Positions 1 to 64,000 of a stretch of DNA of 64,000 nucleotides are shown piece by piece. Within the stretch, counting starts at the first letter, position 1, and each line of letters opens with the position of its first letter. The notes below the pieces were generated by a model, which saw only the letters and a program-made list of their open reading frames with translations, was not told the DNA's origin and made no database searches. The position numbers were made by a program, and so were the translations under genes. Source of the stretch: Haladaptatus paucihalophilus DX253 (lineage in GTDB: Archaea; Halobacteriota; Halobacteria; Halobacteriales; Haladaptataceae); contig NZ_AQXI01000001.1 in the NCBI RefSeq assembly GCF_000376445.1, positions 2,753,734-2,817,733 of the forward strand. Direction: 5' to 3'.

Positions 1-1182
1 ACGCTCGCCGACCCGACGAGCGAGTACACGTATCTGAACTACCTCCGGGAGACGGACCGTCTCTACGAGTTCTACTTCTACGAGACGTTTCAGGTGCCCC
101 GGCGGGAGTACGACGACTACTGTCGGTGGGTCGCCGAAACCCTCGGCAACACGGCGTTCTCCCGCACCGTGACCGACGTTCGGTACGACGAGGACCGGAA
201 GGAGTTCCACGTCACCGCCCGCGACCCGGAAAGCGGCGGGACGTGCGGGACGTTCGAGTACCGCGCGGAGAACGTGGTGGTCGGCGTCGGAAGCGTCCCG
301 AAGATCCCCGAGGCGCTACAAGGGCACCCGAGCGAGGACGTGTTCCACACCGCCAGCTACCTCGACCGCAGGGAACGCTGTCTCGACGCCGGGGCGATTA
401 CGGTCGTCGGGTCGGGCCAGAGCGCCGCCGAGGTGTTCTTAGACCTGCTCAAGCGACAACCCGAGGCGAGCTACCGCCTCGACTGGCTCACGCGCTCGGA
501 GGGGTTCTTCCCGATGGAGTACTCGAAACTGGGGCTTCAGCACTTCACGCCCGAGTACACCGAGTACTTCTACGACCTGCCACAGGAGCGAAAGGACGAC
601 CTCGTGCCCGAGCAAGGGTTGCTGTACAAGGGAATCGACCCGGAGACGAGCGAGGAAATCTACGACCTGTTGTACGAGCGCTCCATCGGCGACGCGGACC
701 CGGACGTCGGCATGCTCGCCACGACCGAAGTCGAGGACATCGAGGCGACGGACGGCGGCTACCGACTGACCTGCGAGCAGTGGCAGGAAGGCGAGCGGTT
801 CGCCCACGAAAGCGACGTGGTGGTCCTCGGAACCGGCTATCACCGCCCGAGGCCGCCGTTCCTCGCCGGAATCGAGGATCGAATCGCCCGCGACGCGAAG
901 GGACGCCTTCGCATCGCCGAGAACTACGAAATCGAGTTCGACGGCGCGGCCCGCCTGTTCGTGCAGAACGCCGACCTGTACAGCCACGGCGTCGGGACGC
1001 CCGACCTCGGACTCGGCTGTCAGCGAAACGCGGTCATCATCGAGTCGCTGCTCGGCGAGGAACGGTATCCGACCGACGAGGACACCGTTTTTCAGGATTT
1101 CTCCGTCGAGCGGTTCTGCTCGAAATCACCCGGAAGCGAACGATTGGACGACGAACGCGCGACACCCACACAGGAGGACTGA
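1..1182 (+). CDS. Lysine/ornithine N-monooxygenase, siderophore biosynthesis (5' end outside window)
   Basis: FAD- and NADPH-dependent N-hydroxylase of the IucD/SidA/PvdA family, which hydroxylates the terminal amine of lysine, ornithine or a diamine to start hydroxamate siderophore synthesis in the cytoplasm. The reading frame is open from base 1, so the N-terminal FAD-binding part lies outside the window. The visible part has a dinucleotide-binding motif VVGSGQSAAE about 140 residues in, then a SMEYSK-like segment (FFPMEYSKLG) and a C-terminal ATGYH-like segment (VVLGTGYHRP), all typical of the family. A GTG at 94 could be taken for a start, but conserved-looking sequence (ETDRLYEFYFYETFQVPRRE) continues upstream of it. 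It is followed after 2 bp by an IucA/IucC synthetase, which supports the assignment. The exact substrate cannot be told. Confidence 0.9.
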   Translation, partial: TLADPTSEYTYLNYLRETDRLYEFYFYETFQVPRREYDDYCRWVAETLGNTAFSRTVTDVRYDEDRKEFHVTARDPESGGTCGTFEYRAENVVVGVGSVPKIPEALQGHPSEDVFHTASYLDRRERCLDAGAITVVGSGQSAAEVFLDLLKRQPEASYRLDWLTRSEGFFPMEYSKLGLQHFTPEYTEYFYDLPQERKDDLVPEQGLLYKGIDPETSEEIYDLLYERSIGDADPDVGMLATTEVEDIEATDGGYRLTCEQWQEGERFAHESDVVVLGTGYHRPRPPFLAGIEDRIARDAKGRLRIAENYEIEFDGAARLFVQNADLYSHGVGTPDLGLGCQRNAVIIESLLGEERYPTDEDTVFQDFSVERFCSKSPGSERLDDERATPTQED

Positions 1183-1184
1183 CG

Positions 1185-3023
1185 ATGCAGACCCCAACGC
1201 AGGATTCGAACGACATCGACATCGATAGCACCGACGGCAGTATCGAGTACGAACACCTTCGGGACGCACTGGCCCCCGGAATCTGGGAGACGGTCGGTCG
1301 GCGACTGCTGGCGAAGATGCTGGCCGAGTTCGGCTACGAGGAACTCGTCGTGCCCCGGCGAACGGAGGACGGCTACTTCCACCTCGGTCTGTCCGACGGG
1401 GTTGAGTACCGGTTCGAGGCCGACGACCGGCTGTTCGACTGGCGGAGCGTTCACCCCGACTCCATCGAGCGCCGGGAGTCCGGCGACTGGGAACCGGCGA
1501 CGGACCCCGTTCGCTTCCTGCTCGACGCGCAAGGGACCATCGGCGTCTCGGACATGACCGCCGGACACCTGATTCGGGAGTACCGCAACACGATGCTCGC
1601 CGACGCCCACATCGAGGCGAAATCCCGCGACGGCGAGCGGGACCTCACGGCGCTCGACTACGCCGAACTCGAAGGCGAGATGACCGGCCACCCGTGGATA
1701 ACCTACAACAAGGGTCGGCTCGGCTTCGGCTACGACGACTACCTCGACTACGCGCCGGAGCGGAAACAGCCCGTGACGCTCTCGTGGCTCGGCGTCTCCC
1801 GCGAGCGGGCCACCTTCAGCGCCGTCTCGGGACTCGACCACCAGTCGCTCGTCGCCGACGAACTCGGCGACCTGTACGGGGCGTTCCGAGCGAAACTCGA
1901 AGCGAAGGGTCTCGACCCGGACGACTACTACTTCCTGCCGGTCCACGAGTGGCAGTGGGACAACAGCGTCGTCCAACTGTTCGCGGACGAAATCGCGACG
2001 AACGCCATCGTCCCGCTCGGCGACGGTCCCGACGAGTACCTCCCACAGCAGTCGATTCGAACGTTCGTCAACGTGGACGAACTGGAGCGCCACCACGTCA
2101 AACTCCCGCTGCGCATCCTCAACACGCTCGTTTACCGCGGACTCCCGGGCGAGCGGACGGAAGTCGCGCCGATAGTCACGGAGTACATCGAGGGAATCTA
2201 CGAGGACGACGAGTTCCTCCGCGAGGAGTGTGACTTGATTCTCCCCGGCGAAATCGCGGGGCTGAACTACGACCACCCCGACTTCTCGCAACTGGACGGG
2301 TCGGCGTACCAGTACGACGAACTGCTCGGCTGCGTGTGGCGCGAGAGCATCTACACGTTCCTCGACGAGGACGAGAACGCCATCACGCTGTCGTCGCTCA
2401 TGCACGTCGAAGACGGGACGCCGTACCTCGAATCGCTCGTGGAGGAGTCCGGCCTGTCGATGGAAGCGTGGCTGGACGAACTGTTCGAGACGGTGCTCCC
2501 GCCGCTGCTTCACTACCTCTATCGCTACGGGACGGTGTTCTCGCCGCATGGCCAGAACACGATGCTGGTGCTGAAGGACGGCCGACCGCACCGCCTCGCG
2601 GTGAAGGATTTCGTGGACGACGTGAACGTCAGCGACCAACCGTTGCCCGAACTCCAGTCGCTCCCGGGCGAACTTCGGGCGGTTCTCAGGACCGAACCGC
2701 CGGAAGGTCTCTGCCAGTTCATCTTCTCCGGGCTGTTCGTCTGCGTCTTCCGCTACGTCGCCGACGCGCTCGAGACGCATTCGGACTACTCCGAGGAGCG
2801 GTTCTGGCTGGGCGTTCGGGAGGCCGTCGAGGAATATCAGGCCGAGTTTCCGGAACTGGAAGACCGCTTCGAACTGTTCGACCTGCTCCGGCCCGAGTTC
2901 ACGAAGCTCTGTCTCAATCGAAACCGCCTCCTCGATTACGGCTACGAGGACGCCGACGGTCGTCCACACGCCTCGGAGCACGGCACGGTTCCCAACCCGC
3001 TGTACGAGGTGGTGGACCGCTGA
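1185..3023 (+). CDS. IucA/IucC family NIS siderophore synthetase
   Basis: NRPS-independent siderophore synthetase of 612 residues. It joins a carboxylate (usually citrate) to the hydroxylated amine through an adenylate intermediate. Family motifs are visible: GHPWITYNKGRLGF near residue 167, KLPLRILNTLVYRGLPG near 305, and the C-terminal HGQNTMLVLKDG with KDFVDDVN, which belongs to the FhuF-like C-terminal part. The ATG at 1185 has a strong Shine-Dalgarno GGAGG at 1173-1177 and lies 2 bp after the hydroxylase stop, so the two genes are one operon. The layout matches the end of schizokinen/rhizobactin-type clusters known from some haloarchaea. Transport genes are not in the window. The length is normal for the family. 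Confidence 0.93.
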   Translation: MQTPTQDSNDIDIDSTDGSIEYEHLRDALAPGIWETVGRRLLAKMLAEFGYEELVVPRRTEDGYFHLGLSDGVEYRFEADDRLFDWRSVHPDSIERRESGDWEPATDPVRFLLDAQGTIGVSDMTAGHLIREYRNTMLADAHIEAKSRDGERDLTALDYAELEGEMTGHPWITYNKGRLGFGYDDYLDYAPERKQPVTLSWLGVSRERATFSAVSGLDHQSLVADELGDLYGAFRAKLEAKGLDPDDYYFLPVHEWQWDNSVVQLFADEIATNAIVPLGDGPDEYLPQQSIRTFVNVDELERHHVKLPLRILNTLVYRGLPGERTEVAPIVTEYIEGIYEDDEFLREECDLILPGEIAGLNYDHPDFSQLDGSAYQYDELLGCVWRESIYTFLDEDENAITLSSLMHVEDGTPYLESLVEESGLSMEAWLDELFETVLPPLLHYLYRYGTVFSPHGQNTMLVLKDGRPHRLAVKDFVDDVNVSDQPLPELQSLPGELRAVLRTEPPEGLCQFIFSGLFVCVFRYVADALETHSDYSEERFWLGVREAVEEYQAEFPELEDRFELFDLLRPEFTKLCLNRNRLLDYGYEDADGRPHASEHGTVPNPLYEVVDR

Positions 3024-3220
3024 GCGAGTCCGTCCGGTCGCGTGAACGGACCGGTTCACCCCGTCAGTTGAAACGGTAGAATAGTTTGCCAACACTGTTT
3101 CAAATCCGAAATATCTGGTCGCTCGCCGTTGTACTCGCTGCGATTACCGTTCGGTCTCCTGCGGCGTCACACCACCGGAAAAGGCTATGCTTTGAGCGGT
3201 CGTTGAGGACACCACAACCG

Positions 3221-3229
3221 TTATATGAC
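3221..3229 (+). promoter_or_regulatory. TATA box of wtpA
   Basis: TTATATGAC lies 25-33 bp upstream of the wtpA ATG at 3254. This is the normal spacing for a nearly leaderless haloarchaeal transcript. It is the main AT-rich element in the 230-bp gap after the siderophore gene, so the siderophore and tungstate operons are probably transcribed separately. Confidence 0.6.
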
Positions 3230-3253
3230 GAACGATACAACGATGTTCTATTC

Positions 3254-4348
3254 ATGACTGACCGACCGACCATAACGCGACGGCGGCTTCTTCAGGGAAC
3301 GGCGACGACCGGCGCGCTCGCCCTCGCCGGGTGTACGTCCGGCGACGACGACGGCGACGCCGGCAGCGGCGAGATAAGTTCGACGGGAGACGACTCGACA
3401 TCGACGACCGACGGAACGGACTCGTCCGGTTCGAAGGACCTCTCGGGGACGATGACCATCTTCCACGCCGGGAGCCTCTCCGCGCCGTTCGAGGACGCCG
3501 AAAAGAAGTTCGAGTCGAAATACGACGTGCAAGTCAACCGCGAGGCGAAGGGGTCGGTCGGTTCGACGAAGAAGATAACCAATCTCGGCCGCTCCGCCGA
3601 CGTGCTCGCCGTGTCCGACTACCGGCTCATCCCCGACATGATGATTCCCAAGTACGCGAAGTGGTACGCCGTGTTCGCCACCAACGCGATGACCATCGCG
3701 TACACGGACAAATCCACGGGGTCGGACGAGATTTCACCGGACAACTGGTGGGAAATTCTCGGCCGGGACGACGTGACGTTCGCCCATTCGGACCCCGCCG
3801 TGGACCCGAACGGCTACCGTTCGGTGATGACGATGCAACTCGGCGCGGTCCCGTTCGACGGCGAGAAACTGTACGACGAGAGCACGTCGAAGGCGCTCAT
3901 CGACAAGGCGAAAATCCCGTCGGGAACCGAGACGGACCTCGTGGGACAACTGAAATCCGGCGAACTCGATTACGCGTGGGAGTACCAGTCCGCGGGGAAG
4001 AGCCACGACCTGAAGACGGTCGACCTCCAACCGTCGGTGGACCTCTCCAAGGCGACCTCGAAGTACGCCAAACACTACGCGAAGGCGGAAGTGGAGACGA
4101 AAAACGAGACGTACACGGGCGCACCCATCGCCTACGGCATCACGGTGCCGAGCAACGCGAAAAACCCCGACGCGGGAGCGGCCTGGGTCGAGTACATGAT
4201 CACGGAACCGGGTCAGAAGATGCTGAAGCAGAACGGATTCGAACCCGTGAAACCCGCCGTCGTGCCGAAAAGCGGAACGGACGCCGTTCCGAAGGGCGTC
4301 ATGAACCACGCGGAAGCGAAATCGTCGCTCGGTCCGCTCGAACTATAG
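3254..4348 (+). CDS. wtpA: Tungstate/molybdate ABC transporter, substrate-binding lipoprotein
   Basis: Extracellular binding protein that captures tungstate or molybdate for the WtpBC importer. The 364-residue product starts with a Tat lipoprotein signal: TRRRLLQ at residues 9-15, hydrophobic core and lipobox LAGC with Cys27. An Asp/Ser/Thr-rich linker to about residue 75 follows. The mature domain opens with TIFHAGSLSAPF, the hallmark of the WtpA/ModA group, with further matches at SADVLAVSDY and the long C-terminal half. The ATG at 3254 is chosen because it directly precedes the signal peptide and has a TATA box at 3221. Upstream in-frame codons are not protein-like. It is followed by the cognate permease and ATPase. 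Tungstate versus molybdate preference cannot be read from the sequence. Confidence 0.92.
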   Translation: MTDRPTITRRRLLQGTATTGALALAGCTSGDDDGDAGSGEISSTGDDSTSTTDGTDSSGSKDLSGTMTIFHAGSLSAPFEDAEKKFESKYDVQVNREAKGSVGSTKKITNLGRSADVLAVSDYRLIPDMMIPKYAKWYAVFATNAMTIAYTDKSTGSDEISPDNWWEILGRDDVTFAHSDPAVDPNGYRSVMTMQLGAVPFDGEKLYDESTSKALIDKAKIPSGTETDLVGQLKSGELDYAWEYQSAGKSHDLKTVDLQPSVDLSKATSKYAKHYAKAEVETKNETYTGAPIAYGITVPSNAKNPDAGAAWVEYMITEPGQKMLKQNGFEPVKPAVVPKSGTDAVPKGVMNHAEAKSSLGPLEL

Positions 4349-4400
4349 GGCGGTCGCACAAACGGACGGTAACGAGTCTTCGGGGAACCATTTGGAAACC

Positions 4401-5390
4401 ATGAGCGATTCAAATTACGAAGACGGCGGGTATCGGGCGCAACCGACCGCGATGCTCGGTCGCGGGTCGGTCGTGCTGGCCGTCCTGACGGTGCAGGCCA
4501 TCGCGTTCGGGACGTTGTACGTCATCGGCCAGCCGACCCTCTACGTCGGCGTCGCGCTCGGGAGCGCGGCGCTGCTGGGCTGGCGCGCGAACGACGGCTG
4601 GTTCGGCGTCGCCGCCGCCACGTTCGGCGTCGTCCTCCTGCTGGCGCTCGGGATGCCCCTCGTCATGTTCATCACGCGCCAAAACCCCTCCCTCATCGTC
4701 GAGGCGGCGCGTTCCTCTGAAGTCCACACGATGCTGTATCTCACCATCTACGGTCCGCTGCTCGCCACGGTCGCGTCGCTGGTCTTCGGCGTGCCGCTCG
4801 CCTACCTCCTCGCGCGCGGCTTTTCCGGGCAGGCAATCGTCGAGAGTCTGGTCGACTTGCCCCTCGTGGTTCCCCACTCGGTCGCCGGAATCCTCATCCT
4901 GTTCGGCTTCGGGCGGCGCGGTCTATTCCCGGGCGTGTCGGTGCTGACAACCATCACCGGGATGGTGCTGGCGCTGACGTTCGTGAGCGCGCCGTTCGCG
5001 GTCAACACGACCCGCGAGGCGTTCGAAACCATCGATTCTCGACTCGAATACGCCGCCCGGAGTCACGGCGCGACGCCGTTCGAGACCTTCCGGCGGATTC
5101 AGATTCCCCTCGCGTACCGGGGCATCCTCACAGGCGGCGTCCTCGCGTGGGCGCGCGGCGTCTCGGAGTTCGGCGCGGTCGCGGTCGTCGCCTACAGCGT
5201 GAACTTCTTCTATCCGTTCACCGGCGAGGAAACCGTCGCACAGCACGCTCCGGTGTACATCTTCAACACCTTCACTTCGGCGGGGCTGGCGGACGCGAGC
5301 GCCGTCGCGTTCATCCTGCTGGTGATGAGCGCAGGCATCTTCCTTATCGTTCGACTGCTCACCGACACCGAATCCGGGAGCGTGCTATGA
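4401..5390 (+). CDS. wtpB: Tungstate/molybdate ABC transporter, permease
   Basis: Membrane channel subunit of the WtpABC importer, 329 residues. The EAA loop that docks the ATPase is visible as ARSHGATPFETFRRIQIPL in the C-terminal third, inside a standard binding-protein-dependent permease domain (about residues 115-320). The first roughly 100 residues add two or three extra hydrophobic segments before the core, making it longer than many ModB/WtpB proteins of about 250-280 residues. The ATG at 4401 is preferred to the TTG at 4392. It lies 52 bp after wtpA, and its TGA overlaps the ATG of wtpC in an ATGA junction, so translation is probably coupled. Confidence 0.9.
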   Translation: MSDSNYEDGGYRAQPTAMLGRGSVVLAVLTVQAIAFGTLYVIGQPTLYVGVALGSAALLGWRANDGWFGVAAATFGVVLLLALGMPLVMFITRQNPSLIVEAARSSEVHTMLYLTIYGPLLATVASLVFGVPLAYLLARGFSGQAIVESLVDLPLVVPHSVAGILILFGFGRRGLFPGVSVLTTITGMVLALTFVSAPFAVNTTREAFETIDSRLEYAARSHGATPFETFRRIQIPLAYRGILTGGVLAWARGVSEFGAVAVVAYSVNFFYPFTGEETVAQHAPVYIFNTFTSAGLADASAVAFILLVMSAGIFLIVRLLTDTESGSVL

Positions 5391-6364
5391 GCTTCGAGCT
5401 AGACATTGGCGCGACGTTCACCACACAAGGAACCGACCCGTTCGACCTCGACGCCGAATTCGAAGTCGAGACGGGCGAAACCCTCGTCGTGCTCGGCCCC
5501 AGCGGGAGCGGCAAGACGCTTCTGCTCGAAACGATTGCGGGGTATCACGACCACTCGGGGCGCGTCTTCTTCGATGGGCGGGACGTGACGGACGACCCGC
5601 CGGAGGAGCGGGACTTCGGCTTCGTCTTTCAGGACTACGCGCTCTTCCCGCACCTGACCGTCCGGGAGAACGTCGCGTTCGGCGCGCGATACCACCCGGA
5701 CGCGCTCGACGCGGAATCGGTCCTCGCCGACCTCGGGGTCGCGCACCTCGCCGACCGTTGGCCGCGGACCCTCTCCGGCGGGGAAGCCCAGCGCGTCGCG
5801 CTGGCGCGCTCGCTCGCCATCCGACCCGAGGCGTTGCTGTTGGACGAACCGCTCTCGGCGCTCGACGTGCCGACCCGCGAGGTGCTCCGCGACGACCTTC
5901 AAGACCTCATCGCCGACGTCACCTCGATTTACGTCACCCACAACCGGACGACCGCACGCGCGCTCGCCGACCGCATCGCCGTCATGCGAGACGGCCGCAT
6001 CGTCCAACTCGGCACCGTCGAAGAGGTGTTTCGACGCCCCGCGACACCGTTCGTCGCGTGGTTCACCGGGTCGAACTGCCTTCCCGCGACGGCGTTATCG
6101 GACGAGGTGGTTCCCCAACCGTCCGCGACGCACGTCGCCATCCGACCCGAGTTCGTGGAGCTCGACGGCGCGGCGACGAACGCGTCGCTTTCGGCCACCG
6201 TCGGTCGCGTCACGCCGCGGGACGGTGACAATCGGGTCACGCTCTCGCTCGGCGACGAGGTGTTGACCGCGTTCAGTTCCCGGTCGCTGTCGCCCGGCGA
6301 GACGGTCGCCGTGTCGCTCCCATCGGACCACCGCTGGGCCATCGAGGACGGGAGACCGGAGTAG
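5387..6364 (+). CDS. wtpC: Tungstate/molybdate ABC transporter, ATP-binding protein
   Basis: Cytoplasmic ATPase of the importer, 325 residues. Walker A is GPSGSGKT (about residues 37-44), the Q-loop is FVFQDYALFPHL, the signature is LSGGEAQRVALARSL and Walker B is ALLLDEPLSALD. The switch His is in YVTHN. The last 90 residues contain the TOBE/MOP-like region (CLPATALS, IRPEFVEL) seen in ModC/WtpC/CysA-type ATPases. The start overlaps the end of wtpB by four bases. Downstream is the phased AGT repeat array at 6428-6537, which lies between this stop and a convergent gene. Confidence 0.92.
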   Translation: MSFELDIGATFTTQGTDPFDLDAEFEVETGETLVVLGPSGSGKTLLLETIAGYHDHSGRVFFDGRDVTDDPPEERDFGFVFQDYALFPHLTVRENVAFGARYHPDALDAESVLADLGVAHLADRWPRTLSGGEAQRVALARSLAIRPEALLLDEPLSALDVPTREVLRDDLQDLIADVTSIYVTHNRTTARALADRIAVMRDGRIVQLGTVEEVFRRPATPFVAWFTGSNCLPATALSDEVVPQPSATHVAIRPEFVELDGAATNASLSATVGRVTPRDGDNRVTLSLGDEVLTAFSSRSLSPGETVAVSLPSDHRWAIEDGRPE

Positions 6365-6427
6365 TCGCCGGTCGGCAGGGAACGTCGCGCTGATGTCGCA
6401 GATGCAACCGCTCGTTTCGCGTTTGAT

Positions 6428-6537
6428 AGTATCTTTCAGTACTTATTAGTCGCTTCCAGTAGAAAATAGTGCTCTCCAGCCGCTAATCAGTTTCACAAAA
6501 TCCAAATCAGTAGTTTCAGTGTGGTTCAGTAGCTTCG
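6428..6537. repeat. Helically phased array: AGT every 10 bp (array 1)
   Basis: On the plus strand AGT begins at 6428, 6438, 6448, 6458 and 6468, with AGC at 6478. It resumes at 6489, 6509, 6518 and 6528. The bases between are variable but often end in TTC or TCC, so a unit reads roughly AGTNNNNTTC. The segment is AT-richer than its surroundings and fills the gap between two convergent genes (wtpC and a membrane protein). An array of the same design lies at 59901-60000. No open reading frame of sensible composition covers it. Whether it acts as DNA (protein binding on one helix face, curvature) or RNA is unknown. Confidence 0.75.
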
Positions 6538-6597
6538 TTCCGGCGGTCGAACGTCGGTGCTCGCCGTCGTGAGTTCGCGGTTCGACGCCACGGTCGC

Positions 6598-7416
6598 CTA
6601 TCCGTGAACGGCGGCGGCACCCAGAAAGCCGACGCCCACGAATCCGAACACGAGGAGGGCGTAGGTTTTGACGACCGCGGCGTCCTCTCCGCCCGGCATG
6701 ACGACGACGAGGACGGCGGCGAAGCCGAGGAAGAACGCGCCGAAGGCGGCAAGCGCGTAGCGAACCGCCGGGTTGGGACGTTCGAAGTCGCTCGGTTCCG
6801 CCGCGACGGCGGCAGCGAACACCCGTTTCGCGTCCGCCGCCGCGTCGGTCGGGATGACGACGAACCGCGGCGTGGTGACGTTCGACGCGCCCGGCGCGTA
6901 GGAAAACCAGTGGAGGGTGAGACCGCCGAGGCGGAACCGACGCACGTCCGAGAGTCCGTCGACCGGAACCTCGCGGCCGCGATAGGTCATCGTCCGTTTC
7001 TCGGCGTCGATATCGCCGGTCGATTGGAGCGCCGAGACGAGGACCGCCGGGACCGCGATGAGACCGAACAAGAGGAGGAATCCGAGAACCGTTCCGACGC
7101 CCAGCGTTAGCGAGAACGCACCGGCACCGAACAGCGACGCGACGAACAGCCAGTGCGGTTCGAGATGCGACAGTCCCCCGTCCGCTTCGAACAGCGGGCG
7201 CAGGTGCGTCAGCCAGACGAAGACGGCGAACAGGAATCCGGCGGCCAGCAGTCCGCGTATCGGGAGGGGTCCCCGCAGGAAAAGCGATGCCGCGACAGCG
7301 CCAGCGAACACCCACATCCCGCCGAGGACGCCGAACGAGCAGTAGGACAGCAGCCGAAGGAGACGCGAATCGTCGGGTTCGAACGACCACCCGATTCGGC
7401 GCGGCGGGGAAGACAT
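6598..7416 (-). CDS. Haloarchaeal membrane protein of unknown function
   Basis: A 272-residue integral membrane protein that I do not recognise. Hydrophobic stretches occur near residues 22-50, 53-70, 88-140 in pairs and at the C-terminus (about 220-270), suggesting six or seven helices. They flank a central soluble segment of about 80 residues rich in beta-type sequence (TMTYRGREVPVDGLSDVRRF), which resembles the PH-like domains embedded in some small membrane proteins. The ATG at 7416 is the first in frame. It is convergent with wtpC and stands alone. GC and codon use match the neighbours. Confidence 0.75.
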   Translation of the reverse strand: MSSPPRRIGWSFEPDDSRLLRLLSYCSFGVLGGMWVFAGAVAASLFLRGPLPIRGLLAAGFLFAVFVWLTHLRPLFEADGGLSHLEPHWLFVASLFGAGAFSLTLGVGTVLGFLLLFGLIAVPAVLVSALQSTGDIDAEKRTMTYRGREVPVDGLSDVRRFRLGGLTLHWFSYAPGASNVTTPRFVVIPTDAAADAKRVFAAAVAAEPSDFERPNPAVRYALAAFGAFFLGFAAVLVVVMPGGEDAAVVKTYALLVFGFVGVGFLGAAAVHG

Positions 7417-7465
7417 ACCTTCGAATTCGCGTCACGAAATCATACGTTTTCGGGTGATTCCGGCG

Positions 7466-8131
7466 TCATCTCCCTCGAATCACGTCGCGCCATAGCTCCA
7501 GCGCGTCGGCCTGTTCGTCGGGCATGACCTCCAACACGACGATGCCGTCGTAGTTTTCGTGGAGGGCCGTAATCACGCGCTCCATGTCCATCGTGCCCGT
7601 CCCGAACGCCAGTCCGTCCGTGATTTTCGTCCCGTCACAGCAGTGCACGACGGGAATCGAGATGTCGTCCGCGGCGAGGAGTGTTTCCAGTATCGAACGG
7701 TACTCCGCCTCGGCCGTGTAGAGGTGTGCGGTGTCGAGGACGAGCGGCCGACCCTCGTCGAGCAGGACGTTCGTCAGGAAATGGCGACTGTGACCCGTCG
7801 AGTTCTCGAAGCCGTGCGGGACGGTGATGTCGATGCGGTCGAGGACGTAGCCGAGGTTGCTCAACGGAATCTTCGTCGAGTGGACGACGAGCGTGGCGTC
7901 GAGTCGCTCACAGAGGTCGTTCGCGCGCTGGACGTACGCCAGTTCGTCGAGGCCCACGTGCGGCGTGTGCACCGAAACGACATCGACCGGCGCGGCGCGA
8001 CACGCGGCCGTCGTCTCCTCGATGGCGTCCAAGTCGTCCGTGGTGAGGTGGAGTTCCACCGCGTCGAAGCCGCGCTCGGACGCGGCCCGCAATTCGTCGG
8101 CGGTCGGTGGGCATTTCCCGGCGACTATCAT
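7466..8131 (-). CDS. Sugar phosphate isomerase/epimerase-like TIM-barrel protein
   Basis: A 221-residue protein of the xylose-isomerase-like/AP-endonuclease-2 TIM-barrel superfamily, usually metal-dependent isomerases or epimerases of small sugars. Supporting features are the repeated strand ends carrying metal-type ligands: ASERGFDAVELHL near the start, VVSVHTPH, LVLDTAHLYTAE, IPVVHCCDGT and the final VVLEVMPDE. It is shorter than typical members (250-300 residues), so it is a compact version. The ATG at 8131 gives a normal first barrel strand (MIVAGKC). Longer reading into the upstream gap gives Arg-rich non-protein sequence. It is divergent from the asparaginase gene with 116 bp between starts. 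The substrate is unknown. Confidence 0.75.
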   Translation of the reverse strand: MIVAGKCPPTADELRAASERGFDAVELHLTTDDLDAIEETTAACRAAPVDVVSVHTPHVGLDELAYVQRANDLCERLDATLVVHSTKIPLSNLGYVLDRIDITVPHGFENSTGHSRHFLTNVLLDEGRPLVLDTAHLYTAEAEYRSILETLLAADDISIPVVHCCDGTKITDGLAFGTGTMDMERVITALHENYDGIVVLEVMPDEQADALELWRDVIRGR

Positions 8132-8247
8132 CGATACGGCGTAGCACGCGCCGGTCCAAATACGTACCGTGGGATGTGAGGGTTTGGCAAACACGAACTC
8201 CCACGCCCGCCCGTGTTTTTGGTTGCGCAGCGAGAAGCTCGCGCTAT

Positions 8248-9285
8248 ATGAACGTGACCGTTCTCGGAACCGGCGGGACGATTGCGAGCACCGACAGCGA
8301 AACCGGCGCGGTGCCGACCGAACGGGGAACCGAACTCGTCGAGCGCGTCCCGGCGCTACGCGAGTACGGCGACATCTCGGTCGAACAGGTCGCACAGGTT
8401 CCGAGTTACGAGATGACGGCGGAAACGCTCGAACTCGTCGGCGAGCGGGTCGCCGAACTGGACGACGATTCGGGAACCGACGCCATCGTCGTCACGCACG
8501 GCACGGACACGATGGCGGAGACGGCCTACTTCCTCGACGCGACCCGTCGTCCGACCACGCCCGTCCTCCTGACCGGCGCGCAACGGCGACCGGACGAACG
8601 GAGTTCGGACGGTCCGGCCAACCTCGTCACCGCGTTCGCGGCGGCACGGGCCTTCGCGGACGGCGGACACGGCGGGACCTTCGTCGCCTTCGACGGGGCG
8701 GTCCACAGCGCACGGTACGCGACGAAAGTCCACACGTCTGCCCTCGACGCCTTTTCCTCGCCCGGCGTCGGGCCGGTGGCGACCCACGACCGCGAGGACG
8801 TTCGAATCCTCCGTCGGCCGCGGAGCGAAACCGAGCACATTCCGGACGCCTCTCTCGACCCGACCGTCTTCGTCGTCGGGAGCGGTGCCGGAGCGGACGA
8901 ACGACTGGCGGCGGCCGCGCTCGACGCGGGCGCGGACGGTCTCGTCGTGAACGGCACGGGACTCGGCAACGTCACCGCGAGCCTCGGCGAGTTCGTCGAA
9001 TCGACGGTCCGAAACGGGACGCCGGTCGTCGTCGCGTCGCGGTGCGTCGCGGGGCGGACGACGCCGGTCTACGGCGGCGCTGGCGGCGGCGAGACGTTGC
9101 GGAACGCCGGTGCGATGTTCGCCGGTGACCTGCCCGCCCACAAAGCTCGCCTCAAACTCGCCCTCGCGCTCTCGACGTATTCGGGCGAAAAGGACGGATG
9201 CGAGGAGAGTGACGGACGAACAGGGAGCGACGGGGACGACGAGAGCGATGAACACGAGAAACTCCGCGCGCTGTTCGACGGGTGA
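8248..9285 (+). CDS. L-asparaginase family amidohydrolase
   Basis: Hydrolyses L-asparagine to aspartate and ammonia, probably in the cytoplasm because no signal peptide is present. The 345-residue product starts with the nucleophile motif GTGGTIAS (Thr11) and has the second catalytic motif VVTHGTDTMAETAYF (Thr86-Asp87). The C-terminal ATP-independent asparaginase segment VYGGAGGGETLRNAG is also present. The last about 35 residues are an acidic low-complexity tail (GDDESDEHEK), common in haloarchaeal enzymes. The ATG at 8248 is the one adjacent to the conserved N-terminus. A GatD-like role in tRNA amidation is unlikely, as no GatE partner or GatD N-terminal extension is seen. Confidence 0.9.
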   Translation: MNVTVLGTGGTIASTDSETGAVPTERGTELVERVPALREYGDISVEQVAQVPSYEMTAETLELVGERVAELDDDSGTDAIVVTHGTDTMAETAYFLDATRRPTTPVLLTGAQRRPDERSSDGPANLVTAFAAARAFADGGHGGTFVAFDGAVHSARYATKVHTSALDAFSSPGVGPVATHDREDVRILRRPRSETEHIPDASLDPTVFVVGSGAGADERLAAAALDAGADGLVVNGTGLGNVTASLGEFVESTVRNGTPVVVASRCVAGRTTPVYGGAGGGETLRNAGAMFAGDLPAHKARLKLALALSTYSGEKDGCEESDGRTGSDGDDESDEHEKLRALFDG

Positions 9286-9314
9286 TACGGACCCGATTCG
9301 GCCGACTCCGGGTG

Positions 9315-9914
9315 CTACAGCAGGCTCCAGAAGCGGAAGCCGGGGTTGAGGACGAGGAAGATGATTCCCAGCATGACGGCCGTTTCGAACGTCCCGACGA
9401 GGAGGATACGTTTCTCGATGGATTTGAGCCGCGAGGGGTCGGGGGACGGCGCTTGCCCCTCGAAATACACCGTCAGGTGCATGCGGTTGGAGACGAGGAG
9501 GCCGAACAACCACAGTAACCACCCGAGGACGAACACCCGGAGCATCCACGGGTTGTCGGCGTGCAACAACCCGAACTGCTCCGCGAGGAGACTCCCCGAG
9601 AGGACGGTGGTAAAGCTGATGACGAGCATGAATACGACGACCTTGGGAATCACTCGTTGGGTGAACGCCTTGGCTCGCTCGGGACTCGCGGTTCCCAGAT
9701 ACAGGATGAGGGCGGCCGGGAAGACTATCGCCATCCCGAACCAGACGGTCCCGCTCACGATGTGCGCGTACAACAGCAACAGCGGGTCGTCGATGAGGAC
9801 GGTCGCACCTACGACCGAAAGTGGGAGGAGGACGGCGCTCACGAGAAAAGAGAGCGACGACTCTTCGGTTATCTCCCGTATCTGATGGAGGTATGTCGGA
9901 GTACTCTGGGACAT
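9315..9914 (-). CDS. Five-helix membrane protein of unknown function
   Basis: A 199-residue membrane protein with five clear helices and short loops. The second helix begins LYAHIVSGTVWFGMAI, an H-x(n)-W-F-G pattern that recalls CopD-like and related small haem- or copper-associated membrane families, but the match is too weak for an assignment. The ATG at 9914 is preferred over 9947/9950 because the likely TATA element, TGTTAAGTC on the minus strand near 9955-9963, would leave the earlier starts upstream of transcription. It is convergent with the asparaginase gene. Its upstream side borders the cytochrome c maturation cluster, so a link to haem or copper is possible but unproven. Confidence 0.65.
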   Translation of the reverse strand: MSQSTPTYLHQIREITEESSLSFLVSAVLLPLSVVGATVLIDDPLLLLYAHIVSGTVWFGMAIVFPAALILYLGTASPERAKAFTQRVIPKVVVFMLVISFTTVLSGSLLAEQFGLLHADNPWMLRVFVLGWLLWLFGLLVSNRMHLTVYFEGQAPSPDPSRLKSIEKRILLVGTFETAVMLGIIFLVLNPGFRFWSLL

Positions 9915-10088
9915 TGCGGTGCCGACGATTGGTTGAGTAATGTCCATCATTGACTTAACAGTACCGACATCTGGTCGAAGCTGACGACGCGACGGTTGAC
10001 GTCGAAGCTGACGAGCCGAGTCGAACGTCCGTTTCTACATTTCGTCCGAGATTGTCCTTCTATTCCGTATTCTCGGGCGACTCACCGA

Positions 10089-10106
10089 AATTCTCAAATG
10101 AGAATT
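10089..10106. promoter_or_regulatory. Perfect inverted repeat, candidate operator
   Basis: AATTCTCAAATGAGAATT has 8-bp arms around a 2-bp centre and perfect dyad symmetry. It lies in the control region between the membrane gene at 9914 (minus) and ccmE (plus). The symmetry and AT-rich arms suggest a dimeric regulator site. The regulator is unknown. Confidence 0.5.
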
Positions 10107-10173
10107 AAGCGTGTTGACGGGAGACTTTGAGCTACTTCGACGATTCGATTCCCACATCCGAACAGGTAATAAT

Positions 10174-10189
10174 TTGCACAATATTGCAA
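10174..10189. promoter_or_regulatory. TTGCA-N6-TGCAA inverted repeat near a TATA-like element
   Basis: TTGCACAATATTGCAA has 5-bp arms and a 6-bp AT-rich centre. It ends 15 bp before CATATATT (10204-10211), a plausible TATA box that would start transcription near 10235, about 155 nt ahead of ccmE. This is the position expected for an activator or repressor site upstream of a promoter. Confidence 0.4.
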
Positions 10190-10356
10190 GATACTTCCAA
10201 AAGCATATATTCGCGGATACACTCCGTGTCGGTAATGGTGCCGGGACACTCGTTCGTCCGACCGAACGGCGAGGACGGCCGACTTCCCGTTCGAAACGGT
10301 ATTTCTCGGCCGGTTTCGACCGGCCGCTCGACGGCGGCGTATCGTACGAAGACTAC

Positions 10357-10365
10357 CTTTACAAT
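10357..10365 (+). promoter_or_regulatory. TATA-like element of ccmE
   Basis: CTTTACAAT lies 25-33 bp upstream of the ccmE ATG at 10390, the spacing expected for a leaderless transcript. It may coexist with a more distal promoter near 10204. Confidence 0.45.
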
Positions 10366-10389
10366 GCAGAAGCAACACACCTTTCGGCA

Positions 10390-10764
10390 ATGAAACAACG
10401 GAACAAACTACTCTTCGGGGGCATCGGAATCCTCGTCCTCTTTCTCGTTCTCGCGGCGACGACGATGAACGCGACGACGACGTTCGTCACGCCGACGAAG
10501 GCCCAGGGCGGGAACTACGACGGCGACTGGGTTAACTTGGAAGGACGCGTGACCGACCTTCATCGGTCGAACGAGCAGGTCGTCTTCGATGTCGTGGATA
10601 ACAACACCTCGGTGCGGGTGACGTACGACAAGACCATGCCGGAGACGATGCAGAACGGGCGCGTCGTGGTCGCCAAGGGCGTGCTTCGGGATGGAAAACT
10701 CGACGCGCGCAAACTCTCCGTTCGCGCCCACGAGGGAACCGACCGCCCCGAGAAATCGAAGTAG
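10390..10764 (+). CDS. ccmE: Cytochrome c maturation protein CcmE (haem chaperone)
   Basis: Membrane-anchored periplasmic-side haem chaperone of System I: it binds haem covalently and hands it to CcmF. The 124-residue product has one N-terminal anchor (LLFGGIGILVLFLVLAATT) and then the OB-fold beta-barrel (WVNLEGRVTDL, NTSVRVTYDKTMPE, GRVVVAKGVLRDGKLDARKL). Near the C-terminus the family's haem-binding His aligns with His114 in VRAHEGTD. The Tyr that normally follows four residues later (HXXXY) is Asp here, and the usual extended C-terminal tail is missing. The ATG at 10390 fits the anchor and the TATA element at 10357. ccmA and ccmB follow on the same strand. Confidence 0.9.
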   Translation: MKQRNKLLFGGIGILVLFLVLAATTMNATTTFVTPTKAQGGNYDGDWVNLEGRVTDLHRSNEQVVFDVVDNNTSVRVTYDKTMPETMQNGRVVVAKGVLRDGKLDARKLSVRAHEGTDRPEKSK

Positions 10765-10808
10765 CCGCCGGTCGTGAACGCGAATTCGACGGTCGAGAGA
10801 CGACACCG

Positions 10809-11513
10809 ATGACACGAATAGAAGTCGATGGATTGACCAAGCGATTCGGGCGCTTCACGGCGCTCGACGACGTGAGCTTTGGCGTTTCCGACGGCGAGCG
10901 CGTCGGATTGTTCGGTCCGAACGGCGCGGGAAAGACGACGCTGCTTCGCATCCTCGCAACGCTCTCGACGCCGACGGATGGACGGGTTCTGGTCGACGGC
11001 CGCGAACTCTCGTCCGACTGGGCGGGCGTCCGGCGACGAATCGGCGTCCTCTCCCACGACACGATGCTTTACGAGGGGTTGACGGCGCGCGAGAACCTCC
11101 GACTGCACGCCCGACTCCACGGCGTCGATACCGAGCGATGCGAACGGGTGTTGGAGTTGGTCGGCCTCAGGTCGGACGGGGAGCGCGACCCGAGCACGTT
11201 CTCCCACGGGATGCGAAAGCGGCTTTCGCTGGCCCGCGCCCTGTTGCACGACCCCGACGTGTTGCTGCTCGACGAACCGTACTCCGGACTCGACCGGCGG
11301 TCGATGGCCGACTTCGACGGCATCCTCGACGCGGTTGGCGTCGGAACGGTCGTGATGGTGACACACGACCTCGACCGCGGCTTCGCCTTCTGCGACCGCG
11401 GCCTCGTTCTCGACGGCGGGAGCGTCCGCAGCGACGTTTCACTGACCGCCCTCGACTCGTCGGACGCGTTCATCGACCGGTACCGGACCGCCATCGGTTT
11501 GGAGGCGGACTGA
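10809..11513 (+). CDS. ccmA: Haem exporter ABC transporter ATP-binding protein CcmA
   Basis: ATPase of the CcmABCD complex, which drives release of holo-CcmE. It has 234 residues with Walker A GPNGAGKTTLLRIL (about residues 35-48), signature FSHGMRKRLSLARALL in place of LSGGQ, Walker B VLLLDEPYSGLD and H-loop VTHD. Many ABC-2 exporter ATPases share these features. The specific CcmA call rests on the position between ccmE and a CcmB-like protein, with an intergenic gap of 44 bp to ccmE and 1 bp to ccmB. Confidence 0.88.
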   Translation: MTRIEVDGLTKRFGRFTALDDVSFGVSDGERVGLFGPNGAGKTTLLRILATLSTPTDGRVLVDGRELSSDWAGVRRRIGVLSHDTMLYEGLTARENLRLHARLHGVDTERCERVLELVGLRSDGERDPSTFSHGMRKRLSLARALLHDPDVLLLDEPYSGLDRRSMADFDGILDAVGVGTVVMVTHDLDRGFAFCDRGLVLDGGSVRSDVSLTALDSSDAFIDRYRTAIGLEAD

Positions 11514-11514
11514 G

Positions 11515-12189
11515 ATGCGGGCGTTCCTGCGGGTCGCCGCCGAGGTCGTCCGGAAGGACCTGCTGGTCGAAGCGCGCTCGAAGCGCGTGCTCAACACGGC
11601 GGTCGTGTTCTCGCTCCTCGTCGTCGTCGTCTTCGCGTTCGGCTTCGCGCAGACGTTCGTGAACCTCGATACCATCGGCAGCGGGGCGCTCTGGGTGTCG
11701 TTCGTCTTCGCCGGGACGTTCGGCGTCATCCAAAGCGCGGTCAGCGAGGAACAGGACGCCGCCCTCGACGGGTTGTTGCTCGCCCCCGTGGACAGGTCGG
11801 CCATCTACGTCGGCAAGGTCGTGAGTTCGACCGCCTTCGTCGCGGGCGTGGAACTCCTCACCGTGGGGTTCGTCGTGGTGTTCCTCGATTACTCGCCGCC
11901 GGTCGCGGCGGTTCCCGCCCTCGTCGGTATCGTCGTCGCGGCCTCGTTCGGCTTCTCCGCGGCGGGGGTCGTCCTGTCGCTGCTGACCGTGAAGTCACAG
12001 CTCAGGGAGCTGTTGCTCCCGATGTTGCTCGTCCCGCTCGTCATCCCGGTGTTGCTGGCCGGGGTGTCGCTCACCCGCGGCCTCACCACCGGCGAGAGTC
12101 TCCGGTCGTGGGTCGTCCTGCTGTTGGCGTACGACGGCATCCTCTTTCTCGCCGGGTTCGTGACGTTCGAATACGTGGTCGAAGGATAG
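11515..12189 (+). CDS. ccmB: Haem exporter membrane protein CcmB
   Basis: Membrane partner of CcmA, 224 residues with six hydrophobic helices. It begins with an amphipathic VVRKDLLVEARSKRVLNTAVVFSLLV, matching the CcmB N-terminus (KDL..E.R.K), and continues with TFGVIQSAVSEEQDAALDGLLLAPVDR, a typical CcmB loop. The ATG is one base after the ccmA stop, so the two are co-translated. It is convergent with the unknown secreted protein at 12213-13403, with 23 bp between stops. Confidence 0.9.
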   Translation: MRAFLRVAAEVVRKDLLVEARSKRVLNTAVVFSLLVVVVFAFGFAQTFVNLDTIGSGALWVSFVFAGTFGVIQSAVSEEQDAALDGLLLAPVDRSAIYVGKVVSSTAFVAGVELLTVGFVVVFLDYSPPVAAVPALVGIVVAASFGFSAAGVVLSLLTVKSQLRELLLPMLLVPLVIPVLLAGVSLTRGLTTGESLRSWVVLLLAYDGILFLAGFVTFEYVVEG

Positions 12190-12212
12190 GGTTCAGAAGA
12201 GGGTTCTGCCGT

Positions 12213-13403
12213 TCAGAGCGCGCGGTACGCGAGTATTCCGCCGATGACGATGCTCAGGAAGGACAGCACCATGACCACGGTCGGGAAGTCGGTGCCGCCG
12301 TTGCCGCCATTGCCGGACCCGCCGTTCGCCGACTGTTGAGCCGTTTTCGGCACGTGAACTCGAATCTCGTCCCCGCTCCGAAGCGCCTTATCGTTCGTCA
12401 ACATCGAAATCGGGGCCGACCCCGGTCGGAGGTTCGAGGAGTGGGACACCTCCGAGAGGTTGTACCCCTGCAGGACGACCGCGAGACGGTCGGTATCGTG
12501 GTCAACCGACTTCCGTATGCTCCGGTTTTCGAGGTCGTATGCGACGCCGATTTGGGCCGTGTCGTTCGCGGCGATGGTGGCGTTGATTATCACGTCCGAC
12601 CCCCGTCGTGAGAACGTAGTCTGGCGATTACGGAACATCGCACCGGTCGGCGTGGCTCCGTTCGGGAGCGCGACGCGAACCGGACCGACGAACGGCCGGT
12701 CGCCGGTGTTGCGGACCGTCAGCGTCTCGACGACGCTCAGGCCGGTGCTGTTCTGCTGTGGCGAAACCTGCATCACGTGACTGGCGGGATTGCCGCCGGA
12801 GACGGTGAGCACGCCGTCGTCGTCCGTCGGCGCGCGTTTCACGAACCGGACGTTCGTGGCGTTCGTCCCCGTCGTGACGGTCTTCTTGTAGGGAACGCCC
12901 GCCATCCGCATCCACAGCGTGTAGGTCGTGTTCGACTTCAGCGGCCCGACGCTGAACGTTCCGTTTTCGGATGCGTTGACCTGTCCGACGGGCGGGCCGG
13001 TCGGACTGGCGACGAGCAACTGGGCGTTCGAGACGGCCGAGCCGTTTTCGCTCACGACGCGTCCCGAGAGGGTCGGTCCCAAGTCGAACGAGATGCCGTC
13101 CGTTTCGTTCGTCAGCGCGTAGTGTGCCAGTCCGTCGTGGGACAGTCGAACGTAGTACAGCGATGCGTTCGTGACGTTCGCGGCGGTGAACGTTCCGTTC
13201 GTCACCGTCGCGTTCACCGACTGCCCGACCCGGCGATAGTTCCGGTCGAGCGGCGTCACCGTCACCGTGTCGCCGTTTGCCGTTCCGTTCGTAACCGTCG
13301 CTGTTCCGGAAATCGATACCGTCGTGTCGCCCGCGCCGCTCGCAAGCGGCACTGTCGAGACGCAAGCGAGGAGGACGAGGAGCGATAGTGCGAAGCGTTT
13401 CAT
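12213..13403 (-). CDS. Secreted, membrane-anchored Ig-like protein in the ccm operon
   Basis: A 396-residue protein with a Sec signal (LLVLLACVSTVPLASGAG) and a single C-terminal helix (VVMVLSFLSIVIGGILAYRAL), preceded by a Gly/Asn-rich linker. The outer part looks like two or three beta-sandwich repeats: a carboxypeptidase-regulatory-like segment (GRVVSENGSAVSNAQLLV, about residues 112-130) and a later CARDB-like segment (VVETLTVRNTGDRPFVGPVRV). Many Asn-X-Ser/Thr sequons suggest glycosylation. It lacks CXXC or CXXCH. It lies 18 bp after ccmF on the same strand, so it is probably co-expressed with ccmG-ccmF. It may substitute for an absent Ccm component (CcmH/CcmI), but that is inference only. 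Confidence 0.8.
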   Translation of the reverse strand: MKRFALSLLVLLACVSTVPLASGAGDTTVSISGTATVTNGTANGDTVTVTPLDRNYRRVGQSVNATVTNGTFTAANVTNASLYYVRLSHDGLAHYALTNETDGISFDLGPTLSGRVVSENGSAVSNAQLLVASPTGPPVGQVNASENGTFSVGPLKSNTTYTLWMRMAGVPYKKTVTTGTNATNVRFVKRAPTDDDGVLTVSGGNPASHVMQVSPQQNSTGLSVVETLTVRNTGDRPFVGPVRVALPNGATPTGAMFRNRQTTFSRRGSDVIINATIAANDTAQIGVAYDLENRSIRKSVDHDTDRLAVVLQGYNLSEVSHSSNLRPGSAPISMLTNDKALRSGDEIRVHVPKTAQQSANGGSGNGGNGGTDFPTVVMVLSFLSIVIGGILAYRAL

Positions 13404-13421
13404 TGGTGTATCAAATCGTTG

Positions 13422-15809
13422 TTAGTCGGATGTCGTCGGATCCGTTTTTGATGCGGTCGTCGTCGACCGAAGCGATTCGGCGGTGAGTCCGTGCGTGGGG
13501 TCGAACAGGAGTATCAGCACCATCCCGCCGAGCAGGAAGAGAACGCCGACCCGAATCGGCGTCATCAGCGGGATGCGTTTGACGGTCAGCGATGCCGTCC
13601 CGTCGTTGAGCGCGGCGATGACGTACGTGTCTTGGGTGAGTCCGCGGTCGATGAGCACGTCCCGGACCTGCATACCGCCCTGTTTGACGTACCGTCGCTG
13701 TCCCACGCTCCCGGCGGCGATTCGGTTACCGTTTCGATAGACGCGGAGGTCCATCGAGCGTTTCTGGACGCGAGTCAGGTCGACGGACGCTGGCGGGTTC
13801 GATACCGGTCCGACGTTCTGTGCGTCGGTCACGACGACGGCATCGGCTTGCGGCACGTAGTTCCACATGACCGCACCCCGGGCGACGATATCCTCGCCGC
13901 GCGAGAGGTCGGCCGAGGTGCCGTTCTGTCCGGTCAGGCCGACCCACACCCCGGAGTTGTCGAGTTGCGCCACGGTCGCCCGCGGCCCTCGTTTGACGTC
14001 CGTGACGGTCCCGTACACGGCCTTGATGGTGCCGTTCAACGATGTCCCCTTCGAGAGCACCTGCTGGCTCGACAGCGCGGCCTGCCGCGGGTCGGGATTC
14101 TTCGGCAGCGTGGTTTCGTCGTAGCCGACCGCCTGGACGGCGTACGCCGAATCGGGAACTTGATGGACGGACCCGTCAGCGCGAGCATCCTGGATGATGA
14201 CCGAGGACTGGGCCGTGAAGAGATAGGTGAACGCAAGCGAGACGACGAGTATCGCCACGCCGAGGTGGATGAGCGTGATTCCCGTCTCCTTGAGCTGGAA
14301 CCGGCGCGGATTGCCGGGGATGCGCTCTATCGCCCGTTTGACCATGGCGATACAGACGTACGCGGCCGGGGGAACGACCGAGAGCGCGCTCGCACCGCCG
14401 ACGATGCGGTACACGAGCGCGTCGTTGCCGGACACCGACGCCAGTTGCCACGGCGAAGACGGCTTGACGAACGCCGCCACGACGGTCGCCACGGCGAAGA
14501 CGCCGAGCGCGACGAGGCTCCGGTCGCGCCCTTCGACGTCGAAGTCCATGTAGAAGCCGAGGAGGAGGAGAGCGAGGAGCACGACCGGGTAGCTCCAGAG
14601 GTTGTAGTATTTCGGGTTCACCTGCACCTCGATGCCGGTCGTGAGGTCGCGGAGGAGGGGGAACGTCAGTCCCCAGATGGAGATGAACGCGAGCGTTCCC
14701 AGCACGAGGACGGCGAGGTGAAGCAGGTTCGACCGCGTGACCCACTCGCTCCCGCTCGACCCGTCGTCGTCGGCTTCGAGGAACCAGTACGCGAGCGGGA
14801 CGACCACGCCGAGAAGCGCCGTGATTCCCATCAGCACGAGCAGGGAGAGGCCGATTCCTTCGGAGGCGAACGAGTGGACGCTCCGGAAGACCCCGCTCCG
14901 AACGACCGACGTCGTGTAGATGGCGAGGGCGAACACCGTCGAGGTCATCGCGGGCGCGAGCACCGTGTAGTTGCGCCCGGCGCGGTAGTTCGTGACGGCG
15001 TGCAGCGTCGCGGTGAGGAACAGCCACGGGATGAAAATCGCGGTTTCCACGGGGTCCCACGCCCAGATGCCGCCCCATCCCAGCACGGTGTACGACCAGA
15101 GCGCGCCGAGGGAGACGGCGGCCGTCAGGAACAGCCACGAGACGCGGAGCCAGCGGAGGACGCTCCCGTACCACTCCTCGAACAGGCCGCCTTGGCCGCG
15201 GAGCAACGAGACGAAGTGCGCCGCGCCGATGGCGAACGGGACCGTCAACAGCGCGTAGGCGGTGAACATGACCGGCGGGTGAATCGCCATGTACGGGTCC
15301 ACGAGGAGCGGGTTGAGACCGCGGCCGGTCGCGGGAACGAACCCGGCGGCCGCGTTCGGGAACTCCTGTGCGATGGTGGTAAAGGGACTCTCGACGACCA
15401 ACATCAGGCCGAAGTAGGAGACGATTCCCATCGTGATGGTCTGGACGAGTTTTCTGTTGCGCCCGCGGACGCCGCGGAGCTTCGCCGCCCAGAAGGCGAC
15501 GATGGAGGCGAGCGCCGCCCACAGCAACACGGACCCCTCGTTGCCCGCGTAGACGCCGGTGAACCGGTACAACAGCGGAAGGAAATCGGTCGTGTTGTTC
15601 CAGACGTAGGCGTTCGAGTAGTCGGTCGTGACGAACTGGTAGGTGAGATACAACAGAGCGGTCGTCAACAGCCCGGCCGTCGTCCCCACGAGCGCCGGGA
15701 CGTATCCGGCGAACCGCTCCTCGTCGCGGAGGTAGTCCCGTCCCAGCAACAGCGTGGTGACGGTACTCACGCACAGCGCGAGCAGGAGGAGTATCTGTCC
15801 CGGCGTCAC
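13422..15809 (-). CDS. ccmF: Cytochrome c haem lyase CcmF
   Basis: Large membrane protein that attaches haem to CXXCH motifs of apocytochromes. The 795 residues have about 14-15 helices. The signature WWD motif is GWGGIWAWDPVETAIF near residues 240-256, and the N-terminal NNTTDFLPLLYRFTGVYAGNEGS segment fits the family. Flanking His residues (PYMAIHPPVMFTAYA, ATLHAVTNY, SVHSFASEG) match the haem-ligand positions of CcmF/CcsA proteins. The long soluble loop near residues 540-740 corresponds to the periplasmic domain. Its start overlaps the end of the thioredoxin gene by 4 bp. The length is larger than E. coli CcmF (about 650) but typical for archaeal forms. Confidence 0.93.
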   Translation of the reverse strand: MTPGQILLLLALCVSTVTTLLLGRDYLRDEERFAGYVPALVGTTAGLLTTALLYLTYQFVTTDYSNAYVWNNTTDFLPLLYRFTGVYAGNEGSVLLWAALASIVAFWAAKLRGVRGRNRKLVQTITMGIVSYFGLMLVVESPFTTIAQEFPNAAAGFVPATGRGLNPLLVDPYMAIHPPVMFTAYALLTVPFAIGAAHFVSLLRGQGGLFEEWYGSVLRWLRVSWLFLTAAVSLGALWSYTVLGWGGIWAWDPVETAIFIPWLFLTATLHAVTNYRAGRNYTVLAPAMTSTVFALAIYTTSVVRSGVFRSVHSFASEGIGLSLLVLMGITALLGVVVPLAYWFLEADDDGSSGSEWVTRSNLLHLAVLVLGTLAFISIWGLTFPLLRDLTTGIEVQVNPKYYNLWSYPVVLLALLLLGFYMDFDVEGRDRSLVALGVFAVATVVAAFVKPSSPWQLASVSGNDALVYRIVGGASALSVVPPAAYVCIAMVKRAIERIPGNPRRFQLKETGITLIHLGVAILVVSLAFTYLFTAQSSVIIQDARADGSVHQVPDSAYAVQAVGYDETTLPKNPDPRQAALSSQQVLSKGTSLNGTIKAVYGTVTDVKRGPRATVAQLDNSGVWVGLTGQNGTSADLSRGEDIVARGAVMWNYVPQADAVVVTDAQNVGPVSNPPASVDLTRVQKRSMDLRVYRNGNRIAAGSVGQRRYVKQGGMQVRDVLIDRGLTQDTYVIAALNDGTASLTVKRIPLMTPIRVGVLFLLGGMVLILLFDPTHGLTAESLRSTTTASKTDPTTSD

Positions 15810-16276
15810 TGCTCCGCCCTCCGCTGTGCGCGTTCGAGATAGTCGATGAACGCTTCCTTCTTCGCGTAGCCGTTTATCTTCACGAGGCGGTCACCTTGGG
15901 GCGTAATCGCGACGTGCTGTGGCGGATAGGTCGCATCGTATCGTTGTTTCAACCGCGAGGCTTGGGGGCTGTCGTTGTCGAGGTTGATGGCGACGAGAAC
16001 GAAATCGTCGAGGCGGTCCCGCACCGCCGGGTCGGAGTACACGTTCTGATTGTAGTCCTCGCAGTACGTACACCACGTCGTCCAGAAGTAGACCAGGATG
16101 GGCTTGTCCTGTTCTTTTGCGACGCTCTCTGCGTCGGAGAAGTTGGTGTGCCACTTCGTCCCGCCGTGGTACGAGTAGGACTGGTCACTCAGTACCGGGG
16201 CCGCATTCATCGATTGATAACCGATACCCAACAGAGCGGCTAAAAATACGAGCGTCAGTATCTTTCGTGGGGACAT
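15806..16276 (-). CDS. CcmG-like membrane-anchored thioredoxin
   Basis: A 156-residue thioredoxin-fold protein with an N-terminal anchor (ILTLVFLAALLGIGY) and active site TTWCTYCEDY. It is expected to reduce apocytochrome CXXCH disulfides (or a partner) at the outer face before haem attachment. The segment after the motif (VAINLDNDSP, cis-Pro loop YPPQHVAITP) is thioredoxin-like and closer to DsbD-gamma/thioredoxin_7 than to classical DsbE, so the ccmG assignment comes mainly from position: it overlaps ccmF by four bases. The start at 16276 is chosen over 16297 because the promoter element AATATTTAA (minus strand, 16307-16315) is 31-39 bp upstream of 16276 but only 10-18 bp from 16297. Confidence 0.85.
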   Translation of the reverse strand: MSPRKILTLVFLAALLGIGYQSMNAAPVLSDQSYSYHGGTKWHTNFSDAESVAKEQDKPILVYFWTTWCTYCEDYNQNVYSDPAVRDRLDDFVLVAINLDNDSPQASRLKQRYDATYPPQHVAITPQGDRLVKINGYAKKEAFIDYLERAQRRAEQ

Positions 16277-16306
16277 CCAACTACCCGCTGTTGGCAACGA
16301 TTCCGG

Positions 16307-16315
16307 TTAAATATT
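16307..16315 (-). promoter_or_regulatory. TATA box of the thioredoxin-ccmF operon
   Basis: Read on the minus strand, AATATTTAA is centred about 35 bp upstream of the ATG at 16276. It supports that start and a three-gene minus-strand transcript (thioredoxin, ccmF, secreted Ig-like protein). Confidence 0.5.
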
Positions 16316-16540
16316 GCGTGTTCTTGTAGATATCATTCTATACCTCCGGCGAGCTGCCCGAAGTGATATGTCCGTTATAATGCGAATACTGTACTCTGTT
16401 TTCCCAAATCGTCGCACGAAGAACGATAGATTGGTTCACCATTACAAACGTTTAATAGCCCGGGAGGAATACCGGAAAAACACAATACTGTAAGCTATGG
16501 ACACGACTCTGCAGACAGGTGAACGGGGTATCGAACGGGC

Positions 16541-16554
16541 GACGTCGCGACGTC
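16541..16554. promoter_or_regulatory. 14-bp perfect palindrome before the TsdA-like gene
   Basis: GACGTCGCGACGTC is a perfect dyad ending 10 bp before the start codon at 16565 and just ahead of its Shine-Dalgarno GGAGG (16557-16561). In RNA it could form a hairpin that affects access to the ribosome site. As DNA it lies too far downstream for a normal operator. Confidence 0.35.
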
Positions 16555-16564
16555 GGGGAGGACG

Positions 16565-17803
16565 ATGAATCGACGGATCGCAACCGTCTCCCTCGCGTTC
16601 GTTCTCGTCTTGGCGGGTTGCACCGCACCCATGTTGTATCAGAAGGACTCCAGCCAGGCCGGTGAGCTCAAGCTCCCCGGCGACTGGAGCGGCTTCGAGT
16701 GGATGGACAAGAATCTTCGAGAGGGGCAGGCCGGTGATGACATGCGGTATCGCAACGAGACCGCCGGACAGCAGGCCGCGTTCGTCCCGAAGAAGATGAA
16801 CAACTCGACGCTGCCCGAGAACGAACATCGACGCGAACTCGTCAAATACGGTCGGCAACTGTTCGCGAACACGGCCAACGAGATTCCGAACCAGACCGGC
16901 ACGAGTCGGATGTCCTGTGCGAACTGTCACGGCGGCGGGTCGCTCCCGACCGCGAACGGCATGGTCGGGCAGGACATCAAGATGATTCCGCTCGTCGGGA
17001 CGGCCGCGGGCTATCCCGAGTGGACGGGCCGAACGAGCAGAATGCGAGACATGCGCCAGCGCATTCAGGGGTGCTTCCTCCGGAGCATGAACACTGACCC
17101 GGAGAACATCCCGGAATACGACAGCCGCGAGATACAGGCGATGGAGTCGTACCTCGTCTGGCTGGCGAAGGGAACGCCTGTCCAGAAGGTTCCGTACTGG
17201 CGTCACATCCGCAAGCCCGAGGGAAGCGAGAAGATGCCGATACCCAACGTCAACCCCGTCCGCGGGGCGAAGCTGTACCTCGAAAACTGTGCGTCCTGTC
17301 ACGGTAAGGACGGACAGGGGTCGAAAGGACAGTATCCGCCGCTGTGGGGACCGGACTCCTACAACGACGGGGCGGGCATGGGCCGAATCTACACCGCATC
17401 CGGCTTCATCCGTGAAGCGATGCCGTACGGTTCGGCACACACGGTGAGCGATTGGCGCGACGTCCAAGACATCGCCGGATTCGTCAACGGCCACGACCGT
17501 CCGCATCTCGACCGTCAGAACAAGGACTGGTCGGCGGACGGACCGCCGGACGAGGCCGTCTACTACAAGCGCGTGCAGGACCGGTTCGGGTACAACATGA
17601 ACCCGATGCGCAAGAAGCTCCTCATGGCCGGAATCCCGGTCGGAACGGAGCCGCTCAACAAAGGGGACATCCCGAAGAACACGGACAAGTACCGGAACGC
17701 GTTGAACGAGACGTCGATCAACGGCACCGCGAACGCGAGCGCCAGTGGCGCTATCGTCAACGTGTTCGGCGGGTCGAACCGGGACGACCAGCGGGCGTCC
17801 TAA
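16565..17803 (+). CDS. tsdA: Diheme cytochrome c lipoprotein, thiosulfate dehydrogenase (TsdA)-like
   Basis: Predicted to oxidise thiosulfate to tetrathionate (or the reverse) on the outer face of the membrane, passing electrons to or from the respiratory chain. The 412-residue product has a lipoprotein signal with LAGC (Cys19) and two haem sites, CANCH (118-122) and CASCH (242-246). The TsdA-specific haem-1 Cys ligand is in RIQGC (Cys170), followed by FLRSMN. The haem-2 region YPPLWGPDSYNDGAGMGRI and candidate Met ligand in FIREAMPYG (Met286) also match the family. It sits between the ccmF and ccdA/ccmC genes and is the only c-type cytochrome in the window. A 23-codon leader frame ends in an ATGA overlap with its start. 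Confidence 0.82.
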   Translation: MNRRIATVSLAFVLVLAGCTAPMLYQKDSSQAGELKLPGDWSGFEWMDKNLREGQAGDDMRYRNETAGQQAAFVPKKMNNSTLPENEHRRELVKYGRQLFANTANEIPNQTGTSRMSCANCHGGGSLPTANGMVGQDIKMIPLVGTAAGYPEWTGRTSRMRDMRQRIQGCFLRSMNTDPENIPEYDSREIQAMESYLVWLAKGTPVQKVPYWRHIRKPEGSEKMPIPNVNPVRGAKLYLENCASCHGKDGQGSKGQYPPLWGPDSYNDGAGMGRIYTASGFIREAMPYGSAHTVSDWRDVQDIAGFVNGHDRPHLDRQNKDWSADGPPDEAVYYKRVQDRFGYNMNPMRKKLLMAGIPVGTEPLNKGDIPKNTDKYRNALNETSINGTANASASGAIVNVFGGSNRDDQRAS

Positions 17804-17852
17804 CGCGGGAATCGTTTCAATTTTACCTCTTTCGGAGCACACGAACGGAACG

Positions 17853-18536
17853 ATGGCAGGAACACCGAGCGTCGTCGCGGTCTTCTTCGCGGGAGTAGTG
17901 ACCATTCTGACGCCGTGTTGTCTTCCGATGCTTCCCCCGATGCTCGCGGGGAGCGTCGGTCACCGCTTCCGACCGCTGTCGATCGTGTTCGGGAGCATCA
18001 GCTCGTTCACCGCCCTCGGCGTGGCGACGGGTTTCTTCGGCGGTCTCTCCCCGGACGCGCTTCGCGGCCCGTTGATGGCGGTGATGATAGCGTTCGGTGC
18101 GGTCATGGCGGACGACGACGTTCACGAGGTGTACTCGACGTACGCTTCGAAGGTCGCCGGTCGCGCGACCGAGGCGACCGCGCTCGTGGACGAGCGCGAC
18201 CACCCCCTCGCCAGCGCGTTCCTGCTCGGACTTCTACTCGGCGTCGTTTGGCTGCCGTGCGTCGGGCCGATTCTCGGCGGGGTGCTGGCGTACGTCGGGA
18301 CGACCGGCGACGTATCTCGGAGCGCCTCCCTCCTGTTCGTCTACGGACTCGGCTTCTCGGTGCCCCTGCTCGGGGTCGCCTACGGGAGCAAGCGCGGCGG
18401 TCGGGCCCTCGCCGACACCGTGATGCGAGGACGGCGACCAGTACAGTTCAGGAAAGTGGCGGGCTACGTTCTCGTCGTGACGGGCGTTGCGATGCTGTTC
18501 GACATCGACAAACTCGTCATGTCGTTGCTTGCGTGA
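17853..18536 (+). CDS. ccdA: CcdA-like thiol-disulfide electron transporter
   Basis: Six-helix membrane protein of the CcdA/DsbD-beta family, 227 residues. It moves reducing equivalents from cytoplasmic thioredoxin to outer thioredoxins used in cytochrome c maturation. The two redox Cys positions are visible in TPCCLPM (Cys22/Cys23) and LPCVGP (Cys136), matching the S/TPCxLP and TPCxGP motifs. The doubled Cys at 22-23 is unusual. The ATG at 17853 gives the normal short N-terminus. It lies 49 bp after the cytochrome gene and 64 bp before ccmC, and would supply the thioredoxin encoded at 15806-16276. Confidence 0.88.
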   Translation: MAGTPSVVAVFFAGVVTILTPCCLPMLPPMLAGSVGHRFRPLSIVFGSISSFTALGVATGFFGGLSPDALRGPLMAVMIAFGAVMADDDVHEVYSTYASKVAGRATEATALVDERDHPLASAFLLGLLLGVVWLPCVGPILGGVLAYVGTTGDVSRSASLLFVYGLGFSVPLLGVAYGSKRGGRALADTVMRGRRPVQFRKVAGYVLVVTGVAMLFDIDKLVMSLLA

Positions 18537-18600
18537 GGAACGCTCGCTGAAACGAAACTGATTAGTCGCGGGGGTAAACAATAGTGCATGGTGTAGGCAC

Positions 18601-19323
18601 ATGCGCGCAATATCCTCTAAATTGGGCCTTCTCGTTCGATTTTTCGACCGGGTGATGTGGAGCAGGGCAGTCAGGTGGGGGACGTTCATCGCGGGACTCG
18701 CCTCTATCGTTCTCGTCTTCGGGTTCGCGTCGAGCACGATGTACGGTATCGAGCACGGTGCGAACCTAATCGCATACTGGCACATCGCGCTGGCGTGGAC
18801 CAGTTCGGTGGCGCTCGCCACGACGTTCCTTGGGAGCGTCTTCTATCTGCGCTACGAAGGCCGGTTCTGGAACCGCCTCGCGCACAGCGCGGGCGAAATC
18901 GGCTTCCTGTTCGCCACGCTGACGCTCATCACCGGCAGCATTTGGGGCAAAGTCATCTGGAACTCGTGGTGGGAGTGGAGCGACGTCCGCCTCGTCACTT
19001 TCCTCATCGTGTGGCTCGTGTACGCGGGCTATCTCGTCGTTTACTCCTCGACCGAGAACAGCGACGACGAGCGCTACGCGTCCGTCTACGGCGTCCTCGG
19101 GTTCGTGACCGTACCCATCTCCTACGCCGCGACGCGCCTCTGGACGCCGACGTTTCACGAAGCGACCCTCGGGAACGGGAACGTCAGCGCGAACATCGAC
19201 CCGCTCACCCTCGTCGTCTCGATACTCGCGGTCACGTTCCTGTACGCGTACCTGATGGGCGTCCGAATCAAACTCCACGAGCTAGAAGACAAGGTTCATT
19301 GGGGGAACGCACACAACCGATAA
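18601..19323 (+). CDS. ccmC: Haem exporter/handling protein CcmC
   Basis: Loads haem onto CcmE. The 240-residue protein has six helices and the tryptophan-rich loop ITGSIWGKVIWNSWWEW (about residues 110-126) followed by SDVRL. The usual WWxWDxRL motif is changed by one extra residue (WWEWSDVRL), which is notable. The flanking His ligands appear as WHIALAW (His61) and TPTFHEATL. The ATG at 18601 follows a TATA-like GTAAACAATAG near 18573. It is followed after 2 bp by a 38-residue CcmD-like peptide. Confidence 0.9.
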   Translation: MRAISSKLGLLVRFFDRVMWSRAVRWGTFIAGLASIVLVFGFASSTMYGIEHGANLIAYWHIALAWTSSVALATTFLGSVFYLRYEGRFWNRLAHSAGEIGFLFATLTLITGSIWGKVIWNSWWEWSDVRLVTFLIVWLVYAGYLVVYSSTENSDDERYASVYGVLGFVTVPISYAATRLWTPTFHEATLGNGNVSANIDPLTLVVSILAVTFLYAYLMGVRIKLHELEDKVHWGNAHNR

Positions 19324-19325
19324 CC

Positions 19326-19442
19326 ATGGAACCACTACTCATCGCCGGATACGGGGCCATTTTCCTCCTGATATTCGGCTACGTCCTTCGATTGCAGCGG
19401 CGACTCGTCTCGCTCGAAAAACGGCTGAGCGACCGGCGATAA
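19326..19442 (+). CDS. ccmD: CcmD-like small membrane protein
   Basis: A 38-residue peptide with one helix (LLIAGYGAIFLLIFGYVL) and a basic, coiled C-terminus (QRRLVSLEKRLSDRR). CcmD proteins have exactly this form: one helix, then a charged tail with R/K-rich LE-type heptads, acting in the CcmABC complex to release holo-CcmE. It starts two bases after the ccmC stop, so the pairing is strong despite the low information in so short a sequence. Confidence 0.8.
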   Translation: MEPLLIAGYGAIFLLIFGYVLRLQRRLVSLEKRLSDRR

Positions 19443-19472
19443 CGCGACCGGCTATTTTTCGACGGCGATGAA

Positions 19473-20555
19473 TCAGTCGAAGCGGACGGGCGACATCTCG
19501 CGGAGCATCGACGATGACTCGCCGCCGACCGCATCCGCGACCGACTGGCCGACGACGGGTGCGCGGGTGATTCCGAGGCCGCTCATCCCGACGGCGAGGT
19601 AGTAGTTTTCGGTGGTTCCCTCGCCGACGATGGGGAGTCCGTCCGGCGTGACGGTTCGATACCCGGTCCACGCCGTGTCCCGCCGAAGGTCGTCCGCGTC
19701 GAACCCGAGATGGCCCAATAGGTTCCTCGCCCGTTGCTCGAACGCGCCGCCGTCGTCGGGAGTCGCCGTTGTATCGGGATTCGCGTCCTCGTCGTCTCGA
19801 TAGTCGGTGTTGTAGTGGCCGACGTACACGCCGTTCGAGTAGTCGCGGACGTAGAGGTCGTTTTCGAAGAGCGAGAAGGGAATCTCGACGTCCTCGTCGG
19901 TTTCGAAGCCGACGATGGGTCCGGCGGTTCGTCGCAACGGGAGGTCGTCTTTGCCGCCGAGTTCCGGTGCCCACGGTCCGGCGGCGTTCACGACGGCATC
20001 GACCGCTATCTCGTCGCCGTCCAGTTCGAGGCCGGTCACGCGGCCCGACTCGGTGTCGAGGTCCGTAACCGTCGTCCCGGTTCGAATCGTCGCGCCCGCA
20101 GCCCGCGCTTTCCGGGCGTACAGTTCCGCGACGGCAACGGGGTCGAAGTAGCCGTCCTCGGGCGTGTAAAGCTCCCCGACGGCGCGGTCGTCGTCGTACG
20201 GTCCGTCGCCCGACCGCACGGTCGCGTCCACCCCCGCGGCGTCGAGGTCGTCGGCGTACTCCCGATACGTCTCCAGCGTCGATTCCGACCACGCGACGTG
20301 ACGAAGCCCCGTTCGCGTGTAGTCGAGGTCGCCGTCGTCGATGAACGCCGCGTACTCCTCCCACGCGCGCCGCCGAAGTCGGTGCTCGAACTCGGTCGGC
20401 GGAACCGCCTGCCACACGAAGACGGCCATCGACGCCGCCGTCGTCCCCGAGCCGATTTCGTCCCGTTCGAAAAGCGTGACCTCGTGACCGCGGTCGGAGA
20501 GGTGGTACGCGCAACTGGTGCCGATGACGCCTCCGCCGATGATGCCGACGTTCAT
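19473..20555 (-). CDS. FAD-dependent oxidoreductase, glycine/D-amino acid oxidase (DAO) family
   Basis: A 360-residue flavoprotein with N-terminal FAD-binding GIIGGGVIGTSCAYHLSDRG and LFERDEIGSGTT. The mid-protein segment AVVNAAGPWAPEL closes the FAD site and the C-terminal LAVGMSGLGITRAPVVGQSVAD is the usual DAO ending. It oxidises an amine or amino acid, but the substrate cannot be deduced. The ATG at 20555 is the one immediately before the FAD motif. It is convergent with ccmD and divergent from a small membrane protein gene. Two other DAO-family genes are at 57472 and 58663. Confidence 0.85.
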   Translation of the reverse strand: MNVGIIGGGVIGTSCAYHLSDRGHEVTLFERDEIGSGTTAASMAVFVWQAVPPTEFEHRLRRRAWEEYAAFIDDGDLDYTRTGLRHVAWSESTLETYREYADDLDAAGVDATVRSGDGPYDDDRAVGELYTPEDGYFDPVAVAELYARKARAAGATIRTGTTVTDLDTESGRVTGLELDGDEIAVDAVVNAAGPWAPELGGKDDLPLRRTAGPIVGFETDEDVEIPFSLFENDLYVRDYSNGVYVGHYNTDYRDDEDANPDTTATPDDGGAFEQRARNLLGHLGFDADDLRRDTAWTGYRTVTPDGLPIVGEGTTENYYLAVGMSGLGITRAPVVGQSVADAVGGESSSMLREMSPVRFD

Positions 20556-20686
20556 TGCTCTGGCCTGGACGATGGACTCGTAGCTACCTGAGTTTTGTCC
20601 GTATCGGTCGGGGCCGAACCGTCGGTACCGCGAGGGACGATAGAACGGAAAACGAACGCTATTTTCGTACCATCCGCGATGAGAAA

Positions 20687-20696
20687 GGATATACGT
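20687..20696 (+). promoter_or_regulatory. TATA box of the 78-residue membrane protein
   Basis: GGATATACGT lies about 28 bp upstream of the ATG at 20720, consistent with leaderless transcription, and supports that this short gene is real. Confidence 0.45.
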
Positions 20697-20719
20697 AATA
20701 CGGTTGAGATTCAGACACG

Positions 20720-20956
20720 ATGGTCCTTCCAGCGTCGGAACCCCCCGCCTCCAAACTGGCGTACTTCGCCAACGCTCCGCTGTTCGTCTTCCTCGCCGTC
20801 GTGATGGCGCTGTACGTCGCGGCGAACCTCCTCGTGCTTCACGGGGACGGTATGGAAACGCTCGGTGACGCCGCACAGCAGTTTTTCATCGGTACCGTCG
20901 GAGCGTATCTCGGCATCTGCCTCTCGAACCTCGTCTGGGACGCTGCGTTTCGGTGA
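20720..20956 (+). CDS. Small two-helix membrane protein
   Basis: A 78-residue protein of unknown function with hydrophobic segments LFVFLAVVMALYVAANLLVL and FFIGTVGAYLGICLSNLVW. GC-rich third positions and a well placed TATA box support expression. No family is recognised. It is convergent with an even smaller membrane protein. Confidence 0.6.
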   Translation: MVLPASEPPASKLAYFANAPLFVFLAVVMALYVAANLLVLHGDGMETLGDAAQQFFIGTVGAYLGICLSNLVWDAAFR

Positions 20957-20995
20957 TTCGACGCCGCGTTTGCGCATCGAAGCGTCGTTGCGTCG

Positions 20996-21169
20996 CTACC
21001 CGAACGTGTCCGCGATTTCGGCGAGCGCGTAGAGGATTGCCACGACGGCGACGCCAATCGATATCGTCCCGAACAGTCGGTTCCTCGGGACGACCGTGAC
21101 CTGCGAAACGAGAAGCAACGCGACCAGAATGACGAGCGCGGCGAGAAGTCGGTCGGTTCTGTCGTTCAT
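20996..21169 (-). CDS. 57-residue two-helix membrane protein
   Basis: A short gene: MNDRTDRLLAALVIL followed by VALLLVSQVTVV (helix 1), a basic turn RNRLFG and a second helix ISIGVAVVAILYALAEIAD. The pattern of acidic/basic N-terminus and two helices, plus strong GC bias at third positions, supports coding. Function is unknown. Its stop is 39 bp from the stop of the convergent 78-residue membrane gene. Confidence 0.6.
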   Translation of the reverse strand: MNDRTDRLLAALVILVALLLVSQVTVVPRNRLFGTISIGVAVVAILYALAEIADTFG

Positions 21170-21280
21170 GTTTCACAATGTCGTATCGTCGCGTTAAACT
21201 ATTCGATTGTCTGATACCCCATCGAACCCATCCCGTGCCAGTCGTGAGGTGTCCGTATCGACGGGGCCAGATAAAACCGG

Positions 21281-22372
21281 TTAGCGACCGACCGGCCGGT
21301 CGTCGACCGAGACGCGCTCGCCCGTCTCGGCGGAGCGGTAGATAGCGTCCATGACGCGCTGGGTGGTGAGCGCCTGCTCGATGGTGTTGAACTCGGGTGC
21401 CTCGCCCGCCGCGACGGCATCGAGGAACCGCTTGTCGCTGCCGCGCCAGCCGGTGTGGTCGAGCGAGGCGTCGCTGACCGACGATTCGACGAGGTGGTCG
21501 GTACCGCGATGGCTTCCCTCCAGCATGGTCAACGTCTCGCCGCCGAGGTCGAGGCGTGCGCCCGCCTCGCTTCCGCGGACGACGAACTCCTGATTGGCCG
21601 TTTCGTTGGCCGCCCACGCGACTTCGAGCGAGAGCGTCCGGTCGTCGGCACAGCGGATCAGCGCCGTCGCCGAGTCCTCCACGTCGAACACGGCTTCCTC
21701 CGTCGCGTCGTACCAGTCGTCCGGGTCCACGTAGTCGTCGCGGTCGCCGAATCCCATGCGGGTGACGGCGAACACGTCCTCGACCGGCGGGAATCCCATC
21801 AGATACAGCGCGAGGTCGATGGCGTGGACGCCGATATCGACCACGACGCCGCCGCCCGAGAGTTCCTCGTTGGTGAACCACGACCCGACGCCGGGAATCC
21901 CCCGACTGCGGACGTAGTTTGCCCGCACGTGGCGAATCTCCCCGAAGTAGTCGTCCTTCTGATAGCCCATGAACAACTCCGCCGCGGTCGAGACGCGGTT
22001 GTGGAAGTTCACCATGCAAAAGCCGTCGGCCGCTCGTGCGGCCTCGGCCATGCGTTCTGCGCTCTCCAGCGTGTCCGCGAGCGGTTTCTCACAGAACACG
22101 TCGTAGCCGTGGCTCAGCGCGGCGACGACGGCCGCTTCGTGGTAGGTGTTGGGCGTGGAAACGGCGACCGCATCGAGATTCTCCGCCTCGTACATCGCCT
22201 CGAACCCTTCGTAGGTGGCCGCGCCGTACGCCGATTCGAATTCGTCGCGCGTCGCGGGGTCGATGTCCGCACCCGCTACCACGTCGTGTCCGAGTTCTTC
22301 GGCGTTGGTCGCGTGGGTCTGCCCCATGAATCCCAACCCGACGACGCCGAGACGAACTGTTGGTTCCTGCAT
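21281..22372 (-). CDS. Gfo/Idh/MocA family NAD(P)-dependent oxidoreductase
   Basis: A 363-residue dehydrogenase, usually acting on a sugar, inositol or related polyol. The Rossmann motif is LGVVGLGFMGQTH near residue 8. The family motif is DVFCEKPLADT, with catalytic-type Lys in EKP, and GGGVVVDIGVHAIDLALYLMG carries the second conserved site (D-x-G-x-H). The ATG at 22372 directly precedes the Rossmann fold and has ACTTATTTC (minus strand, 22397-22405) about 29 bp upstream, the expected TATA spacing. It appears monocistronic. The substrate is unknown. Confidence 0.87.
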   Translation of the reverse strand: MQEPTVRLGVVGLGFMGQTHATNAEELGHDVVAGADIDPATRDEFESAYGAATYEGFEAMYEAENLDAVAVSTPNTYHEAAVVAALSHGYDVFCEKPLADTLESAERMAEAARAADGFCMVNFHNRVSTAAELFMGYQKDDYFGEIRHVRANYVRSRGIPGVGSWFTNEELSGGGVVVDIGVHAIDLALYLMGFPPVEDVFAVTRMGFGDRDDYVDPDDWYDATEEAVFDVEDSATALIRCADDRTLSLEVAWAANETANQEFVVRGSEAGARLDLGGETLTMLEGSHRGTDHLVESSVSDASLDHTGWRGSDKRFLDAVAAGEAPEFNTIEQALTTQRVMDAIYRSAETGERVSVDDRPVGR

Positions 22373-22396
22373 GGGAACGGAGACGGGTCGATGGAT

Positions 22397-22405
22397 GAAA
22401 TAAGT
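22397..22405 (-). promoter_or_regulatory. TATA box of the Gfo/Idh/MocA gene
   Basis: ACTTATTTC on the minus strand is centred 29 bp upstream of the ATG at 22372. It supports the short start and a leaderless transcript. Confidence 0.45.
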
Positions 22406-22487
22406 GGCCGTCACCGGCGAAGCTTCCACCAGTCGTTCGATACGGGACGCTTCCACCCAATCGCTTGCGATGGGTGTTTTCCACCAC

Positions 22488-23015
22488 TCACCCGTCGTCG
22501 TACGGGACGATCACCGTCACTTCGTTCCGCCCCCGCTCGGTCGTCACGTGCACGTCGAACGCCGCCGCGAGGACGTGCGTCTCGCCGGTTCGATTCTGGA
22601 CGACGATGCCGCGACTGGCCTCGCACGCACCGAACTGTCGGTTCGGGCCGCGTGTCGTCGCACAGCGTTCGTCGCCCCACGCTTGCGCCGCCGATCGGTT
22701 GTACGCCACCTGGTACACAGTTCCTGATTCGACGCGGGAGGACCGGAGCGCGTCTATCGTCGGTTGGAGGCTCGCTCGCACCGCCGAGATGGCCGCCTCC
22801 CGACGGTTCCATCGATACGACGACGGGATTCCCGTCGCTGCGCCGTGAACTCCGCGCGACAGGACGCGCTGTGCGTTCCCGACGGGAGCGTCGTAATCGC
22901 CGCTCGCGGCTACGTCCGCGCTGTAGCCCAGTTGGAGGTAGGCGAACACCGCGGGCGCGAGCGCGACGGCGACCACGGCCGCCGCCGTGAGGACGAGTTG
23001 AGCGCGATTTTTCAT
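22488..23015 (-). CDS. Pilin-like protein, last gene of the type IV pilus operon
   Basis: A 175-residue protein with an archaeal class III-type N-terminus: KNRA followed by QLVLTAAAVVAVALAPAVFAYLQL, where cleavage after Ala is plausible. The rest is a soluble domain of unknown fold with two Cys (ERCATTRG and FGACEAS) that could form a disulfide, and a final beta-rich FDVHVTTERGRNEVTVIVPYDDG. The ATG at 23015 overlaps the previous stop in ATGA. The upstream GTG at 23024 is possible but less likely. It is probably one of the haloarchaeal DUF7261-7289-type families (from memory, not checked). Confidence 0.75.
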   Translation of the reverse strand: MKNRAQLVLTAAAVVAVALAPAVFAYLQLGYSADVAASGDYDAPVGNAQRVLSRGVHGAATGIPSSYRWNRREAAISAVRASLQPTIDALRSSRVESGTVYQVAYNRSAAQAWGDERCATTRGPNRQFGACEASRGIVVQNRTGETHVLAAAFDVHVTTERGRNEVTVIVPYDDG

Positions 23016-23458
23016 ACGTACCACACCCAGATGGTCACGTCGCCGTTGGTGGTCGTCACCGTCGAAACGCCGACCGGGACGCCGCCCGGTCTTCGATAGC
23101 CGACCGAACCGTACGGCGTCTCGACCCGAAACATCAGGTTGTCCGGGAGGATGCGGTCCACGCGAGTCTCCAACGCACTCTTTTCTCGGCGGAACGACTC
23201 CTTCGACTCGATTATCTCCGCCAACCGCGTCGCGCCGTGGTGTCGCGGGGCCTCGTGGACGAGCACCGCCCCGGTATCCTTCGCGTACAGGTCGAGTTGC
23301 GTTCCGCGCGTGTTCGGCGACGGAACGCCGAACGCGAACCCCATCGTGACGCCGAGGACGAGCACGACGCCGATTCCCGCCTCAACGACGGACAGCGACA
23401 GTTGAGCGCGAGACGACCGCGAGCCGTCACGCGGTGTCTCGCTACGTCCCCTACACAT
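23012..23458 (-). CDS. Pilin-like protein of the type IV pilus operon
   Basis: A 148-residue protein with a basic N-terminus, SSRA then QLSLSVVEAGIGVVLVLGVTMGFAF, which fits an archaeal prepilin with an acidic residue inside the hydrophobic stretch. The soluble part is about 110 residues with no recognised motif (TRLAEIIESKESFRREKSALE looks helical, then beta). Its ATG lies inside the last codons of the preceding gene (8-bp overlap), and its stop overlaps the next start by 4 bp. An assembly or minor pilin role is inferred from context. Confidence 0.75.
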   Translation of the reverse strand: MCRGRSETPRDGSRSSRAQLSLSVVEAGIGVVLVLGVTMGFAFGVPSPNTRGTQLDLYAKDTGAVLVHEAPRHHGATRLAEIIESKESFRREKSALETRVDRILPDNLMFRVETPYGSVGYRRPGGVPVGVSTVTTTNGDVTIWVWYV

Positions 23459-24164
23459 CGACCGTCACCGCCAGAACCGCTTTTCGGGTTTTCGCCGGGT
23501 AATAGGTGACGTTGACGCTGCCCGTCGGGAGACTACCGTCCGCTTCGAACGAGAATCGAGTCGTCTCGAACCGCGAAAGAGGAATGTGAAACCGCCCGTC
23601 GATACCCGACGCGTTCCGCAACACCACCCGACCGTTCGCTCGGACGACACTCACGGTCGTTCCGTCCGGCGGGTGAACGGCGAGCGTCGCGTTCGGCGTG
23701 CGGCGTGGGAGGGTAAACTGGGGGTCGCTCGTCGATAACGGGGGCGTCAGCGTCACCGCGCTCCGATTCTCGACGAGGACGATTCGGCGAATCGTCACGC
23801 CGCCCGTCGGTGAGCCTCGTTCGGCGACGACGGTTCCGCCGAGGCGAATGCGGACGTCCCGTTCGCCGACCACCGGAAACCACGCCGTCAGCCGACTCGC
23901 GTTGAATCCGTCGAGCGTCGTCGCGTTGACGACGTTCGACCGAACCGTCAACGAACTGTCCGCCGAGACGAGTCGCTCGCTCGTCGCCACGGCGGCCCGT
24001 CGCGTCGTTGGATTCCTGTCCGCACCGATCAACGCCCTGTCGGCGATACCGACGCTCAATCCCGTCACCATCGTCAGGATGAGCAGTGCGACCGCCAACG
24101 CGGGCAAGTTCATCTGCGCGCGTCCCTTCGATCCGTGTCGCCGCTCACGACGCATCGAACTCAT
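23451..24164 (-). CDS. Pilin-like protein of the type IV pilus operon
   Basis: A 237-residue protein: a basic leader (RRERRHGSKGRA) followed by QMNLPALAVALLILTMVTGLSVGIAD, a pilin-type transmembrane segment. The rest is an outer domain of mostly beta character with several N-glycosylation sequons (NATT, NASR, NRSA, NATL, NASG, NVTY). No enzymatic motif is present. It overlaps both neighbours. The size is larger than a normal pilin, suggesting a minor pilin or tip-type subunit. Confidence 0.75.
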   Translation of the reverse strand: MSSMRRERRHGSKGRAQMNLPALAVALLILTMVTGLSVGIADRALIGADRNPTTRRAAVATSERLVSADSSLTVRSNVVNATTLDGFNASRLTAWFPVVGERDVRIRLGGTVVAERGSPTGGVTIRRIVLVENRSAVTLTPPLSTSDPQFTLPRRTPNATLAVHPPDGTTVSVVRANGRVVLRNASGIDGRFHIPLSRFETTRFSFEADGSLPTGSVNVTYYPAKTRKAVLAVTVDV

Positions 24165-24655
24165 CGCTTTTCACCTCGTTTCAGTTCCACGACGAGGCCG
24201 TCCGGACCGCTTCGAACCGTGATGAGCGCCGGTTCACGACTCGACCAGTTTCCGCGCACGGTCGCCACCCGCGACGGAAGGGCGAGTCGCACGCTCGAGT
24301 TCAGTCGGTCGTTCGGGTGGTCGAGCGTCAGTGTTGTTCCGTCGGCTCGAATGGTGTACCCACGTCCGCGAACCGTTTCGGGCAACGAAACGCTGGTTCG
24401 AACGTCGACGTTCGTTCCGACCTCGGGAACCGCCTGTTGGATTCGCTCGGCCGACTTCGACAGCACGCGTTGTCCCATCTCGTCGCCGACGGCCGTTCTG
24501 TACTTGGGAACGACGCCGCCGTACAAGGTGGTCGTCAGCAGGCCGACATACAGCACGACGAGTCCGGCTTCGAGCACCTTGCCGATGACCGGGCTAACCG
24601 CCCGGTCGTCCGTTTCGTTCACCCCGTCGTCGGCGCTGCGCGTTCGTTCGTCCAT
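24161..24655 (-). CDS. Type IV pilin-like protein with canonical archaeal prepilin motif
   Basis: A 164-residue protein with DDRAVSPVIGKVLEAGLVVLYVG near residue 17. RAVSPVIG is the classical N-terminus of haloarchaeal pilins, so this is the clearest pilin of the operon. The segment departs from the classical form after VIG (KVLEAGL rather than VILM). The soluble domain (GGVVPKYRTAVGDEMGQRVLSKSAERIQQAVP, then beta) is unrecognised. It starts on the last base of the preceding stop (1-nt overlap) and overlaps the next gene by 4 bp. Confidence 0.8.
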   Translation of the reverse strand: MDERTRSADDGVNETDDRAVSPVIGKVLEAGLVVLYVGLLTTTLYGGVVPKYRTAVGDEMGQRVLSKSAERIQQAVPEVGTNVDVRTSVSLPETVRGRGYTIRADGTTLTLDHPNDRLNSSVRLALPSRVATVRGNWSSREPALITVRSGPDGLVVELKRGEKR

Positions 24656-25401
24656 CACAGCACCTCCATGTGCATGTCGTGGACGACGAGGTAGCAGAAC
24701 CGCGTTCCGGGGTATCGCGCGACGACGCTCGGAATCCCGTCGCCGTCGAAGTCCCGAGTCGTCGTCGTGGCGTTCTGCCGCTCGAAGTAGCGACCCCACG
24801 CGTCGGGCGTTTTCGTCTCCACCGCGACCCGGTAGGTTCCGTTGCCGAGCGCCGTTCGGTCGTGCGTGACGTTCGTGCGGACGACCGCTGATTCGCCGCG
24901 CTTCGATACGACCGTCCGACCGGAGGCGTTGAGTTTCGCGGCTCCGACGACGAGGACGCCACCGCGTTCGGACGACGTGATCGGTGGTCGGGCGTCCATC
25001 CTCCCGGCGTCGCCCGTTCCTTGGACGACCGCTCCGGCGAGGTCGGTGACGCGTCTGTCGCCGTTCGTGAAGACGAAGGCGTCCACGCGGACGACTCGGA
25101 CGGTCCCCGATTCGTTGAGAACGCGAAGTTCCCGGGGCTCGGTCGTCAGTGCTCCTGCCGAAAACGCCACGCGACCGCGATGGATGCCGGTCACTTCCAC
25201 CGGGTCGAGTGCCCGATTCATATCCGTAGCGACCCGCGCCGCGTCCGCCGTCGCGGCGTTGCTCTGGACGACCATCCCGACGCTCGCCGTCAGCGACGCG
25301 AGCGAGAGCATGACGACGCCGAGCAGGAGGGCGACGCCGATGACGTTGGACTGCCCTCGGGCGTTCGACTTTCCGGGGGCGTTCGACTCGCCGCGGGTCA
25401 T
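24655..25401 (-). CDS. Pilin-like protein of the type IV pilus operon
   Basis: A 248-residue protein with N-terminus ARGQSNVIGVALLLGVVMLSLASL, closely resembling the pilin pattern (R-G-x-S-x-V-I-G). The outer domain has alternating beta segments and hydroxyl-rich loops. Its C-terminal half contains RDFDGDGIPSVVAR, an Asp-rich loop that could bind calcium, followed by a Cys near the end (RFCYLVVHD). It begins in an ATGA overlap with the platform protein gene. It is probably a minor pilin. Confidence 0.77.
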   Translation of the reverse strand: MTRGESNAPGKSNARGQSNVIGVALLLGVVMLSLASLTASVGMVVQSNAATADAARVATDMNRALDPVEVTGIHRGRVAFSAGALTTEPRELRVLNESGTVRVVRVDAFVFTNGDRRVTDLAGAVVQGTGDAGRMDARPPITSSERGGVLVVGAAKLNASGRTVVSKRGESAVVRTNVTHDRTALGNGTYRVAVETKTPDAWGRYFERQNATTTTRDFDGDGIPSVVARYPGTRFCYLVVHDMHMEVL

Positions 25402-27320
25402 ACCATTCCCACCCCCGCGAAGACGAAGTACGCAACCGCGACGAGCGCCGCCGAGTGGAGCAGCGCCTCGTAGAACCCACGGCTGGCGTATCCCGCGAAC
25501 CAGCCGCACGCGAGCATGGTCGCTTGGGTGACGACGTAGAACCGATGGCGGTCTTGGGCGGGTTGCACCGCGTGCGGGTCGAGCGCGAATCCGGCGCTGG
25601 ACGAGGAGACCGCCGACAACTGCGAGAAGCTGTCGAGCACGTAGGCGTTGACCGCGACCATGATGCCGACGACGAGCAGTGCGGTCATCCATCCCACGAC
25701 GACGTACACGAGCATATTCGACCGGAGCGATTTCTTCTGGTGGTAGAGCCGCCCGATTTCGACCTGTAGCGTGTCGAAGACTGTCTCGGTGTCGCCGCCG
25801 ACGTCCAGCGTCCCGGTGACGAGGCCGATGGTTTGGTCCGCGAGCGGCGTCCCGACGTCCTCGACGAATCGAGAGAGGGCGTCGCGTCGGAGGTCGCCCT
25901 CGCGGCTGGTGAGATTCGAACTGAACGCGAGGTCGTTGACGTTCGGCTGGAGCGCGCCGAGGTCCACGTCCCGCGCGACGCGCTCGACGGCCGTGGAGAA
26001 GGGTCGGCCGAGGCTGACGTGACTCGATACGGCGTGCACGAAGTCCTTTATCTCCCGGTCCTTCGCGTCGTCGCGGCGGGAGCGGCGAACCGACACCACC
26101 CCGACCGGAAGCGCGAACGCGACGTACGAGAGGAGAACCGTGTTGACCGGCGTGTACTCCAGATACCAGAGAAGCCCACCCACGGCGACCGTCGCCGGGG
26201 CGAGGACGGCGGCCGTGTTCGCCGGATTGATGAGGACCGTGCGGAACAGGTCCGAGACGCGGTTCGAGCGCGAGTGAGTCGGCGGGGATTGGTCCACCGG
26301 ACGGAGCGAAGACACCAGCACCGCCGCGCCCGCTCCGATGACGAGGATGAAGGCGCCGCTCGCGTAGACGATGAACGTTCGGACGGAAAACCCGCCGAAC
26401 GGTGGCGGGGCCGGTTTTGATAATCCCGGCGCGAGGACGCTCATCACCGTCAGCACGATGACGAGCAGCGCCGGAACGACCAGCAGGACGATGAACATCT
26501 CCGCCAACAGTTCGAGGAAGTCCTGTGCCTGTTCGTGCGACCGCGACTGCCTGTGGCTCAGCATCCGTCCCTCCATCTGGAGGTACTGCTCCAGTGCGTC
26601 CGGTCCCTGTTCTGCGTGCTCGCGGAACTTGAGTAAAAACGGCGCGAGCACGTCCCGCGACGGCGTGTCGCGGGCGACGATTCGCAAGCCGTCATCGACG
26701 CTGCCGGTCAGCGCGGCCTTGTTCAACACCTTCCGGAACGCGACCGCGGTTTCGCCGTAGGACTCCTCGCGGTCGGCGACTTTTCGGAGCATCGCCAGCA
26801 GGTCGTCGCTCCCGGACGACAAGGCCTGGAGATAGCGCACCGCACCCGGAAGCGTTCGCTCGATGTTCGACCGGCGGGCGCTCGCCGCCCACCCGAGATA
26901 CAACCCCCCGAACCAGACGGAGACTCGCTTTCCGACCGCCGCACAGCAGAGCGCGACCCCTGCCGCCGCGTACACCCGTGGAACTCGCGGAACCGGGACG
27001 TACTCCACGACCGGAACGCCGCCGTGGAGGAACGACGCGAACTGCGCCAGAACGGTCGGCGGAATTGCGAGCGTGAGGAGGAGTACCCACGCGAACGTTC
27101 CGAGGAACACGACCCACGAGAGGCCATAGATTCGTGAGAGGAACACGTCGAAACTGGCGTTCACGTCGGTCGCGCGGTACCGCTTTCTGTTCCGGTCGTG
27201 TCGCCGCTGGTCGGCGTGGCGGGAGAACAGCGCGTAGAGCGCGCGGTCGAGAAGGCCGAGCGACGATTCGAAGGTCGTCGTTTTCGAAACATCTCCGGTC
27301 GATTCGGTCGTGAGGCTCAC
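25398..27320 (-). CDS. Type IV pilus/type II secretion platform protein (PilC/TadC-like)
   Basis: The 640-residue inner-membrane platform on which the pilus is assembled. There are two T2SSF-type domains, as usual in archaeal PilC: one about residues 160-300 (GAVRYLQALSSGSDDLLAMLRKVADRE) and one about 420-560 (FVHAVSSHVSLGRPFSTAVERVARDVD). Each is followed by two or more helices. An N-terminal basic segment and a helix pair precede them. It overlaps the ATPase stop by 4 bp and the next gene by 4 bp. Confidence 0.9.
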   Translation of the reverse strand: MSLTTESTGDVSKTTTFESSLGLLDRALYALFSRHADQRRHDRNRKRYRATDVNASFDVFLSRIYGLSWVVFLGTFAWVLLLTLAIPPTVLAQFASFLHGGVPVVEYVPVPRVPRVYAAAGVALCCAAVGKRVSVWFGGLYLGWAASARRSNIERTLPGAVRYLQALSSGSDDLLAMLRKVADREESYGETAVAFRKVLNKAALTGSVDDGLRIVARDTPSRDVLAPFLLKFREHAEQGPDALEQYLQMEGRMLSHRQSRSHEQAQDFLELLAEMFIVLLVVPALLVIVLTVMSVLAPGLSKPAPPPFGGFSVRTFIVYASGAFILVIGAGAAVLVSSLRPVDQSPPTHSRSNRVSDLFRTVLINPANTAAVLAPATVAVGGLLWYLEYTPVNTVLLSYVAFALPVGVVSVRRSRRDDAKDREIKDFVHAVSSHVSLGRPFSTAVERVARDVDLGALQPNVNDLAFSSNLTSREGDLRRDALSRFVEDVGTPLADQTIGLVTGTLDVGGDTETVFDTLQVEIGRLYHQKKSLRSNMLVYVVVGWMTALLVVGIMVAVNAYVLDSFSQLSAVSSSSAGFALDPHAVQPAQDRHRFYVVTQATMLACGWFAGYASRGFYEALLHSAALVAVAYFVFAGVGMV

Positions 27321-29545
27321 CCGCGCACCTCCCGCGAAACCCGTTCCACCGTCGCCGCTTCGTTGTTCTGGAGGTCGGCGAGGAACGAGAACAGTTCGTC
27401 GAAGTCGGTCACGCTCTCGCGCTCCAGATATTGCACGTAGCGGTGTTTACGGTGGAACTCGGCCTCGACTTCCTCGACGCTCCGGTCAGTGCGGTGGGCG
27501 AGGCGGTGGAAGAACCGAAAGCCGATGTTCCGCTCCTCGTCGCCGAGGTGCGGGTGGTCGTACTTCGTCTGGAACGACCCGTCGTGCTCCCGCCACGCGA
27601 GGGCGTTCCAGTGAATCGTCGTGCCGTCCTTCGTGACCGTTCCACAGCGGCCGTCCAGTTCGGCCAACTCGTCCTCGGTCACGAGTTCCACGACTTCGCC
27701 GACGTAGCGCTCGCCGTCCACGTTGCGGGGGAACACCACGAGGTCGATTTCTTGGAGGAGATAGGAGGAAAGCCCCTGTTCGACCACCCGGTTGACGAGT
27801 TTCTCGATGTTCTCTGCGTGGGTCGTCCCGAGGAGTCCGTGACCCGTGTTCAGCGATTCGGCGAACGTCTGAAACGAGGCGGGGGTGTTGATTTCCGCGA
27901 TGACCTCCACGTCCGGGTTGAGGTAGTTACACTCGGTCATCAGGTCCGCCATCGTCACCCGCTTGTAGTCGTTCTCGTGGTCGCGGGTGGTGAGCGAGAC
28001 GCCCGTTTCGTGCGGCAGGCGCACCTCGCGGGACCCCTCGTCGATGCTGATGGGGCGGTCGCGGTACGGGATGAACGGCATGTGCGCGTTCATGAGGGTC
28101 GTCTTCCCGACCCCCGTCTGGCCCGAGAACAGCGCGACGCCGTGGTGTTCGTACAGCTGCCAGAGCAGGGTGACGATTTCGGTCGAGATGCTGTCGGCGT
28201 CGAGCAGGTCAACGGGGGTCATCGTGTCCGGTGCCTGCTTCCGAATGGAGATGTGCGGACCGTCCTCCGAAATGACCGGGAGGGCGACGGCACAGCGGAT
28301 GGTCTCCTCGTCGGCCACGCCGTCGAGCGAGAGGTTCACCTTCGCGCTGGGGTTGCTGGCGTTGAGCTCCACGCCGTCCGAGGCGGCCATCTGGGTGACG
28401 ACGTTGACGAACGCCGATTCGTCCTCGAACGCGAGGTTCGTCGGGATGCGCTCACCGTGGCCGATGGCGCGGCCGCGGGGAACGACCTTGATTCGCTCGC
28501 CGACGCGATTCGCCTCGATGTCTTCGAGCAGACCGTCCCGGATGGGTATCGTCAGCTTTCCGTGCCCGACGTAATCGCGGAGGACGTAGTACACGAGGTC
28601 GGTGAGTCGGTCGTCCGAGAAGCGGTGGTCCACCGGTGGAACCGCGAGGTCGTACTCCGCGAGCGCGGTTCGAACGCGATACTTCGCCGCGTCGAACCAC
28701 GCGCGGGTGTTCCGGGCGGTGAGACGCCGCGAGAGAAACTGCGTCGCCCGCGAGCGGACGAACGCGGCGCGGTCGTCCACGATGTCGCCGACGTGCGTTT
28801 CCCAGATGCGGTCCTTACACTCCTCGATGAGGCGGTCGTCGTCCGGCAGGAGGTTCGGTTCGAGGACGGCGTACTTCGTGGCGAACGAATCCGTCCCGAG
28901 CAGGTGCTCCTGATAGATGACGACCGGAATTCGAAAGTCCCGGAAATCGACCGTGTGCGTCTCGATTCGCTCGCTGGCGAAGCGAGCCAGATAGTCGGCG
29001 TCGGCCGGGAGGTCCGTGTCGGCGGGTGCGTAGTCCTCGGTGTGGACGACGAGGTGGTCTCCCGCGGCGTCGGCGACTTCTATCTGGTCGTCCAGCGCCA
29101 GCGGCGTGAGTCGCCCGAGACAGAGCAACTCGGCCAGCGCGTGATACTCGACCCGGCGACGGGCCGAATGTGAGAGATCTGTCAGCCGGTCGATGGCGCG
29201 TCGGTACTTCGGTTCGAACCCCTGCTCGACGCACTCGACCGCCCCCTCGCGGGTGAGCGGCCGTCGAAGGTTCGCGGTGGCGAAGTACTCTCGAACCCGG
29301 TCGAGCGCGTTCTCGTCCGTCGTGCCGAGTGCGGGCGTTCGAACGTCGTATCGGAACCCGTCGTCCGTCTCCCGAACCGTAGCGACCACGCCGGGGTGGA
29401 GTTCGCGCTGGTCGCGCACGTCGGGTGCGTACCACGCGTTGGAGTCGTCCGGCGGAATCGGCGGGGGAACCACCTCTGTATCTGGTGTGTCATAACCTGT
29501 CGATATATCCAAAGATGACATGTCGTTATGAGTATATTCGGTCAT
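27317..29545 (-). CDS. Type II/IV secretion system ATPase (PilB/TadA-like)
   Basis: Cytoplasmic hexameric ATPase that powers pilus assembly, 742 residues. The Walker A motif is GQTGVGKTTLMNAH near residues 475-488. The Asp-box/Walker B region is NPDVEVIAEINTPASFQTF, and the His box is NTGHGLLGTTHAEN. The N-terminal about 350 residues are the archaeal-specific adaptor region. The ATG at 29545 is annotated; 29521 (MSSLDIS) is an alternative, better spaced from the TATA-like TTTAAAT at 29553-29560, while an element at 29580-29590 fits 29545. It is the first gene of a seven-gene operon in which every gene overlaps the next. Confidence 0.9.
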   Translation of the reverse strand: MTEYTHNDMSSLDISTGYDTPDTEVVPPPIPPDDSNAWYAPDVRDQRELHPGVVATVRETDDGFRYDVRTPALGTTDENALDRVREYFATANLRRPLTREGAVECVEQGFEPKYRRAIDRLTDLSHSARRRVEYHALAELLCLGRLTPLALDDQIEVADAAGDHLVVHTEDYAPADTDLPADADYLARFASERIETHTVDFRDFRIPVVIYQEHLLGTDSFATKYAVLEPNLLPDDDRLIEECKDRIWETHVGDIVDDRAAFVRSRATQFLSRRLTARNTRAWFDAAKYRVRTALAEYDLAVPPVDHRFSDDRLTDLVYYVLRDYVGHGKLTIPIRDGLLEDIEANRVGERIKVVPRGRAIGHGERIPTNLAFEDESAFVNVVTQMAASDGVELNASNPSAKVNLSLDGVADEETIRCAVALPVISEDGPHISIRKQAPDTMTPVDLLDADSISTEIVTLLWQLYEHHGVALFSGQTGVGKTTLMNAHMPFIPYRDRPISIDEGSREVRLPHETGVSLTTRDHENDYKRVTMADLMTECNYLNPDVEVIAEINTPASFQTFAESLNTGHGLLGTTHAENIEKLVNRVVEQGLSSYLLQEIDLVVFPRNVDGERYVGEVVELVTEDELAELDGRCGTVTKDGTTIHWNALAWREHDGSFQTKYDHPHLGDEERNIGFRFFHRLAHRTDRSVEEVEAEFHRKHRYVQYLERESVTDFDELFSFLADLQNNEAATVERVSREVRG

Positions 29546-29659
29546 CCATTCTGATTTAAACCTTCGGAATCAGATACATCATATAAAAATTACAGTCCGC
29601 ATATTTATGTGCGGTAGTCGCACAACGCTACGCTCTCCACGAAATTTCCATTTTGAAAC

Positions 29660-29713
29660 TTCAGCATTGGTCACGATTTCAACATCAGTCTCGACTTCAG
29701 CATCAGCAGCAGC
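29660..29713. repeat. Three imperfect 18-bp tandem repeats in a divergent promoter region
   Basis: Units start at 29660, 29678 and 29696 with consensus TTCARCATYRGTCWCGAY. They lie between the pilus operon start (29545, minus) and the FAA hydrolase gene (29782, plus). In either strand they would encode a hexapeptide-like repeat, but no credible gene covers them. They could be a regulator array or drift from an older coding sequence. Confidence 0.5.
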
Positions 29714-29781
29714 GAACACTTCGGGTACGTAGTCAGCGCGCACCGAAAGGAATAGACGCCTGCTTCGAGTGGCTACGACGT

Positions 29782-30501
29782 ATGCGCTTGGCACGGATAC
29801 GGACCGCGGATGGGGTGTTGACTGGTGAATACGAGGACGGGACGGTAGACACCGGCTCCGAGTCGTACCTCGTCGGTGACGACGCCGAACTGCTCGCTCC
29901 CTGCGAACCGTCGGCGCTGTACTGCGTCGGGCGAAACTACGCGACGACGAACGACCAGATGGGGTACGAGCGACCCGAGCGTCCCGACTGGTTCATCAAG
30001 CCGTCGGTGTCGGTTCTTCCGCACGGAGCGGCACTACCGTATCCCGACTGGACGAGCGAACTGACGTACGCCGGAGAACTCGCCGCCGTTATCGACGGTC
30101 GATGCACGAACCTCGACGTTGGCGACGTGGACGACGCGGTTCGCGGATACACGATACTAAACGACCTCGACGCCCTCGACCAGGACGGACGAACCGCCCG
30201 GAAAGCGTTCGACGGGTCGGCTCCGTTGGGTCCGTGGATCGAGACGGAGTTGGACCCCTCGGACGTCGAGATGACGACGCACGTCGGCGGCGACCTTCGT
30301 CAGGAGGCGAACACTTCGGAAATGCTGTTTTCCCCGCGCGAAGTCATCGCGTTCCTCTCGGAGCGGTACACGTTCCAACCGGGCGACGTCGTTTCGTTCG
30401 GCAGTCCCGCCAACCCCGGTCTCGTTCGCCCCGGCGAGGTGGTCGAAATCCGATACGACGGTATCGGAACGCTCCGAAATACGATCGTCGACGCGGACTA
30501 A
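29782..30501 (+). CDS. Fumarylacetoacetate hydrolase (FAA) family protein
   Basis: A 239-residue member of the FAH superfamily, which hydrolyses or decarboxylates acylpyruvate-type compounds using a divalent metal. ALYCVGRNYATTNDQ is the entry to the FAH fold, and WFIKPSVSVLPHGAAL contains the conserved K-P. The metal ligands are expected in ELTYAGELAAVI (E-x-E type) and further Asp residues (ILNDLDALD). The C-terminal PGDVVSFGSPANPGLVRPGEVVEI matches the family (usually GTP.GVG). The start at 29782 is the last ATG before the conserved region. A longer frame to 29653 runs through the 18-bp repeats and is rejected. The acyl-CoA ligase downstream suggests acid catabolism. Confidence 0.83.
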   Translation: MRLARIRTADGVLTGEYEDGTVDTGSESYLVGDDAELLAPCEPSALYCVGRNYATTNDQMGYERPERPDWFIKPSVSVLPHGAALPYPDWTSELTYAGELAAVIDGRCTNLDVGDVDDAVRGYTILNDLDALDQDGRTARKAFDGSAPLGPWIETELDPSDVEMTTHVGGDLRQEANTSEMLFSPREVIAFLSERYTFQPGDVVSFGSPANPGLVRPGEVVEIRYDGIGTLRNTIVDAD

Positions 30502-30565
30502 TCACACGAGAACCGGCGTATCGACGGCACGGAGACGCCGAGAGAATCGAACTACCAGCGCCCGG

Positions 30566-30576
30566 ATATTTATTAT
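30566..30576 (+). promoter_or_regulatory. TATA box of the acyl-CoA synthetase gene
   Basis: ATATTTATTAT lies 23-33 bp upstream of the ATG at 30599, so the ligase has its own promoter and a leaderless transcript. Confidence 0.55.
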
Positions 30577-30598
30577 CTATGCGGATGGAAATCAGTGT

Positions 30599-32140
30599 AT
30601 GTATCCCACTGTGGGAGACACTCTCTCCCTATCGGCCGAGAAGAACCCGGACCGCACCGCACTGGTGTACCCGCGAAAAGACCAATCCTGGACGTATCGT
30701 GAGTTCGACGAGCGAGTGAACCGACTCGCCAACGCGCTCTCCGAACGCGGTGTCGAGAAGGGAGATCGCGTCTCGACGCTCCTGTTCAACACCAGCGAAC
30801 TGGTGCTCACGATGTACGCCGCCTCGAAACTCGGTGCGGTGTTCAACCCGCTCAACTTTCGCCTGCCCGCCGGGGAGGTGACGTACATCCTGAACGACGC
30901 CGAGAGTTCGGTACTCGTCTACGAAGACGCGGTGGCGGAGGTTGTCGAGACGGCCAGAGACGACCTGAAAACGGTCACGGAGTTCGTCCACGTCGATGAC
31001 CCGGACGCGGACACGTACTTCTACGACCTGCTCGCGGACCAATCGGCGGCCGAACCGAACGCGGACGTCTCGGATGAGGACGACTACATCGTCATGTACA
31101 CCAGCGGAACCACCGGGCGGCCGAAGGGCGTCGTCCACGCTCACCGAGACATGATAGAGCACAGCATGTCCGTTCTCGTCGACCAGCAACTGACCCGAGA
31201 CGACGTCGGCCTCTCGGCGGCACCGCTCTATCACTCCGCGGAACTCCACGTCTTCCTCATTCCGCGGATTCACGTGGGCGCGACGAACGTCATCCAGCAC
31301 GCCTTCGACCCGGAGGAGACGCTCTCGATGCTCGTCGAACACGACGTGACGGTCCTGTTCGGTGCGCCGACGATGTGGCTGGCGATGCTCCAAGCGAACC
31401 CGGAATCCTACGACCTCTCCGCGCTCCGATTGGGCGGGTACGGCGGCGCGAGCATGGCACCGGCCACCATTCGCGACGTCCACGAGCGAATCGGCTGTGA
31501 CCTCATCCAGTACTACGGCATGACCGAACTCGGTCCGGCGGTCACGGTGCTCTACCCGGACGAGCAACTGGAGAAGGCGGGCAGCGCCGGGATTCCGATA
31601 CTCAACCACGACGTTCGCGTCGCCCGTCTCGACGCGGACGGAAACGCGCTCGCGCCGGACGAAGAAGCGCCCACCGGAACCGTCGGCGAAATCATCGTTC
31701 GGGGTCCGGCGTTGATGCGAGAGTACTGGAACAGTCCCGAGAAAACCGACGCGGCCATCCGCGACGGGTGGTACTACTCCGGCGACCTCGGCTACGCCGA
31801 CGAGGACGGCTACGTCTGGGTCAAAGACCGCGCGGACGACATGATAATCAGCGGCGGGGAGAACATCTACCCGCGGGAGGTCGAAGACACGCTCCTCGAA
31901 CACCCCGACGTGATAGAGGCGGCGGTCGTCGGCACGCCCGACGACGAGTGGGGCGAGAAAGTGGTCGCGTACGTCGCCGCCGAGTCGGGAACGACCGCGG
32001 AAGCGCTCGATTCGTTCCTCCTCGGGAACGACGACCTCGCCGACTTCAAGCGGCCGCGCGAGTACGCCTTCGTCGACGAACTGCCGAAGACGCCCAGCGG
32101 GAAGATTCAGAAGTTCGAACTCCGGGAGGACGACGCGTAA
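30599..32140 (+). CDS. AMP-dependent acyl-CoA synthetase/ligase
   Basis: A 513-residue ANL-superfamily enzyme that activates a carboxylic acid through acyl-AMP to the CoA thioester. Visible core motifs: YTSGTTGRPKGV near residue 164, the gate region YYGMTELGP near 305, YYSGDLGYADEDGYV and KDRADDMIISGGENIYP in the 390-420 range, and the C-terminal catalytic Lys in PKTPSGKIQK. The overall pattern is that of medium/long-chain or aromatic acid ligases. The exact acid cannot be deduced. The start is set by the first ATG and the TATA box at 30566. Confidence 0.9.
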   Translation: MYPTVGDTLSLSAEKNPDRTALVYPRKDQSWTYREFDERVNRLANALSERGVEKGDRVSTLLFNTSELVLTMYAASKLGAVFNPLNFRLPAGEVTYILNDAESSVLVYEDAVAEVVETARDDLKTVTEFVHVDDPDADTYFYDLLADQSAAEPNADVSDEDDYIVMYTSGTTGRPKGVVHAHRDMIEHSMSVLVDQQLTRDDVGLSAAPLYHSAELHVFLIPRIHVGATNVIQHAFDPEETLSMLVEHDVTVLFGAPTMWLAMLQANPESYDLSALRLGGYGGASMAPATIRDVHERIGCDLIQYYGMTELGPAVTVLYPDEQLEKAGSAGIPILNHDVRVARLDADGNALAPDEEAPTGTVGEIIVRGPALMREYWNSPEKTDAAIRDGWYYSGDLGYADEDGYVWVKDRADDMIISGGENIYPREVEDTLLEHPDVIEAAVVGTPDDEWGEKVVAYVAAESGTTAEALDSFLLGNDDLADFKRPREYAFVDELPKTPSGKIQKFELREDDA

Positions 32141-32433
32141 GGGCGAGGATTGGAATGTAATCGTCAGGGAGGTTTCGTTACTGGTTCGAAGAGGGGTGCT
32201 ATCGCAACGTATCTGGGGGACTGGTTCGACACAAAGAATTTGAAATAATGTCTAGATACTTTAATAATCTGTAAAACTGCCGGCACCACTTTCGTTCTCT
32301 CTGTCTTCTTGATTGGTCGATTCCGTCAATCGTTGGGTATCAGCGCGGTTTTGCGGCGTTTACCGTTCGTCAACGACTCCCATTCCACTGGCACACGCTC
32401 AAGTAGCTCCAGTGTCGAGAGTAGAACATATCT

Positions 32434-33321
32434 ATGCTCGAAGTGGAAAATCTCCGGAAGGAATACGGCGGCTTCACGGCCGTCGAGGGGAGCAGTTTCT
32501 CCGTCTCCGATGGGGAGGTGTTCGGGGTCATCGGCCCGAACGGCGCGGGGAAGACGACGACCCTGAAGATGCTCGCCGGACTCATCGAACCGACCGCCGG
32601 GAGCGCGCGGGTCGCGGGCTACGACGCGCAGGACCCCGAGATGCGGACTCAACTCGGATTTCTCCCCGAGGAGTCGCCGCTGTACGAGGACATGACGCCG
32701 CTGTCGTACCTGTCCTTCTTCGCCGACCTCTACGACGTGCCGAGCGGCGTCGCCGACGAGCGGATTCACCGCACGCTGGACCGCCTCGAACTGGACCACC
32801 GCGAGCGACGACTGGGGGACATGTCCAAAGGAATGCGGCGGAAGGTCGCCATCGCCCGCTCGCTGGTCAACGACCCGGCGGTGCTGATTTACGACGAACC
32901 GGCGAGCGGGTTGGACCCGCTCACGACGAACTACATCATCGAGTTCACGCGCGAGTTGAGCGATTCGGGCAAGACGGTCGTCTTCAGCGCGCACAACCTG
33001 TTTCACGTCGAGAGCATCTGTGACCGCATCGTCGTGATGAACAACGGTCGAATCGTGGCGGGCGGGAGCGTCGAAGACCTCCGCGAGGAACACGGCCGGA
33101 CCGAGTACCACGTCTCCACGACGGTCGAGGTGACCGACGCGGTGCGGGAGAACGGAACTTACCGCCGCGTCGTCGAAAGCATGGACGCCGTGGCCGAGAC
33201 GCGGGAACGCGCGGAAGCGGCCGGGGGGAGCGTCGTGGATATCGAGACGCGCTCGCCCAGTTTGGAGGACATCTTCCTCGATTTGGCGACCGACGCGCCG
33301 GACGTGGAGGGGCGTCCGTGA
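32434..33321 (+). CDS. ABC-2 type transporter ATP-binding protein
   Basis: ATPase of a NatA/DrrA-like exporter, 295 residues. Walker A is GPNGAGKTTTLKMLAG (about residues 33-48), the signature is GDMSKGMRRKVAIARSL, Walker B is VLIYDEPASGLDP and the switch is SAHN. The C-terminal 70 residues form the extra domain common in exporters of this type (EELREEHG-like, VVESMDAVAETRERAEAAGG). It overlaps the following permease-protease gene by 4 bp. The preceding 293 bp holds no gene and no clear TATA box at the usual distance. The exported substrate is unknown. Confidence 0.9.
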   Translation: MLEVENLRKEYGGFTAVEGSSFSVSDGEVFGVIGPNGAGKTTTLKMLAGLIEPTAGSARVAGYDAQDPEMRTQLGFLPEESPLYEDMTPLSYLSFFADLYDVPSGVADERIHRTLDRLELDHRERRLGDMSKGMRRKVAIARSLVNDPAVLIYDEPASGLDPLTTNYIIEFTRELSDSGKTVVFSAHNLFHVESICDRIVVMNNGRIVAGGSVEDLREEHGRTEYHVSTTVEVTDAVRENGTYRRVVESMDAVAETRERAEAAGGSVVDIETRSPSLEDIFLDLATDAPDVEGRP

Positions 33322-35243
33322 AGCGCCGCAAGACGCTCCGCATCGCACGCTGGGAAGTGAGCAAGAACGCGGGACAGTTCGACCGGCGGACGCTCGCCGT
33401 CGTCGCCGTCGTCCTCCTGTTCGTCGCCGTGCTGACCCCGATGGTCGCCAGTCGGGGGAACACCGTGGACGACGGCATCTACCGCGTCGGCGTCAGCGAG
33501 GACAGCCAGTACTACGGTCCGGTCGCGACCGACCCGACGTTCGTGGCCGTCGAACCGACCGCGGAGACCTACGAGTCGGGCGAATTCGACGTGTTCGTCT
33601 GCACCGGTGATGCCGTTCCGAACTGTCCTCGGGACGCGCTGCGTTACAAGGATTCGCCCAAAGGCAAGGCGGCGCTCGCCGAACTGCGGACGACGGTCGA
33701 GCGGTACAACGACGAACGGATGGCCGAAGAACCGGACCGCGCCGCCGCGTTTCCGGTGAACGTCACGCTCCGGTACGTCCAGCAGAACGCCACTGCCGGT
33801 GCTCCCGGAGCGGGAAAAAGTGGAGCAAGCGGACCCGGCGCGGGTGACGGAATCACCACCCGCACCACGACGGCGGGCGAGACGCGCCTCGGCGGAAGCG
33901 ACGGTGCCGGAAGCGGTGGTGCCGGAACGGACGGAACGGGCGGAAACGACGCGGGCGGTCGGGACGGGTCGGCGACCGGGTCCGTCGCGGCCCCGTCGGT
34001 GGGTTCCGGGTCGTCCATCTTCGTCGATAACGAGCGGCAGGGGACTCCTTCGGACATCTCGCCGCCGTTCCCGTTCGAGTCGCTGGTGCTCGCGTTCGCG
34101 TTCATCCTGCCGATGAACTTCGTGATTCAGGCCTACGCGAGCAGCGTCATCGAGGAGCGCATCAACGACCGCGGCGAGTTGCTCCTCGTCTCGCCGGTGT
34201 CCCGCGGCGACATCATCGTCGGCAAGACTCTACCGTACTTCGTCGGCATGGTCGCCATCGCAACGGTGACGGCGGTCGGTATCGTGCAGTTCACCCCTAA
34301 CGTCGGTACCGAACCGCTGGCCGTCGCGGGTGCGGTGGTGACGGCAGTGTCGGCGGTGATTCCCATCGCGCTGTTGTTCCTCGCCAGCGCGTTCGTCGGC
34401 GCGATGTTCTCCCGGTCGTTCAAGGAACTCACGTTCGTCACGGTGTCGCTCAGCGTCTTCCTCACCTCCTACGCGTTCGTGCCGTCCGTGTTCACCGACG
34501 TGCATCCCATCGCGTCCATCTCGCCCCTGTCGCTGGTGGTTCGCGTCCTGCAGGGCGAGTCGGTCGCGCTGGGACAGTACGCCTTCTCGACGCTGCCGCT
34601 GTTTCTCACCGCGGGTGTGTTGTTCGCGCTCGGCGCGGGCGTCTACCGCGAGGAGGACATGTTCACCCAGCGCCCGGTGACGCTGAAGGCGCTCGACGCG
34701 CTCGACAGCCAACTTCACGGGATGCGGAGCGTCGCAAAATGCAGCGCGCTCTCGATTCCGTTCGTCTTCGTGGCCGAACTGCTCGCGGTGGCGCTCCTCT
34801 TCGCGCTCCCCGTGGACCTCTCGATTCCCGTGTTGCTCCTCGCAATCGCGTTCATCGAGGAGGTCGCAAAGAGCGTCCACGTCTACGCCGGGTTCTCCCA
34901 CTCGCGGTTCGACCGCTCGCTTCGGACGGTGGGGAGCCTCGGTCTGCTGAGCGGCTTCGGCTTCTTCGTCGGCGAAAAACTGACCGCCATCGCCCAGTTG
35001 GTCGGGCTTCCGAACCTCGAACTCGGACGGGCGGCGTTCGGTGCTGCCACCGGTCTCGGCGTGGACGCCTCGCCGCTCGTCTTGCTGGGCCTGCTGTTCG
35101 CGCCGCTCGCGCTCCATTCGGTCACGGCGACCGTCACGGCCTACGGGGCCAGCAAGGACCGAAATTGGTACGCGTGGACGCTGGCCGTCACGACGCTGGT
35201 TCACGCCGCCTACAACCTCACGGTGGTGAACGCCCTTGGATAA
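33318..35243 (+). CDS. ABC-2 permease fused to a PrsW-like intramembrane protease domain
   Basis: A 641-residue two-part membrane protein. The N-terminal two thirds form an ABC-2 permease: one helix, an outer domain with a long Gly/Thr-rich low-complexity linker (about residues 160-225), then five helices including VIEERINDRGELLLVSPVSRGDIIVGK, the NatB-type coupling segment. From about residue 480 the sequence matches the PrsW (M82) protease pattern: EEVAK (Glu514-Lys518), FFVGE (Glu553), a His at 600, and HAAYN (His629-Asn633). PrsW-type enzymes cleave membrane proteins such as anti-sigma factors in Bacillus. The domain pairing suggests that export and proteolysis are linked. Its stop overlaps the next permease start by 8 bp. 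Confidence 0.82.
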   Translation: MKRRKTLRIARWEVSKNAGQFDRRTLAVVAVVLLFVAVLTPMVASRGNTVDDGIYRVGVSEDSQYYGPVATDPTFVAVEPTAETYESGEFDVFVCTGDAVPNCPRDALRYKDSPKGKAALAELRTTVERYNDERMAEEPDRAAAFPVNVTLRYVQQNATAGAPGAGKSGASGPGAGDGITTRTTTAGETRLGGSDGAGSGGAGTDGTGGNDAGGRDGSATGSVAAPSVGSGSSIFVDNERQGTPSDISPPFPFESLVLAFAFILPMNFVIQAYASSVIEERINDRGELLLVSPVSRGDIIVGKTLPYFVGMVAIATVTAVGIVQFTPNVGTEPLAVAGAVVTAVSAVIPIALLFLASAFVGAMFSRSFKELTFVTVSLSVFLTSYAFVPSVFTDVHPIASISPLSLVVRVLQGESVALGQYAFSTLPLFLTAGVLFALGAGVYREEDMFTQRPVTLKALDALDSQLHGMRSVAKCSALSIPFVFVAELLAVALLFALPVDLSIPVLLLAIAFIEEVAKSVHVYAGFSHSRFDRSLRTVGSLGLLSGFGFFVGEKLTAIAQLVGLPNLELGRAAFGAATGLGVDASPLVLLGLLFAPLALHSVTATVTAYGASKDRNWYAWTLAVTTLVHAAYNLTVVNALG

Positions 35244-36291
35244 ACGCCTCACCGTTGCGCGGCGGGAGTTGGCGTCGCTCAGGAGCGAGAAGACCATCGT
35301 GCTGGCGATACTGATCCAGTTGCTCATCGCGGCGTTCTCGTCGTTCCTCGCAGTCGGACTGGTGTCGATGTACGACCCCGGGTCCGCCTCGAACGGCTTC
35401 GTCGTCTCGTTCGGCGTGACGGGGGACGCGAGCGCCGACCTCGCGCCCGTCCTCGCTTCGGACGATAGCTGGGAGGCGGAGCACTACCGGACCCAGCGCG
35501 CCGCGATGCGCGACTTCCGGTCCGGAAGAATACACGCCGTTCTCGCCGTCGACCGCACCGCGGACGGAAGCGTCCGCGTGACCGCCATCGCCCCGGATGG
35601 CAACATCAAGACGACGCTCGTCGTGACCCAGATAAAGGAGGTACTCGACAAACTCGAACGCCGCGAGCGGGCGCGGTTCGCCTCTCGACTCGAACGGTCG
35701 CCCGTCGCACCGCCGCCCGAGACGGGTGCGAGTCCGTACTTCGGGTTCACCTACACGGTGCTCATCCCGCTGTTGATGTTCCTCCCGGTATTCATCAGCG
35801 GGAGCGTCGCCGTGGACACCATCGCCGAGGAGTACGACCGCGGAACCCTCGAACTCCTCCGCGTGACGCCGCTGACCGGCGTGGACATCGTGGACGGCAA
35901 ACTGCTGGCGATGGGAATACTCGCGCCCGTGCAGGCCGCGGCGTGGTTGGTACTCCTCTCGTTTAACGGGACCAACGTCGCCAACCCGCTCGAAATCGTG
36001 GCGCTCGTCGCGGCCTTCTCGGTCGCCATCGTCGCTATCGGCGCGATACTCGCGTTGCGGTTCCGCGACAGAAAGCAGGCCCAGTTTCTGTTCTCGATGG
36101 CGATGCTCGTCGTCTTCAGCGGGACGTACCTCCTGCCGGAAGCGCCCGCGAACACCGTGGCGAGGCTCGCCATCGGCAGTCCGACGCCGTTTACCCACGC
36201 GATGGTGGCGCTCTATTTGGCGTGTTCGCTCGCGGGTTACGCGCTGGTCCGCCGGGTCGTCGGTGGCCGGGGGCTTTTGACGACCGCGTAA
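35236..36291 (+). CDS. ABC-2 type transporter permease
   Basis: Second permease of the exporter, 351 residues. One N-terminal helix (IVLAILIQLLIAAFSSFLAVGL) is followed by an outer domain of about 150 residues and five C-terminal helices. The coupling segment is DTIAEEYDRGTLELLRVTPLTGVDIVDGKL. The start is a TTG at 35236, the only start-like codon between an in-frame stop at 35227 and the conserved VARRELASLRSEK segment, and it overlaps the previous gene by 8 bp. Together with the ATPase and the permease-protease fusion it makes a heterodimeric exporter. Confidence 0.86.
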   Translation: MDKRLTVARRELASLRSEKTIVLAILIQLLIAAFSSFLAVGLVSMYDPGSASNGFVVSFGVTGDASADLAPVLASDDSWEAEHYRTQRAAMRDFRSGRIHAVLAVDRTADGSVRVTAIAPDGNIKTTLVVTQIKEVLDKLERRERARFASRLERSPVAPPPETGASPYFGFTYTVLIPLLMFLPVFISGSVAVDTIAEEYDRGTLELLRVTPLTGVDIVDGKLLAMGILAPVQAAAWLVLLSFNGTNVANPLEIVALVAAFSVAIVAIGAILALRFRDRKQAQFLFSMAMLVVFSGTYLLPEAPANTVARLAIGSPTPFTHAMVALYLACSLAGYALVRRVVGGRGLLTTA

Positions 36292-36411
36292 GCGCGACGT
36301 GCGGGGTGGTTCGACCGAGACGGAAGTCTCCGTATTTCAACAAATCGGAGAGCGCACAGTGTCGAATCCTGGATATAATATCAATATATAGTATTTTGAA
36401 TTAATCTGGAA

Positions 36412-36429
36412 GTCTATTATAAATATTAT
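36412..36429 (+). promoter_or_regulatory. AT-rich promoter of the GDPD gene
   Basis: The segment around TATTATAAATATTATA lies 26-43 bp upstream of the ATG at 36455 but only 5-22 bp from the ATG at 36434, so it argues for the later start. Another AT-rich block is at 36371-36400. Confidence 0.5.
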
Positions 36430-36454
36430 AGCGATGGCGGGTGTGAATCGGGAT

Positions 36455-37444
36455 ATGGTGTCAGAACGACTCCAGACGTTGAATCGGCGAACGTTCGTTG
36501 GAACCGGGGCCGCGGTCGCCAGCACCGCGCTGGCTGGCGTCGGAACCGCACAGCAGCGATGTTCCGACGACGACGAAGGTGATCACGGAGCGGACGACGA
36601 CCACGGGCGCGGTGGGGGAGACGACGAGGACGACATCACGTACGTCGCCCACCGCGGGTACAAGGGACTCCACCCGGAGAACACGCTCCGTGCGTTCGAA
36701 GCGGCCTCGCGGACGGCGGACATGATAGAACTCGACATCATGCCGTGTGCGGACGGCGAAATCGTCGTCTTCCACGACGAGAAACTCGGCGCGCGGGACG
36801 GCGGTACCCGCGGCCTCACCGACCAGCACGGGTACGTCTGGGAGAACGACTGCGAGACGGTGTTGAACGCGAACGTCCTCGGCAGCGGGGAAACCGTGCC
36901 GCTCCTCTCCGAGGCGTTGGCGGCCATTCCGAACCACGTCGACGTGAACATCGAGTTCAAGAACCCCGGGTCGGCGGCGGCGCAGTCCTCGACGAATCTC
37001 TCCGGCGCGGAACTGGAGGCCGGAAAGGAACGCTGGCGGTCGTTCACCGAGGACGCGCTCGACATCGTTGCCGAGCACGGAAACGACGTCCTCGTCTCCT
37101 CGTTCTACGAGGCGGCCATCGCCACCGTCCGCGAGGTGAACCCGGACATCCCCGTCGGCTATCTCCTCTGGGATTCCATCGAACGCGGCCTCGACATCGT
37201 TCGGGAGTACGACTGCGAGGCGGTCAACCCGCCGTACAACATGGTGAAAGGGTCGCCGTTCTTCGACGACCCCTACTACCTCGACGACCCGGACTTCGCG
37301 GACATCGACCTCGTGCAGGTCGCCCACGACGAAGGCCGCGAGGTCAACGTCTACACCCTCGATACGTGGTATCAAGCCGACCAACTGGCGAAAGCGGGCG
37401 TGGACGGACTCATCGTGAACTACCCGAACCTGCTCCGCGAGTAG
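36455..37444 (+). CDS. Secreted glycerophosphodiester phosphodiesterase (GDPD)
   Basis: Hydrolyses glycerophosphodiesters to glycerol-3-phosphate and an alcohol, outside the cell. The 329 residues start with a Tat signal (LNRRTFVGTGAAVASTALAG) and an Asp/Gly/His-rich linker. The GDPD core opens with VAHRGYKGLHPENTLRAF (catalytic His and Arg) and IELDIMPCADGEIVVFHDEKLG (metal-binding Glu/Asp and second catalytic His). VDVNIEFKNPG supplies the third metal-binding region. The end LAKAGVDGLIVNYPNLL is typical. No lipobox Cys follows the signal, so it is probably released. The start at 36455 is chosen from promoter spacing; 36434 is the alternative. Confidence 0.88.
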   Translation: MVSERLQTLNRRTFVGTGAAVASTALAGVGTAQQRCSDDDEGDHGADDDHGRGGGDDEDDITYVAHRGYKGLHPENTLRAFEAASRTADMIELDIMPCADGEIVVFHDEKLGARDGGTRGLTDQHGYVWENDCETVLNANVLGSGETVPLLSEALAAIPNHVDVNIEFKNPGSAAAQSSTNLSGAELEAGKERWRSFTEDALDIVAEHGNDVLVSSFYEAAIATVREVNPDIPVGYLLWDSIERGLDIVREYDCEAVNPPYNMVKGSPFFDDPYYLDDPDFADIDLVQVAHDEGREVNVYTLDTWYQADQLAKAGVDGLIVNYPNLLRE

Positions 37445-37533
37445 TCGCTTCGGAAAGCGGAAGAACGTCTTTTCGAACGGTCTGTACGGAGCGACACGCT
37501 CGAATGGCGTCGAAAAGGGGATCCGTCGTGAGT

Positions 37534-38004
37534 TTACATCTCGACGGTCGTTCCGCAGTCGGGACATTCGAGGTACATCCCGTCGTCTCCCATCCGGAAC
37601 CCGAGAACGTCGCTCTCACACTCCGGACAGGGCTGTGCGACGCGGACATCGGTCGAGTCCCGCGGCGCACCGAGCGCGAGCGCGACCACTTCGTCGTCCG
37701 ATTCGTTGCGCCCCTGCTGGAACTCTCCCGGCGGGAATCGAATCGCTTCCCCAGCGCCGACCTCGACGGTTTCGCTTTCGGCGTCCGGCTCGGGTTTAGT
37801 CTCGAACGTCGCGGTCCCCGAGACGATGTAGAATATCTCCTCCTGGTCGAGGTGCGTGTGCAGTCCGCCCGAGAAGGCATCGCCCGGTTCGAGGGCGTAG
37901 TGGTTGATGGACATATCGTCCGTCTCCAGCGCGTTCGAGAGTCCGCGGCGGTCGGCGTCACCCATTCCTCCGGATTCCACGTCGTCGATATCGATTCGCT
38001 GCAT
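37534..38004 (-). CDS. Cupin-domain protein with a C-terminal zinc ribbon
   Basis: A 156-residue protein. Residues about 25-115 are a cupin beta-barrel with the first motif GLHTHLDQEEIFYIVSG (metal-type His and Glu) and the second motif around IRFPPGEFQQGRN. The second motif lacks the usual His at the expected place. The last 37 residues contain CPEC and CPDC separated by 16 residues, a probable zinc ribbon, which is uncommon on cupins. The promoter element CAATAAACC (minus strand, 38033-38041) is about 33 bp upstream of the ATG. A regulatory or binding role seems as likely as an enzymatic one. Confidence 0.78.
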   Translation of the reverse strand: MQRIDIDDVESGGMGDADRRGLSNALETDDMSINHYALEPGDAFSGGLHTHLDQEEIFYIVSGTATFETKPEPDAESETVEVGAGEAIRFPPGEFQQGRNESDDEVVALALGAPRDSTDVRVAQPCPECESDVLGFRMGDDGMYLECPDCGTTVEM

Positions 38005-38339
38005 ACGTTGCGTTCACTTCTCGCGGGTCATAGGTTTATTGCTCCTCACGTTCGGAGTCGCCCCCGTCCCGCGGTCGTCAGACGGATACCGCGACTCCGA
38101 CCTCGCCTTCCGAACCGCATCTCGTCCGTCGCCGATGTCGGACGGGATTCCAAGACAGCTACCGACGCCCCTGAGCGGGAGCACAGCTCCGCTGTCTCTG
38201 CGGACCCCTCGACGCTTCGTGCGATGGGGAGAACGGCGGTCCCGAAGTATATTCGGCGGTCTCGAAGGATGGTTGGCGATTCTCAGGTGGTGGCTATTGA
38301 ACCGCGGTACTATCCCACTTCCCGCCGTACTCCCCACCG
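38005..38339. other. 335-bp gap between cupin and UspA genes
   Basis: The left edge holds the cupin promoter (38033-38041). The rest has no convincing coding frame or repeat. A TATA-like AGTATATTC lies at 38246-38254 and a weaker GTACTATC at 38308-38315. The latter is 25-32 bp before the UspA start and is the likelier promoter. Confidence 0.4.
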
Positions 38340-38771
38340 ATGTACGATACCATCCTCGTCCCGACGGACGGTAGCGACTCGGCCGCGGAAGCGGCGCGAA
38401 ACGCCGTCGAACTGGCGAAGCGGTTCGACGCGACGATTTACGCGGTGTACGTCATCGACATCGGCGCGATGTGGCCCGACGCCTACGAGGGGTCCATCCT
38501 GAACGACCTCGAAGAGCGGGGGAAGAAAGCGGTCGCGGCGGTGCGCGAACCGGCGGAGGACGCCGATATCGATGTCGTCGACGACGTGGTGACGGGCGGG
38601 CATCCACACCGCGTGATTCTGGACTACGCCGACGATAACGACATCGACTGCATCGTGATGGGTACCCACGGACGGCGCGGTCTCGACCGCTACCTACTGG
38701 GGAGCGTGACCGAGCGCGTCGTCCGAATGGCCGACGTGCCGGTGTTGACCGTCCACGAACCCGAGGAATGA
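38340..38771 (+). CDS. Universal stress protein (UspA family)
   Basis: A 143-residue cytoplasmic ATP-binding-type Usp. It opens with MYDTILVPTDGSDSAAEAAR and has the ATP-binding signature GTHGRRGLDRYLLGSVTE (G-x2-G-x9-G-S/T) followed by MADVPVLTVH. The length is standard for a single-domain Usp. Haloarchaea carry many paralogues, so no specific stress can be inferred. It is followed after 69 bp by a MgtC/DUF4010 membrane protein. Confidence 0.92.
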   Translation: MYDTILVPTDGSDSAAEAARNAVELAKRFDATIYAVYVIDIGAMWPDAYEGSILNDLEERGKKAVAAVREPAEDADIDVVDDVVTGGHPHRVILDYADDNDIDCIVMGTHGRRGLDRYLLGSVTERVVRMADVPVLTVHEPEE

Positions 38772-38840
38772 CGCCCTTCTCCCCGTGCTCCGCCCGCTGA
38801 CGCGACGATTCATGTGTTCGCCCCGCCTAGGTCGTTCGTC

Positions 38841-40073
38841 ATGGCGGTTCCGCTCGTCGTCGCCGTCTTCATCGCGCTGGGTATCGGCGTTCTCATCGGC
38901 ATCGAACGGGAGTGGAGCGACCCCGGCAACCTGTTCGCCGGGAGCAGAACGCTCCCGCTCATCGCCGGATTCGGTGCGCTCGTACAGGCGTTCTTCCCGT
39001 CGCTCCTGCCGATAGCAGTCGTCTTCGTCGCCGGGTTGGTCGTCGTCGCCTACGTCGCCAAGGTGATGACGACGGGCGACATCGGGATGACGACGGCCGT
39101 TGCGACGATGCTGACCTTCGTCTACGGCGCGATGGCGACCCACTCCGATACGGGACTCCGACTCGCCGTCGTCTTCGGAACGGTAACGATGGCGCTCCTC
39201 GCGGAGAAACGGCCCATCCACGAGTTTGTCGCCCGCCTCAACGAAGCCGAGATGCGGGCGAGCCTGAAGTTCCTCGTCGTCGCCCTCGTCGTCTTCCCGC
39301 TCCTGCCGCCGGAACGCATCGCCTTTCTGGGCGGTTTGCGCCTCCAGTTCGTCTGGTTGATGGTCGTCTTCGTCTCGGGAATCAGCCTCACGGGATACGT
39401 GTTCGCCACGCTCGTCGGCAACGAGGTGGGTTTCGAAGTGACGGGCGTGCTCGGCGGCCTGGTCTCGTCCACGGCGACCGCGGTTTCGATGGCGGGGAAC
39501 GCGCGGCGCGACCCGTCCCTCACCGGACTGTGCGGCGTCGCCACGGTCATCGCCTCGTTGACGATGTTCCCGCGGATTCTGTTGGAGGTCCTCGTCGTGA
39601 ATCCGTCCCTGTTCGTCCCCGTCCTCCCGCCGGTCGTCGGGATGGTCGTCGTCGGCGTGGTGGTTTCCCGGGTGGTCTACAGCGGGGTCAGCGAGGACGT
39701 CCCGCTGGAGGCGGACGTGGAGAACCGGTTTCGGCTCTGGCCCGCGCTCTTCTTCGGGCTCTTTTTCGCAGTCGTCCTCGTCGCCACCACGACCGTCAGC
39801 GCCGAATTCGGAGCGACGGGCGTGTACTCGGTCGCCATCGTCTCCGGCCTCGTCGACGTGAACGCCATCACGATTTCGCTGAGCAATCTCGCCCGCGGCG
39901 GCACCATCTCGACCGCGACCGCGACGAGCGGCATCGTCCTCGCGGCCAGCGTCAACACGGCCGTCAAAATCGGAATCGTCTGGCTGTTCGGAACGCAGCG
40001 GTTGGGGCGGTCCGTCGTCGTCTCCCTCGGTGCCGTCACCGCGGTCGGTATCGGTTTCGTCGCGCTGTCGTGA
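38841..40073 (+). CDS. MgtC/SapB and DUF4010 family membrane protein
   Basis: A 410-residue membrane protein. The N-terminal quarter matches MgtC/SapB (ALGIGVLIGIEREW, AGSRTLPLIAGFGALVQAF), and the remainder matches the DUF4010 multi-helix domain (GLVSSTATAVSMAGNARRD, IVSGLVDVNAITISLSNLARGG). About eleven helices are predicted. Related proteins are linked to magnesium or ion homeostasis but their transport activity is not settled. The ATG at 38841 (MAVPLVV) begins the first helix; 38814 is possible but adds nine unlike residues. Confidence 0.85.
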   Translation: MAVPLVVAVFIALGIGVLIGIEREWSDPGNLFAGSRTLPLIAGFGALVQAFFPSLLPIAVVFVAGLVVVAYVAKVMTTGDIGMTTAVATMLTFVYGAMATHSDTGLRLAVVFGTVTMALLAEKRPIHEFVARLNEAEMRASLKFLVVALVVFPLLPPERIAFLGGLRLQFVWLMVVFVSGISLTGYVFATLVGNEVGFEVTGVLGGLVSSTATAVSMAGNARRDPSLTGLCGVATVIASLTMFPRILLEVLVVNPSLFVPVLPPVVGMVVVGVVVSRVVYSGVSEDVPLEADVENRFRLWPALFFGLFFAVVLVATTTVSAEFGATGVYSVAIVSGLVDVNAITISLSNLARGGTISTATATSGIVLAASVNTAVKIGIVWLFGTQRLGRSVVVSLGAVTAVGIGFVALS

Positions 40074-40342
40074 GAGTTCGACGCCGCTACCGCCCACCGC
40101 CGTCGAATAGAAACTATCCGTCTCGACCGGAAAGCGAGCGCGCCCGTATTCGGCTTTCGTCGGTACCCGAGGTGATGCTTCGAAACGTCGTCGTCGGAAC
40201 TCGCTTCGGATGGCGGTTTCGTTCCACCTAATTATTATCGTCTCTCATTTCACGCACTGTTTCATCGAGCATCGTCTCAGGTTTCTTTTATATTATTCAA
40301 ATAAATAAATATAACACGAATCTACTGTCTATATTATATGTG

Positions 40343-42226
40343 ATGGATGGCAAAAACAGTGGTTGGGAATCGGAAGCAAACGATACGAACGACGGATTCC
40401 GTCTCGGTCGTCGTCGTGCGCTTCAATTAAGCGGACTGGGAATCGGAAGTATGGCGATTCCGGGTCTCAGTTCGTCGTCGGTCCGCGCGGCGGAGGAAGG
40501 TGGAGAGTGCGCCGAGGGGCCGTTCGAACGGACGTACTCCGGGGGGTCGGTGAACTTCGGGCGAATCGCGTCACGACCGAAGCGAACGGCGACGGAAGCG
40601 AAACAGGCGGGGGCCGGGGAACCGGCGAGCGAACGGGAGATAGAAGCGTCGCGGGCACACGGTCAACACGGGCGGCATCGACACGAGCAAAAACACGGCT
40701 GGTGGGGCGACGGCGAGGACGAACTGTCCATTCTCACCGAGTACGACGGCGTGAACGCCGAGCAAACGTCGGGCGGTGTCCCCTCCGACTCGCAAATCGC
40801 GGCCGGGTACGGCAAGGTAATCCACGCGGTCAACACGCAGGTCGCCGTCTTCAACAAGCGGTCCGGGCACAAGGAGCTGTCCGTCCAGTTGAACGACATC
40901 TTCGCGCCGGTCATCGACGAACCGGAAGGCGGCTACGTCTACGGCGAACCGTTCGTCTTCGACCCCCGAGCGCGCTACGACCGACGGGAAAATCGGTTCG
41001 TCGTCGCCGCGGTCCAGTACGAACCCGGCATCACCGAAGACGGCGAAATCGTCACCCGCGAGGAGATGGAGGAGCGGGCGGGCGGCGAACCCGGCGAGGG
41101 TGAAGAGGGCGAGGACGGCGCGGAGACGGCCGCCGAAACCCTCGAACGGCCGCCGCGAGGATGGTGGGTCGTCGCCGTCTCCGAGACGCCCAACCCGAAC
41201 GGGGAGTGGAACGTCTACCGGATTCCGCCGCTCGACAACGAGGGGCTGGTCGACTATCCCACGCTCGGACTGGACCGTGACGCCATCTACCTCGCGCAGA
41301 ACTTCTTCGGCGAGGACGTGTCGGTGACGATGGTGACGCTCGACAAGGAGGCCATCTACCGCGGACGGGACACCACCGGTTATCACTTCACCGATTTGGA
41401 CAACCCGAACGTAGAGCGGGAGGATTTCACCCTCCAACCGGCGCTTCAACCGTTCTCAGGCGGACAGCACGGGACGTTCTACCTGCTGGATTCCACCTTC
41501 CCGAATCCGACGGCGAGCGCGCTCACGATGTGGGAGTTGACCGACCCGCTCGACGACCCGACGCTGGAATGTCACACCGTTCCCGTCGAGGAGTTCGCCT
41601 ATCCGCCGACCGCCGAGCAACCGGATTCCGAAAAGCGCATCGACACGCTCGGCACGCGGCAGATGAACCTCGATTACAACGACGGGTCGCTGTGGACGGC
41701 CCACACCATCGCCTACGACTGGAACGGCGACGGCGAACCGGTCGCCGCCATCAAGTGGTACGAAGTGGACACGCGGACGCGACAAGTCGTCCAGAGCGGC
41801 GTGTACGGCGAACCCGGCACGTCGTACTTCATCCCGACCATCCAGTCGGACGGCGATACGACAATCATCACGCACAACGTGAGCGGTCCCGACACGTACC
41901 CGAGCATGGCCGTCGCGGGACGAACCGAGTGGTACGACCGGAACAAATTGGAGGATTCTATCGTCGTCGAGGAGGGTAAATCACGATACGATTACGGCGA
42001 AGGCGAAGACGTCATGCGCTGGGGCGACTACAACGGTATCTCGGTGGACCCGCACACCGGAACGTTCTGGACGGTGGGTCAGTACTCGCCGGACATCGAC
42101 ATCGACCCCGCCGCCGAGGAGCGCGACCCGTACCACACGCGCATCGCGGAAGTGACCTTCGGCGACGGGTGGGGTCACGGTCACGGCGGTCACGACGACC
42201 ACGACGACCGCGGTCGGTGGGACTGA
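40343..42226 (+). CDS. Large Tat-exported protein of unknown function
   Basis: A 627-residue secreted protein with a Tat signal (LGRRRALQLSGLGIGSMAIPGL) and no lipobox. An Arg/Ala/His-rich low-complexity segment follows (about residues 70-120). The main domain (about 140-600) shows repeated beta-type blades, such as GKVIHAVNTQVAVFNKRSG, YGEPFVFDPRARYDRRENRFVVAAV and RWGDYNGISVDPHTGTFW, so a beta-propeller is likely. The end is His/Gly/Asp-rich (GHGHGGHDDHDDRG), a possible metal-binding tail. I do not recognise the family. The ATG at 40343 has AAATAAATATAAC at about 40303-40314 upstream. An acidic Glu-rich insertion (residues about 230-260) interrupts the domain. Confidence 0.8.
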   Translation: MDGKNSGWESEANDTNDGFRLGRRRALQLSGLGIGSMAIPGLSSSSVRAAEEGGECAEGPFERTYSGGSVNFGRIASRPKRTATEAKQAGAGEPASEREIEASRAHGQHGRHRHEQKHGWWGDGEDELSILTEYDGVNAEQTSGGVPSDSQIAAGYGKVIHAVNTQVAVFNKRSGHKELSVQLNDIFAPVIDEPEGGYVYGEPFVFDPRARYDRRENRFVVAAVQYEPGITEDGEIVTREEMEERAGGEPGEGEEGEDGAETAAETLERPPRGWWVVAVSETPNPNGEWNVYRIPPLDNEGLVDYPTLGLDRDAIYLAQNFFGEDVSVTMVTLDKEAIYRGRDTTGYHFTDLDNPNVEREDFTLQPALQPFSGGQHGTFYLLDSTFPNPTASALTMWELTDPLDDPTLECHTVPVEEFAYPPTAEQPDSEKRIDTLGTRQMNLDYNDGSLWTAHTIAYDWNGDGEPVAAIKWYEVDTRTRQVVQSGVYGEPGTSYFIPTIQSDGDTTIITHNVSGPDTYPSMAVAGRTEWYDRNKLEDSIVVEEGKSRYDYGEGEDVMRWGDYNGISVDPHTGTFWTVGQYSPDIDIDPAAEERDPYHTRIAEVTFGDGWGHGHGGHDDHDDRGRWD

Positions 42227-42294
42227 TACGACGGGTCCGAAATCCCGAAAACAACAGCGCTCGCGCGTCTCTCTCGATTCGTTCTCTCTTCGAC

Positions 42295-42453
42295 TCAATC
42301 GCCCTCGGAGCGTTCGCTCCGACCGTCGAGTCGTTCGGTTCCTGCCTCGGGACCTTCGCCGTCGGTTTCCGTTCGCTCGTCGGGAGTCCCGATCAGACCG
42401 GCGTAGAGACCGGCCCACACGTTCGCTCGCTTCGTTCCGTTTCGTCCGTACAT
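42295..42453 (-). CDS. 52-residue protein downstream of an iron-box palindrome
   Basis: A short gene: MYGRNGTKRANVWAGLYAG, then an acidic hydrophilic tail rich in Glu, Asp, Gly and Arg. A short hydrophobic NVWAGLYAGLIG segment lies at residues 11-22. There is no known family. It is supported by the position of the palindrome at 42496-42511 about 43-58 bp upstream, a CTAAAGAATC TATA-like stretch at 42493-42502, and acidic composition. It lies between the convergent ends of the large secreted protein and an MFS gene. If real, it is probably expressed when iron is low. Confidence 0.5.
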   Translation of the reverse strand: MYGRNGTKRANVWAGLYAGLIGTPDERTETDGEGPEAGTERLDGRSERSEGD

Positions 42454-42495
42454 GGTCTTTCACCGAACCCCTTCGTCTCGCGGACGAAGTGATTC

Positions 42496-42511
42496 TTTAG
42501 GCTAGCCTAAA
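42496..42511. promoter_or_regulatory. Perfect 16-bp palindrome resembling a DtxR/IdeR-type iron box
   Basis: TTTAGGCTAGCCTAAA is a perfect dyad that closely resembles the DtxR/IdeR consensus (TTAGGTTAGCCTAACCTAA). DtxR-family regulators (SirR/Idr) occur in haloarchaea. It covers the upstream promoter edge of the 52-residue gene at 42295-42453 and has no other start codon nearby, which suggests iron-dependent repression of that gene. Confidence 0.6.
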
Positions 42512-42547
42512 AACGGCGGTGGTAATAATCGTTTGGGTAGCCGGGAC

Positions 42548-43768
42548 TCACCCATCCGTCCGCGTCGGGGTGCGCTCGATGCGGTCGCCGAGGCGGTATA
42601 CGGCGCGGAAGGCGACCAACGCGATGGCGATTTCGAGCAGTCCGGTGACCGCGAACGCCGTCGTGAATCCGAGTCGGTCGGCGAGGCCGCCGCCGACGAG
42701 GAACCCGGTCAGGAACCCGAGACTTCCGGCGGCGTTGAACCCGGCCATGGCGACCCCTCTATCGCTCTCGCCCGCGATGTCGGTCACGAGCGCCATCGTC
42801 GCGGGCGAGACGAACGCGCCGCCGACGCCGACCGCGACCATCGCCGCGGCCGCGAGCGGGACGGTCGGTGCGAGGCCCACGGCGACGATGGTGACGCCGT
42901 AGCAGACGGACCCGACGACGATGGGGACGAACCGGCCGATGCGGTCGGAGAGTTTGCCCATCGGGTACTGCAACAGGGCGAACGGGGCGAAAAAGAGCAT
43001 GAGCATCAGCCCCGTCGCGCCCGCGTCGAGACCGAACTCCGATTGGAAGTAGAGCGTCCCGACGAGCGCGAAAAAGCCCGCGGTGAGCCGGTCGATGAAT
43101 CCGAACGCGTACGGAATCGACAGTTCGGGGCGCTCGCGGAGCCGTTTCAAGGCGGCCGCGGCAGTCTCCCGCGAGGACGACGGTACGCGGTCGGGTACCG
43201 AGCGGGCGAGCACTGCTGTCCCGACCATGAGGACGCTCGCAACGGCGAGCGGCGTCGTCGGGTGAACCTCGGCGAGTTGGCCGCCTATCGGCGCACCCAT
43301 CGCGGTTCCGAGGCCGATGGCGATTCCGGCCGCGCCCATGTTCCGTCCGTGGCCGCCCCGGAGGTCCATCAACATCGTCATCGAGAGCGAGAACGCCGCG
43401 ATGGTCGCCGCCCCCTGCACCACGCGGAGTGCCAGCACCCCGCCGAACGGGACGCCCAACGCCGGTGCCAGCGCGAGCGCCGCGTACCCGGCCGCCGCGC
43501 CGACCGCACCGAAAACGACGAGCGGAACGCGGGTTCCGAGACGGTCGCTCAGGTGGCCCCAGATTCCGGCACACACCACGAACGCGGCGAACTCGGCGAC
43601 CAGAAACCACGTCCCGCCGTCGAGTTGTTCGCCCGCCCCGAGGTGGACCACGAGGTCCGGAACGCCGGGATAGAGGAGCACCTGTGCGAGCAGTACCGCC
43701 CAAATCACGGCGGCGAGACGGACGCGCTCGCCGCGCACGCTACGGACGCCATCCATCACCTGCGTCAT
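42548..43768 (-). CDS. Major facilitator superfamily transporter
   Basis: A 406-residue, 12-helix MFS protein. The loop 2-3 motif is GHLSDRLGTRVPLVVFG (G-x3-D-R-x-G), repeated in the second half as GKLSDRIGRFVPIVVG. Helix 5 contains GAAGIAIGLGTAMGAPIGGQL, the antiporter-type motif C region, pointing to drug/proton export. The ATG at 43768 is the first in frame. The gene lies just past the iron-box region, but its 3' end faces it, so no control is implied. The substrate is unknown. Confidence 0.88.
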   Translation of the reverse strand: MTQVMDGVRSVRGERVRLAAVIWAVLLAQVLLYPGVPDLVVHLGAGEQLDGGTWFLVAEFAAFVVCAGIWGHLSDRLGTRVPLVVFGAVGAAAGYAALALAPALGVPFGGVLALRVVQGAATIAAFSLSMTMLMDLRGGHGRNMGAAGIAIGLGTAMGAPIGGQLAEVHPTTPLAVASVLMVGTAVLARSVPDRVPSSSRETAAAALKRLRERPELSIPYAFGFIDRLTAGFFALVGTLYFQSEFGLDAGATGLMLMLFFAPFALLQYPMGKLSDRIGRFVPIVVGSVCYGVTIVAVGLAPTVPLAAAAMVAVGVGGAFVSPATMALVTDIAGESDRGVAMAGFNAAGSLGFLTGFLVGGGLADRLGFTTAFAVTGLLEIAIALVAFRAVYRLGDRIERTPTRTDG

Positions 43769-43838
43769 CGTTCCGAATTGGGAGTACGCCCGGAAAACGG
43801 TATCTACATCGTCGCACCACGGCGGCCGCGGCGCTCCG

Positions 43839-44471
43839 TCAGTTCACCACGCGCTTTTCGAACAGAAGTTCGACGCCGAACCCGACCAACACGCTCGCGC
43901 TGGCGTAGCGGAGGAGGTCCCGGACGACGGCGCGTTCGAGTATCACCCGCCGCGCGCGACTGGAGAACGTCGCCAACGCCGCCTGATAACAGAAGCCGAG
44001 ACAGCCGAACAGGACGCCGAGCGTGAATATCTGGACGGGGGCGTTCCCGCTCGATTCGACGAACTGCGGGAGGAAGGCGAGGAAGAACACGGCGACCTTC
44101 GGATTGCTGACGTTGATGACGAACGCCTGCCGGAACGACTCGGCGTGCGATTGCGTTTCCCCGTCCGAGGCGATGTCGAACTCGTCTCGATTCCTGAACG
44201 TCGTCACGCCGAGATAGAGGAGGTACGCCGCGCCGACGAGTTTGACGGCGGTGAACGCGAGGGCCGACGCCTTGAGGAGGGCGGACAGACCGAGGACGGC
44301 GGCGGTCGTGTGAACGAGACTCCCGGTGGACGTTCCCGCGGCGGCCATCACCCCGGCGGTTCGGCCGTCGCTGATGCTCCGTTTCAACGTGTAGATGCTG
44401 TCCGGTCCCGGCGCGACGTTCAGCGCGAGCGCGGCCGGAACGAAGGCTACGAGAACGCCCGTATCGACCAT
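43839..44471 (-). CDS. LysE/RhtB family amino acid exporter
   Basis: A 210-residue membrane protein with six helices. The family signature is near the N-terminus: NVAPGPDSIYTLKRSISDGRTAG, followed by AAGTSTGSLVHTTAAVLGL. In the middle is FRQAFVINVSNPKVAVFFLAFLPQF, typical of RhtB-type exporters of homoserine, threonine or similar. The ATG at 44471 starts just before the first helix; the 21-residue extension to 44534 is unlikely. Confidence 0.88.
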   Translation of the reverse strand: MVDTGVLVAFVPAALALNVAPGPDSIYTLKRSISDGRTAGVMAAAGTSTGSLVHTTAAVLGLSALLKASALAFTAVKLVGAAYLLYLGVTTFRNRDEFDIASDGETQSHAESFRQAFVINVSNPKVAVFFLAFLPQFVESSGNAPVQIFTLGVLFGCLGFCYQAALATFSSRARRVILERAVVRDLLRYASASVLVGFGVELLFEKRVVN

Positions 44472-44600
44472 ACGAAGGGAATGGGAACGACGGAGATAAA
44501 CGCTGGGTCGTTGGCAAACCACGGGTTCATCCACGACGACCGGGCGCGGAAGGAAGCCACAAAAGCCACCACGGTGGACGGATTTGGATAACCAAGGGCC

Positions 44601-45074
44601 ATGTCACGAACCGAGTCGGACGACCAGTTGGGTTTCGAGGGCAACGTCGATTACCTCGGGCGCGCTATCCGGGCGCTCGTCCCCCAGTGGGTCGCCCGGC
44701 GGAGCGTCGCGGTTTCCGTCTCGGTTCCCGAGGCGCGGTACGCCGTCGGCGACGAGATTCCCATCACCGTGACGTTCGAGAATCGAAGCCCGTTCCCCGT
44801 CGTCGTCGAAACCCCGCGCCAGCGCCTCTGGGCGTGGGAGGTGGACGGCGAACTCGAAGCCAGCGACGAAGCCTACTACGTCCGAAACCGTCCGAACGCC
44901 TTCTACTTCCGGGCGCGGGAGAAAAAGCGGACCACCGTGACGTGGGACGGGCGATTCGAACGAACGGACGAACCCTCCCGTCGTCCCGCCGACCCCGGCG
45001 AGTACACAGTCGCCGCGTACCTCGCCACGGGGGACGAACGGCCGCGGGACGAGACGACCGTCACGATTCGATAG
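44601..45074 (+). CDS. Haloarchaeal hypothetical protein with a BsuPI-like beta-sandwich
   Basis: A 157-residue soluble protein. Residues about 35-155 read like an Ig/BsuPI-type beta-sandwich (SVSVPEARYAVGDEIPITVTFENRSPFPVVVETP near the start, DPGEYTVAAYLATG near the end), as in proteins annotated as intracellular proteinase inhibitor-like. There is no signal peptide and no catalytic motif. It stands alone and its stop touches the stop of the convergent peptide-transport operon. Function is unknown. Confidence 0.7.
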   Translation: MSRTESDDQLGFEGNVDYLGRAIRALVPQWVARRSVAVSVSVPEARYAVGDEIPITVTFENRSPFPVVVETPRQRLWAWEVDGELEASDEAYYVRNRPNAFYFRAREKKRTTVTWDGRFERTDEPSRRPADPGEYTVAAYLATGDERPRDETTVTIR

Positions 45075-46376
45075 CTACTGCTGGATTCCGTCGAGCACGT
45101 CGTCCCGGTGACGGTGACAGGCGGCGTCGTGCGGCGTGGTTCCGTGTTCGGTCGGAACCTCGTACTCGGGAACCTGTCTCGCACAGATGCTCTTCTCGGC
45201 GAACGACTCGTTCAGCAGTTCGGTCGCGCCGTCCCAGTCGCCGTCCACGATTCGTCCGGCGGCGTCGTCCACGATTCGCCCCGCGTCGCCGTGCGGTTTC
45301 TCGCCGTCGAAGAAGCGATTCTCTATCTCTTCCTTCGTCGTCGGTTCGAACGACCGACGCTGGACCTCCCGAAGGAACGCCCGCGTGTTCTCCCACTCCT
45401 CGCGGGAGAGGTCGTACTCCTTCGGCGCGATGAGCTTCGGACACCGGGTTCGGAAGCGACACCCGGACGGCGGGTCGATGGGACTCGGCACGTCGCCTTC
45501 GAGGACGCCGCGGGTCCCCTCCAGTCGCGGGTCGGGAACGGGAATCGACTCCAGCAGGGCCTGCGTGTAGGGATGCTGCGGGTTCTCGTACAGTTCCTCC
45601 TTCTCCGCGAGTTCAACCAACTGTCCGAGGTACATCACCGCCACGCGGTCCGAGATGTGGCGGATGACGGAGAGGTCGTGGGCGATGAACAGGTACGTCA
45701 GGCCGAACTCGTCCTGCAACGACCGCATGGTGTTGAGCACCTGCGCCTGAATGGAGACGTCGAGGGCGGTGACGGGTTCGTCACAGACGATGAAGTCCGG
45801 GTTCACGCTCAAGGCGCGCGCCAGATTCACCCGCTGTCGCTGCCCGCCGGAGAAGGCGTGCGGATGGCGATTGTAGTGTTGCGGGTCGAGACCGACCTTT
45901 TCGAGCAGTTCGCGCGCCCTCGCCTCCCGTCCCTCGGAATCGTACATCCCGTGGGCCTTCATCGGTTCCTCGACGATGGGACCGATTTTCATCCGCGGGT
46001 CGAGCGAGGACTGCGGGTCCTGAAATATCATCTGGACGTCCTTGCGCTGGGACCGAAGCCCCTCCCCGTCCAACGCGGTCAGGTTCTCGCCCTTGAAATA
46101 CACCGTCCCGTCGGTCGGTTCGACCAGCCGAAGAATGGCCCGCGCGAGCGTGCTCTTGCCACATCCCGACTCGCCGACGAGGCCGAGCGTTTCGCCCTTT
46201 CGAATGGTGAACGACACGTCTTCGACGGCGCGGACCGGCTTTTGCTCCCCGAACACCCCCGACAGGAAGCCGCCGCTGTCGGCGAAATGTTTCGTGAGGC
46301 CGTCCACTTCGAGAAGCGGTTCACCCATCTTCGGTTCCTCGTCGGCCACTTTTCCCGTCGCCATCGAATCACTCAC
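45075..46376 (-). CDS. dppF: Peptide/nickel ABC transporter ATP-binding protein (DppF-type)
   Basis: The 433-residue second ATPase of the importer. Walker A is [16 protein letters not shown], the signature is [15 protein letters not shown] and Walker B is [12 protein letters not shown]. The C-terminal oligo-HPY domain starts with GCRFRTRCP. About 90 residues of mostly acidic, helical sequence follow before the third and fourth Cys of the motif ([12 protein letters not shown] and [10 protein letters not shown]). In most family members these Cys are close together and can bind an iron-sulfur cluster. The insertion lengthens the protein relative to the usual 320-350. It is the last gene of the operon, 2 bp after dppD. 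Confidence 0.9.
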
Positions 46377-46378
46377 GG

Positions 46379-47500
46379 TCAGTCACCCTCCTGCGGGTCG
46401 GTGACGACATCACCCGTGATACCCGTCTCGGCGCGAATCTCGATGGGGTCGCTGAACTCGTAGCCCACGTCGAAGGCGTCGTGTTTCACGCACGCCGCCT
46501 TGTGCGTGTTTTCGCCTTGGTCCGACACCTCCCGACAGTCGGGGTGGACCTCCGTGCAGATTTCGCGGGCGTCGGGACAGCGGGTGTGGAACCGACACCC
46601 GCGCGGCGGGTCGATGGCCTCGGGCATGACGCCCCGAATCGGATTCAATTCCTCGACGGTCTGATCGGGGCGGGGCATGGAGTCCAACAGCGCCTCGGTG
46701 TAGGGGTGTTTCGTGTCGTAGAACAGGTCGTCCACGGTCGCCTGCTCGACGATTTCGCCGAGGTACATCACGTTCACGCGGTCACAGAGTTCGGCGACGA
46801 CGCCCATGTCGTGGGTGACCCAGATGAAACTCGTGTCGTACTTGTCCTGTAGCTCGTCCACGAGCGAGAGGATTTGGCCCTCGACGGTCACGTCGAGCGC
46901 CGTCGTCGGTTCGTCCGCGATGATGAGACTCGGCTCGCAGGCCAGCGCCATGGCGATGAGCACGCGCTGGCGCATCCCCCCGGAGAACTGGTGGGGGTAG
47001 TTGTCGTACCGTTCCACCGGTTCCGGGATGCCCACCTCGCGGAGCATGTCGATAGCTTCCTCCTTGGCCTCGCTCTTCGAGAGGCCGCGGTTGAGTTTGA
47101 TGAACTCCCGAAGTTGGTCGCCCACCGTGAACACCGGGTTCAGGCTCTCCATCGGGTCTTGGAAGATGATGGCGATTTCGCGGCCGCGAATCCGTCGGCG
47201 CATCTCGTCGTTCGAGAGCATCTCGTCGCGTTGGCGGAGTTCGCCGTCCGGACCTTCTTCGAGGCCGAACAGCACCTCGTCGCGGAACCGAACCTCGCCG
47301 CCGACGATTTCGCCGGGCGGGTCGATGAGGCGCAAGATGCTCTGTGCGGCGACGCTCTTTCCGGCCCCGGATTCGCCCACGAGGCCGACGATTTCGCCTT
47401 CCTTTACGTCGAAGGAGATGCCGTCCACCGCGCGGACGACGCCCTCCTCGGTGAAAAACTGCGTCTTCAGGTCGTCGATGTGTAACAGTGTATCAGTCAT
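46379..47500 (-). CDS. dppD: Peptide/nickel ABC transporter ATP-binding protein (DppD-type)
   Basis: First ATPase of the importer, 373 residues. Walker A is [12 protein letters not shown], the signature is [15 protein letters not shown] and Walker B is [12 protein letters not shown]. The C-terminal oligo-HPY domain has the compact Cys pattern [20 protein letters not shown] and HKAACVKHD expected for the DppD iron-sulfur site. The ATG at 47500 starts the core; the longer frame to 47554 is not conserved-looking. It lies 10 bp after dppC. Confidence 0.92.
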
Positions 47501-47510
47501 GGTGTCTCCG

Positions 47511-48500
47511 TCAGTTCTTGATTCGCGGGTCGAGCGCGTCCCGCAGCCCGTCACCGAGCAGGTTGAACCCCATCACGGTGACGAGGATGGCGAGTCCCGG
47601 CCAGAGGCTGAACCACGGGTCGGGAAGCATGTAGCCGCGCGATTGACTCAACATCTGCCCCCACGACGGCGTGGGGGGCTGTGCGCCGAACCCGAGGAAC
47701 GAGAGCCCTGCGACGATGAGGATGCTGATGCCGACCTGCAACGTCGCCTGCACGAGGACGGGTGCGAAACTGTTGGGAATCACGTGCCGGAGGATGATGT
47801 TCCGGTCGCGGACGCCCGCCGCTCTCGCCGCCTCGATGTACTCTTCCTCCCGGACGCTGACCACCCGCGACCGAATCAGGCGGGCGAACACCGGAATCGT
47901 CGTGATGCCGACGCCGATCATGGCGAACGTCAGGTCGCGGCCGAACGCGGCCATGAATGCGATGACCAGCACGAGGAACGGAATCGCGTACAGCGTCTCG
48001 GCAACGCGCATCAGCACGTCGTCTACCCATCCGCCGTGATAGCCCGCGACGGCACCGACGAGCGTCCCGCATATGAGACCGAATCCAGTCGAGACGATGC
48101 CGACTTGCATGGCGATTCGGGAGCCGTAGACGAGTCGGACGAGGATGTCTCGACCGCGGTGGTCGGTTCCGAGCGGGTACTCCCACAGTCCGGGGCCGAA
48201 CGTGTTGCTCGTCCACGCCGGGGGACGCAGAATCTTGGCGTTCGACGGGTCGTTCACCGGGTTGTGCCAGAAGCTACTGATGATGGCGTAATCGAAGAGC
48301 TTCGCGTCTATCCACGCGAAGACCGCGACCACGAAGATGAAGCCGATGATGTAGAACCCGAACCGCGCGGTCGTGTCCTTGCGTATCTGGCTGAGCGTGT
48401 ATCGCCACCCGACGCGGGCTTCGACTTTCCCCCCGTCGTCAGCCTGTTCGTTCCTGCTCGCGTTGCGAACGTCCGTCGAACTTGCTTCTCCTGTTCCCAT
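47511..48500 (-). CDS. dppC: Peptide/nickel ABC transporter permease (DppC-type)
   Basis: A 329-residue inner-membrane permease with six helices. The EAA loop is EAARAAGVRDRNIILRHVIPN. The DppC-specific segment is LGTDHRGRDILVRLVYGSRIAMQVG near residues 105-130. The ATG is one base after the dppB stop. It forms the channel with DppB. The N-terminal 40 residues are a charged extension. Confidence 0.92.
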   Translation of the reverse strand: MGTGEASSTDVRNASRNEQADDGGKVEARVGWRYTLSQIRKDTTARFGFYIIGFIFVVAVFAWIDAKLFDYAIISSFWHNPVNDPSNAKILRPPAWTSNTFGPGLWEYPLGTDHRGRDILVRLVYGSRIAMQVGIVSTGFGLICGTLVGAVAGYHGGWVDDVLMRVAETLYAIPFLVLVIAFMAAFGRDLTFAMIGVGITTIPVFARLIRSRVVSVREEEYIEAARAAGVRDRNIILRHVIPNSFAPVLVQATLQVGISILIVAGLSFLGFGAQPPTPSWGQMLSQSRGYMLPDPWFSLWPGLAILVTVMGFNLLGDGLRDALDPRIKN

Positions 48501-48501
48501 C

Positions 48502-49500
48502 TTAGTCCACCTCGTCGTAGGTCACTCGCGGGTCGATGTACGCGTACGAAAGGTCGGTTATGACGACGCCCAGGATGAACGTCAGACCGAAGAATATCGT
48601 CGTCCCCATGACCAGCGGGTAGTCCTGATTGTTGATCGCCGTGATGATGAGCCGCCCCATTCCGTTGATGTTGAACACGGTTTCGGTCAGCACCGCCCCG
48701 CCGAGCGCCGACGTGAGTTGCAGGCCGACGACGGTGATGACGGGGAGTTGTGCGTTTCGAAACGCGTGCTTTCGGACGATGGTGCGCTCCGCGACGCCGT
48801 AGGCGCGCGCCAGCTTCACGTACTCCTGTTGGAGCACTTCCAGCATGGACGACCGTTCGATTCGCGTGATAGCGGCCATCTGGAGCGTTCCGAGCGAGAG
48901 CGTCGGGAGCAACAGGTGGGTGAACGTCTGCCAGAGCACGTCGCCCCGGGAGGACGCCCCCTCGACCGAACTCGGACTCGCCCACGGGAGCACCAGCCCC
49001 GTCGCCGGAAGCCAGTTCAGGTAGTACGCGAAGATGATGATGAGCATCAGTCCGATCCAGAACGACGGCGTGCTGACGCCGATGAGGGCGACGACGCGCG
49101 ATATGTGGTCGGTCGGTTTGTTGCGTCGTTTGGCCGAGACGATGCCCAGCGGAATGGCGGCGACGAGTGCGAACGTGAAACTCGACAGCATGAGCAGGAG
49201 CGTCACCGGCAGTCGCTCCATTATCTTCTGCGTCACGGGGACCCCGTAGTAGATGCTCTGGCCGAGGTTCCCCTGCGCGACCGAGACGAGGTAGTTCACG
49301 TACCGCACCGGAAGCGGTTGGTTCAGCCCGTACTGTGCGCGTATCTCTTGGACCATCTGTGCGCTCGGCGAGGGTCCGAGCATTATCTGCACCGGGTTGC
49401 CCGGAATCGCGTTCGTCAACAGAAACGTTATCGTGACGATGCCGATGAGGACGGGGATGGCCTGCAGCAAGCGTCGAATCGTATAGCGGAAGATTCCCAT
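48502..49500 (-). CDS. dppB: Peptide/nickel ABC transporter permease (DppB-type)
   Basis: A 332-residue permease with six helices. The N-terminus (YTIRRLLQAIPVLIGIVTITFLL) and the EAA loop (KLARAYGVAERTIVRKHAFRNAQLP) are typical of DppB/OppB. The DppB pattern IPGNPVQIMLGPSPSAQMVQ follows the first helix. It lies 37 bp downstream of the binding-protein gene, all five genes on one strand. Confidence 0.92.
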   Translation of the reverse strand: MGIFRYTIRRLLQAIPVLIGIVTITFLLTNAIPGNPVQIMLGPSPSAQMVQEIRAQYGLNQPLPVRYVNYLVSVAQGNLGQSIYYGVPVTQKIMERLPVTLLLMLSSFTFALVAAIPLGIVSAKRRNKPTDHISRVVALIGVSTPSFWIGLMLIIIFAYYLNWLPATGLVLPWASPSSVEGASSRGDVLWQTFTHLLLPTLSLGTLQMAAITRIERSSMLEVLQQEYVKLARAYGVAERTIVRKHAFRNAQLPVITVVGLQLTSALGGAVLTETVFNINGMGRLIITAINNQDYPLVMGTTIFFGLTFILGVVITDLSYAYIDPRVTYDEVD

Positions 49501-49537
49501 TGTATTGTCGGTGAGTCGTATCGAAACGGGGGTCGAG

Positions 49538-51127
49538 CTACTGCGCCCCGATGGACACGTTGGTGTAGCTCGTCGCGAGAACGAAACTCAACAAGGGATG
49601 CGCCATGAACCCGTTCACGTCCTGTTTGACCCCGAAGCTGTTTTTCAAGTTGTACGACGGCAGGTGCGCCCGATCGTTGAGCAACTTGGTGATGGCGTTG
49701 CTGTACAGTTTCTTGCGTTCGGCGTGGTTCGCGGTTTTCCGCGCCTGCTGGACCTGTTTGTCCACGCCCGTGTAGTAGGTGCCGTCGGTCGTCCCGTGGG
49801 CCGACTTCGTGAAGAAGTAGTACAGGAAGTCGTCGGGGTCCGGACCGCCGGACCAGCCCAGCGTGTACATGTTGTAGTCGCTCGGCTTGCCCGAGACGTA
49901 CTTATCGAGGAACGCACCCCAGTCGAGGCGCTGGACGTTGGCGTTGTATCCGGCTTCCTTCAGCCCGTTCGCCACGGTGACGCCGAGTTGCTGGCGCTTG
50001 TCGTCCGGCGGAACGATGATATTGGCGTTCCAGTTGTCCGGAACCTTGTCCGAACTGTCCAGCATCTCCTTTGCCTTGTCGATGTTCTTGTTGTGGGGAA
50101 TCTTCTTCCACTTCTCCAGCGGGAAGCCCCACTGCTTCGAGAGCTGTTCCGGCAGCGGGCTGTACTGGCGGACGCCGGTCGGTTCGACGAAGTTCGACAC
50201 GGCCTGGTCCATGTTGAAGCAGTAGTCGATGGCCTCCCGAACCTTGGGGTCCGTCGTCGGACCCTTCTTGCAGTTGAAGGCCAGATAGAAGTAGCCCATC
50301 CCGAGTTTGGATGCGATGGACGCGTCGTTCATGTTCTCGACCTGCTTCCAGAGCTTCGGCGGAATTTCCTCGATAACGTCGTTTTCCCCGGTCTGCAGGC
50401 TCGTGAGTCGGGTCGTGGGTTCCTCGACCGGCACGAACTTGACCTCGGAGAGGTTCGGTTCCGGCTTGCCCCAGTAGTTATCCCAGCGCTTGATTCTGGC
50501 GAAGTTGCCCTCCTGCCAGCCGTCGAATTTGAACGGACCGGAGCCGACGGGATTCTTCTTGTTGAACTTCTTTTTGTCCTTCTCCCGGACCTTCTTCGGG
50601 ACGATGGAAGCGGTCAGGATGTTCATGAACGGCCCGTACGGATATTTCAGATCGAACTTGACCTTTCGATCTCCCATCGGCGTGACGGTGTCTATCATCG
50701 TGTACGTGGCCGCGTTCTCCGTCTCCTCCTTGACGGGTGCTTCGAAGGAGTACTTCACGTCCTCGGGCGTCATGGAGTCCCCGTTCTGGAACTTCACCCC
50801 CTTTTGCATCTCGACGATGTACGTCTTTCCGTTGTTCTTCACCGTCGGTTCCCCGGTTGCGATGTGGGGGACGATTTCGATGCCCGAGTTGTACGTATAC
50901 AGCCCCTCGAATACGCGGTCCGATACCTGTTGGGATGGGACGTCGTTGAGGACGATGGGGTCGAATTCGAGCGGACTTTTGACCTGCGCGAGGTTCAGCT
51001 TTCCGCCACCGCCTCCGCCCTGTTGACTGCCTGTACAGCCAGCGAGCGCCGCGGCACCGGTTGCACCGAGGCCCTGTAGAAGCCGTCGTCGCTTTATCGA
51101 GTCTGGTATGGTGCTTTTTTTCGTCAT
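49538..51127 (-). CDS. dppA: Peptide/nickel ABC transporter substrate-binding lipoprotein
   Basis: A 529-residue binding protein of SBP family 5. The Tat lipoprotein signal IKRRRLLQGLGATGAAALAGC ends in Cys31. A Gly-rich spacer follows. The SBP-5 motif region VSDRVFEGLYTYN leads to FQNGDSMTPEDVKYSFE, which is the family signature, and DPDDFLYYFF occurs in the second lobe. The ligand may be a peptide, nickel complex or sugar; the sequence alone does not decide. It heads the operon and has an inverted repeat and TATA-like element upstream. Confidence 0.92.
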   Translation of the reverse strand: MTKKSTIPDSIKRRRLLQGLGATGAAALAGCTGSQQGGGGGGKLNLAQVKSPLEFDPIVLNDVPSQQVSDRVFEGLYTYNSGIEIVPHIATGEPTVKNNGKTYIVEMQKGVKFQNGDSMTPEDVKYSFEAPVKEETENAATYTMIDTVTPMGDRKVKFDLKYPYGPFMNILTASIVPKKVREKDKKKFNKKNPVGSGPFKFDGWQEGNFARIKRWDNYWGKPEPNLSEVKFVPVEEPTTRLTSLQTGENDVIEEIPPKLWKQVENMNDASIASKLGMGYFYLAFNCKKGPTTDPKVREAIDYCFNMDQAVSNFVEPTGVRQYSPLPEQLSKQWGFPLEKWKKIPHNKNIDKAKEMLDSSDKVPDNWNANIIVPPDDKRQQLGVTVANGLKEAGYNANVQRLDWGAFLDKYVSGKPSDYNMYTLGWSGGPDPDDFLYYFFTKSAHGTTDGTYYTGVDKQVQQARKTANHAERKKLYSNAITKLLNDRAHLPSYNLKNSFGVKQDVNGFMAHPLLSFVLATSYTNVSIGAQ

Positions 51128-51455
51128 GTGTTCTGTGATTCGTTGATGGGTTCGCCGCTCGTCCGCAGTCCGCGGATATGAGCAACTGTCGAATCTTTTT
51201 TACTGAGCCAATCATTGTTATTGGGTGCCTGAAACGTGTGGTCGAAATCGGTAAGCACGGCCTACGACGTTCGTTCCGATACTAGTATTCGATAGAATAT
51301 GTCGCCGATGTGGAACTGAATCCCGGAAAAGAATCACTCGTATCGTCGTAATTATTCTCCATTCTTGTTGCTATTATGATTAAATTTCGGGGCATGTGTC
51401 GAAGCGAGGAAAATTTCGGTCAACACAACCGACGACTCGACACCCGGACGTCCGC
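51128..51455. other. 328-bp promoter region of the peptide-transport operon
   Basis: It contains no gene. From the dppA start outwards it holds a leader of about 40 nt, a TATA-like AGTAAAAAAGATTC (minus strand, 51192-51205), the inverted repeat CCAAT-N7-ATTGG (51208-51224) at the upstream edge of that TATA, and a perfect 10-bp dyad ATACTAGTAT (51279-51288). The left part of the downstream half is AT-rich without open frames. Confidence 0.45.
51208..51224. promoter_or_regulatory. CCAAT-N7-ATTGG inverted repeat at the dppA promoter
   Basis: CCAATCATTGTTATTGG has 5-bp arms and abuts the likely TATA element of the dpp operon, where a repressor would block TFB/TBP binding. It does not resemble the E. 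coli NikR operator. Confidence 0.4.
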
Positions 51456-52247
51456 TCACTTCGTCCGAGTGAACTCGGACCGGAGCACCCACGTATCGCC
51501 GGAAACGAAGGGAGAGCCGGGACGACCGGCACCTCGCCAGAGCGCATCGATGGGGTCACTCAACGCCTCCCGCACGTCCACGTCGTAGTTTTCGAACGTG
51601 ACCGGAAACGGAGCGAGTATTCCTTCATTAATAATGTCATTCTTCTCGGTCACTTCCTCGACGGCCGTCGCGTCACCCGCCTCCTTCCCGCTCGCATCGA
51701 GGCGAAGCCCGTCCGTGCCGAACACGCTGAGTGCGACGTGAACCGGTGCCATACGCTGGTGGTAGGCGAGAACGCGCAGATACCGACGGACGCACCGCGT
51801 CAGTTCGAGTTCGAGGGTTCGACCGTCGAGTCGCGGTGCGTCGGATTCCGACGACTCGAACGGAATCGCCGAGACGGACTCGACGACGCCGTTCGAAAAG
51901 ATGTGCGCGTAGCCCGCGGGGGCGTCGCGTTCGTCGGCCTCGACGACGGCCCCGAACCCGTCGCCGGTCCACGACCCGCGCGCGCCGTCCCGCCCGAGGA
52001 CGGGGAGCTGTTCCGGCCGCGACGGGTCGGCCTCCGGCAGGACGCTGTGGCCCCCGAGGTCGATGGCGTAGCCGTCGTCGTAGACGCCGGTGGGGACGAC
52101 GTGGACGACGATGCCCCGCGGCGACTCGAAGTCGAAGTACCCCCTGCCGTCGATGACGGTTTCGAGTCGTCGCTGATGGAGCGCCGTCGCTTGCTCGTTC
52201 GACCCACCGGCGTACTTCGCCGCCATAACCGCGTCTCGATAGCTCAT
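51456..52247 (-). CDS. Haloarchaeal hypothetical protein
   Basis: A 263-residue soluble acidic protein that I cannot place. It has no signal peptide or membrane helix. The opening AAKYAGGSNEQATALHQRRLETVIDGRGYFDFE faintly resembles the region after the AlbA_2 nucleotide-binding domain in predicted ATP-binding regulators, but the catalytic part is missing. The rest is a mixed alpha/beta domain. A promoter element CACTTAACC (minus strand, 52275-52283) lies about 32 bp upstream of the ATG, supporting the start. Confidence 0.65.
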   Translation of the reverse strand: MSYRDAVMAAKYAGGSNEQATALHQRRLETVIDGRGYFDFESPRGIVVHVVPTGVYDDGYAIDLGGHSVLPEADPSRPEQLPVLGRDGARGSWTGDGFGAVVEADERDAPAGYAHIFSNGVVESVSAIPFESSESDAPRLDGRTLELELTRCVRRYLRVLAYHQRMAPVHVALSVFGTDGLRLDASGKEAGDATAVEEVTEKNDIINEGILAPFPVTFENYDVDVREALSDPIDALWRGAGRPGSPFVSGDTWVLRSEFTRTK

Positions 52248-52352
52248 TCGCTACCGTTGCAAATCCGCGAAGACGGTTAAGTGGACTGATAGACCAGTTC
52301 AGGATGTCGTCCATCCGAACGGTATTTGTTTTCTCACTGATTGTACCGAAAC

Positions 52353-53606
52353 GTGAGCGACTTCAGACCTCCTTCGAATTCCCCCGTTCTCTCCCCCTCC
52401 CGTCGGCGCTTCCTCGGTGCCGTCTCGGCCGCCGTCGCGGGCACGCTCGGTGGCTGTAGCGCCGTCTATCCCGCCGCCACGACGACGGTTTCGAGCGACG
52501 ACTGGCCGCTCGTCGGGTACGACCCGGCGGGAAGCGGCTACAAACCGGACGGACTCTCGCTCCGGTCGAAGCCCGACGTTCGTTGGAAACGAACGCCGCG
52601 GACCGTGTTCGGAACGCCGTCGTCGCCGCTCGTCTACGACGGGACGGTCTACACTGCCAGCGGCGACCTTCTCGCCGTGGACGTGGCCGACGGCACGACG
52701 CGGACGCTGTTCTCGGAGTTACACGGGCAGTTCCCCGCCATCGCGGCCGACACCGCCTACCGCAACGAGACGGTGATTTCGACCGACGGACGGCGCGTCT
52801 CCGCGGTCAACCCGTCGTCGGACCTCCGCGGCGAGCTTCGATATCGGTGGCGGACGCCCGCGCCGGAGTCGTCTTTCGCGTCGTCGTTCTTCCCGTCGAG
52901 CGACGGGTCGCCGCCGGTGGTCGCGGACGGACTGGTGTTCGTCCCGGCCCACCTCGACGAGCGCTCCCTGCTCGCGCTGGACGCGAGCAGCGGGGCCGAA
53001 CGGTGGCGCTACCGGACCGATGGAATGGCCTCGCGGGCGTCCGTCCACGACGGCACCGTCTACGTCGCGACGTGGCTCAACGAGTTCGCCGCGCTCGACG
53101 CCGAGACGGGTGCGGTCCGGTGGCGACGACAGCCCTTCAAGCAGGTCCTCACATGGGGCTACGTGACCGCCGCGGACCACGGCGTGTACGGCGTCCGCGA
53201 CGACTACGCCATCGCCTTCGAAGCCGAGAGCGGTGACCGCCGCTGGTTCCGCCACCTCGACGGCGACAGCGAGTACGCCGAGATACAGGGGTCGCTGACC
53301 GTCACCGACGACGCGGTGTTCGTGCAAGTCGAGCGGGAGAAGGGAATGGTTCTCCTCGCGCTTGACCCCCAATCCGGGCGGACCCGATGGTCCGCCCGCG
53401 TCGGCGGCCACGAAACGACGCCCGTCGTCGCCGGAGAGACGGTCTACGCCCCGGACCAATCGGGGCTGGTCGCGCTCGATGCGAAGACCGGTCGGCGGCT
53501 CTGGACGTTCCCGACGAAAGGCGACCCGTCCTCTCCGGCGGTCGGCGGCGGCGCACTGCTGTTCACCGACGGGTTCGCGCTCTACGCCTTGGAGGCATCC
53601 CGATGA
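52353..53606 (+). CDS. PQQ-like beta-propeller lipoprotein
   Basis: A 417-residue exported protein with a Tat lipoprotein signal (SPSRRRFLGAVSAAVAGTLGGC, lipobox Cys35). The mature part contains repeated PQQ-type blades of about 40 residues with the W/A-x-D/E-A-x-T/S-G pattern: LLAVDVADGTT, LLALDASSGAERWRYRTDG, FAALDAETGAVRWRRQ, LLALDPQSGRTRWSARVGG and LVALDAKTGRRLWTFPT. These proteins resemble BamB-like or PQQ-domain scaffolds; none of the alcohol dehydrogenase catalytic residues is evident. The start is a GTG at 52353, chosen because it puts the twin-Arg signal near the N-terminus; a TTG at 52341 is the alternative. It overlaps the next gene in ATGA. Confidence 0.84.
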   Translation: MSDFRPPSNSPVLSPSRRRFLGAVSAAVAGTLGGCSAVYPAATTTVSSDDWPLVGYDPAGSGYKPDGLSLRSKPDVRWKRTPRTVFGTPSSPLVYDGTVYTASGDLLAVDVADGTTRTLFSELHGQFPAIAADTAYRNETVISTDGRRVSAVNPSSDLRGELRYRWRTPAPESSFASSFFPSSDGSPPVVADGLVFVPAHLDERSLLALDASSGAERWRYRTDGMASRASVHDGTVYVATWLNEFAALDAETGAVRWRRQPFKQVLTWGYVTAADHGVYGVRDDYAIAFEAESGDRRWFRHLDGDSEYAEIQGSLTVTDDAVFVQVEREKGMVLLALDPQSGRTRWSARVGGHETTPVVAGETVYAPDQSGLVALDAKTGRRLWTFPTKGDPSSPAVGGGALLFTDGFALYALEASR

Positions 53607-54433
53607 GCGAAAACGACCGGATTTCGGGGGCGGGAGTCAACCGCATCGGCTCGCCGTCCGACGAGGACATCAGCGCCTTCGGACTGCTCGAAGGGAGCGT
53701 CAGGGACCTCCGAACGCGGCCGTCGCTCGCCCTGCCGTTCCTGTTGATAGGCATCGTTCTCGCCGCCCTCAACCTCGTTCGACTCCGCGACTCGGTTCCG
53801 GTACAGCTCGAAACCATCGGTCGCTACGGCGTCGCCCATCTCACAGTCCTTTCCCATCCCGGTTCCGTGCAGCTCGTTACCCGACCCGTCGGCGCGGTGT
53901 TCGGCCTTCGTCTCCTCCCCGTCGCCGGAATCGCCGCGGTATGGCTCGCCTCGTTGACGGCGACCGCGGCCGCGGTCACCGCCGTCGTCGCCCTCGTCGA
54001 TGGCGATTCCGTCTCGCCGCGTGACGTCGCGTCGGTAACCGCCTATCTCGCCGGTCTGCTGGCCGTCCTCTCGTTGGTGGCCGCGACGGGCGCGGCGTTC
54101 GGGTTCGTCGGGAAGCTCGCCGCTTTCCTCGCTTTCGTGTTCGTTTCGGTGCGGCTGTTTCCCGCGCCGGTTCTGGTGGCCCGGGGTGCGTCGATACGGA
54201 ACGCGGTTCGGCGGAGTTCCGCCGCGGTGTCCGGCCACGGTGTGTCGGTCCTCGGATTTTCCGTGCTCGTCGGGACGTTCCAGTTCTGGCTCGGAAGCCT
54301 TCCGCTGCTCGACGCGCCCAGCACGTCCCTATCGCTCCGAGTGGCGCTCGGGACGTTCCTCGCGGTCGCTGTTTTCGCACCGTTGGCGACGCTCGGAGCG
54401 GTTCGGGTGGCGGCGCTCGCGTCCGACGAGTGA
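53603..54433 (+). CDS. Membrane protein coupled to the propeller lipoprotein gene
   Basis: A 276-residue membrane protein with six hydrophobic helices. The arrangement resembles DUF-type haloarchaeal permease-like proteins, with GLLEGSVRDLRTRPSLALPFLLIGIVL before the first helix and RGASIRNAVRRSSAAVSGHG as a conserved-looking amphipathic loop. It starts in a 4-bp overlap with the propeller gene, so the two products probably act together at the membrane. No function is known. Confidence 0.75.
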   Translation: MSENDRISGAGVNRIGSPSDEDISAFGLLEGSVRDLRTRPSLALPFLLIGIVLAALNLVRLRDSVPVQLETIGRYGVAHLTVLSHPGSVQLVTRPVGAVFGLRLLPVAGIAAVWLASLTATAAAVTAVVALVDGDSVSPRDVASVTAYLAGLLAVLSLVAATGAAFGFVGKLAAFLAFVFVSVRLFPAPVLVARGASIRNAVRRSSAAVSGHGVSVLGFSVLVGTFQFWLGSLPLLDAPSTSLSLRVALGTFLAVAVFAPLATLGAVRVAALASDE

Positions 54434-54434
54434 G

Positions 54435-54809
54435 TCACTCGCCGAACTCGTCGATTCGACCGTGGACGTACGCACACCACTCGTCGAGCGTTCGGTGCAT
54501 GAGCGCTTTCGCCTCCGACAGGGGCGTCGGTTCGTGGCGATAGACGTGCCCTCCGCCGTCGAGGAGGTGGCGGCGTCTGCTCGCCAACCCCTTCTCGCGC
54601 AGGGTCGCAAGCGACCGCGAGACGTTGCTTCGGTCGCGGCCGGTCGTCCGCGCCAACTCCTCGGTCGTGCTGTTCGGACGCTCTAAGAGCGCCAGATAGG
54701 TTCGACTCTCGTGCGGTTGGATTGAGAACACGCAGGTCAACACGTCTTCGAACCCCGGCTCATCCGCGAGCATCAGGCTTCGGAATCGTTGTGGGTCGGG
54801 GTCGTTCAT
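54435..54809 (-). CDS. Winged helix-turn-helix regulator (TrmB/MarR-like)
   Basis: A 124-residue DNA-binding protein. The winged helix spans about residues 35-90: SRTYLALLERPNSTTEELARTTG, then the recognition helix DRSNVSRSLATLREKGLA and wing RRRHLLDGGGHVYRHEP. A coiled C-terminal segment suggests dimers. It is divergent from a membrane protein gene. The palindrome at 54881-54894 between them is a likely autoregulatory site. The ATG at 54809 is used, as the longer frame to 54953 overlaps the promoter region. Confidence 0.84.
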   Translation of the reverse strand: MNDPDPQRFRSLMLADEPGFEDVLTCVFSIQPHESRTYLALLERPNSTTEELARTTGRDRSNVSRSLATLREKGLASRRRHLLDGGGHVYRHEPTPLSEAKALMHRTLDEWCAYVHGRIDEFGE

Positions 54810-54880
54810 GAGTGAGCAGACCACACGAACGACGATAAACGTCCCAGTTACCTTCAACTCACCCCGGTCGTGCATTCCCG

Positions 54881-54894
54881 ACGCACGTGCGTCC
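54881..54894. promoter_or_regulatory. 14-bp perfect palindrome in the divergent regulator/membrane-gene region
   Basis: GACGCACGTGCGTC is a perfect dyad flanked on both sides by CCCGAC. It lies 72-85 bp from the regulator start and 50-63 bp from the membrane protein start at 54944, just upstream of ACTTATCC (54917-54924), which would be the membrane gene's TATA box. This is a good position for the winged-helix protein to bind. Confidence 0.5.
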
Positions 54895-54943
54895 CGACCG
54901 CACGCACGCCAAATCGACTTATCCAGATTCGCGGTAGTTACGG

Positions 54944-55429
54944 ATGATGGCAACCGAAACAGCGACCGAACGAACGGCGGAAACGGCAGCGAATACGGAC
55001 GGCGCGTGGCAAGCGGGCGTCGGTTCGGGACTCGTCGCAGGGGCGGTGATGGGCGTCATGCTGACGGTGCAGATGCGGCCGGTCATCGAACACGCCATTC
55101 CCGCCCTCTGGGGACTCGACGGTGGATTTGCCGGATGGGTGATTCACATGGTAAACGCGGCTATCTTCGGCGTCGTGTTCGCCGCGATCGCGACGACGCC
55201 GCGCTTTCGAACGCTGACGGATTCGGTCGGAACGTCCGCGCTGGTCGGCGTCGGGTACGGCGTCCTGCTCTGGGTCGTCGCGGCCGTCCTCGTCATGCCC
55301 GTCTGGTTGCAGGCGGTCGGCTTCCCGATGGCACCTCCCGTCCCGAACGTCAACCCGACCAGTCTGATGGGTCACGCCGTCTTCGGACTGGTGTTGGGGG
55401 CGCTGTATCCCGTCGTCCGAAATCGGTAA
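54944..55429 (+). CDS. Four-helix membrane protein next to a winged-helix regulator
   Basis: A 161-residue protein with four hydrophobic helices: VGSGLVAGAVMGVMLTVQM, FAGWVIHMVNAAIFGVVFAAIA, ALVGVGYGVLLWVVAAVLVM and LMGHAVFGLVLGALYPVV. The periodic Gly and His-containing helices (WVIHMVN, LMGHAVFG) are reminiscent of DUF6789/YqhR-like integral membrane proteins, though that is a weak resemblance. It is divergent from the regulator at 54435, which may control it. ATG at 54944 or 54947. Confidence 0.7.
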   Translation: MMATETATERTAETAANTDGAWQAGVGSGLVAGAVMGVMLTVQMRPVIEHAIPALWGLDGGFAGWVIHMVNAAIFGVVFAAIATTPRFRTLTDSVGTSALVGVGYGVLLWVVAAVLVMPVWLQAVGFPMAPPVPNVNPTSLMGHAVFGLVLGALYPVVRNR

Positions 55430-55466
55430 TCGGGGACCGTCGCCGAACGCCGCGACGGCTCTCTGC

Positions 55467-56180
55467 TCACCCGTACGTCCGTTCGAGGTGGGTTCGGAGG
55501 TCGTCGACCGTCGAGGGGTCGTAGGTCCAGAAGCCGAAAAATCGCCCCTCGTCGCGCTCCTCGGCGACCAGCGCGCATTTTTGCCGGTCGTCGCCGCCGC
55601 CGTCGTAGACGATGAACCACACCGAACCGATTTCGCCCGTCTTTCTGGCACGATAGGTCGTGTTTCGAATACGCGGCGGTTGCCAGTCCGCCCGCCCGTA
55701 GATGTGGACGTCGAGGGTCGTCTCGCGCGCGAGGCGACGGTACACGTCCGTCTGTGCGCGAAACGCGGACAACGACTGGAAGCCGACGTGGAGCGTTCCC
55801 TCGCCGACGCGCCACGCGCGGTCCTCGAACTCGCGGCTCGTCGCCAGCATCTGGCGACGGTCGAACGACGAGAACAGGGTCCGGCCGAGCAGCGCCAACA
55901 GGTCGCGGAACGCGGACGGGTCGAACTCGTCGCTCCACGGGACGCGGACGGGCGGCGTGAGAAACTCTCGAAGCGACGTCAGTCCGATTGCACCCTTGAA
56001 TCCGTCGCGGTCGCGGATGACGAGGAACTCGTCCGGGCCGACGCCCCGAAGTCGATTGTACCGCACCGTGACGTTTTTCGTCTCGAACTCGTCGGCGATG
56101 TCGGTGGACGGGTCCTCGCTGTAGACGACGAGCGTCTTTCGGTTGCGTTCCACATCGGCGATGGTTTCCCGAAGGTCCAT
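55467..56180 (-). CDS. DICT sensory domain protein
   Basis: A 237-residue soluble protein of the haloarchaeal DICT type, a sensory domain linked to light/redox or signalling proteins. The N-terminus DVERNRKTLVVYSEDPSTDIADEFE and VRYNRLRGVGPDEFLVIRDRDGFKGAIGL match the domain. Residues about 155-237 form the second half (TLDVHIYGRADWQPP, KTGEIGSVWFIVYDGGG). There is no output domain in this protein. It follows the winged-helix gene by 20 bp and a membrane protein gene, all on one strand. Confidence 0.76.
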   Translation of the reverse strand: MDLRETIADVERNRKTLVVYSEDPSTDIADEFETKNVTVRYNRLRGVGPDEFLVIRDRDGFKGAIGLTSLREFLTPPVRVPWSDEFDPSAFRDLLALLGRTLFSSFDRRQMLATSREFEDRAWRVGEGTLHVGFQSLSAFRAQTDVYRRLARETTLDVHIYGRADWQPPRIRNTTYRARKTGEIGSVWFIVYDGGGDDRQKCALVAEERDEGRFFGFWTYDPSTVDDLRTHLERTYG

Positions 56181-56200
56181 TTGAACGTCTCCCGTGACAG

Positions 56201-56572
56201 TCAGTTCGGATACTCGTTCCGTCGCGCCCAGCGAAGCAGTCTGGCGACCGGATAGGCTAGCTCGGGGAGTACGAGTCCGTCTCCGCTCGAATCGTACCCG
56301 GCGAGTCCCGCCTTCCGTAGCATGTGGACGTGCTCGTGGCGTAGTTCCGTAATCAACCGGTTTCGGTCGTCCGGCGTCGCCATTCGGTACTCGCTCGCGT
56401 AGAGCCACCCGGTGAGAACGTCGGCCAGTTCGTCCATCGAAACCCGGTCCCACTCCATCAGCGCGTAGACGGCGTACCGACGGCGACGGCTCGCTAACGC
56501 TCGGTACACGTCGTCGTCGAGCGACGGGTCGAGGAGAATGTCGTACAGCGTGTCCTCCGTGTCTCTCGCCAT
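56201..56572 (-). CDS. Haloarchaeal winged-helix DNA-binding protein (DUF7344-like)
   Basis: A 123-residue regulator-type protein. RALASRRRRYAVYALMEWDRVSMDELADVLTGWL is the N-terminal part of the winged helix. RNRLITELRHEHVHMLRKAGLAGYDSSGDG contains the recognition helix and wing, the layout common in haloarchaeal hypothetical regulators. It lies between a membrane protein and the DICT protein on one strand, so the three probably form a signalling unit. The name is from recall and not verified. Confidence 0.74.
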   Translation of the reverse strand: MARDTEDTLYDILLDPSLDDDVYRALASRRRRYAVYALMEWDRVSMDELADVLTGWLYASEYRMATPDDRNRLITELRHEHVHMLRKAGLAGYDSSGDGLVLPELAYPVARLLRWARRNEYPN

Positions 56573-56632
56573 CCCGATTCCTCCATGCTCACACCCACGC
56601 CGTGAACGTCAGTAAGCGTTCCGTCCGGCCCG

Positions 56633-57247
56633 CTATCGCATTCGGGTATCGAGCAGACGACTCGCCGTAAAGAGCATGACGCTCCCGACGAAGGCGACGG
56701 TCGAGACCGCCAGCACGCTCAGTCCGGTCCCGGACGTGTCGAACGGTCCCTGCGCTCCGGCGGTCGTGTACTGTTGAATCGTCTCCACTCCGGCGTACCC
56801 GAGGAGGAAGAACGCCACCGTTATCGTGAGGAGCAGCGCGCCGCCGATGAGGCCGTAGAACGACGCCATCTCCTCGACGCTCAGGAGTTGACGCATCCGG
56901 CGCGTGCTGAGGTCCGACTCGTTGGTGAGGATGGTCGCCGCGACGGCGACGTGTCCCGCCGCCGCGCCCGCTTCGAGGAGGAGGACGAGCACGCCGGGCA
57001 TCAGGATGATGGGCGAGGACGTGAGCGGCGTCCCGCCCGGAAATAGCGCCGCGACCGATTCCGAATAGCCGAGCGTTATCGGTCCGACGAGCGAGAGCGC
57101 GAGGAGCACGACGCTCTGCCACGCCAGTTTCGTCGAGATACGTTGGTCGAAGAGGCTGTTCCGTCGGACGCGCAGTCGCTCGTAGGGCGAGCCGTGGAGG
57201 ATTGCGTCCGCGATTCTGTCGTCGAAGTAGTCGGTCTGTTCCGTCAC
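56633..57247 (-). CDS. Membrane protein at the head of the winged-helix/DICT cluster
   Basis: A 204-residue protein with an N-terminal soluble segment (about 40 residues) and four or five helices (SVVLLALSLVGPITLGY, IILMPGVLVLLLEAGAAAGHV, FYGLIGGALLLTITVAFFLLGYAG, GLSVLAVSTVAFVGSVMLF). I do not recognise it. It lies 60 bp ahead of the winged-helix gene on the same strand. Confidence 0.68.
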   Translation of the reverse strand: MTEQTDYFDDRIADAILHGSPYERLRVRRNSLFDQRISTKLAWQSVVLLALSLVGPITLGYSESVAALFPGGTPLTSSPIILMPGVLVLLLEAGAAAGHVAVAATILTNESDLSTRRMRQLLSVEEMASFYGLIGGALLLTITVAFFLLGYAGVETIQQYTTAGAQGPFDTSGTGLSVLAVSTVAFVGSVMLFTASRLLDTRMR

Positions 57248-57471
57248 GGTATCACGACCGCCAAGCGGCCGTTTTCACTCGATATTCACCTCGCAGGTTT
57301 ACCTGTATCGGTCCGCCGAACGGCCATTTTTCGGATGATTCGCGGAATTGGGACAACGAAATCGCCGGTTCAACTCGGTGACGGCGGGACGTCGGTTCCG
57401 CGGCGGCGCCCACCACTCGCGTGACGTCGGACCCCCACGTTCATTGTCACCGGCGGACAGGGTGGAAACGA

Positions 57472-58596
57472 ATGACGGAGTACGACACCATCGTGGTCGG
57501 CGTCGGCGGCATGGGGAGCGCGACGGCGGCCCACCTCGCCGAGCGCGGGCAAGACGTATTGGGTCTCGAACGCTACGACGTACCGCACTCGATGGGGTCG
57601 TCCCACGGCCTGACGCGAATCATCCGAAAGGCGTACTACGAACACCCGGATTACGTCCCGCTGCTCGAACGCGCCTACGAGCTGTGGGACGAGTTGGACG
57701 CGGCCCACTCGACGCAACTGCTCCACAAAACCGAGTGCGTCGTCGCCGGACCCGAGGGAAGCGAGAAGGTCGCCGGTGCGCGCAAATCGGCCGAGGAGCA
57801 CGGCTTGGAACACGAACTGCTCTCGGGTGCGGAACTCGGCGAGCGCTATCCGGGCTACGATCTGCCCGACGAGTTCGTCGCGGTCGTCGAACCGGACGGC
57901 GGGTTCCTCCACGTCGAGCAGTGCGTCGTCGCCCACGTGAACGCGGCCCACCGACACGGCGCGGAGATTCACGCGCGGGAGGGCGTCCTCGACTGGGAGC
58001 CGACCGCCGACGGCGGCGTCCGCGTCGAGACGGCAGAAGACAGCTACACCGCCGACGCGATGGTCGTTACGGCGGGCGCGTGGGCCGCGAACCTGCTCCC
58101 CATGCTGGAGACGGAGGCGGTGCCGGAGCGACAGGTCTTGGGGTGGTTCCAGCCCGAACATCCCGAGCGGTTCCAGCCCGATTCGTTCCCCGTCTTCATC
58201 GTGGAGTGCGAGGAGGGCTACTTCTACGGCTTCCCCGAGTACGGCGTGCCGGGGTACAAGGTCGGGAAGTACAACCACTTTCACGAGGAGGTGGACCCGG
58301 ACGACGTGGCCGAACCGACCCCCGGCGACGAACGCGTCCTCCGGGATTTCACGGAGCGCTACTTTCCCGACGCGGCGGGACCGACGATGCGCTTGGAGAC
58401 CTGCATGTTCACCAACTCGCCGGACGAGCACTTCATCATCGACACGCTTCCGGACCACCCGCAGGTCGTCGTCGGGGCCGGGTTTTCGGGCCACGGCTTC
58501 AAACTGTCGAGCGTCGTCGGTGAGATTTTAGCGGACCTCGCCATCGACGACGAGAGTCGCCACGATATCGAGTTGTTCTCGCTCGACCGGTTTTGA
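57472..58596 (+). CDS. N-methyl amino acid oxidase-like FAD flavoprotein (SolA/MSOX family)
   Basis: A 374-residue flavoprotein that oxidises an N-methylated or secondary amino acid, releasing formaldehyde or hydrogen peroxide. The FAD motif is VVGVGGMGSATAAHLAERGQDVLGLE near the start. HSMGSSHGLTRIIRKAYYEHPDY is the MSOX/SolA signature, and the end FTNSPDEHFIIDTLPDHPQVVVGAGFSGHGFKL carries the covalent-flavin region. The Cys usually linked to FAD in MSOX corresponds to LETCMFT near residue 306. The ATG at 57472 starts just before the FAD motif. It is convergent with another DAO-type gene. Confidence 0.88.
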   Translation: MTEYDTIVVGVGGMGSATAAHLAERGQDVLGLERYDVPHSMGSSHGLTRIIRKAYYEHPDYVPLLERAYELWDELDAAHSTQLLHKTECVVAGPEGSEKVAGARKSAEEHGLEHELLSGAELGERYPGYDLPDEFVAVVEPDGGFLHVEQCVVAHVNAAHRHGAEIHAREGVLDWEPTADGGVRVETAEDSYTADAMVVTAGAWAANLLPMLETEAVPERQVLGWFQPEHPERFQPDSFPVFIVECEEGYFYGFPEYGVPGYKVGKYNHFHEEVDPDDVAEPTPGDERVLRDFTERYFPDAAGPTMRLETCMFTNSPDEHFIIDTLPDHPQVVVGAGFSGHGFKLSSVVGEILADLAIDDESRHDIELFSLDRF

Positions 58597-58662
58597 GAAC
58601 GGCCGGCTGGTCGATGAAACGACCCACTCCACTGCCCTATTCGAATCCCGTACTCGAATTCC

Positions 58663-59793
58663 TTACTCGAACCGTTCCACGCTGAACGTCTCGATATCGA
58701 CGGACTCTCCTCGCATTTCGTCCGCGACCAGTTTGCCGCTGTACGGCCCGAGTTGCAGGCCCGTCGCGCCGTGGCCGGTCGCCAGATGAACGCCTTCGAC
58801 GGTCGGAACCGCGCCCAACACGGGGAGTTGGTCGGCGGAGCGCGGACGAAGCCCGACGCGAACCTCGTCGATTTCCGCGTCGGCGAGGCCGGGCGCGACG
58901 CGGAGCGCCTCGCCGAGCACTTCGTGGACGCCCGCGGCCGTCGTGTGCGGTGCGAACCCCGAACCGACTTCGCGGGTCGCGCCGACCGCCACGCGGTTGT
59001 CCGGCCACGGGACCATGTAGTGGCCGTGGAACGGGCTGAGGATGGGCCACGACGACGTGTCCGTCTCGCCCAAATCGAGGTGGATGATCTGACCGCGCTG
59101 GGGTTCGACGGGAATCGACACGCCGAGCGACTCCGCGAAGCGGGGCGACCACGCGCCACCGGCGACGGCGACCGCATCCGATTCGTACCGCCCGCCGTCC
59201 GTGGTTTCGACGCCTGTGACCGCGCCGTTCTCGTGGTCGATTCGGGTCACGTCCCCGTCGAGGACGGTGAGCCCGTGGCTTTCTCCCGCCCGGAGCAACG
59301 CGCCGGTGAACGTCCGGGCGTCCACCCGCGCGGCCCCGTCGTAGGCGCGACACCGGCGGGTTTCGGCGAGCGGGGGGTACCGCGATTGCGCCTCCGACGA
59401 CGAGATTTCTTCCGTCGTTCCAGGCGCTGGCTGATCGTACTTCTCCTGTCGCTCCCGAATCCGTTCGGATGCCGCGTCGTACTCCGGTACTTCGTCCTCG
59501 CCCACCGCGACCGAGAGCAGAGAACAGTCGGAGTAGCCCGTCTTCCCGTCCTGTTCGTTTTCGAGGTGCTCGACCAGTTCGGGGTAGTACGCCGCCGCGT
59601 CGAGCGCGAACTCGAACCACCGGTCCGAGGCCGTGCGACTGCTGGTCGCGGGCGAGATGATTCCGGCACCGGCGTCGGTCGCTCGTCCGGTATCGTGGCG
59701 GTCGACGAGGAGCGTGTCCACGTCTTTCCGTGCGAGGTGGTACGCGACGGAGGCGCCGACGATTCCGCCTCCGACGACGATTGCATCGTGCAT
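58663..59793 (-). CDS. FAD-dependent oxidoreductase, DAO family
   Basis: A 376-residue flavoprotein. The FAD motif is IVVGGGIVGASVAYHLARKDVDTLLVDR. The second region is DAGAGIISPATSS. In the middle YESDAVAVAGGAWSPRFAESLG closes the site, and LATGHGATGLQLGPYSGKLVADEM is the typical C-terminus. The ATG at 59793 directly precedes the FAD motif; a longer frame to 59817 is less likely. The substrate is not deducible. Its upstream region contains the second phased repeat array. Confidence 0.86.
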   Translation of the reverse strand: MHDAIVVGGGIVGASVAYHLARKDVDTLLVDRHDTGRATDAGAGIISPATSSRTASDRWFEFALDAAAYYPELVEHLENEQDGKTGYSDCSLLSVAVGEDEVPEYDAASERIRERQEKYDQPAPGTTEEISSSEAQSRYPPLAETRRCRAYDGAARVDARTFTGALLRAGESHGLTVLDGDVTRIDHENGAVTGVETTDGGRYESDAVAVAGGAWSPRFAESLGVSIPVEPQRGQIIHLDLGETDTSSWPILSPFHGHYMVPWPDNRVAVGATREVGSGFAPHTTAAGVHEVLGEALRVAPGLADAEIDEVRVGLRPRSADQLPVLGAVPTVEGVHLATGHGATGLQLGPYSGKLVADEMRGESVDIETFSVERFE

Positions 59794-60105
59794 GACCGGC
59801 CATTGAGCGTCCACCACCTCGTTCCTATGGGTACCGACAATCCGGAACGCTGGTGCGTCGGTCGAACGACCCGAAACCGGCCGCTACCGCGTCGGTAGTC
59901 CAGTACTCTTCAGTAGAGAATGGTATGATTTAGTGAGAAATAGTGCAAGTCAGTGTCATTCACTATGGTTCAGTGCTCCTCGAGAGGATTCAGTATCTCG
60001 TATTTTCGGCGTCGGTCGGGTCGTTCGCGCCGGTTGTGCGCGAATCGTCCCGAGCATCCGTCGTCGAGCGGACGAGCGCGCTCGTTCTCGTCTCTCCGCC
60101 GAACG
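59794..60105. other. 312-bp gap holding the second phased repeat array
   Basis: It lies between two minus-strand genes, the DAO flavoprotein (start 59793) and the NUDIX gene (stop 60106). It contains no credible gene. The array at 59901-60000 is the main feature; the right 100 bp are ordinary GC-rich sequence. No clear TATA box for the flavoprotein gene was found. Confidence 0.55.
59901..60000. repeat. Helically phased array: YAGT every 10 bp (array 2)
   Basis: Ten consecutive 10-bp units keep register. On the plus strand AGT starts at 59902 and 59912, GGT at 59922, AGT at 59932, 59942 and 59952, ACT at 59962, AGT at 59972, a mismatch at 59982, and AGT at 59992. Units often end in TT or AA, giving roughly YAGTNNNNTT. 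It is AT-richer than the surroundings. The same design occurs at 6428-6537. The register is cleaner here than in array 1. Confidence 0.8.
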
Positions 60106-60702
60106 CTATCCCAAATCCGGGTCGGTATCGACGAACCGGTCTATCTTCTCCGGTGCGCGCCAGTCGGTCGTCAGTTCGAGCAGTTGGACCAGAATCCGGC
60201 CCGTCGCGCCCCAGACGGTGTAGCCATCGACGTGGAAGTAGTGGATGACCACCTCGCCGTAGCGCGGATGCTCGCGGTACTCGTTCTCGTAGTTGTCGAA
60301 GTCCGTCAGTTCCGAGACGGGGAGCACGGCGATTTCGGCCACCTCGCGCTCGTCGGGGTCGTACTGCCGGTCGGGAATCCGAACGACGAACGGACTTATC
60401 GAATAGTGGGTTATCGTTCGGATGTCGTCCAGTCGGCCGACGCCGTCGACCTCCTCCGGTCGAAGACCGATTTCCTCGTTGGACTCCCGGACCGCCGTCT
60501 CCCAGAGATCCGCGTCTCCCGGTTCGTGCCCGCCGCCGACGAAACTCATCTGTCCGGGATGTTCGCCGAGGTGATCCGCCCGCTTCGTGAAGAGAAGGGC
60601 TGGGCCGTCGTCGCGGGCGATAATCGGAACGAGGACGGCGGCCTCGCGCTTCTCGTCCGTGACCAACCGTGGTTCGTGGTCGGCCACCCGACCGAGGTTC
60701 AT
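60106..60702 (-). CDS. NUDIX hydrolase, CoA pyrophosphatase-like
   Basis: A 198-residue enzyme that probably cleaves CoA or a related nucleotide pyrophosphate. The NudL/UPF0035 pattern is ALLFTKRADHLGEHPGQMSFVGGG. The Nudix box follows as GHEPGDADLWETAVRESNEEIGL (G-x5-E-x7-RExxEE-x-G), with the catalytic Glu residues in RESNEEIGL. The remainder (YSISPFVVRIPDRQY, EVAEIAVLPVSELTD) fits the fold. It lies 24 bp after a hypothetical gene on the same strand. Confidence 0.87.
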   Translation of the reverse strand: MNLGRVADHEPRLVTDEKREAAVLVPIIARDDGPALLFTKRADHLGEHPGQMSFVGGGHEPGDADLWETAVRESNEEIGLRPEEVDGVGRLDDIRTITHYSISPFVVRIPDRQYDPDEREVAEIAVLPVSELTDFDNYENEYREHPRYGEVVIHYFHVDGYTVWGATGRILVQLLELTTDWRAPEKIDRFVDTDPDLG

Positions 60703-60726
60703 GTGTTTTCGTTGCTCCCTCCGGCC

Positions 60727-61191
60727 TTAATTTGCCCGGTCGGGACGCGACTCGTCCAACCGCTCGCGCACGTCGTCCGCTTCGACCGGCGCCCACGCTT
60801 CGAGGTCGTAGCTCACGTCCACGAGATACCGTGCGCGTTCCTCGTCGGCCGTTTCGGCCTCGGTCGCCAATCGCTTCCGTACCCGTTCCCCGAGTCGCTC
60901 GCGGTCGGTCGTCCGCTCGGGGACGTCCATGATGTGCGGCAAGTCCTCCGCGTTCTCGGGCAGTGCGGGGAACGCAACCGGTCCGGGAACGAGGACGGTC
61001 TCCCCGTCGGCGTCGGCTTCGACGAGGTAGAAGTCGCGCACGCCGTCCTCGATGACCGCCTCGAACGCCGACACGTCCACTTCCTTGCCCTGCTTGAACG
61101 CCAGTTCGGCGAGCGCATCGGCCAGTTCGGCGCGCGTCAGCGCCCCGAACATATCGACCACGCCCGCGAGTTCATCTTTCGTCTCGCTCAT
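60727..61191 (-). CDS. Haloarchaeal hypothetical protein
   Basis: A 154-residue acidic soluble protein, mostly helical. MSETKDELAGVVDMFGALTRAELADALAELAFKQG reads as a short winged-helix or helical hairpin, and the end (ARYLVDVSYDLEAWAPVEADDVRERLDE) is also helical. It resembles an unnamed haloarchaeal family (DUF7109-like in my memory, unverified). The ATG at 61191 precedes the acidic start. It is probably co-transcribed with the NUDIX gene. Confidence 0.7.
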   Translation of the reverse strand: MSETKDELAGVVDMFGALTRAELADALAELAFKQGKEVDVSAFEAVIEDGVRDFYLVEADADGETVLVPGPVAFPALPENAEDLPHIMDVPERTTDRERLGERVRKRLATEAETADEERARYLVDVSYDLEAWAPVEADDVRERLDESRPDRAN

Positions 61192-61272
61192 TACCGGGAA
61201 GCGTCGGGCGGTCGATATTAGTGTTGGCGTTCCGGGCACCGAAATATAAGAAAATAGATATATTGTCGGCTA

Positions 61273-61671
61273 TCAGACGAGATAGAGGAAGTTGTGGACG
61301 CCGAGAAAGCCGTACCACGCGCCAGCGGCGAGATACGTCGTCGTCCTGAAGGCGGCGGGGTACCCCTCGGGGGTCCATGACTCCGGGAACAGTCGCTCGA
61401 TGAGGAGGCCGCTCTCCGCGAGAACGACGACGCCGACGACGGCGAACACGAGCGTGAGGAACGACCCGCCGACCGTCCCGAACTGCTCCATGAGCGTTCG
61501 CGTGAGCCACACCGATTCGAACACGTCGGCCCGAAGGTGGAGGACGGTAATCGTGCTCACCGCGTCGAGCGTCTTCCCCCCGATGAGAATCGCCAACAAC
61601 CAGACGCGGTTTGGGGCGGCCGTCGGCCACTCCCCGCGCGTCTCTAACCACCCCACGGAACTGTTCGACAT
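61273..61671 (-). CDS. Small membrane protein of unknown function
   Basis: A 132-residue protein with three or four hydrophobic segments (VWLLAILIGGKTLDAVSTITVL, FLTLVFAVVGVVVLAESGLLI, TYLAAGAWYGFLGVHNFLYLV). No family is recognised. The pattern of a few helices with charged Arg/Glu loops is common among haloarchaeal orphan membrane proteins. The upstream 150 bp separates it from a divergent peptidase gene. Confidence 0.65.
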   Translation of the reverse strand: MSNSSVGWLETRGEWPTAAPNRVWLLAILIGGKTLDAVSTITVLHLRADVFESVWLTRTLMEQFGTVGGSFLTLVFAVVGVVVLAESGLLIERLFPESWTPEGYPAAFRTTTYLAAGAWYGFLGVHNFLYLV

Positions 61672-61821
61672 AGACGTGCCGACGGCCGAACGGGTCTTTG
61701 TTATGTCACGGTTAAGCTCGAATCAGGAGTGCTCTGTCCGTGAAATTCGGAATTAACGGCTCGTTAGCGGGGGAGAACGGGGAACGAAACGGCTTTCAGA
61801 CACTCTCTCGACGCGTCTCTC

Positions 61822-62877
61822 ATGCACGAGTTCGTCCTCCCGCCAGCCCTCGAACCGGGCGATTCCGTCGCGGTCATCGCACCCGGAACGAGCCACGCGT
61901 CCCTGTTCCCCCACGTCTATGAGTTGGGACTCGACCGTCTCGAATCGGAGTTCGGACTGACCCCCGTCGAGTTCCCCACCGCGACGAAATCCCCGGAGTG
62001 GCTGTACGACCACCCTGCAGCGCGGGCGGAGGACGTAATGGACGCCTTTGCCGACCCCGACATCGCGGGCGTCATCGCGGTCATCGGCGGCGCGGACCAA
62101 GTTCGCATCCTGCCGCACCTCGACACCGACGTGCTCCGCGAGAATCCGACGCGGTTCTACGGTACGAGCGACAACACGAACCTTCAGACGGTCCTCTGGA
62201 ACGAGGGCGTCGTCTCGTTCTACGGCGGCACGCTCTTCACCGAGTTCGCCATGGAAGGGTCGATGCACGACTACACCGTCGAGTACCTGAAGCGGGCCAT
62301 GTTCGAGGAATCGTTCGGCGAACTCCGTCTGGCAGATCGATTCACCGACGAGAACTTGGATTGGGCCGACCCGAACAACCTCGAAAAGCACCGCGAGATG
62401 GAGCCGAATCCGGGGTGGCAGTGGCGCGGCGGGACCGAACGCGTCACGGGTCGAACGTGGGGCGGCTGTCTGTCCGTCGTGGACCAACAGTTGTCCGTGG
62501 ACCGCTACCTGCCCGCCCCGTCGGAACTGGACGGCGCGGTCTTGCTCCTCGAAACCTCCGAGGAACTGCCGAGCGAACACGACGTTCGCTGGATGCTCAT
62601 GGGGATGGGCGAGCGCGGACTCCTCTCACGGTTTTCCGCGGTTCTGGTCGGACGGGCGAAGGCGCGGTCACACGAGGTGGCGCGACCGCCGGACGAACGG
62701 GCGGTGTACCGCGAACGCCAACGCGACGCCATCGCCGACCTCGTTGCCGAGTACAACCCGGACGCCCCGGTCGTCTTCGACCTCGATTTCGGCCACACGG
62801 CCCCCGTCGCGCCGGTTCCGGTCGGCGGCGAGGTGACGGTGGACCCCGAGAGCGAACGAATCCAGTTCGAATACTGA
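61822..62877 (+). CDS. S66 family serine peptidase (LD-carboxypeptidase/MccF-like)
   Basis: A 351-residue peptidase or immunity-type hydrolase. The nucleophile motif is FYGTSDNTNLQ (Ser116), followed in the C-terminal half by VLLLETSEELPSEHD (catalytic Glu) and VFDLDFGHTAP (catalytic His). The N-terminal SVAVIAPGTSHASLFP matches the family start. Archaea lack murein, so a peptidoglycan LD-carboxypeptidase role is unlikely. Relatives include MccF, which detoxifies microcin C-like aminoacyl nucleotides, and an aminoacyl- or peptidyl-nucleotide substrate is a reasonable guess. Confidence 0.88.
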   Translation: MHEFVLPPALEPGDSVAVIAPGTSHASLFPHVYELGLDRLESEFGLTPVEFPTATKSPEWLYDHPAARAEDVMDAFADPDIAGVIAVIGGADQVRILPHLDTDVLRENPTRFYGTSDNTNLQTVLWNEGVVSFYGGTLFTEFAMEGSMHDYTVEYLKRAMFEESFGELRLADRFTDENLDWADPNNLEKHREMEPNPGWQWRGGTERVTGRTWGGCLSVVDQQLSVDRYLPAPSELDGAVLLLETSEELPSEHDVRWMLMGMGERGLLSRFSAVLVGRAKARSHEVARPPDERAVYRERQRDAIADLVAEYNPDAPVVFDLDFGHTAPVAPVPVGGEVTVDPESERIQFEY

Positions 62878-62916
62878 TAACAAGATTCTAATAGCGTTTG
62901 GGTTCTGGATTAATAC

Positions 62917-63345
62917 ATGACCGTCGTCAGTGTCTCCATGCCGGACGAGTTGCTCTCCAGAATCGACCAGTTCGCCGACGAACACGGCTACACCGGCCGG
63001 AGCGAAGTCGTCCGCGAGGCCAGCAGAAACCTCCTCGGCGAGTTCGAGGACCGCCGCCTCGAAGACCGCGAACTGATGGCCATCGTCACCGTGCTCTTCG
63101 ATTACGAGACGACCAACGTCGAGGAGCGGATGATGCACCTCCGTCACGAACACGAGGGACTCGTCGCTTCGAACTTCCACAACCACATCGGCAATCACCA
63201 CTGCATGGAACTGTTCGTCCTCGAAGGAACGTTGGAGGAAATCTCCGCCTTCGTCGGCCGGATTCGAGCCACGAAGGACACGCTCACCGTCGATTACTCC
63301 GTGACGCCCGTGGACGGGTTCAGTCCGCTGGCCGACGCCGAGTAA
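62917..63345 (+). CDS. nikR: Nickel-responsive regulator NikR
   Basis: A 142-residue ribbon-helix-helix repressor with an ACT-type nickel-binding domain. The DNA-binding half is [35 protein letters not shown]. The C-terminal half holds the metal site: ligands His77 (RHEHEGL), His88 and His90 ([11 protein letters not shown]) and Cys96, matching His76, His87, His89 and Cys95 of E. coli NikR. All ligands are present. A TATA-like TTCTAATAG (62886-62894) precedes the ATG. The target operator is not visible here; dppABCDF is a possible but unsupported target. Confidence 0.93.
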
Positions 63346-63351
63346 GATACT

Positions 63352-63699
63352 CTATTCGACCAGCCGAACCGTATCGCCCACCGAGACGTCCGATGCGCTT
63401 CCGGCGGGCAGTTCGAACAGCGTGTCCGCTTCCGCTTTTCCCAATCCGGTCCACGCGGACAGCCGTTTCACCCGCTGGACTTCGCCGTCCACCGCCCACA
63501 CCCCGTCGAGCGGAAACGGGACGAACACCATGTGGACGTCGCGGGCGTCCACGTCGTCGAATCGGAACGCGAGGGCGTAATCGTCGGGAATCGACCGGCG
63601 AAACATCAGTCCCTTCGCTTGCGAGAGAAACGAATCCGCCGTCTCGACATCGTTCGCTAGCGTCTCCGACCGTCCGTCCGATTCGTGTACGACGCGCAC
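63352..63699 (-). CDS. DUF192 family protein
   Basis: A 115-residue protein of the DUF192 family, small beta-rich proteins of unknown role. The family core is visible as FLSQAKGLMFRRSIPDDYALAFRF near residues 24-47, then ARDVHMVFVPFPLDGVWAVDGEVQRVKRL, and it ends at FELPAGSASDVSVGDTVRLVE. There is no signal peptide, although many members have one. It is convergent with nikR with only 6 bp between stops. Confidence 0.9.
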   Translation of the reverse strand: MRVVHESDGRSETLANDVETADSFLSQAKGLMFRRSIPDDYALAFRFDDVDARDVHMVFVPFPLDGVWAVDGEVQRVKRLSAWTGLGKAEADTLFELPAGSASDVSVGDTVRLVE

Positions 63700-63760
63700 G
63701 TCGGGAACTCCTCAGGGAGAAGACAAAACGTTTGTGCGAGCGCGCCGCTACGAGTTCAGC

Positions 63761-64000
63761 ATGGAGAAGACACCGACGGGCACCGCCGTCGGCGTGGACG
63801 ACCCGTACGAGCACGTCGGCCTCTGCGACCACCTCACCGACGAGGGGAACTGCCGCTACGCCTTCGACCATCCGCAACACGACCCGGCGTTCGCCCGCGA
63901 GCGCCGCGAAGAGGACTTCGCCTGCCCGGTCGCCGACCCCGACGGCGACTGGTCGTGGCGCGACTGCCCGCACTTCCGCTGTCGAAATCACGACCGCCAG
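63761..64000 (+). CDS. Cys/His-rich haloarchaeal protein (3' end outside window)
   Basis: The first 80 codons of a gene that runs past the window edge. The visible sequence is rich in Cys and His (GLCDHLTDEGNCRYAF, FACPVADPDGDWSWRDCPHFRCRNHDRQ), suggesting two or more zinc-binding sites. This pattern is known to me from haloarchaeal conserved proteins of unknown function. Its start is 61 bp from the divergent DUF192 start, so the two genes share a promoter region. Confidence 0.7.
   Translation, partial: MEKTPTGTAVGVDDPYEHVGLCDHLTDEGNCRYAFDHPQHDPAFARERREEDFACPVADPDGDWSWRDCPHFRCRNHDRQ

Follow-up and report, generated by a model that had tools for sequence, protein, structure and literature searches.

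Two arrays of AGT repeats in the window

The window, that is, the whole stretch of 64,000 nucleotides analysed here, holds two arrays in which the triplet AGT recurs at 10-bp intervals. They lie about 53 kb apart, in spacers that are much longer than the syntenic spacers of the relative G008. The features are the following:

5387..6364, + strand: ABC transporter ATPase with a TOBE domain, 3′ end toward array 1
6352..6590: spacer with array 1, about 237 bp; the syntenic G008 spacer is about 20 bp and arrayless
6425..6534, + strand: array 1, with five A units in a row followed by degenerate and phase-shifted ones; profile match G000:C1:2760159-2760212
6598..7416, − strand: predicted 272-aa protein, 3′ end toward array 1
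58663..59793, − strand: FAD-dependent oxidoreductase (DAO, PF01266; Pfam), 5′ end toward array 2
59842..60106: spacer with array 2, about 263 bp; the syntenic G008 spacer is about 27 bp and arrayless
59899..59998, + strand: array 2; best profile match G000:C1:2813634-2813689
59902, 59912, 59932, 59942, 59952, 59972 and 59992, + strand: AGT triplets of array 2
59922 and 59962, + strand: variant triplets of array 2, GGT and ACT, respectively
59979..59988, + strand: interruption of array 2, CTCGAGAGGA
60106..60702, − strand: NUDIX hydrolase (PF00293; Pfam), 3′ end toward array 2

Array 2 spans 100 bp and can be read as ten units in 10-bp register, in the order TCCAGTACTC TTCAGTAGAG AATGGTATGA TTTAGTGAGA AATAGTGCAA GTCAGTGTCA TTCACTATGG TTCAGTGCTC CTCGAGAGGA TTCAGTATCT. 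Parsing in this register reproduces the tally of the preliminary description, namely seven units with AGT, one with GGT, one with ACT and one that does not match; the last fits the second ("B") unit type of other arrays (near YGATRGGA, then TTCAGT). The same parsing bears out the claim that both arrays share their unit, and the gene contexts had also been described correctly: two 3′ ends converge on array 1, and array 2 lies between two minus-strand genes (DAO oxidoreductase and NUDIX hydrolase). The 272-aa protein beside array 1 belongs to no Pfam, NCBIfam or PHROGs family. As had been stated, the arrays are AT-rich, their mean GC content being 34% where the retrieved DNA has about 63%.

The arrays are real and far beyond chance expectation. 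With up to 3 mismatches allowed, a pattern of six units built on array 2 has 5 matches in the window, all within arrays 1 and 2, and none in 100 dinucleotide-preserving shuffles. The neutral pattern (AGT N7)x3 AGT, with at most 1 mismatch, gives 8 window matches where 0.04 are expected. Tandem Repeats Finder reports neither array in the window, because the units have little beyond AGT in common.

Unit design and placement in the genome

The genome to which the window belongs (G000, genus Haladaptatus; 4.32 Mb in six contigs) contains 27 arrays, a total on which lax patterns and a 60-column sequence profile agree; a lax match at C1:2176914 was left out of the count as a GGAGT satellite. The strict pattern of five exact AGT spaced at 10 bp has 14 matches genome-wide, versus 0 for the reversed control. 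The possibility that the two arrays of the window are the only instances in the genome and its relatives is thus excluded by the count.

From 155 AGT units we derived the non-palindromic consensus WWYAGTRNNW, in which W occupies −3 and −2, Y stands at −1 before AGT, +3 is R (mostly A) and the remaining positions are loose and AT-rich; only 3–5 bases are conserved per 10-bp unit. Arrays comprise 4–14 units, and the step is 10.0, not 10.5, across up to 130 bp. In the parsed arrays 167 AGT stand in register and 30 out of it (many of these being AGTAGT), a figure that is partly circular in that AGT itself served to find the arrays. Fillers from one array resemble each other (0.417) no more than fillers from different arrays do (0.410, p = 0.21; at lag 2, p = 0.05), and for this reason the arrays are not young tandem duplications. 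What is kept is the register, not the sequence. The same comparison, along with the silence of Tandem Repeats Finder, led us to reject an ordinary satellite. Interruptions are not random either: in 28 non-AGT units with AGT on both sides, G is found at position 0 in 71%, A at +1 in 64%, G at +4 in 61% and A at +6 in 68%, and many of them fit the second unit near YGATRGGA.

Some stretches of sequence recur locally. Near-identical 20-mers (GCTCTmCGTGAGAGAAyAGT) are found at loci L039 and L285, and L048 and L051 both contain near-identical array sequence (AGTAGTATTCGATGsCATTyAGT). At L048 (5800-5965; G000:C1 ~1518800-1518965) a repeat of about 18–23 bp, gaatcAGTatcgaaacaggagag, lies upstream and merges into the AGT array, and at L043 (G000:C1 ~435340-435400) a run of the heptamer GGATTCT is located to the right of the array, within 150 bp. 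The right flanks of the L054 and L057 arrays have an exact 18-mer in common, around ggcgcgtgcgccagcag, apparently an unrelated dispersed repeat.

Twenty-four arrays are positioned on C1 (2.95 Mb) and three on C3 (364 kb), and the remaining ~1.0 Mb outside these two contigs has none (p = 8e-4 if uniform). Every contig, C3 included, carries an Orc1/Cdc6 gene; with its own copy, C3 is probably a separate replicon. The bias is toward two particular replicons rather than simply chromosome versus plasmid. Two of the three clear Orc1/Cdc6 genes of C1 are no more than 4 kb from an array, a post hoc and weak association.

All 27 arrays lie between genes. Read in array orientation, 7 have convergent, 7 divergent and 13 tandem flanking genes (6 both forward, 7 both reverse); gene starts were called by a simple codon-usage gene finder, with Pfam hits as a check, and the assignment of L286 is uncertain. 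Orientation had been raised earlier as a point to check, and these classes occur at random proportions. The neighbours are unrelated, mostly housekeeping genes; with arrays in every orientation class, this supports the earlier view of a dispersed element tied to no single gene family. One neighbour on C3 (L060:6355-8178) encodes a protein of 607 aa that begins like a HerA/DUF87 ATPase, contains a coiled coil and ends in a winged helix.

Spacing on C1 is wide. The smallest gap between its 24 arrays is 46.6 kb, while 24 random positions have a median smallest gap of 3.6 kb; 7.2 gaps below 46 kb are expected and none is seen (P ~1e-5), these statistics referring to one contig of one genome. Neighbouring C1 arrays are on opposite strands in 17 of 23 cases (one-sided p = 0.017), a strand alternation that is suggestive only.

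Distribution and turnover among relatives

Within a family sample of 28 species, arrays are patchily distributed. Besides the 27 of G000, we found five in G007 (same genus), a count that may be low given that two of them are within ~700 bp of a contig end, two in G003 and one orthologous array each in G002, G004 and G005. G022, from another genus of the family, has about 4 to 7 arrays of a CAGTACAAAC-like variant; G008 retains one weak relic, and the remaining species show none or single weak matches (E = 0.6 to 0.8). Among ~390 genomes of the order, under stricter filters, few others pass E = 0.001 and none has many copies. Matches in G058, G186, G234, G284, G337, G358 and others were rejected, since most are ordinary satellites whose units are near-identical and whose reversed controls are non-zero; G358:C60:450549 and G186:C35:71191 (other family), for instance, carry a CAGTCTRAAC 10-bp array with near-identical units, probably an ordinary satellite. 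In scans of public collections the matches listed were likewise mostly satellites, and the only convincing haloarchaeal one among them is one Natrialba chahannaoensis array.

Array sites turn over fast. G008 is the closest relative found (94% and 97% identity for two proteins) and is largely syntenic; at four compared sites (array 1, array 2, L040 and L058) its spacers measure 20–64 bp, against 237–263 bp including the array in G000. The array site near orc1 is empty in all 8 other congeners examined, which is most simply read as a gain in G000. Of the five G007 arrays only one shares its position with a G000 array; a positional counterpart in G007 exists for the L041 array. At L041 the array of G000 and G007 adjoins the SRP19 gene, and the G008 counterpart (C11:1009293-1009964) is ~670 bp of unrelated sequence with a seeming ORF. 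At L056 (~5860-6098; G000:C1 ~2627300) G008 synteny breaks at the array, the flanks being 92 kb apart in G008, which suggests a rearrangement endpoint at or near this array. A different GC-rich sequence, CTTTCGAGGCGGTCT-like and likewise dispersed, is found near several G007 arrays (L276, L277, L278, L280).

Two sites bear on constraint. In the L039 relic of G008, AGT columns changed in 3 of 15 cases and fillers in 10 of 63; AGT appears to have been lost as fast as the fillers, as if freed from constraint. At L048, G000 differs from each of G002, G004 and G005 in 0 of 9 AGT columns and in 12 of 25 filler columns. This conservation is weak evidence of AGT constraint, since it could be explained by overlap with a core promoter, which is likely here judging from BRE/TATA-like sequence.

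Possible role of the arrays

We consider the chances about even that the arrays are cooperative binding sites of a putative protein that marks the chromosome. Cooperative protein binding is suggested by base-specific direct repeats on one strand, their exact step, the freedom of the fillers and the occasional alternative unit. A role at the level of the chromosome is favoured over a regulon because the arrays disregard the genes around them, keep a minimum distance and are biased toward two replicons. We infer from these features the binding, the class of the protein and the chromosome-level role. Each array would be a landmark in double-stranded DNA to which units of a small sequence-specific protein bind, one per WWYAGTR motif, with neighbours stacking at the 10-bp step; about ten stacked units would build one nucleoprotein body per array. 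Given multimolar intracellular salt, the DNA may be somewhat overtwisted, which would put a 10-bp step on one helix face. Spread over C1 and C3 with ~47 kb or more between them, some 27 of these bodies could anchor or mark the chromosome for its folding, its segregation or the placement of division, and would not be switches for adjacent genes. The role is not essential to the genus, because most congeners have no array or one.

The closest known design is that of the ParMRC centromeres. The parC sites of pB171 and R1 contain several direct repeats at a 10–11 bp step, bound in known cases by stacked ribbon-helix-helix dimers, and ParR of pB171 binds 10-bp direct repeats (PMC9426499). The arrays share the multiple direct repeats and the 10-bp register, and by mechanical analogy to ParR their binder may be placed with the ribbon-helix-helix proteins. 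However, parC adjoins parM/parR on a plasmid, whereas the arrays form 27 sites on the archaeal C1 and C3 with units common only in YAGTR; a Pfam scan detected no ParM or ParR family among their immediate neighbours. SegB sites of Sulfolobales are dispersed in tens over an archaeal chromosome, as are the arrays, and are linked to segregation and organisation, but each is a lone palindrome of 13 bp, TCTAGASTCTAGA, and most fall within genes (PMC12284271); the arrays are non-palindromic, consist of about ten units, lie exclusively between genes and do not have this core. The bacterial nucleoid-occlusion sites of Noc (~70) and SlmA (24–52) are similar in number and dispersed chromosome-wide (PMC4726725), although they are short palindromes of unrelated sequence and not 100-bp arrays. 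SegB, Noc and SlmA sites are functional precedents for tens of dispersed marks. Finally, the TAACTGA repeats of marine Beggiatoaceae are many short intergenic direct-repeat sets of patchy phyletic distribution with no binder identified (PMC4679880). Our arrays resemble them in these respects, but the former are exact head-to-tail heptamers at start codons, while the arrays are 10-bp spaced with free fillers and no gene polarity.

The main rival takes the arrays for operators of a large regulon, in which a transcription factor on AGT repeats controls adjacent genes. Winged-helix-like genes are often autoregulated, and the L048 array lies just upstream of a gene for a 102-aa winged-helix-like protein in four species; seven arrays, moreover, separate divergent genes. 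We nevertheless regard a regulon as unlikely: an equal number is found between two 3′ ends, the gene contexts occur in random proportions, neighbour functions have nothing in common and a 47-kb minimum spacing is not predicted. The 102-aa protein was also rejected as the binder, having no orthologue in array-bearing G007 (best identity 33%) and sitting at a site where the conserved array coincides with a BRE/TATA-like promoter, and no binder gene was seen consistently beside the arrays among their neighbours. The earlier proposal of a dedicated binding protein therefore stands in part: it fits the fixed register, the free fillers and the AGT kept at one orthologous site, while the one candidate examined has no orthologue in G007. 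Still less probable is an origin of the arrays from a small mobile element, as its copies or remnants, or as neutral tandem-repeat debris. Fast site turnover and spacers 170–240 bp longer than those of G008 at the four compared sites would suit such an origin, but an all-against-all flank comparison and an inverted-repeat test found no common flanks, termini or inverted repeats, which also removes a MITE or IS remnant; there is no family-wide sequence beyond the unit and no within-array similarity left, and debris would not be expected to be evenly spaced or to keep the AGT register while fillers diverge.

Stretches rich in A/T at 10-bp periodicity are a classical bending or nucleosome signal, and the low GC content of the arrays would agree with intrinsic bending or histone wrapping that needs no dedicated protein. 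Yet the conserved letters are a specific YAGTR rather than a W/S alternation and, being specific letters on one strand, indicate base recognition; relatives expected to have the same general chromatin proteins lack arrays. We accordingly find this improbable, slightly more so than a mobile origin. An action as RNA, through terminators, 3′ ends or sites of RNA-binding proteins, is the least credible of all. The arrays are AT-rich and intergenic, and the Beggiatoaceae repeats upstream of genes have been proposed as RNA sites (PMC4679880), but orientation to genes is random, the arrays fold no better than shuffles (z 0.26 to 0.82), and the single Rfam match, CRISPR-DR30, is weak (20.1 bits against a cutoff of 50). 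Random orientation together with the lack of RNA fold or Rfam match argues against promoter, terminator and RNA roles; an ordinary promoter or terminator was rejected for the random gene context. A CRISPR array was dismissed too, given the few conserved bases per unit, the sub-cutoff match and the lack of a cas operon among immediate neighbours.

If the arrays are protein-bound chromosomal marks, a more elaborate picture can be drawn, which we offer as tentative and rather doubtful. It would be a lineage-specific haloarchaeal chromosome-marking system of evenly dispersed, replicon-selective, strand-alternating arrays whose units form a two-letter code (YAGTR and YGATRGGA at 10-bp steps); a putative protein would build on these arrays anchor complexes that fold or partition the chromosome, with rapid gain and loss between species. 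We found no published description of these arrays in the open-access literature. Outside Sulfolobales, little is settled about the layout and segregation of archaeal chromosomes. Haladaptatus is culturable, and the 27 putative anchor sites listed here, together with a close relative in which a single decayed relic is left, make the proposal directly testable. The arrays also show how fast a genome-wide set of putative binding arrays can appear and vanish.
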